From: a virus
DNA: 23,408 bases
IMG/VR virus record: IMGVR_UViG_3300027659_000213
Coordinates: 1 to 23,408 of that record
Direction: 5' to 3' (one strand)
Positions 1 to 23,408 of this stretch are shown here, in pieces. Positions within the stretch are counted from its first letter, which is position 1. Each line of letters begins with the position of its first letter. The translations under genes and the position numbers were made by a program. Below the pieces are notes generated by a model. It saw only the letters and a list, made by a program, of their open reading frames with translations. It had not been told where the DNA came from and made no database searches.

Positions 1-135
1 CGTGATGTAGTGGTTAAGATACCCGAACCAGTTCAACCTGTGTCAAGTTCTTCAGCAGAAAAACTTGACTCAACTGAACCACCACCAAACCTTCCCGCTG
101 CAAAAGCACCAAAAACATCGACTGTAACAGGATAA
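1..135 (+). CDS. C-terminal end of upstream gene (probable portal protein), partial
   Basis: Frame 1 is open from the window edge to a TAA at 133-135 and gives 44 residues rich in Pro, Ser, Ala and Glu (RDVVVKIPEPVQPV..., ending TSTVTG). No fold can be recognised in this low-complexity tail. The identity is inferred only from position: in lambda-like head modules the gene just before the protease/scaffold gene is the portal, and portals often end in disordered Pro/Ser-rich tails. It lies 39 bp before the protease start. It could be another head protein. Confidence 0.5.
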   Translation, partial: RDVVVKIPEPVQPVSSSSAEKLDSTEPPPNLPAAKAPKTSTVTG

Positions 136-138
136 TTG

Positions 139-168
139 TTGACAACACTAGACGATTGGATGTAATAT
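139..168 (+). promoter_or_regulatory. Sigma70-type promoter for the head operon
   Basis: A perfect -35 hexamer TTGACA (139-144) is followed after 18 bases by TAATAT (163-168), five of six matches to TATAAT. It sits in the 39-bp gap between the portal-like gene and the protease. The expected start site, about 6-8 bases after the -10, is at about 174-176, on the protease ATG at 175, so the transcript could be leaderless. Confidence 0.55.
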
Positions 169-174
169 CATACT

Positions 175-1254
175 ATGAATGCCGTCATCGAAAATAAACC
201 AGGTGTAGTTGACCGAAACAAGTGCATTGTTTACGGTGTAAAAGTGCTTGGTTTTAGCTCAATGAATGGCAGAATCTACGATCCAAAAGCGATTCGTGAT
301 GCAGTTCCGCTTTACGAAAACGCTCCAGTAAATAAAGACCACAAAACCGAAGCACCTTTGTTTTCTGATCGGCTAGGATGGCTTCAAAATGTCCGCTTTA
401 CCTCAGAAGGTTTATACGCTGACTTCAGATACAACCCCCATGCTGATGGGATTGATTCGTTTTTGTGGTTTGCTGAAAATAATGGCCTCGGTGATGTAGG
501 CTTTAGCCATCTCGTTAGTGGCAAATCAATTCCAGACCAAGATGGTACAGAAAGAGTAGTAAGAATCGACAGAGTAAGATCGGTGGATCTAGTTGCAAAC
601 CCTGCAACTACCACCACCATTTTTGAATCCAAGGAGACTGTAATGAAAAATGACAAAATGATGACCGAAGAAAATCCTGTAAAGGAAATGTATAAGGAAG
701 AGGTTCCTGATGTTGCACCCGCACAAGAACCAACTGCTGAACCGACTTCGGAAGAACCGTCTTCTGATATGCTCAAGAAGATTATGGAAATTTGCGTTGG
801 CCCAGGTGAAGGTTCGGCAAAAGGTCAGATGATTCTTGACCTTATTGCTAATGCAACTGGCCTCGGTGGAGATATGGCATCTGAAACCACAGATGTAACT
901 GGAATGAGCAAAACTTCTGGTACACCAGCACAAGCTAAAGTTGGTGATACTGAAGAAGATCCAACCGAAGATGAACTTGAAGAATCTTTAAAAGAACTTG
1001 AAGACCTTCGCAAATGGAAAGCCGAAAAACTCAATGAAGAAAAAATATTCTCCCTGCTTAAGGAGAATAAATTGGAGCCAACCCCTGTGTTTGTGAAGCA
1101 ACTTTCCGCTATCGGTGAAACGATGTGGGCAGAAGCAATCGAAGACAGGAAAAAGGTTGCTCTTGTCAGAGCTAGCGTTAAGCCAGTTAGTTCGACTGCA
1201 ATCCAAGGCGAGTCGAATTATCAACAGTTCCGTGAAAATGTCCTTGGCAAGTAA
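175..1254 (+). CDS. Head maturation protease with C-terminal scaffold domain
   Basis: This 359-aa protein has a typical phage prohead protease domain over residues 1 to about 152. The family layout is visible: VLGFSSMNGRIYDP near residues 25-38, a His in VNKDHK (His56), a Ser in VGFSHL (Ser111), and the closing strand VRSVDLVANPATTTTIFES. His56 and Ser111 are the likely catalytic pair, by analogy with serine head proteases. Residues 157-359 are acidic, low in complexity and then helical (EDELEESLKELEDLRKW), as expected of a scaffold or delta domain. It would cleave scaffold and capsid delta regions inside the prohead. No Shine-Dalgarno precedes ATG 175, while a strong one precedes the internal ATG 643, so the full-length form is probably the minor product. 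The protease-scaffold fusion resembles lambda C/Nu3. Confidence 0.85.
   Translation: MNAVIENKPGVVDRNKCIVYGVKVLGFSSMNGRIYDPKAIRDAVPLYENAPVNKDHKTEAPLFSDRLGWLQNVRFTSEGLYADFRYNPHADGIDSFLWFAENNGLGDVGFSHLVSGKSIPDQDGTERVVRIDRVRSVDLVANPATTTTIFESKETVMKNDKMMTEENPVKEMYKEEVPDVAPAQEPTAEPTSEEPSSDMLKKIMEICVGPGEGSAKGQMILDLIANATGLGGDMASETTDVTGMSKTSGTPAQAKVGDTEEDPTEDELEESLKELEDLRKWKAEKLNEEKIFSLLKENKLEPTPVFVKQLSAIGETMWAEAIEDRKKVALVRASVKPVSSTAIQGESNYQQFRENVLGK
631..636 (+). promoter_or_regulatory. Internal ribosome binding site for scaffold
   Basis: AAGGAG lies six bases before ATG 643, inside the protease reading frame (codons for SKE). It is the only strong Shine-Dalgarno associated with this locus, because the upstream ATG 175 has none. 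It sets the start of the nested scaffold product. Confidence 0.7.
643..1254 (+). CDS. Nested in-frame scaffold protein (Nu3-like)
   Basis: An in-frame ATG at 643 (residue 157 of the long protein) has AAGGAG at 631-636 with a six-base spacer, the same ideal layout used by the major capsid gene. It falls just after the protease domain ends (ATTTTIFES). The predicted 203-aa product starts MKNDKMMTEENPV and carries an acidic, Pro-rich linker, a central helical patch, an acidic coiled-coil-like stretch (EDELEESLKELEDL) and a basic C-terminus, which suits an assembly scaffold that binds capsid. Lambda makes Nu3 from inside C in exactly this way. Independent expression is inferred from the ribosome binding site and not proven. 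Confidence 0.72.
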   Translation: MKNDKMMTEENPVKEMYKEEVPDVAPAQEPTAEPTSEEPSSDMLKKIMEICVGPGEGSAKGQMILDLIANATGLGGDMASETTDVTGMSKTSGTPAQAKVGDTEEDPTEDELEESLKELEDLRKWKAEKLNEEKIFSLLKENKLEPTPVFVKQLSAIGETMWAEAIEDRKKVALVRASVKPVSSTAIQGESNYQQFRENVLGK

Positions 1255-1274
1255 GCCATCCATTTAAGGAGTCT

Positions 1275-1751
1275 ATGACTATGGCGATTACTTACAGTTT
1301 CAATGCGACTAATCCTGTGGTGGCTCCTGTTGCCACCGACAAGGCGATTCAAGTTGGCGATCTAGTAGCTTTATCTTCGGGTAGTGCTATTTCCGCTCTT
1401 GATTTCACTTGGGATACCAACTTGGCAACAACCCAAGAAAACTTTGCAAGTGCTTTTCTTGGCATTTCTGGCCAATTAAAGAGAGATGATATCGCACTTG
1501 TGTATGGTAACTCGGTAGCCAACCAGATTCGGATTGATTGCTCTGGTATCTACGCTGGTGATTATACTGGTTCCGCTTTGCTTGTTGGTGATTTTGTTGG
1601 CCCCACTTCCGTATCTAGCGTTCTTCAGCCACAATCTTTGGTTAAAGTTGCATCCGCTGCTTTGGCTATTGGTCGAGTTGTTGAAGCACTTGCTGGTACT
1701 GGTACTGTAAAATTCCAATTGTTGTCTAGTCAAAACCCTGTGGCCCGATAA
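1275..1751 (+). CDS. Probable capsid decoration protein
   Basis: A 158-aa (or 156-aa) beta-rich protein between the protease/scaffold gene and the major capsid gene, the position of gpD in lambda. It has short hydrophobic strands with Gly, Thr and Ser turns (IQVGDLVAL, FLGISGQL, AIGRVVEAL) and no signal peptide or membrane segment. The IQVGDLV...IGRVVEA pattern resembles small capsid-cementing (fibre-type) proteins. Two ATGs compete: AAGGAG at 1266-1271 is three bases from ATG 1275 but nine from ATG 1281 (MAITYSF), so the second start is at least as likely. The function is inferred from position and composition and has not been tested by homology search. Confidence 0.6.
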   Translation: MTMAITYSFNATNPVVAPVATDKAIQVGDLVALSSGSAISALDFTWDTNLATTQENFASAFLGISGQLKRDDIALVYGNSVANQIRIDCSGIYAGDYTGSALLVGDFVGPTSVSSVLQPQSLVKVASAALAIGRVVEALAGTGTVKFQLLSSQNPVAR

Positions 1752-1776
1752 TCCACAACTTTTTAAGGAGATTGAT

Positions 1777-2994
1777 ATGAAGAGTCTAGGTAAAAAGCTG
1801 AAGGAATTCGGCCAACAAAATGGTTTGGCTAAAACCAAAGCGTTCTTTTCGGAATCCATTTCCAAAGGCGATATCGCTGTAAGCAGAATTTCCCTTAGAG
1901 GCCTTGCAGAAGGCATCATGGGCGATGATTGGGCCGAACAGCTTAATCGCTTTAATGGCCCAGATCGAACCTTTATGGAAGCAACCGAAGCAGTAGATGC
2001 TTCTAACTTTGCTGCCATTACTGGTCAGATCCTTATCACTACGGTTCAAGAAAAGTATAAGTTGGCATCATTCATTGGTGATCAACTTGTATCGACCATC
2101 CCTGCTGGCCAGAACCTTTCGACTGAGATTATTCCTTGGTTGTCTGATATCAGCCCTTCGCCAGAAGTGGTTCAACCTGGTATGCCTTATCCACAAACCC
2201 AGTTCTCTGGTAACTATGTACGACTTCCAGCCATCGAAAAGGTGGGGCGAATTTGTGCAATTACCGCAGAAATGATTTATTCGGATAAGACCTCGCAAGC
2301 TTTGGCATCTGCCGAATCCGTAGGTACTTATTGCGGTCTAGTGCGTGAAGAGAGGATTCTTAACACGGTACTTGGCCTCACAGGTAGCTATGTATACGGT
2401 ACTGCTGCTGGTGCAGAAGCAACTTTGAATACCTATTCAACCACCGCACAGGCTGGTATGACATTTGGATTCATTAATAAGGTTGCATCTTATTCACTAA
2501 GCAACTTTGCTTCTATCAACACGCTAGAGCAGTTGTTTTATCAAATGAAAGATCCGAATACTGGTAAGCCAATCGATATCTTTGGCCCTGGTATGCAAAT
2601 GCTTGTTATGCCTTTCCAAAAGTATACTGCTTCTAGGATTCTTAATCCTCAGACAGTTACCAAAAATGGGCCTTTTGCCACTTCTGGTGATGTCGAGCAG
2701 TTGGAAAGTCCTAATCCGCTTGACAACAACTATGGTCTTCTCACATCCGCTCATGCGAGAAACCTGTTGGTAACCAGCGGTATTGCAGCTTCCACCGCAG
2801 ACAAATATGTCTATCTTGGTAACTTCAAGAAAGCGTTTGTCTGGAGAGAGGCCAAGCCAATGGAAGTTGTTCAAGCCCCTGCGAATAATTGGGCCGAGTT
2901 TAATCAGGATATTGCGGTTGCCATCAAGGCTTCTTGGTGGGGTTCTGCTGGTGTTACTGATCCTCGTTATGTTGTTCAAGGACTCCCTGCTTAG
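1777..2994 (+). CDS. Major capsid protein (HK97-fold type)
   Basis: A 405-aa protein following the protease/scaffold and decoration genes, with a strong AAGGAG six bases before its ATG. The length and composition fit an HK97-type coat protein: a charged helical N-terminus (MKSLGKKLKEFGQQNG, residues 1 to about 60) that could be a delta region or N-arm, then an alternating beta/alpha core, and a C-terminal part with FNQDIAVAIKASWWG and TDPRYVVQG typical of the closing P-domain strands. Acidic patches such as MGDDWAEQLNRFNGPDRTF lie before the core. It forms the shell that the upstream protease processes. A hairpin terminator follows directly, probably to set high expression relative to downstream genes. 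The cleavage site cannot be placed by eye. Confidence 0.82.
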   Translation: MKSLGKKLKEFGQQNGLAKTKAFFSESISKGDIAVSRISLRGLAEGIMGDDWAEQLNRFNGPDRTFMEATEAVDASNFAAITGQILITTVQEKYKLASFIGDQLVSTIPAGQNLSTEIIPWLSDISPSPEVVQPGMPYPQTQFSGNYVRLPAIEKVGRICAITAEMIYSDKTSQALASAESVGTYCGLVREERILNTVLGLTGSYVYGTAAGAEATLNTYSTTAQAGMTFGFINKVASYSLSNFASINTLEQLFYQMKDPNTGKPIDIFGPGMQMLVMPFQKYTASRILNPQTVTKNGPFATSGDVEQLESPNPLDNNYGLLTSAHARNLLVTSGIAASTADKYVYLGNFKKAFVWREAKPMEVVQAPANNWAEFNQDIAVAIKASWWGSAGVTDPRYVVQGLPA

Positions 2995-3013
2995 TCCTAC
3001 CTACCATGAGGTT

Positions 3014-3046
3014 GGGGGCCAGTTCTTGGCCCCTAGCTTTCTTTTT
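3014..3046 (+). terminator. Intrinsic terminator after the major capsid gene
   Basis: GGGGCCA (3015-3021) pairs perfectly with TGGCCCC (3027-3033) around a five-base loop, with a G-T pair extending the stem. After AGC the strand runs TTTCTTTTT (3038-3046). This is a good rho-independent hairpin in the 63-bp gap between the capsid gene and the next gene. It is probably leaky, since the following neck and tail genes have no obvious promoter of their own. Confidence 0.7.
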
Positions 3047-3057
3047 AAGAGGTTATT

Positions 3058-3270
3058 ATGCCAACTCCAGCCGAAAACCTCCTGACTATAAGAGACAACT
3101 ATATAAATGCATTGGTGGCTGATTCTGCCAGCCCACAGCCTTCTTATTCATGGGAAGGTGTTGCTGTTTCTAGGACAGAGTGGAGGCAGCAAACCTTGCA
3201 GCATATTACGCAAGTTAATAAACTGCTGACTTATGTGAATCCGCAAACATACAAGACACAATTCATGTAA
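3058..3270 (+). CDS. Small helical neck-region protein
   Basis: A 70-aa protein (MPTPAENLLTIRDNY...) preceded by AGAGG five bases before ATG 3058. It is largely helical, with a central SYSWEGVAVSRTEW turn, and no Cys or membrane segment. Its size and place just after the coat gene match small head-completion proteins such as lambda FI/W-type products, but I see no diagnostic motif. Short proteins with this NLLTIRDNY start recur in phage capsid operons (recall). Function unknown; head-tail joining or packaging support is the best guess. Confidence 0.55.
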   Translation: MPTPAENLLTIRDNYINALVADSASPQPSYSWEGVAVSRTEWRQQTLQHITQVNKLLTYVNPQTYKTQFM

Positions 3271-3279
3271 GAGGTGTGT

Positions 3280-3600
3280 ATGCCTACGCTAAATTTGTCT
3301 CAGGAATATCATGTCTTTGATAATCCAGAAGTATTGATTTTGAAGAATATAGACAATGTTACTGCTACGACAAATTATGGTTTTAGAAGAGCAATGACTT
3401 TGGCTTACACCGATCAAAGTGGTGTAGCAAAGATTGAGAATATAACAAGATTTTTGGTGTGGAAAGCTAATCTTGGCGGGTTTAAGCCAATGATTGATTG
3501 CGAAATAACGGATGTTAATTCGGTTAAGTATTATGTCAACCAAATTGATAACTCTGGAAACAGAGAATATTACGGTCTTGATTGCACTCAACAGAGTTAA
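3280..3600 (+). CDS. Putative head-tail stopper / connector protein
   Basis: A 106-aa protein. GAGG at 3271-3274 is five bases before ATG 3280, so this start is preferred to the in-frame GTG at 3274. It is mostly beta, with the pattern TRFLVWKANLGGFKPMIDCEIT then VNSVKYYVNQIDN and a Cys-containing end (YGLDCTQQS). An LGG...P...D.IT.....Y.V..I pattern is typical of small beta-barrel stopper proteins that close the head after packaging. It sits between the small neck gene and the tail-terminator-like gene and ends two bases before the next ATG, consistent with coupled translation. The assignment rests on pattern and position. Confidence 0.5.
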   Translation: MPTLNLSQEYHVFDNPEVLILKNIDNVTATTNYGFRRAMTLAYTDQSGVAKIENITRFLVWKANLGGFKPMIDCEITDVNSVKYYVNQIDNSGNREYYGLDCTQQS

Positions 3601-3602
3601 AC

Positions 3603-4082
3603 ATGAATAACAGAATATATCGCAAGCCAAGGCCAATAATGGCAGTCAATGCAGCAGATCGTTACACTACGATCATGGATACTGTTGCAGAAAACTTGGT
3701 TGCTTTAACTTATACTGTTTACAAGCGTAAGGGTGCGGTAATAAGAGAATCTGATGTGTTTCCATGCGTGGTGATAGCACCATCAGAAGAAGGCGAAGAA
3801 TTAGGGATAGAAGCCCTTGGCGGGATATCTGAGTACATATATTCAATCAGGGTTTATTACATTCAAGAGTACGCTAGGGATCTTGTGTATACGGATCTTG
3901 ATGACAGATACAAAATAAGAAAAGAAGTTTTTCAGATAGGCCAGTTCCCAGGGTCTATTAGCCCTTCAAGAGTTATGGTAAAAGGAATTCAGCCCTTTTC
4001 TGTCAACAGTAACCCGAATACAGTTTACAATGTTACTGGTTTTCGTGTATCATATGGTTTCATGGAACAGGGTTTAGTTTAA
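3603..4082 (+). CDS. Putative tail terminator / tail completion protein
   Basis: A 159-aa alpha/beta protein starting MNNRIYRKPRPIM at ATG 3603, with a weak AGAG six bases upstream. A TTG at 3582 in the same frame would overlap the previous gene and has no ribosome site, so it was not used. An N-terminal helix (YTTIMDTVAENLVALTYTVY) is followed by strands carrying FPCVVIAPSEE and YIYSIRVYYIQEY and a C-terminal strand VYNVTGFRVSYGF. That order (helix, then V-rich strands, then a long helix near VYTDLDDRYKIRKEVF) resembles tail terminators of the lambda U type, and the gene lies directly before the tail-tube genes. Identity inferred. Confidence 0.5.
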   Translation: MNNRIYRKPRPIMAVNAADRYTTIMDTVAENLVALTYTVYKRKGAVIRESDVFPCVVIAPSEEGEELGIEALGGISEYIYSIRVYYIQEYARDLVYTDLDDRYKIRKEVFQIGQFPGSISPSRVMVKGIQPFSVNSNPNTVYNVTGFRVSYGFMEQGLV

Positions 4083-4097
4083 CTTAAGGAGTTAAAT

Positions 4098-4601
4098 ATG
4101 GCAGCAGTCACAAATTACTTTTTAACAGGCAAAATAGCTTTATTTGGTATGCTTAGAACTGATGGAACCGTTGGTACTGGAACTCTTCCGGTTACAACCG
4201 CAACCATTGCAGTAAAAATGGATACGCCTGATGCATCTAGTTTTGCCACTAATGGTTTCACAGGATTAGTTCCAGGCATTAAAAGTGCAGAAATAACTGT
4301 TGAAATTCTTTACGATAAAGTTGCATTGCCACCAATTTTTGCTGGCATGAAGGCTGATGTAGAACTTAATCCAACTGGTGGAAGGGCAGCGTTTTTAGCT
4401 TTAAGCCCAACATCAACTGAAGCTACATTAGGAACAGATGAATATGGGCCTTATGGTGGCGATCCGCTAACATTTGTTTTTGAAAACTGTACGGTTACTG
4501 CGGTCACTTATGATGTGCCTGTTAAAGATGTTCAGAAGGTTAAATTAACTTTAATTCCTTCGGCATCTGCAGAAGTTAACTTTGGCGAAGTTGCATTCTA
4601 A
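4098..4601 (+). CDS. Tail tube-like protein 1
   Basis: A 167-aa beta-rich protein with AAGGAG eight bases or fewer before ATG 4098. It is placed where lambda has V, just before the chaperone pair. Long Thr/Val-rich strands and a C-terminal block FENCTVTAVTYDVPVKDVQK followed by VKLTLIPS are seen. The same block recurs in the next gene (ITNCILTAINYDAAVKDIQK), so the two are related. Likely role: stacking hexameric rings that form the tail tube. Which of the two copies is the main tube subunit cannot be told from sequence. Confidence 0.62.
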   Translation: MAAVTNYFLTGKIALFGMLRTDGTVGTGTLPVTTATIAVKMDTPDASSFATNGFTGLVPGIKSAEITVEILYDKVALPPIFAGMKADVELNPTGGRAAFLALSPTSTEATLGTDEYGPYGGDPLTFVFENCTVTAVTYDVPVKDVQKVKLTLIPSASAEVNFGEVAF

Positions 4602-4617
4602 TCAAGGAGATTTAATA

Positions 4618-5007
4618 ATGGCTATTCTCTCAGGAAGATTTGGTAGCGTGTCTATTGGTGCTTTGGCAAATGTTCCAGCTACAAATATATCTGTTAATAG
4701 TAAAGCGGAAACAATTGATTCGACTAATTTTAACAACATGGGTTTTGATTCTCATGTTATTGGTTTGTATTCGGCTGAAATAACTTGTGATTTACTTGAA
4801 GTTATTGACGGATACGGATTGAAAGTTGGATCGACTGGGTCGATTGTTATTATCGATGATAACAGCGAAGGTGCGGTAAATCCTGTTACATACACAATAA
4901 CCAATTGTATATTAACTGCTATCAATTATGATGCAGCGGTAAAAGACATCCAAAAGATGAGCCTTACCTTTGCAACTTTTGGTGAATTTAGCTTTATTGT
5001 TGGTTAA
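4618..5007 (+). CDS. Tail tube-like protein 2 (paralogue of preceding gene)
   Basis: A 129-aa protein starting MAILSGRFGSVSIGAL at ATG 4618, with AAGGAG at 4604-4609 and an eight-base spacer; an upstream in-frame TTG at 4591 or nearby would overlap the previous gene and lacks a ribosome site. Residues around 35-129 align by eye with the preceding gene: both have SAEIT, then T(F/Y)xxxNCxxTAxxYDxxVKDxQKxxLT. The N-terminal half is shorter, so one copy has lost or gained a loop. Probably a second tube or tube-related subunit made by tandem duplication. Confidence 0.6.
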   Translation: MAILSGRFGSVSIGALANVPATNISVNSKAETIDSTNFNNMGFDSHVIGLYSAEITCDLLEVIDGYGLKVGSTGSIVIIDDNSEGAVNPVTYTITNCILTAINYDAAVKDIQKMSLTFATFGEFSFIVG

Positions 5008-5025
5008 AATTTTGAAAGGAAGCAT

Positions 5026-5448
5026 ATGTCAGATACAGTAAACAGCCTTCTTAACTCCGAAGGCGAAGGGTCTTTAACTATTGAATTTAACGGTAAGAAA
5101 TACACCGCTGGACTCATTACACAAAAAGTTAAAGCTGACTTTGAAAAGAGAATGGAAAAGAAAGCATTAGATGCTGTATTTTCTCTCAAGAACAATCTTG
5201 AGCCAGTTGAGTTCCGTGAAGCGATATCTTCTGTAACAAGGGATATTGCTTCTGGAGCATATTCTTTTGGAAGCGAACTATCCATAGCAGCAATGTCTAC
5301 ACCTTCTGGTGCAATTGCATTAGCAGCATCATTATTCTCTGCCCCAGAGAATGAAGTGCAATCTTTGATGATGTCAGAGAAGGAAAGATTTGAAGCTGTA
5401 ATGGAAATAGTTCGGGAGAAGAGCTTCCCAAACGCAAAGAGGGGGTAA
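5026..5448 (+). CDS. Tail assembly chaperone (G-type), zero-frame product
   Basis: A 140-aa protein with AAGGA five bases before ATG 5026. It opens with a short beta part (GSLTIEFNGKKYTAGLI) and continues as a helical chaperone-like domain ending SFPNAKRG. It lies between the tube genes and the tape measure, exactly where tail assembly chaperones sit. Near its 3' end a phased -1 slippery heptamer CCCAAAC (5427-5433) allows a fraction of ribosomes to read into the downstream open frame, giving a G/GT pair. Chaperones of this kind hold the tape measure before tube polymerisation and are absent from the virion. Confidence 0.75.
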   Translation: MSDTVNSLLNSEGEGSLTIEFNGKKYTAGLITQKVKADFEKRMEKKALDAVFSLKNNLEPVEFREAISSVTRDIASGAYSFGSELSIAAMSTPSGAIALAASLFSAPENEVQSLMMSEKERFEAVMEIVREKSFPNAKRG

Positions 5449-5789
5449 GTGGTCAAACAACAAATGAACCAATACCTCCACCTAATTTAAAAAACTATTT
5501 TGTTAATTTAATGGACAAGCCTTATCTTCTTCGCCCTTGGGAAATAGAGCGTTTAACGGATAGGCAGATCATTGAACTGTATTATAGAGCTAGGAATGAT
5601 AAAGGTGTTCCTGTGACTATACCTGATGAACAACACGAATGGACTCAAAGAAGAAAACAGATAAGTACACAGGATTTGTTGTTGAATAAATTTGATAATT
5701 TTATGAAAATGGGTGCTATGATCGGGGCCAGTAGTAAGCAGATGATTGAGTCTTGGAAGCAGAAGTATGGCGAAGTTCCAAGGAAATAA
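5026..5789 (+). CDS. Tail assembly chaperone GT-type fusion made by -1 frameshift
   Basis: The product joins 5026-5433 to 5433-5789 by a -1 shift. After ...KSFPN the -1 frame reads RKEGVSGQTTNEPIPPPNLK and continues without a stop into the frame that contains MDKPYLLRPWEIERL, ending at TAA 5787-5789. The total is about 254 residues: 136 from the G frame and 118 from the T part. The T part has a Pro-rich linker and then a helical domain (DRQIIELYYRARNDK, EHEW-like EQHEWTQRRKQ). ATG 5511 inside it has no ribosome binding site, so separate translation is unlikely. The lambda G/GT precedent is well established and the gene order matches. Confidence 0.72.
5427..5433 (+). promoter_or_regulatory. 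Programmed -1 frameshift slippery site
   Basis: C CCA AAC is phased as X XXY YYZ in the G frame (codons TTC-CCA-AAC). A GGGAG resembling a Shine-Dalgarno lies at 5414-5418, eight bases upstream, where internal ribosome sites are known to stimulate -1 shifts (as in dnaX). A second, weaker option is the G5 run at 5441-5445, where glycyl-tRNA could slip with the TAA stop in the A site. The -1 frame is open from 5394 to 5786. Confidence 0.65.
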
Positions 5790-5791
5790 AA

Positions 5792-8700
5792 ATGGCAACC
5801 GATATCCCATTGCAGTCTGAATCAGAATTCACTTCCGATATGGTTAAAGCGGTTGAAACAATCGCTGTAAATGTCAAATTGGGATCGGCAGAATTTTCAT
5901 CAAGTATAGATTCACTTTCAAAAGCCATTGATGGCTTAAAATCTTCTTTAATAGACTCAATCAATTCACTTAAGGCTTCTGCTAGCAATGTTGCTCCAAG
6001 TAGCCCTAGTGCAGCACCTAGAGCATCTCAGGGCAGATCGCCTTCAGCACAAGATCCAGCAGTTGCAAGACAAAAAGAAGAAGATAAAAGAGTAAAAGCA
6101 GAGGTTAAAGCACTCAACCTTAAGACTGCACAAGAAAGAGCAATCTTTAATGCAAAAAAACTTCAATTGCAAATTGAAAGTGTAAATGAAGGAAAAACTA
6201 CTAGAAGAAAGAAAACTGATGCTGATACTCAACAGCAATCTATAGAAGAGGTTTTTGAAAATGTAGGAAAGGGTTTTGGTGATGTATTTGCTGTAACAAA
6301 AGAACAGGTTTCAGCAATGACAAAGAGTGGGAAGAAGGGTAAAAAAGAAAAGCCATTTGAAATGGACATGGGTGCGTTGTCTGGAAGTTCGGTAAAAAAA
6401 GAGGCCGGTAAGGGTGTAGATATAGCACCCCAGTTTATTGGCGATATTATGAATGCTTCAGCAGCATGGAATAATGTTTTTGCCAACGCTGCTGAAAGTG
6501 CAAGCAAATGGAAAGATGTTTTTTCAATAGCAGATGAATCTAGGCCAAAACAAACTAAAGAGTTTGACCCAGGTACAGATTTTGCTGACCCGATAATAAG
6601 AATACTTGAACAGACATCTGAGGAAATGGCATCTGTTGTAAAAGCTGTAGAGTATTCTGGTGGTGATTCTTATGACATTAAAGAAGAAGCAAAAAAAGAA
6701 GAATCAAAAAAAGTTGAAGAGCAAGTACCGCTTGTAGGCCCAACTCAAAAAGGTGCAAGAGAATATCAGTTAAAACAAGAAGATGCATCTATAAAAAAAG
6801 GTGTTGATAATTTTGGGGTTTTGTTTGAAGCAATGTTTGGGAAAATGGGAAAATCCGTACAAAATGTTATTGCTACAACCATATCTGGAATTAATCAATC
6901 TTTCTCTGATAAAAGTCCAATACTAGATGCTGTTAAATCAATGTTTGGTGCATCTCCTGTTGGCGGTGGTTCTAAAGGAGAACCTAAAAGAGAACCTGAA
7001 GGAGAATCTAAAGAAAAACCTAAAGGTAAACCTAAAGGTAAACCTAAAGGTGGAATAACTATTCCTACTTTTGATTTTGAAGCAATGGATATCGAAGGAA
7101 ACGAAACTAAAGATTCAGTTGATGCTACAAGCGAAGAAGAAGCTGCGGCTAAAATTAGGCAAATGGGATTGTTTATTACCAAGATAACAAAGTCTAAAAA
7201 ACGTGAATTGCGTTCTGAAACGGAAGCTGGTCTTCCAAAAATCATGGAAAATATAGGATTTATATTTAGTGATGTTTTTAGCCTTTTTGGTGGTGGATCA
7301 TCTAGAAGTAGTAACGAGAATAATACTTCACCAAAACCTGATGAAGGATTTCCAGGCGGGATAAATGGCGATGAATTTGATACAAATCCAAGAGTGCATA
7401 AAGATGTTTTTGGAGGAACAATTGGTTATTACGCTAAAGGAACGAAGCCAAAGAGTGGTATGGGTGGAATATTTGAAGGTATAGGAAGTGTATTCGGCAA
7501 TATGTTTGGTGGAAAGAAAAAGAAAAAGAAGAAGAAATCTTTTCTTAATAATGACGAAAATAATTGGGATACAGATACAAACTACGAAAACAAATACAAA
7601 AATTATCGTGCGGATGGTGGGGAAATAGATGATGAAGACACTCCTTTTAAACCAAAAGGAACTGATACTGTTCCCGCTATGCTTACTCCAGGGGAAGAAG
7701 TAGTAAAGAAATCTGCTGCTGAAAAACCTGAGAACAAAGCAGCAATTGATGCCATGAACAAGTCTTCTGGAGGCAAGGTTGGATATTTTGCTGGTGGAAC
7801 GCCAGGGGGTGGTGGTAAAGGAATTGTTGGCGGTTTGGCTTCGTTAGCTCTTGGGCCTGTTGGTGCTGCGTTTTCTGTACTTACTGGAAGTGTTAAAGCA
7901 GCATCTGATGCTATAGGTATGTTTGGAAGTTTTGTTGCAAAAAACAACCCAGCAATTATGGAACAAGTAAACCTTGCAATGAATGATTTGCAGGGTGTTA
8001 TAGGAAGAGCTTTAGTTCCAGTAGTTCAAGGGCTTATACCTGTTCTTCGATTTTTGGGCGATGGCGTTGATTTTGTAATGAAAATGTTGATGCCAGCAAT
8101 AACTCCGATAGCTAATGCTTTTGCAACATTGGCTATGCCATTGATTGAGTTAGAAGCAGTAATTGCACAGTTTCTTGCTCCAGCATTTGAAATAGTTGCA
8201 GTTGCAGTTGAAGGTTTTGCAATTATGCTTGACCCTGTGATTCAACTTCTTGCGGAAATTGTAGAATCGTTTACCCAACTTGTAGACAGTTTTTTGGGAG
8301 GGATTCCAATAACAAAACTTATGAAAGATGGATTTGAGATTTTAGGTCAAGTGATGAAGATGTTGGTTGGAGCAATAGTAACAGTATTAGGTTTGTTTAT
8401 GTCTGGTATGGGAGTAATACTTCAGCTAGCAGGGTTGTTGATTAGCGGATTTGGGAGCATGGTAAAAGGTATTGGTGACCTTCTTTCTTATATCCCTGGT
8501 ATGAAAACAATTGGTGCTGCACTTTCTACTGCTGGTGAAGCAGTTGGTGGAGCAGGGAAAGCAATTGTAAAAAGTGGAGAAGATTTGCAGAAAAAGGGTG
8601 AAGATCAAAGAGATAGAGGTATGGATAAAGTTGTAGAAGGGGCACAAAATATAGCTGGTAAATTTGGCGATCCTAACTACAAAATGAAGGATAACACTAG

Positions 8701-9022
8701 GTACAAATCTGGTGATGTAACAGGGGTTGGGATTAAAAAAGGTTCATCCATTGGTGCTGCTGTAAGAGAAACACAATCTACTTCTATATCTGGTGTTGGT
8801 GATGAGATTAGAAAACAAGCATTGATGGCAGCAACAGGTGGTAAAACGCAAGAAGAATCGTTAAAAGACATCTCTGACAAGTTAAGCAAAGATAGTCTAA
8901 GAGATGCCTTTAAAGAGGGGATGATAGCAGCGAATGGTGCTGGAAAAGATAACGCTGGAATTCAAGGTAAAGATCCATTTGCTGGAGCGGATCATAGTAA
9001 ACCGTCTTTATCACCAGTATAA
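5792..9022 (+). CDS. Tape measure protein
   Basis: A 1076-aa protein, the largest of the tail-assembly genes, directly after the chaperone pair. AAGGA at 5780-5784 sets ATG 5792 (MATDIPLQSE); a TTG at 5753 in frame is inside the chaperone gene and was rejected. Residues 1 to about 390 are helical and charged. Residues about 394-421 are a seven-fold four-residue Lys/Pro/Glu repeat, followed by a Ser/Gly linker and eight Lys in a row (575-582). Residues about 608-669 carry GTDTVPAMLTPGEEVV and the Gly-rich GGKVGYFAGG, a signature I know from many tape measure proteins. From about 675 to 930 there are hydrophobic helices (GGLASLALGPVGAAFSVL, VIAQFLAPAFEIVAVAVEG, VGAIVTVLGLFMSGMGVIL) probably used at DNA injection. 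At the usual about 0.15 nm per residue it implies a tail near 160 nm (inference). Confidence 0.9.
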   Translation: MATDIPLQSESEFTSDMVKAVETIAVNVKLGSAEFSSSIDSLSKAIDGLKSSLIDSINSLKASASNVAPSSPSAAPRASQGRSPSAQDPAVARQKEEDKRVKAEVKALNLKTAQERAIFNAKKLQLQIESVNEGKTTRRKKTDADTQQQSIEEVFENVGKGFGDVFAVTKEQVSAMTKSGKKGKKEKPFEMDMGALSGSSVKKEAGKGVDIAPQFIGDIMNASAAWNNVFANAAESASKWKDVFSIADESRPKQTKEFDPGTDFADPIIRILEQTSEEMASVVKAVEYSGGDSYDIKEEAKKEESKKVEEQVPLVGPTQKGAREYQLKQEDASIKKGVDNFGVLFEAMFGKMGKSVQNVIATTISGINQSFSDKSPILDAVKSMFGASPVGGGSKGEPKREPEGESKEKPKGKPKGKPKGGITIPTFDFEAMDIEGNETKDSVDATSEEEAAAKIRQMGLFITKITKSKKRELRSETEAGLPKIMENIGFIFSDVFSLFGGGSSRSSNENNTSPKPDEGFPGGINGDEFDTNPRVHKDVFGGTIGYYAKGTKPKSGMGGIFEGIGSVFGNMFGGKKKKKKKKSFLNNDENNWDTDTNYENKYKNYRADGGEIDDEDTPFKPKGTDTVPAMLTPGEEVVKKSAAEKPENKAAIDAMNKSSGGKVGYFAGGTPGGGGKGIVGGLASLALGPVGAAFSVLTGSVKAASDAIGMFGSFVAKNNPAIMEQVNLAMNDLQGVIGRALVPVVQGLIPVLRFLGDGVDFVMKMLMPAITPIANAFATLAMPLIELEAVIAQFLAPAFEIVAVAVEGFAIMLDPVIQLLAEIVESFTQLVDSFLGGIPITKLMKDGFEILGQVMKMLVGAIVTVLGLFMSGMGVILQLAGLLISGFGSMVKGIGDLLSYIPGMKTIGAALSTAGEAVGGAGKAIVKSGEDLQKKGEDQRDRGMDKVVEGAQNIAGKFGDPNYKMKDNTRYKSGDVTGVGIKKGSSIGAAVRETQSTSISGVGDEIRKQALMAATGGKTQEESLKDISDKLSKDSLRDAFKEGMIAANGAGKDNAGIQGKDPFAGADHSKPSLSPV
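6971..7054 (+). repeat. Seven-unit 12-bp tandem repeat in tape measure gene
   Basis: Seven 12-base units of the form (C/T)CTAAAGGTAAA lie end to end. They encode SKGE, PKRE, PEGE, SKEK, PKGK, PKGK and PKGG. The two PKGK units are identical in DNA, suggesting recent slippage. The unit keeps the frame, so copy change would alter tape length by four residues each time. Confidence 0.8.
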
Positions 9023-9036
9023 CATTAAGGAAAATT

Positions 9037-10311
9037 ATGCCAATTATACCAGTAGGAAACGAAACTCTTTGGGATCAGGGAAAATTAGCAGAAAGAATCC
9101 AAGGTTCTGCTCCTGGGTCTACATCAATATCCTTAGAAGGTGATTCTAGGGCAACAATGGTTTATATTGTTGATGGGCCAAAAGACGGAGAAGATCAAAG
9201 AAATCCATTAGTTCTTTTTTGCCAAGAAGTATTGGGAACGGTAAAAGTCAACACGGAAAATGGTGCGTTAGAAAGAAAATCTCCAATGGCACATCCTCAG
9301 TTTAGATGGATGTATGCCGAAAGAATAACTAGCATAAAAGGATTGGGTTTTGCAAGGGAGTCTAGTGATGACCCATCATCGCCACTTTTAAGATGGTATA
9401 CTGCTGGTGGAACATCATGGCAAACAATTCAGCCTTATTATTTAGTATATGATAAATACGAAATCACAATTGAGTTTTCATCAAGACCTTATCTTACTAT
9501 TGATGATGCAACAATGGATAAACTTAATGATGCTTATGCAAATGCCTATACAATATCTGGTGAATACGCAATATATTATAATGATAAGGGCGAGCAACAA
9601 ACTGTTACTGGAGATCCGTACCGTGAATATGCAAGGTATATCACATATACAACAGAAACTTCCGCTGAATTTTTGACTATGAAGGGTGGTTCATTTAAAT
9701 TTGTATCTGATGTCGATCAGATAGATTCGCAATCTATTCCTGGATTTTATGGAAAAACACTTATTCCAAAAGTCGTTTTAAAGATGACTTGGAATATAGT
9801 TCCATATTCTTTTATTGATCCAAGTGAAGATGCATCTACAAACATATTTCAAGCACTTGGAAGAGTAAATCAAAATTGGTTTTTTGGTTATGGGCCTGGG
9901 GAGTTGCTTTTTACTGGCTTCACAAACACACAAAAAATGAAGAACCAGTTTGATGTCTTTGCCTACAGCTTAGACCAAGTTGCTGATCTTCCTAGAATCA
10001 ACGATATTTTGTACACAGATATTACTTTTAGTTTTCTTTATATTCCGATCTATTCTTATTCAAAAACAGGAACTATTTACCCATCAAGCCCCAAGGGTAT
10101 AATTAATCCAGACAATTTGAGTTATGTTAATGCTGGCCACAATTTAGCACAAACTCAAGTAAATAAGCAATACTATCCTGTTGTATCCCAAGATGTGGAA
10201 GACCCTGCTCCAGTTGCAGCAAGAAAGAAAAAACCAATATACGGAAGTTATCCTTTTGAATTGATGTTTAATGCAACACCGTATAGAATGGCACTTGAAT
10301 CGCAAGAATAA
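9037..10311 (+). CDS. Tail protein of unknown function (tail-tip region)
   Basis: A 424-aa protein with AAGGA about seven bases before ATG 9037, lying immediately after the tape measure, where distal tail and hub proteins are coded. It is rich in aromatic residues and beta strands (FRWMYAERITSIKGLGFAR, YYLVYDKYEITIEFSSRPY, LIPKVVLKMTWNIVPYSF) and has no transmembrane or signal segment. The C-terminus has a basic VAARKKKPIYG followed by a final strand. I do not recognise a named family. From position it could be a distal tail or baseplate-hub component that links the tube to the fibres. Confidence 0.55.
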   Translation: MPIIPVGNETLWDQGKLAERIQGSAPGSTSISLEGDSRATMVYIVDGPKDGEDQRNPLVLFCQEVLGTVKVNTENGALERKSPMAHPQFRWMYAERITSIKGLGFARESSDDPSSPLLRWYTAGGTSWQTIQPYYLVYDKYEITIEFSSRPYLTIDDATMDKLNDAYANAYTISGEYAIYYNDKGEQQTVTGDPYREYARYITYTTETSAEFLTMKGGSFKFVSDVDQIDSQSIPGFYGKTLIPKVVLKMTWNIVPYSFIDPSEDASTNIFQALGRVNQNWFFGYGPGELLFTGFTNTQKMKNQFDVFAYSLDQVADLPRINDILYTDITFSFLYIPIYSYSKTGTIYPSSPKGIINPDNLSYVNAGHNLAQTQVNKQYYPVVSQDVEDPAPVAARKKKPIYGSYPFELMFNATPYRMALESQE

Positions 10312-10320
10312 GGAGTATTC

Positions 10321-10671
10321 ATGTTAGCTGGAACATATAACATAATCTGCGAACAAGGTGCAACTTTTCAGCGGAATATATCCGTTGTAAACGCTGATAA
10401 TACCGAACCTGACTACACTTCATCTACTGCTAGAATGCAAGTTAGGCCAACGGTTACATCAGAAACAATTATTATCGAATTAACCACAGAAAACAGCAGA
10501 ATAACTCTTTTAGATAATACCATTACGCTTGATATTACGGCAGATGATACAGAAGCTTTGCCAACTGGTGCTTATAAATACGACCTTGAAATCCAGACTG
10601 GTGCTGATGTCATTAGGCTTGTTCAAGGAAGCTTTACGGTTTCTCCCGAAGTCACTAGACCAGTACCGTAA
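10321..10671 (+). CDS. Small beta-sandwich tail-associated protein
   Basis: A 116-aa protein with AAGGAG four bases or so before ATG 10321. The pattern AGTYNIICEQGATFQRNI ... TARMQVRP ... ITLDITADDTEALPTGAYKYDLEI ... GSFTVSPEVTRP is one I know from a widespread small phage protein found beside tail-fibre genes; it probably forms an Ig-like or jelly-roll sandwich. It is followed eight bases later by a fibre gene, so it may be a fibre-attachment or baseplate-wedge part. No catalytic motif. The family recall is good, the function unproven. Confidence 0.6.
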   Translation: MLAGTYNIICEQGATFQRNISVVNADNTEPDYTSSTARMQVRPTVTSETIIIELTTENSRITLLDNTITLDITADDTEALPTGAYKYDLEIQTGADVIRLVQGSFTVSPEVTRPVP

Positions 10672-10679
10672 GGAGCATC

Positions 10680-11840
10680 ATGGCAACAGATATTTTTGCA
10701 AGAGTGACTGTATTGGAAGATCCTGTTGGGGTAACCATTGCTTCTCCACAGGTAACTCCAACTCTATCTGATCCAGTATCGACTGTTACGATTTTAGATG
10801 ATAGCAATATAGCAGTTCTTAGGTATGTTAGTTTTACTCCATCATCTTTATCAATAAGCCTTACTGCTCAATCCAATGTGTTTACGGTAACAGGAAGTCC
10901 TATTACTGCTAATGGAACATTTGATTTAAACTTTATTACTACTGGTGCTAATACATTTCTTGCAGGGCCAGTAAGTGGGTCAGGATTGCCTTCGTTTAGG
11001 GTTATTAACAAAGCTGATATTCCTGACATCTCTTCTACATACTTAACTGCTGTATCGCATAACAACACGCTTACCGGAAATGGAACTGCTGCTTCACCGC
11101 TCCAAGTGGTCACAGGTGGGGCGGTTGGTTCTGTGAATTCAGTTGCAATGACCTCAACTGATTTTACCATTTCCGGTTCTCCTATAACTTCGTCTGGAAC
11201 ACTCATTGCAAATCTTACTGCAACAGGTGTGCCATCAGGAACCTATGGAAGCTCAACCCAAGTTCCAATTATTACAGTTAATGCAAAAGGCCAAGTTACA
11301 GATGCAACAACTGCTTCAATTTCAATTCCAACGCAAGGTTTAACATCTGTTGGAATTTTATCTGCAAGTTTAACTGTTACAAATTCACCATTAACAACAG
11401 ATGGCAACATAACTTTAGAAACTGCTCCAACCGGAGTAACTACAGGTGTGTATGGATCTAATTCATCCATTCCACAAATCACAATTGGCCCTGATGGCAG
11501 AATAACATCAGCAGTAAATTTATCTGTTGGAACTCCAGGTAGTGGTATTGGTACAGTTACATCTGTAGGTTTAACATCTTCAACATTATCTGTAACTTCT
11601 ACACCAATTACTTCAGATGGATTTTTAGCAGTTGATTTAACTTCCTCCGGTGTAATTGCTGGAACATATGGAAATTCATTTAACATTCCTATTGTTACGG
11701 TTAATTCCTTTGGGCAGATAACTAGTGTTAGCACAAGCGAAATAAGCCCACTTCCAGCGGGTGGTTTAACTAGTCAAGTATTAACTTACAATAATGAAGA
11801 TGAACAAGCTTGGGTATACTCTGATGGGGGTACATGGTAA
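10680..11840 (+). CDS. Tail fibre protein with trimeric-type repeats
   Basis: A 386-aa Ser/Thr/Gly/Val-rich protein, AAGGAG five bases before ATG 10680. After a short N-terminal part (MATDIFARVTVLEDPVG) come at least three repeats of about 65-75 residues with a shared plan: SVGLTS.TLSVT..PITS.G, then TGV..GTYG, then P.ITVN..GQIT. It also has HNNTLTGNGTAASPLQV and FRVINKADIPDI, both common in phage fibres. The C-terminus is GGLTSQVLTYNNEDEQAW, a usual end of fibre shafts. It ends with TAA overlapping the next gene's ATG (TAATG). Probably a shaft subunit of the adsorption apparatus. Confidence 0.75.
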   Translation: MATDIFARVTVLEDPVGVTIASPQVTPTLSDPVSTVTILDDSNIAVLRYVSFTPSSLSISLTAQSNVFTVTGSPITANGTFDLNFITTGANTFLAGPVSGSGLPSFRVINKADIPDISSTYLTAVSHNNTLTGNGTAASPLQVVTGGAVGSVNSVAMTSTDFTISGSPITSSGTLIANLTATGVPSGTYGSSTQVPIITVNAKGQVTDATTASISIPTQGLTSVGILSASLTVTNSPLTTDGNITLETAPTGVTTGVYGSNSSIPQITIGPDGRITSAVNLSVGTPGSGIGTVTSVGLTSSTLSVTSTPITSDGFLAVDLTSSGVIAGTYGNSFNIPIVTVNSFGQITSVSTSEISPLPAGGLTSQVLTYNNEDEQAWVYSDGGTW

Positions 11841-14800
11841 TGAGTTTAACGATAAATAGTTATTCTGGTGGAACTATATCAGGATCTGGAACAATTGCAG
11901 ATCCTTATTCAATTCAAATGGAATCTTATAGTTTTAGTGTTTCTTTTAGTTATTCTGAAAATGGAACTATATTTTATGGATTTAGTGGTCAAGGAACACC
12001 TTATTACGATAACTCCGTAGAACCACCTGTTTATCATGGTGGAAACACTTTTTTTGTTCAAAATTTAAATTATGTTTGGAATGATGATTTACCTTTTACT
12101 GGGTATCCTTCTGGTCTTTCTAACAGCGACAATTTTAGCGTAGACATTACTAATGTAAACCCAGTTGTTTTTGACATAAGTGCTTACCCAGAATCAGGAA
12201 CATATGTTTGGGATAATACTACAGTTAGTCTTTCTGTATGGTTTGTTTCAGATGTCCAAATTCCTACTGCATTAATAGTTGATGTTCAACCAGCGGGAGT
12301 TGTTTCTGGTGATCCATTTACAACTCAACCAATAATTAAAATAGTAGATCAAGATGGAAATTTAATTCCAACAGCAACAGATGTTGTTGATGTTTCTTTA
12401 GTAGATGTAACTGGTTCATCAGTTTTAACAGGAACATTAAATGCAACTGCTTCCGGTGGATATGCAGCATTTACAGATTTAATTGCTACTGGTGTTGGTT
12501 CATTTTATTTAACATTTTCATCAGGTATATTAACCCCTGTAAATTCTGACACATTATTTTTTACTCCTGATGCTGGCAATCCTAATCCCCCAATTCCAGT
12601 TAAACCAAAAAGATCATATATACCCTCATCAGTTCCAACTTCTGGTGATATGGAAACTAACGAATTTGCAATAAATGTTGCAGATAAAAAGGGTTATGTT
12701 CGTGATTCAAACGGTATCATTCATTTAGTTTTTGATGGTAATGCTAGTGGTTCTGGAACAGTTACTTCTGTTGGATTGTCTTCCACTAATTCAACATTAA
12801 CAATTTCTAATTCTCCTGTTACAACTTCTGGAACAATTAAAATTGATTTATCAAAAACTAGTGTATCTGCAAAAGCTTATACCAATGCAGATATTACAGT
12901 TGATGCTTATGGAAGAATTACTGCTGCTTCAGATGGTGCTGTTGGTGTAACCTCAATTATTGCCGGAACTGGTGTGTCAGTAGATACTGCAACAGGCGAT
13001 GTTACAGTAACTAATTCTGCTCCAGATCAAACCGTTTCATTGACAAATGGAACGGCAATTTCTGTAACTGGAACTTACCCTGATTTTACTGTTACTAATG
13101 ATTCTCCTGACCAAATTGTTACATTGACTGACGGAACGGCAATTTCTGTAACAGGTACATATCCAGACTTTACTATTACCAATGATGCTCCTGATCAAAT
13201 TGTTTCGATCACCTCTGGAACTGGCATTAATGCTACTGGAACTTATCCTGACTTTACGATTGATTCAACAATAACTCAGTACACGGATTCAGATGCAAGA
13301 TTAGCATTATCCGCTGGCACTGGCATAAGCTACGATAATGCAACAGGAATTATTACAAATTCAGAACCAGATCAAATTGTTTCATTAACTGATGGAACTG
13401 GTGTTTCAGTAACTGGTACTTATCCTAATTTTACTATCGCAACGACTATTACCCAATATACAGATTCTGATGCAAGGCTATCTTTGTCTGCTGGAACTGG
13501 AATTTCTTACGATAATACAACAGGGATAATTACTAATGATGCACCAGACCAAACGGTTTCTTTGACTGGTGGAACAGATATATCTGTAACAGGAACTTAT
13601 CCAGATTTTACTGTTGATTTTGATGGTTCAATTCCTACAAACGCTGATGCTGATACTGCAGGTATTGTCTATGGGCTTACTACAGATAATGTTTCTGGAT
13701 ACAATGTTTCTCTTGGTTTTGGTGCTAACGGAACTCTTACTACAGGAATAGCCAATATCGCTATAGGTGGTGCTTCTGGTGATATGACATCTGGAAGTTA
13801 TAATGTTGCCATAGGATTTGATTGCAATGTTGCCGATCCTACTGCGGACAAACAGTTAGCCATAGGCCCAGATGCTTATGTTCGCTGGATTACTGGCGAT
13901 TCTAGCATGAATATTAAGCCAGGTGCTGGGATTAAAGATGCTTCAAATTCTTTAGGAACTTCTGGCCAAATTCTTTCTTCAACAGGAACTGCCATCCAAT
14001 GGGTTGGTTCTGGTGTTACATCAATCATTGCTGGAACAGGTGTATCAGTAGATGTTTCAACAGGTGCGGTTACTGTCACCAATTCTTCTCCTGACCAAAC
14101 TGTTTCATTGACAAATGGAACAGGAATATCGGTAACTGGAAGTTATCCTAGTTTTACTATTGCAACAACAATTACACAATACACAGACACAAATGCAAGA
14201 AAGTCATTATCTGCTGGAACTGGAATTTCTTATGACAATGCAACAGGCATTATTACAAATAGTAATCCTGATCAAACTGTTTCTTTAGCAAACGGAACTG
14301 GAATTTCTGTAACTGGAACATATCCTAGTTTCACAATAACCAACTCTTTACCTGATCAAACAGTTTCTTTAACTGATGGAACAGCAATTTCTGTAACAGG
14401 TACATACCCTAGTTTTACCATTACTAATAATGCTCCTGACCAAACTGTTTCATTAACAGATGGAACTGGCATTACCGTTACTGGTACATATCCAAGTTTT
14501 ACAATCACTAATTCATTGCCTGATCAAACAGTTTCTTTGACAGATGGAACTGATATTTCGGTTACTGGAACATATCCTAATTTTACCATTTCTTACACAG
14601 GTACTGGTGGTTCTGGAACAGTTACATCTGTTGATATGTCTGTTCCTACTGGTTTGTTGGTGAGTGGAAATCCTGTTACAACAACTGGAACATTAGCAGT
14701 AACCTTTGATACTGGTTATTCAATTCCAACAACATCTTCTCAAACTACATGGGATACAGCATATACAAATCGAATTACTAGCTTAACAACTACTGGAAGT

Positions 14801-16279
14801 GGTGCAGCAACTCTAGTATCTAATGTTTTAAATATTCCTACACCATCAGCAGAAACATTTACATCTTTAACCGTTACTGGAAGTAGCGGAGCAAGCACAT
14901 TGTTATCAGGTGTTTTAAATGTTCCAACTTATACTTTATCTGGTTTAGGTGGGCAAGCTTCATCAACAAACTTGACCTCTGTTGCTGGTCTTACATATGT
15001 TTCTTCTTCATTTGTTAAAATGACAGCAGCGGGAACATTCTCTTTGGATACAACTGCTTATGGAACAGGATCTGTAACATCTGTTGCTGCTTTGACTCTT
15101 GGAACAACTGGAACTGATTTAAGCAGTACAGTTGCAACAGGTACAACAACCCCTGTTATTACACTAAATGTTCCAACAGCATCTGCAACAAACAGGGGTG
15201 CTTTAAGTTCTGCGGACTGGACAAACTTTAATTCTGGATTCACGCAAAGGCTTCAATGGGATGGTGGTGCAACTAACCTTGTTGCAGCAACTGGTAGAAC
15301 TTCCTTGGGCCTAGTAATTGGAACTAATGTTCAAGCATGGGATGCTGATCTTGATGCAATTGCAGCATTAGTTGGAACTACCGGATTGCTGAAAAAAACT
15401 GCTGCAAATACTTGGTCTTTAGACACATCAACTTATTTAACTTCTAATCAAACTATTACATTAAGTGGCGATGTTAGTGGAAGCGGTACAACTGCAATTA
15501 CAACCACTTTGGCTACAGTAGGAATTGCAAAAGGTGGAACAGGTCAGACTACAGCTAATGCAGCAATAAATGCTTTGCTACCTAGTCAAACAAGTAATAG
15601 CGGTAAATATTTAACTACTGATGGAACAAATTCTTCGTGGGGTACAGTTTCTTCTGGAACAACAATTCCATCTGCTTCAATGCAAATGTTTGCTGGTGCA
15701 ATTACTCAAACTGTAAGTGCTGGAACCGTTACAACTACAGCACCAACAGGGTGGTTATTGTGTAACGGTAATGCAGTTTCAAGATCGACATATTCAGCAT
15801 TGTGGACAGCATTAGGAACTACTTCAAGCCCTTATGGTCAAGGCGATGGAAGTACAACATTTAATTTACCCGATTTAAGATCAAGGGTTCCGCTTGGTGT
15901 AGGACAAGGAACTGGGCTAACAAACCGCACACTTGGTGGAACAGTTGGAACTGAAAACGAGACATTGTTATCTTCACAAATTCCCGCACATAGTCACCCT
16001 AATACCGTGAGTGGTGGAAGTACTTCAAGTGCAGGTAGTCACACGCACACGCTAAGTAAAGAAGTTTTAACTTATGTTGGAAGTGGCGGTAGTAGATACG
16101 ACCCATATCCAGGAACAGTTTGGACAGGCAGTCCAGCAGCAGGGTTAACGCTAACTACTCAGCCAGATCACCAACACACATTTACCCCAAGCATCACAAA
16201 CAACAACAATACTGGTGGTGGTGGATCGCATAACAATATGCAACCAAGTATTGGCATTAACTTCATCATCAAAACTTAG
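11840..16279 (+). CDS. Long tail fibre with tail-collar domain
   Basis: A 1479-aa protein (ATG 11840 overlaps the previous TAA; ATG 11834 would add MV, and GGGGG at 11826-11830 suits 11840 better). Order of parts: an N-terminal beta region; a bacterial Ig-like domain at about 140-245 (VQPAGVVSGDPFTTQPIIKI); SVGLSS-type shaft repeats; ten PDQ(T/I)V(S/T)L repeats in two arrays, three of them fused to a TQYTDSDAR...GISYDNATGIITN module; a YadA-like NIAIGGASGD...NVAIGFD head segment between the arrays; further shaft repeats (LSGDVSGSGTTAITTTL, IAKGGTGQTTANAAINALL); and a C-terminal tail-collar domain at about 1307-1479 (PTGWLLCNGNAVSRSTY, NLPDLRSRVPLGVGQG, IPAHSHP, HNNMQPSIGINFIIKT). Likely a receptor-binding fibre. 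Confidence 0.85.
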   Translation: MSLTINSYSGGTISGSGTIADPYSIQMESYSFSVSFSYSENGTIFYGFSGQGTPYYDNSVEPPVYHGGNTFFVQNLNYVWNDDLPFTGYPSGLSNSDNFSVDITNVNPVVFDISAYPESGTYVWDNTTVSLSVWFVSDVQIPTALIVDVQPAGVVSGDPFTTQPIIKIVDQDGNLIPTATDVVDVSLVDVTGSSVLTGTLNATASGGYAAFTDLIATGVGSFYLTFSSGILTPVNSDTLFFTPDAGNPNPPIPVKPKRSYIPSSVPTSGDMETNEFAINVADKKGYVRDSNGIIHLVFDGNASGSGTVTSVGLSSTNSTLTISNSPVTTSGTIKIDLSKTSVSAKAYTNADITVDAYGRITAASDGAVGVTSIIAGTGVSVDTATGDVTVTNSAPDQTVSLTNGTAISVTGTYPDFTVTNDSPDQIVTLTDGTAISVTGTYPDFTITNDAPDQIVSITSGTGINATGTYPDFTIDSTITQYTDSDARLALSAGTGISYDNATGIITNSEPDQIVSLTDGTGVSVTGTYPNFTIATTITQYTDSDARLSLSAGTGISYDNTTGIITNDAPDQTVSLTGGTDISVTGTYPDFTVDFDGSIPTNADADTAGIVYGLTTDNVSGYNVSLGFGANGTLTTGIANIAIGGASGDMTSGSYNVAIGFDCNVADPTADKQLAIGPDAYVRWITGDSSMNIKPGAGIKDASNSLGTSGQILSSTGTAIQWVGSGVTSIIAGTGVSVDVSTGAVTVTNSSPDQTVSLTNGTGISVTGSYPSFTIATTITQYTDTNARKSLSAGTGISYDNATGIITNSNPDQTVSLANGTGISVTGTYPSFTITNSLPDQTVSLTDGTAISVTGTYPSFTITNNAPDQTVSLTDGTGITVTGTYPSFTITNSLPDQTVSLTDGTDISVTGTYPNFTISYTGTGGSGTVTSVDMSVPTGLLVSGNPVTTTGTLAVTFDTGYSIPTTSSQTTWDTAYTNRITSLTTTGSGAATLVSNVLNIPTPSAETFTSLTVTGSSGASTLLSGVLNVPTYTLSGLGGQASSTNLTSVAGLTYVSSSFVKMTAAGTFSLDTTAYGTGSVTSVAALTLGTTGTDLSSTVATGTTTPVITLNVPTASATNRGALSSADWTNFNSGFTQRLQWDGGATNLVAATGRTSLGLVIGTNVQAWDADLDAIAALVGTTGLLKKTAANTWSLDTSTYLTSNQTITLSGDVSGSGTTAITTTLATVGIAKGGTGQTTANAAINALLPSQTSNSGKYLTTDGTNSSWGTVSSGTTIPSASMQMFAGAITQTVSAGTVTTTAPTGWLLCNGNAVSRSTYSALWTALGTTSSPYGQGDGSTTFNLPDLRSRVPLGVGQGTGLTNRTLGGTVGTENETLLSSQIPAHSHPNTVSGGSTSSAGSHTHTLSKEVLTYVGSGGSRYDPYPGTVWTGSPAAGLTLTTQPDHQHTFTPSITNNNNTGGGGSHNNMQPSIGINFIIKT
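13022..13618 (+). repeat. Fibre repeat array 1 (five PDQ units)
   Basis: Five copies of a unit beginning PDQ(T/I)V and ending TGTYP(D/N)FT. Units are 28 residues (84 bp) alone or 59 residues (177 bp) when fused to the TQYTDSDAR/GISYDNATG module, which occurs twice here. Order: short, short, long, long, short. DNA copies have diverged at third positions but stay alignable by eye. Confidence 0.85.
14090..14590 (+). repeat. Fibre repeat array 2 (five PDQ units)
   Basis: Five more PDQTVSL units: one long (with TQYTDTNAR/GISYDNATG) then four short ones. Each array is introduced by the same segment VTSIIAGTGVSVD, at about 12949 and 14016, so a block larger than one unit seems to have been duplicated. 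Units here share PS at the TYPSF position, whereas array 1 has PD or PN. Confidence 0.85.
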
Positions 16280-16287
16280 GAGAAATA

Positions 16288-16473
16288 ATGGAAGTATTAA
16301 TTACTGAAGTAACGACTATGGAAGGAATAAAAGGTTATTCCATTACATATATTAATAGAAACAACAAAAGAACTATTAATGATCAGGATTTTTTTCCTGA
16401 TGGTTCAGATATAGAAACTAAGGTTCAACAACTTAAAAAGTTGTTAAAAGACTATTTCGCTTCTCAGGTATAA
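16288..16473 (+). CDS. 61-aa protein of unknown function
   Basis: AGGAG four to five bases before ATG 16288, eight bases after the fibre stop. The product (MEVLITEVTTMEGIKGYSITY...) looks like a short beta hairpin region followed by a helix with Lys and Leu (VQQLKKLLKDYFASQV). There is no membrane segment or Cys. It could be a fibre-assembly or small lysis-region protein, but nothing in the sequence decides this. Confidence 0.55.
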   Translation: MEVLITEVTTMEGIKGYSITYINRNNKRTINDQDFFPDGSDIETKVQQLKKLLKDYFASQV

Positions 16474-16507
16474 ATGGTAGAATGTTTATTTATTGGAGGT
16501 CAGGAAA

Positions 16508-16780
16508 ATGATATTCGCAGACATTAATATCATAGACATTATCGAGCGATTCGGAGTGTCTTTAAGTTTTCTGGTTTTCCTTTTGTGGGCGGTTTACAAG
16601 GGGTTTAGTTGGTTGGGTCAAAACATTCTACTTCCCCTGCACCAGAGACATATGGTGTTTATAGATAGGCTAGAAAGCTCCATTGGCGAGGTAGCCAAGG
16701 CTCAAGCCGAAAGCTTGAGGATTTTGACAGAGGTTTTGAATTACACTAGGACTTTAAAAAAGGAAGTGAAGCATGATTAA
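16508..16780 (+). CDS. Small membrane protein with coiled coil (holin or spanin candidate)
   Basis: A 90-aa protein. GGAGG at 16495-16499 is eight bases before ATG 16508; the in-frame TTG at 16493 overlaps that site and was rejected. A hydrophobic helix over residues about 15-38 (FGVSLSFLVFLLWAVYKG) is followed by a long charged helix with heptad-like spacing (FIDRLESSIGEVAKAQAESL) and a basic end. One membrane pass plus a soluble coiled coil resembles some class III holin-like or tail-anchoring proteins. The 3' end overlaps the next gene by eight bases. Topology is read directly; the role is inferred from the neighbouring genes. Confidence 0.6.
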   Translation: MIFADINIIDIIERFGVSLSFLVFLLWAVYKGFSWLGQNILLPLHQRHMVFIDRLESSIGEVAKAQAESLRILTEVLNYTRTLKKEVKHD

Positions 16781-17090
16781 TTTTCCCAATTCTATGCCTA
16801 CAGATGCCATGATGTTAGTGGTTGATAAAGTTAGAGGCAAAAAAGATGTAGGTAATAAAGAATTTTCTAATGCACTTTGGAACATTGTTGGATATGCTGC
16901 CGATCAAGTTATTCCTGATGATAAACAAATTTTTCAAGACAAAGAAGTTTCTCTTGAAGATTTCGCAGCGATCCTTGAGCAAGCAATTCCCCAAGGTGAT
17001 TTCCACGGCAATCCAATTACAATTGGAATCATCCCTTGGGCAATCGTTCTTAAGACCGCTCTGAAGTTATTGATCTCTGTTTTTTTATAA
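16773..17090 (+). CDS. Small protein with C-terminal membrane segment (holin candidate)
   Basis: A 105-aa protein beginning inside the last codons of the previous gene (ATGATTAA overlap), with AAGGAAG a few bases upstream. The first 75 or so residues are soluble and mixed (MINFPNSMPTDAMMLVV...DFAAILEQAIPQGDFHG); the last 24 (ITIGIIPWAIVLKTALKLLI) form a likely membrane helix at the very C-terminus. The 3' end has a run of seven T bases at 17080-17086 and then TAA. Paired small membrane proteins next to a protease suggest a lysis module. An unusual single C-terminal helix makes a classic holin uncertain. Confidence 0.55.
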   Translation: MINFPNSMPTDAMMLVVDKVRGKKDVGNKEFSNALWNIVGYAADQVIPDDKQIFQDKEVSLEDFAAILEQAIPQGDFHGNPITIGIIPWAIVLKTALKLLISVFL

Positions 17091-17364
17091 TCGGGGATCA
17101 CAATGGGCCAAGGTACGAGCAGCACATTTAAAACGGAATCCTAAGTGTGCTGCTTGCCTTGAGGATGATCCTGAGTTGCTTCAAGTCCACCATCTGATAC
17201 CATATTCTAAGGATGCATCTTTAGAGATGGAACCAAAAAATTTACTGTCGCTATGCAGACCTTGTCATTTTCTTTTTGGTCACGCAAAAAAATGGTCATC
17301 AGTAAATGTGTACTGTTTGATAGATTCTAAAAACATGGCAGAACGAATAAGGAGCAGACCGTGA
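17077..17364 (+). CDS. HNH endonuclease without a normal start codon
   Basis: The frame carries QWAKVRAAHLKRNPKCAAC, then LQVHHLIPYSKD, then EPKNLLSLCRPCHFLFGHAKKW. This is a clear HNH nuclease: two Cys pairs (CAAC and CRPC) for zinc, the HH pair, Asn in KNLLSLC and the final His of PCHFLFGH. The conserved region begins before any ATG or GTG in this frame. Upstream the frame is open only from 17074, and the sole near-start is CTG 17077. The only nearby ATG (17103) is one frame off and ends after 13 codons. So the gene either uses CTG, is joined by +1 slippage at the T7 run (17080-17086) to the previous gene, or is a broken copy. It ends TGA overlapping the next gene's GTG start. HNH proteins often act with terminase or in DNA transfer, but this one lies in the lysis region. 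Confidence 0.7.
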   Translation: MFFYNRGSQWAKVRAAHLKRNPKCAACLEDDPELLQVHHLIPYSKDASLEMEPKNLLSLCRPCHFLFGHAKKWSSVNVYCLIDSKNMAERIRSRP

Positions 17365-17987
17365 TAAACCTTCTTTTTTTAGTGTTTTTTCAAATTCCCA
17401 CTATAGAGTTACCCGCAAAGGTTTCTGGGCAACCAGGGGCATTTATAAGCGTTCCAGCTAAGACCGAATCTAAGCTAGTTAAATGGGTTTCAATTGATAA
17501 AGGCTTGAACATTTTCCCTGTGGATTTGCTAAAGGACTCCAAGACTCTGGTAGTCACTTCGCAGATCCAAGGTGTGTACAGATTGTTCGCTTATGTTGGC
17601 AATGAGTTTGGCCCTTCTGAACCAGCGTTTACATCTGTATTGATTGGTGATGAACCCGCTCCCGCTCCACCAGTAAATCCTGATAGCGACATTAAAGCAG
17701 CAGCAGCAAAAGAAGACAAAGAACAAGTTAAGTGGTTGTCTATGTTCTACGATGAACTTGCAAAAGAGTGTCAGAAAAACGACTACGAATTTCTTACAGA
17801 TGTTTTCAAGGCAGCAAAAGCAACTATCAATAAACAATTCATGGAAAACGAGCTTGCTAATCTTAGAGATGTAATTGGGAAAAGACTCAACGAAAGATTG
17901 CCTAAAGATGGCACATTAAAGCTTGATCAAAAACTCAGGGATCTTCTTACTAAAGAATTCACTCAGATAGCAAAGGAATTGAAATAA
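17361..17987 (+). CDS. Secreted Ig-like plus helical protein
   Basis: A 208-aa protein from GTG 17361; AAGGAG at 17349-17354 is six bases upstream and makes GTG convincing. The N-terminus (MINLLFLVFFQIPTIELPA) is a short signal peptide or anchor. Residues about 15-95 form an Ig-like beta domain (KVSGQPGAFISVPAKTE, KWVSIDKGLNIFPVDLL, GVYRLFAYVG). A Pro-rich hinge DEPAPAPPVNPDSD leads to a charged helical C-terminal half (residues 115-208). I recall similar Ig-like secreted proteins from planctomycete genomes and their prophages. Between membrane proteins and a protease it could be an envelope or lysis factor, but the role is not shown. Confidence 0.6.
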   Translation: MINLLFLVFFQIPTIELPAKVSGQPGAFISVPAKTESKLVKWVSIDKGLNIFPVDLLKDSKTLVVTSQIQGVYRLFAYVGNEFGPSEPAFTSVLIGDEPAPAPPVNPDSDIKAAAAKEDKEQVKWLSMFYDELAKECQKNDYEFLTDVFKAAKATINKQFMENELANLRDVIGKRLNERLPKDGTLKLDQKLRDLLTKEFTQIAKELK

Positions 17988-18967
17988 TGTCTATGGAAAA
18001 TCAGCCAAAATTTGGCGAAAGAAATAAAGCGAAAGAACCACCAATTGAACCTAATAAATTTGGCTGGCTACCAATTGAATCGCAACCTCAAGAACTTCAA
18101 GATAAGTTCAACGCAAAGTTAGTTCCTTTCCAAATTTCTGGCCCTCCGTTGGATTTAAAGGAATCACTTCTTTACAAGGTAGTTAACCAAGCTGCTGGTT
18201 ACGAATTTTTTCCTTGGGATCAGAAAACAGGTTCATGTGTAGGTCATGGTGCTTTAGCGGTAATGGCTACTTTACAAGCGGTTGAAATAATATCTCAACG
18301 GCAAACATTTGAAGAATGGAGAATTCCATTCATTCTTTATAATTACGGTCAATCTCGTAAGCGTGGTGGATTGCATGGAACAGGCGAAGGTTCTTTTGGC
18401 AGTTCTATGGCAGAATCCCTAAACGAAGATGGTTGCCCCCCATTAGATCCTAGTTACCCGCAACCGATTAAAGAACAAGATGGTTCTTGGACTTTTGGTG
18501 CATCAGCAGAAACCGCTTGGTCAAATGGTGACAAGCCACCCATTGATATTGATGCTTCAGCAAATAAGTTCAAAGTTCAAAGCACTTCAAAGCTTAAAAA
18601 TAGTGAAGAGGTTAAACAGGCTTTATCGCATGGATACCCTGTCACTATAGCCTCTTCTTGGTTCGGATTTAGCGATCTAAAAGTAAAGCCATCTGGAACC
18701 CCTGCTGTTCAATTAGCCTCAAGAAATCAATCGTGGGGCCACCAACAGTCATGCTTGGGGTTCACCACCCATCCAGACTTCGGCTTGATCTTTTTGATTC
18801 AGAATTCATGGGGTAACGCTCATGGAACCCCGCTAGGCAATTTCGGTGAACCCAAGGGTTCCTATTGGATTAAAGCCAAAGATATGGATAGAATCTGTTT
18901 AGAGGAAGTTTTTTCTTTCTCTAATTTTGATGGATACCCTGCACGAACTATCGAGTGGTTGATATAA
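17987..18967 (+). CDS. Papain-like cysteine protease (C1-type)
   Basis: A 326-aa protein. The key residues are all present: Gln79 and nucleophile Cys84 in WDQKTGSCVGHGA, His252 in SWGHQQSCLGF, and Asn273 in LIQNSWG, the C1 signature. Gly-rich turns (GGLHGTGEGSFGSS) line the substrate cleft region. There is no signal peptide or pro-domain obvious at the N-terminus (MSMENQPKFGERNKAK), so export would need a holin or the virion. AAGGA lies nine bases before ATG 17987, which overlaps the previous stop (TAATG), giving coupled translation. Known C1 peptidases cleave proteins. Here the likely targets are host envelope or S-layer proteins, or phage proteins; this is inference from the lysis-like neighbourhood. 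Activity is likely since nothing essential is missing. Confidence 0.85.
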   Translation: MSMENQPKFGERNKAKEPPIEPNKFGWLPIESQPQELQDKFNAKLVPFQISGPPLDLKESLLYKVVNQAAGYEFFPWDQKTGSCVGHGALAVMATLQAVEIISQRQTFEEWRIPFILYNYGQSRKRGGLHGTGEGSFGSSMAESLNEDGCPPLDPSYPQPIKEQDGSWTFGASAETAWSNGDKPPIDIDASANKFKVQSTSKLKNSEEVKQALSHGYPVTIASSWFGFSDLKVKPSGTPAVQLASRNQSWGHQQSCLGFTTHPDFGLIFLIQNSWGNAHGTPLGNFGEPKGSYWIKAKDMDRICLEEVFSFSNFDGYPARTIEWLI

Positions 18968-19004
18968 TGTGCTTGGGTACTTTTTTTCTTTAGGAGGAAG
19001 CAAT

Positions 19005-19220
19005 ATGTTTAGTCTAGTGTTAACGGTAGCTATGGTGATCGATTTACCAATCCGTAAGGGTTCTTCATGTGCTAATGGGCAATGCTCTGCTCCAATAGTG
19101 CAAGTCGAAAAGAAGGTCGAAAAAACCATTAAGATTGAAACGGTTAAAGAAGACACAAAAGTTTTCCGTGGTGGAAAGCTCCGATTTAGCCTTCGTGGTT
19201 CTAGTTGTTGTGGTCGATAG
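19005..19220 (+). CDS. Small exported Cys-containing protein
   Basis: A 71-aa protein with a perfect AGGAGG (18992-18997) seven bases before ATG 19005. The N-terminus (MFSLVLTVAMVIDLP) is a short hydrophobic signal-like segment. It is followed by CANGQC, a charged middle (VEKKVEKTIKIETVKED) and a basic end with LRGSSCCGR. The spaced Cys pairs suggest disulfides outside the cytoplasm. I recall small planctomycete proteins of this build. A GTG at 18969 in the same frame was rejected because it has no ribosome site. Function unknown. Confidence 0.55.
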   Translation: MFSLVLTVAMVIDLPIRKGSSCANGQCSAPIVQVEKKVEKTIKIETVKEDTKVFRGGKLRFSLRGSSCCGR

Positions 19221-19232
19221 AAAGGAAGCTTT

Positions 19233-19490
19233 ATGAATCCTCAAATGATGGGACAATCTGGAATTCCTCCAATTCATCCCTCCCTAGATATTTTTGAAAA
19301 GTTTGTTAAAGGGGAAGCTACAAGGGGAGAAGCTGTAAATGCTTTTGCTGATTATGTAATGACTGGAATTCGTGGAATTCCTGTTCCAGAAATTGATTTA
19401 GCAAAATCTGTTTTGTCCTATCCATCTAATAATTTCCTGCAATATCCTCAAGTGATTCAATGCATGGCTTTATTGATCAAAACCCCTTGA
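19233..19490 (+). CDS. 85-aa protein of unknown function
   Basis: AAAGGAAG precedes ATG 19233 by about six bases. The product starts MNPQMMGQSGIPPIHPSL and continues with helices (FEKFVKGEATRGEAVNAF) and a hydrophobic end (VIQCMALLIKTP). There is no signal peptide and one Cys. It is the last gene before the strong terminator and the last member of the lysis/accessory block. I do not recognise the family. Confidence 0.5.
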   Translation: MNPQMMGQSGIPPIHPSLDIFEKFVKGEATRGEAVNAFADYVMTGIRGIPVPEIDLAKSVLSYPSNNFLQYPQVIQCMALLIKTP

Positions 19491-19516
19491 TTAAAAAGCA
19501 AATGTGTATGATAATT

Positions 19517-19551
19517 ACAGGACACAATTAAAACTGTGTCCTGTTTTTTTT
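19517..19551 (+). terminator. Strong intrinsic terminator
   Basis: ACAGGACACA (19517-19526) pairs perfectly with TGTGTCCTGT (19535-19544) around an eight-base loop, and is followed by a run of eight T (19544-19551). It lies in the 72-bp gap between the 85-aa gene and the next fibre-like gene and closes the preceding transcription unit. Confidence 0.9.
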
Positions 19552-19562
19552 AAGGGAGCGAA

Positions 19563-20750
19563 ATGAGAATACAACCTGTTCAAGGCGGAGGAATGAACGC
19601 TGGATACGATGCATCCACGGGTTCAATTACTATTTCTAATGAAGGAAATAGCCCATTTATTTATGTCAGAGTAAATAACAAAATACCATTTGGTGATGAA
19701 GTTGAAATCACAGGGTATTATCGTTATTACGATTTTTATGAAGTTATTTGGGATGGAATTGATTTTGTTGAAGATATTGGTGGTTTGAAAGCAGATTTTG
19801 AATCTAGAACAACTTGCCCTAAAATGTATGCCATGCCATACGATATTGATGAGCCAAGTAATCAAGGCAATTTTACTGGAAATATCGGTGTGTCAGGTCA
19901 AGGTTTGGTTTACATGGCTAGGCTTCGTGGAGTGGATTCAACTGACGGAAGAGATATATACGAATTCCTGAGAAGCCTTGACCCTTCTTCAAAATGCTTT
20001 GTAGAGATCGATGAAACAGGTATTATTAACGGCTATTACCCTGCATTGGGTTTTGATACTCTTTCACAATCTTCTGCAAATATGGGTACATTTTGGGCTA
20101 AAGATATTAATGGTGGAGAGTTGGTTGCTGGAAGAAAATATGTTGGATACTATGTTGGAACTTCTTATAATCCATATCCAAACGACCCCATTAATTCTGA
20201 TCCAAGGCCAAGAGTAACGCTGTTAAATTCTTTGGTTGCAGGGCCATCAGGAATAACGGTTGTTACTGATGTTACTTGTGTTAACGGTGTTCTTGCAAAT
20301 ACCTATGCAACTATTTACCCTTCTGAAACAGTACAGATTGCAGAAGATGCAAGAAAAAGTTTTCTTACTTTAACCGATACTCCTGATTCATATGCTGGTG
20401 TTGCAAATTATTATGTAGCTGTTAACCCAACTGCAACAGGTTTAAAATTTACTTCAACAAATCCAGCTTCAGTTACTGTTCCTCCGATGTCATTCATAAA
20501 CCTCCAAGATTGTCCTAATTCTTATTCTGGGACATCTGGAAAAATAGTTACTTCAAATGGTGCTGGTTTGATATTTACAACTGTTGGATTTACTACACCA
20601 ACAGATTCCTCAATTATACCTAAACAAAATTCATTAAATTCAACTATAGAATTCCGACTTGTGAATGATGAATTAACTCCAGGTGCAAATAAATATTACG
20701 GAACTAATGGTTCTGGTGTTAAAGGTTGGTATGACTTACCAGAGGTATAA
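19563..20750 (+). CDS. Fibre-like adsorption protein
   Basis: A 395-aa protein with AGGGAG four bases or so before ATG 19563, after the terminator. The N-terminal half is beta-rich and aromatic (DEVEITGYYRYYDFYEVIWDG) with no known motif. The C-terminal half holds two copies of a fibre motif: FLTLTDTPDSYAGVANYY and FINLQDCPNSYSGTSGKI, each followed by a VNPTATGLKFT-like or SNGAGLIFT strand. That L.D.P.SY.G motif is common in phage fibres. It lacks a collar domain. It is probably an adsorption or virion-surface protein, perhaps partnering the large protein that follows. Confidence 0.55.
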   Translation: MRIQPVQGGGMNAGYDASTGSITISNEGNSPFIYVRVNNKIPFGDEVEITGYYRYYDFYEVIWDGIDFVEDIGGLKADFESRTTCPKMYAMPYDIDEPSNQGNFTGNIGVSGQGLVYMARLRGVDSTDGRDIYEFLRSLDPSSKCFVEIDETGIINGYYPALGFDTLSQSSANMGTFWAKDINGGELVAGRKYVGYYVGTSYNPYPNDPINSDPRPRVTLLNSLVAGPSGITVVTDVTCVNGVLANTYATIYPSETVQIAEDARKSFLTLTDTPDSYAGVANYYVAVNPTATGLKFTSTNPASVTVPPMSFINLQDCPNSYSGTSGKIVTSNGAGLIFTTVGFTTPTDSSIIPKQNSLNSTIEFRLVNDELTPGANKYYGTNGSGVKGWYDLPEV

Positions 20751-20752
20751 AA

Positions 20753-23408
20753 ATGGCATATAGGCCAACAAACAATATTCAAGAAAATGTAATTCATAGA
20801 AACACAATCTTTGATTCTCAAGGGATGGTTTCTTGTTGCACTTGTGGATATTGCATTGAAAAAAATGAAAATCCAATTTTAAAATTAGCTAATTTTAAAG
20901 CAGCAGATCCTTTAGTAAATGAAAATTCTATCGGTAATACAGTTTTAGAATTTTCTAATTACATGATTCCAACAGGAAGTTTTGAATATGTATTAACACC
21001 TTATCAAACTACAGATACTTTTTCAGATGGAACAAATGCAACAAATCTTAAATTTGCGGATTCTTTAGTCTATTACCCTTTTTTAAAATGTGAAGGAATA
21101 ACTACATTAAAACCTAATGAATATTCCTACATTTTTAGCAATCCAAATGCTTGGCCTTTATCAACCAATGTAAATGGATCACCAACAAAAACACAAAAAC
21201 CTTACGCATCAGAATTTGCAAAACCTTCTATACAATATGTTAATCCAACTTTAGGCTATCAATCAAATACACTACAACCAATACCAGCAACAAGTTTTCA
21301 ATATATTAATAATGGTAATCCTCTTGTTCCTTCCTCTGGAACTATATTATTTGAAAATCAATTTGGTTCTTATATAGCAAATTTAGGCGGATTTTCTTAT
21401 AATAATACATCTTTTAACGGAACTTTTTATAATGCTTCATATTTATATTATACTGGAAGTGTTCCATTACAAAGTGACTATTATAAATGGGGGAATGTAA
21501 ATTCTGGATTTTATTCTTTTTATGCTTTAAAAAACACTACATTCATTGTAAAAGATTCTCAATATGAATTTTCAACAAAATATAGTTTTAGTACTCAATC
21601 AATATTAAATAATGGAATTACACCAAATTTAGCTAAGAATTTTGGGCAGTTATACCCATACACTATTATTACACCTCAACAATTTTTCAATTATGATAGT
21701 CATATAGATGTTTTGGATTTATCAAATTTTAAAGACAAGGATTCTTTTTGGCTTGATGGATCAAACAAAAAATTAGATTATTTTAATTGGATTTCTTCAG
21801 GTGGTTCAATTCCATGCAACGGAACACAATTACAAAATATAGCAGCAACTACAAATTATAATGTAACAAACTATACAACAGAAAAACCTTATCCTTCTGC
21901 AGTTGATATTGGAGATTACCAAACATATTTATCATATGTTAACACACATGAATTTTCACATTTAGGTTTCAAATCTGATTCGGGTTGTACAAATAATATT
22001 TCTAAATTAATAACACCTGTTTATTTTAAATCAGTTGATGATTATTCTTTTTCGTACACATATCCAAACTATACTAAAACAAATTCAGTTTTTGGAATTA
22101 CAGACAAATTTATTATTCCTAATTTTCAAACATGGCAAGATTGCTTATCAAATGCAAATCCTGCAACTAAAACACTTCCAGCAAAAACAGTTCAATTAAA
22201 AGAAATGAATTCAACAGATAACATTTATAAAGGTGGTTATGTATTAGATAAGTTTCAAATTAATAAAGATGGAGCATTCAACGGAACAATTTCTATAACT
22301 GCAAGGAATGATTTTTTTGCTACAGGTTTAGAAAGTGTTTGGAATTTAAAAAAATCTTTAGTTTATGATGGGAGTCAAAATTGCACTTATTTTTCTAATA
22401 AATGGGATAATAATGTTGTACCTGTTCTTGAACAATTTAACATTTATAAAAACGCTGTATTTAATCAAACATTGATTCAAGAAAATGAATTTATTAAAGC
22501 AAATCCAACAACATATATTGATTATTATAATCAAGTTAAAACAGGATTTTATACAAACGGATCTTTTAATTATTATTCATCTGGAATACCAGTTACTTAT
22601 TATGAAGATGTTTGCAGAGGATACATTCAACAACCAAGCTCTTTAGCTTTACCTGTTTCTTATGTTGCACAAAAAACTGATAGAACAAAAATTACATCAA
22701 CAACAGACGCATCAGGAAAAACAACAACCACTATTAGAAATGTTTTGTGGGTTGGTAAAACTCTTTTAACAAATACTTATACTCATAATTCTGGTTCTAA
22801 TAGACCTAATCTTGCAAATGGTAAAGTTCCTTTAACATACGATGCAATTTTAAAAGGTGGTTTTGAATCTGATATTATTGTTTCTTTTCAAAGTAAACCA
22901 ATATGTTCAATATTTAATATTGCTGATGAATTAAAAAGGGTTACACAATTCAAAGTAAATTTTGAAAACTATCAAAAACCCCCACAACAAAATTTTGCAG
23001 TTAATGACTATACCCAAGAGATTGTAAACGCTTCACCAGATATTCCAGCATCTTTTATAATAGGTAATTTTTCAACAATTAACTCGATTTTTCCTTTTAA
23101 TCAAACACCAATAACTTATTATAAAAGTTTTGATAATATTGCTTTTGGAATTCCCAACACAAATCCAAATGAATATTTTTATATTCAGAAAGAAATTCAA
23201 AAACCTACTTTACCTTACAATTATGGTTTTCACGAAGATTGGTCTTTAGTAAAAAACATCGAAGAAATATCCCCAACATTTGCTTATTATTCTGCTTCTG
23301 CTGGAAGGGTTTACCCTGATTTTGGTGTACCTGATAGATTCAAAAGTTGTTTGTTAATTAATGGTGGTGAAGATGTTTGGGCAACAGGAAACGAAATTAC
23401 AATACTTG
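20753..23408 (+). CDS. Very large AT-rich protein of unknown function, partial
   Basis: From ATG 20753 the frame stays open without a stop to the window edge, giving at least 885 residues. It starts two bases after the previous stop (AGAGG is about seven bases upstream). The product is unusually rich in Asn, Thr, Tyr, Phe, Gln and Ser. Near the N-terminus is a Cys cluster (MVSCCTCGYCIE, Cys28, 29, 31, 34) that could bind a metal. The rest is mixed strands with segments such as NNTSFNGTFYNASYLYYTG and no membrane helix. Codons end almost always in A or T, unlike the capsid genes. It may be a receptor-binding or other virion protein, from its place after a fibre gene, but I recognise no family. 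Confidence 0.8.
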   Translation, partial: MAYRPTNNIQENVIHRNTIFDSQGMVSCCTCGYCIEKNENPILKLANFKAADPLVNENSIGNTVLEFSNYMIPTGSFEYVLTPYQTTDTFSDGTNATNLKFADSLVYYPFLKCEGITTLKPNEYSYIFSNPNAWPLSTNVNGSPTKTQKPYASEFAKPSIQYVNPTLGYQSNTLQPIPATSFQYINNGNPLVPSSGTILFENQFGSYIANLGGFSYNNTSFNGTFYNASYLYYTGSVPLQSDYYKWGNVNSGFYSFYALKNTTFIVKDSQYEFSTKYSFSTQSILNNGITPNLAKNFGQLYPYTIITPQQFFNYDSHIDVLDLSNFKDKDSFWLDGSNKKLDYFNWISSGGSIPCNGTQLQNIAATTNYNVTNYTTEKPYPSAVDIGDYQTYLSYVNTHEFSHLGFKSDSGCTNNISKLITPVYFKSVDDYSFSYTYPNYTKTNSVFGITDKFIIPNFQTWQDCLSNANPATKTLPAKTVQLKEMNSTDNIYKGGYVLDKFQINKDGAFNGTISITARNDFFATGLESVWNLKKSLVYDGSQNCTYFSNKWDNNVVPVLEQFNIYKNAVFNQTLIQENEFIKANPTTYIDYYNQVKTGFYTNGSFNYYSSGIPVTYYEDVCRGYIQQPSSLALPVSYVAQKTDRTKITSTTDASGKTTTTIRNVLWVGKTLLTNTYTHNSGSNRPNLANGKVPLTYDAILKGGFESDIIVSFQSKPICSIFNIADELKRVTQFKVNFENYQKPPQQNFAVNDYTQEIVNASPDIPASFIIGNFSTINSIFPFNQTPITYYKSFDNIAFGIPNTNPNEYFYIQKEIQKPTLPYNYGFHEDWSLVKNIEEISPTFAYYSASAGRVYPDFGVPDRFKSCLLINGGEDVWATGNEITIL

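Follow-up and report, generated by a model that had tools for sequence, protein, structure and literature searches.

In Alteromonas phages, complete modules for host recognition are documented to pass from one phage to another: the fibre and its neighbours in phages A5, V22, and P24 move as a unit between backbones, and conserved terminase and head genes are found beside unrelated recognition genes (PMC10579305). That a receptor-binding fibre may contain metal is exemplified by the short tail fibre gp12 of T4, a zinc metalloprotein according to titles cited in PMC3004832. A further point of comparison is offered by the phiCbK-like Caulobacter phages, the tail proteins of which resemble a fibre encoded in the DNA described here.

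The window, i.e. the whole stretch of DNA analysed (23,408 nt), is a fragment of the uncultured virus record IMGVR_UViG_3300027659_000213. At its end, directly behind a fibre-like gene, lies a large gene (20753..23407, plus strand) covering residues 1-885 of an expected total of about 1,200, the product of which is probably a virion protein for adsorption (receptor binding) that is exchanged between phages and has constant ends around a hypervariable middle. As in the Alteromonas phages, the fibre and its neighbour appear to move together and conserved genes flank unrelated contents. The moving unit, however, comprises fibre and chaperone there (PMC10579305) and fibre plus a protein of 979-1,591 aa here, no match to the window protein was found in phage records, and the exchange seen here is within one lineage only. 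With T4 gp12 the large protein would share the presence of metal in a phage receptor-binding protein, going by those cited titles (PMC3004832), but gp12 is a different protein with which no match was found, and metal is suggested here by Cys/His spacing alone. The resemblance to phiCbK-like phages is confined to the fibre gene, the large protein having none.

The reading frame, its composition, and the upstream fibre

The open frame begins with ATG and continues for 885 codons without a stop up to the window end, as the preliminary description had noted in saying that the gene runs off the window. It is a real gene, because 885 open codons at 28% GC are beyond chance and because its codons, compared with those of the closest complete relative (contig 3300042353_000754, hereafter L104), give a dN/dS of 0.32, indicative of purifying selection. 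The description's statement that the gene is more AT-rich and richer in Asn, Thr, Tyr, and Phe than the head genes was borne out: GC (0.280) and GC3 (0.115) are the lowest among the longer genes of the window, and the protein contains 10.6% Asn, 9.4% Thr, 7.7% Tyr, and 6.8% Phe, with Asn at roughly 4-5% in the main head genes. The GC and codon comparison that it had proposed showed the fall in GC3 to be graded, from 0.33-0.42 in most head genes to 0.16-0.19 already in three tail genes (10680, 11834, and 19563).

A separate origin or late acquisition had been suggested from this composition. Exchange of the gene between backbones, detailed below, is indeed shown, and together with these minimum values of GC and GC3 it is what would speak for a recently acquired foreign gene. 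Nevertheless, such an acquisition is very improbable: every Cys-bearing member of the family has a gene GC of 0.28-0.35 whatever its backbone, the adjoining tail genes already drift towards low GC3, and no bacterial source was found, the C-terminal Cys/His module described below having no match in 84,980 bacterial and archaeal species genomes. Because all Cys-bearing members on every backbone share it, low GC is an old property of the family and not a sign of late acquisition by the window phage, and recent foreign acquisition on grounds of composition was rejected.

The fibre-like gene directly upstream (19563..20750, plus strand) encodes 395 aa, of which the first ~43-141 constitute a shared anchor and the remainder is exchanged. 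A match to PHROG tail protein 11660 covers its residues 226-349, and residues 229-387 match the phiCbK-like Caulobacter phage tail proteins with 32-37% identity. Only 2 nt separate its stop (20750) from the start of the large-protein gene (20753), and a Shine-Dalgarno-like AGAGG (20741..20745, plus strand) read from the sequence stands 7 nt 5' of the ATG, still within the fibre gene near its 3' end. Of the earlier statement that the gene follows a fibre-like gene after a terminator, the fibre therefore stands and the terminator does not, since the only strong terminator-like hairpin near the large-protein gene, with its T-run (19517..19544, plus strand), is located just 5' of the fibre gene. 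In L104, the fibre homologue is also preceded by a hairpin (6762-6791), but a different one.

A protein family with constant ends and a variable middle

No significant match to the window protein was found in Pfam or PHROGs, and four or five of its relatives yielded nothing significant in Pfam/NCBIfam and matched PHROGs through repeat inserts only. Searches of 50,697 phage records and of PDB sequences likewise gave no match to the family. In keeping with the earlier assessment of "no known family", the large protein thus lies outside every catalogued family. The first search, which used the window protein alone, returned no relatives; these were reached via searches with the neighbouring genes (about 100 related phage loci), followed by a family-profile search that added more. 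The family occurs in about 20 related IMG/VR phage contigs, with complete members of about 979-1,591 aa, and the large protein is found directly behind the same fibre-like gene in every relative with a visible flank. The putative capsid protein was found neither in bacterial and archaeal genomes nor in phage records, and the terminase of a relative is distant from those of cultured phages (25-29% identity among the matches listed). The large protein of L104 (L104:8001-11642) has 1,214 aa and is 85% identical over the 885 residues of the window, and hence the window copy is expected to be short of about 330 C-terminal residues.

The N-terminal Cys cluster highlighted in the preliminary description, CCTCGYC (residues 28-34; 20834..20854, plus strand), proved noteworthy, with its four Cys invariant in 20/20 aligned members. 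Complete members bear a second, C-terminal Cys/His module, beyond the point at which the window copy is truncated, and their end is nearly invariant, reading C-x-H-I-G-K-V-I-D-R-K-x-C-N-C-P-K-K-W-x-R-x-C-x2-H-x2-T-D-W-K-x-C-x2-C. The invariant potential ligand set accordingly consists of CCxCxxC at the N-terminus and, in complete members, C-x-H ... C-x-C ... C-x2-H ... C-x2-C at the C-terminus. Among the first 103 loci, no other protein contained either cluster. Metal binding by the clusters is possible, judging from their spacing.

Between these ends, conservation is markedly uneven, being high at residues 1-75, 101-125, and 626-750 and hardly present at 126-375. The conserved N-terminal region (residues 1-125; 20753..21127, plus strand) displays 57-78% majority identity with a dip at 76-100 and is presumed to be the virion anchor; N-terminal attachment to the virion is plausible because few parts of the protein are conserved as well as this one. 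It is followed by a hypervariable stretch (residues 126-375; 21128..21877, plus strand), parts of which are lacking in about half of the members, and further on by a conserved core (residues 626-750; 22628..23002, plus strand) with a majority identity of 0.50-0.69. Against L104, dN/dS rises from 0.17 in residues 1-130 to 0.46 in 131-400 and falls back to 0.23 and 0.19 in the remainder. This maximum in the variable middle speaks for the adsorption reading. As all values are below 1, the middle would be subject to weaker constraint or else be diversifying in part, and that its faster change may be relaxed constraint counts against that reading.

Structure prediction had also been proposed earlier. 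AlphaFold models of the window protein and of a 979-aa relative (L108) have a mean pLDDT of 52 and 59, respectively; their confident parts are beta-rich, while confidence is low in the two Cys modules and in the variable middle. Fold searches with these two low-confidence models gave only weak and scattered matches, the best being unrelated proteins (Z 4.6 and 5.4) with phage tail proteins at Z 3-5, and the best match among viral predicted structures (E 4e-4) has a TM-score of only 0.09-0.15. A known fold is neither supported nor contradicted by this outcome. The poor quality of the models counts against the adsorption reading.

In the relatives L001 and L012, the large protein carries Gly-rich repeats (type GSGYT..PTVTISGGGGTGATA) that the window protein lacks; in several relatives such inserts are located in the conserved-core region. 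The repeats of L001 and L012 have PHROG matches in virion structural and tail fibre families (E about 1e-9 to 1e-20) and in baseplate families, and a similar insert is present in the fibre homologue of L001 (11521-12984) after about residue 43. Both observations speak for the adsorption reading. That these matches sit in relatives and not in the window protein, and that they include head/virion structural and head closure families, weighs against it. The head-related matches lend some credit to a structural part of the virion that has no role in receptor binding, for example a head decoration or a neck appendage, made variable by exposure. This alternative is nonetheless unlikely, for the gene comes last in the tail module, immediately behind the fibre gene and far from the head genes, and the protein is exchanged along with the C-terminal part of the fibre.

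Exchange between phages and the occupants of the slot

Two relatives illustrate the exchange. Contig 3300045424_000096 (L002) is close to the window in its backbone (capsid-like protein 98%, tape measure 89%, and the 17361 gene 97% identical), but its large protein is only about 30% identical in the conserved parts. Conversely, L104 is far less alike in its backbone (86%, 28%, and 67% for the same three genes) and 87, 69, 90, and 96% identical across the large protein. At the DNA level, the window and L002 are 92% identical up to 19687 (fibre codon 42), then 70%, after which no similarity is left. These comparisons show that the large-protein gene is exchanged between phage backbones. The repeat insert in the L001 fibre lies near the point where the window/L002 identity breaks.

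The slot from the fibre N-terminus to the terminase was found to have three mutually exclusive occupants. In L009, L011, L013, L014, L016, L018, and L025, the fibre is kept up to about residue 141 and is followed by unrelated proteins of ~390, 490, and 300 aa, while L022 and L024 contain a third type of content. Beyond the slot, all three types share the terminase and two small genes on the reverse strand, and the terminase of L009 is 96-98% identical to those of L002, L004, L005, L006, and L015 despite unrelated slot contents. The slot proteins of L022 and L024, which are without both Cys clusters, match the family over 39 columns near the C-terminus (E 1.4e-4, probability 53%) and are possibly its distant relatives. 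The slot was also considered as a target of a diversity-generating retroelement, which was rejected as reverse transcriptase PF00078 is absent in 10 records (nine of them 42-52 kb, and possibly incomplete).

The same arrangement bears on whether the large protein might act outside the virion, as a secreted, cell-surface, or superinfection-exclusion factor made late in infection. The window protein itself offers no signal of a virion role and Cys/His clusters are common in intracellular proteins too, yet the gene is coupled to the fibre gene and is elsewhere replaced by gene sets that share the N-terminal anchor of the fibre, which renders this option improbable.

The adsorption reading builds on the observed family, its position, its constant ends and variable middle, the backbone exchange, and the mutually exclusive occupants. 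Features of the receptor-binding/tail-fibre class were found in the position within the tail/fibre module, in the window and its relatives, and in a conserved anchor with a diversified, exchanged remainder; no sequence match or reliable structural match links the large protein to any characterised receptor-binding protein. As a large component of the tail or adsorption apparatus, the protein would recognise the host surface, with the binding surface presumably on the hypervariable middle, and its constant ends, with their Cys or Cys/His clusters, would hold it in the virion, probably stabilised by metal binding. Fibre and large protein would constitute two coupled genes, swapped within the lineage through recombination that begins in the fibre, the pair sometimes giving way to entirely different sets of genes in that slot. 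If so, this uncultured phage lineage would have a definite site of exchangeable host recognition that can be filled in three ways, a host-range-determining gene would have been predicted from sequence alone, and the invariant Cys/His ends of a fast-changing protein would serve as a simple marker for more such cassettes in metagenomes.

Cys-rich and other genes in the window and its relatives

A 487-aa Cys-rich (4.9%) protein of an alternative cassette (L009:13423-14883 and equivalents) has its own C-terminal Cys/His module of similar spacing. Kinship of this module with that of the large-protein family was not supported by profile comparison (E 0.42, not significant). It is rather doubtful that the large protein represents a new type of adsorption protein, in which invariant metal-binding ends are fixed connectors around an exchanged receptor-binding middle and a similar C-terminal Cys module is used in parallel by the otherwise unrelated 487-aa protein in the same slot.

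Beside the cassette in L005, a 272-aa gene (15862-16677, minus strand) has a near-threshold glycosyltransferase match (PF23452, E 1e-4); L006, L012, and L013 each have an open reading frame of equal length in the equivalent position. Within the window, a 62-aa open reading frame (17176-17364) partially matches HNH endonuclease families (best E 3e-7) and is possibly a remnant. Lastly, a Thr/Ser-rich tail protein of 1,481 aa (11834-16279) has a Collar domain (PF07484) at its C-terminus; its 84-nt tandem repeats, at about 12937-14590, form a region that is mosaic between relatives.
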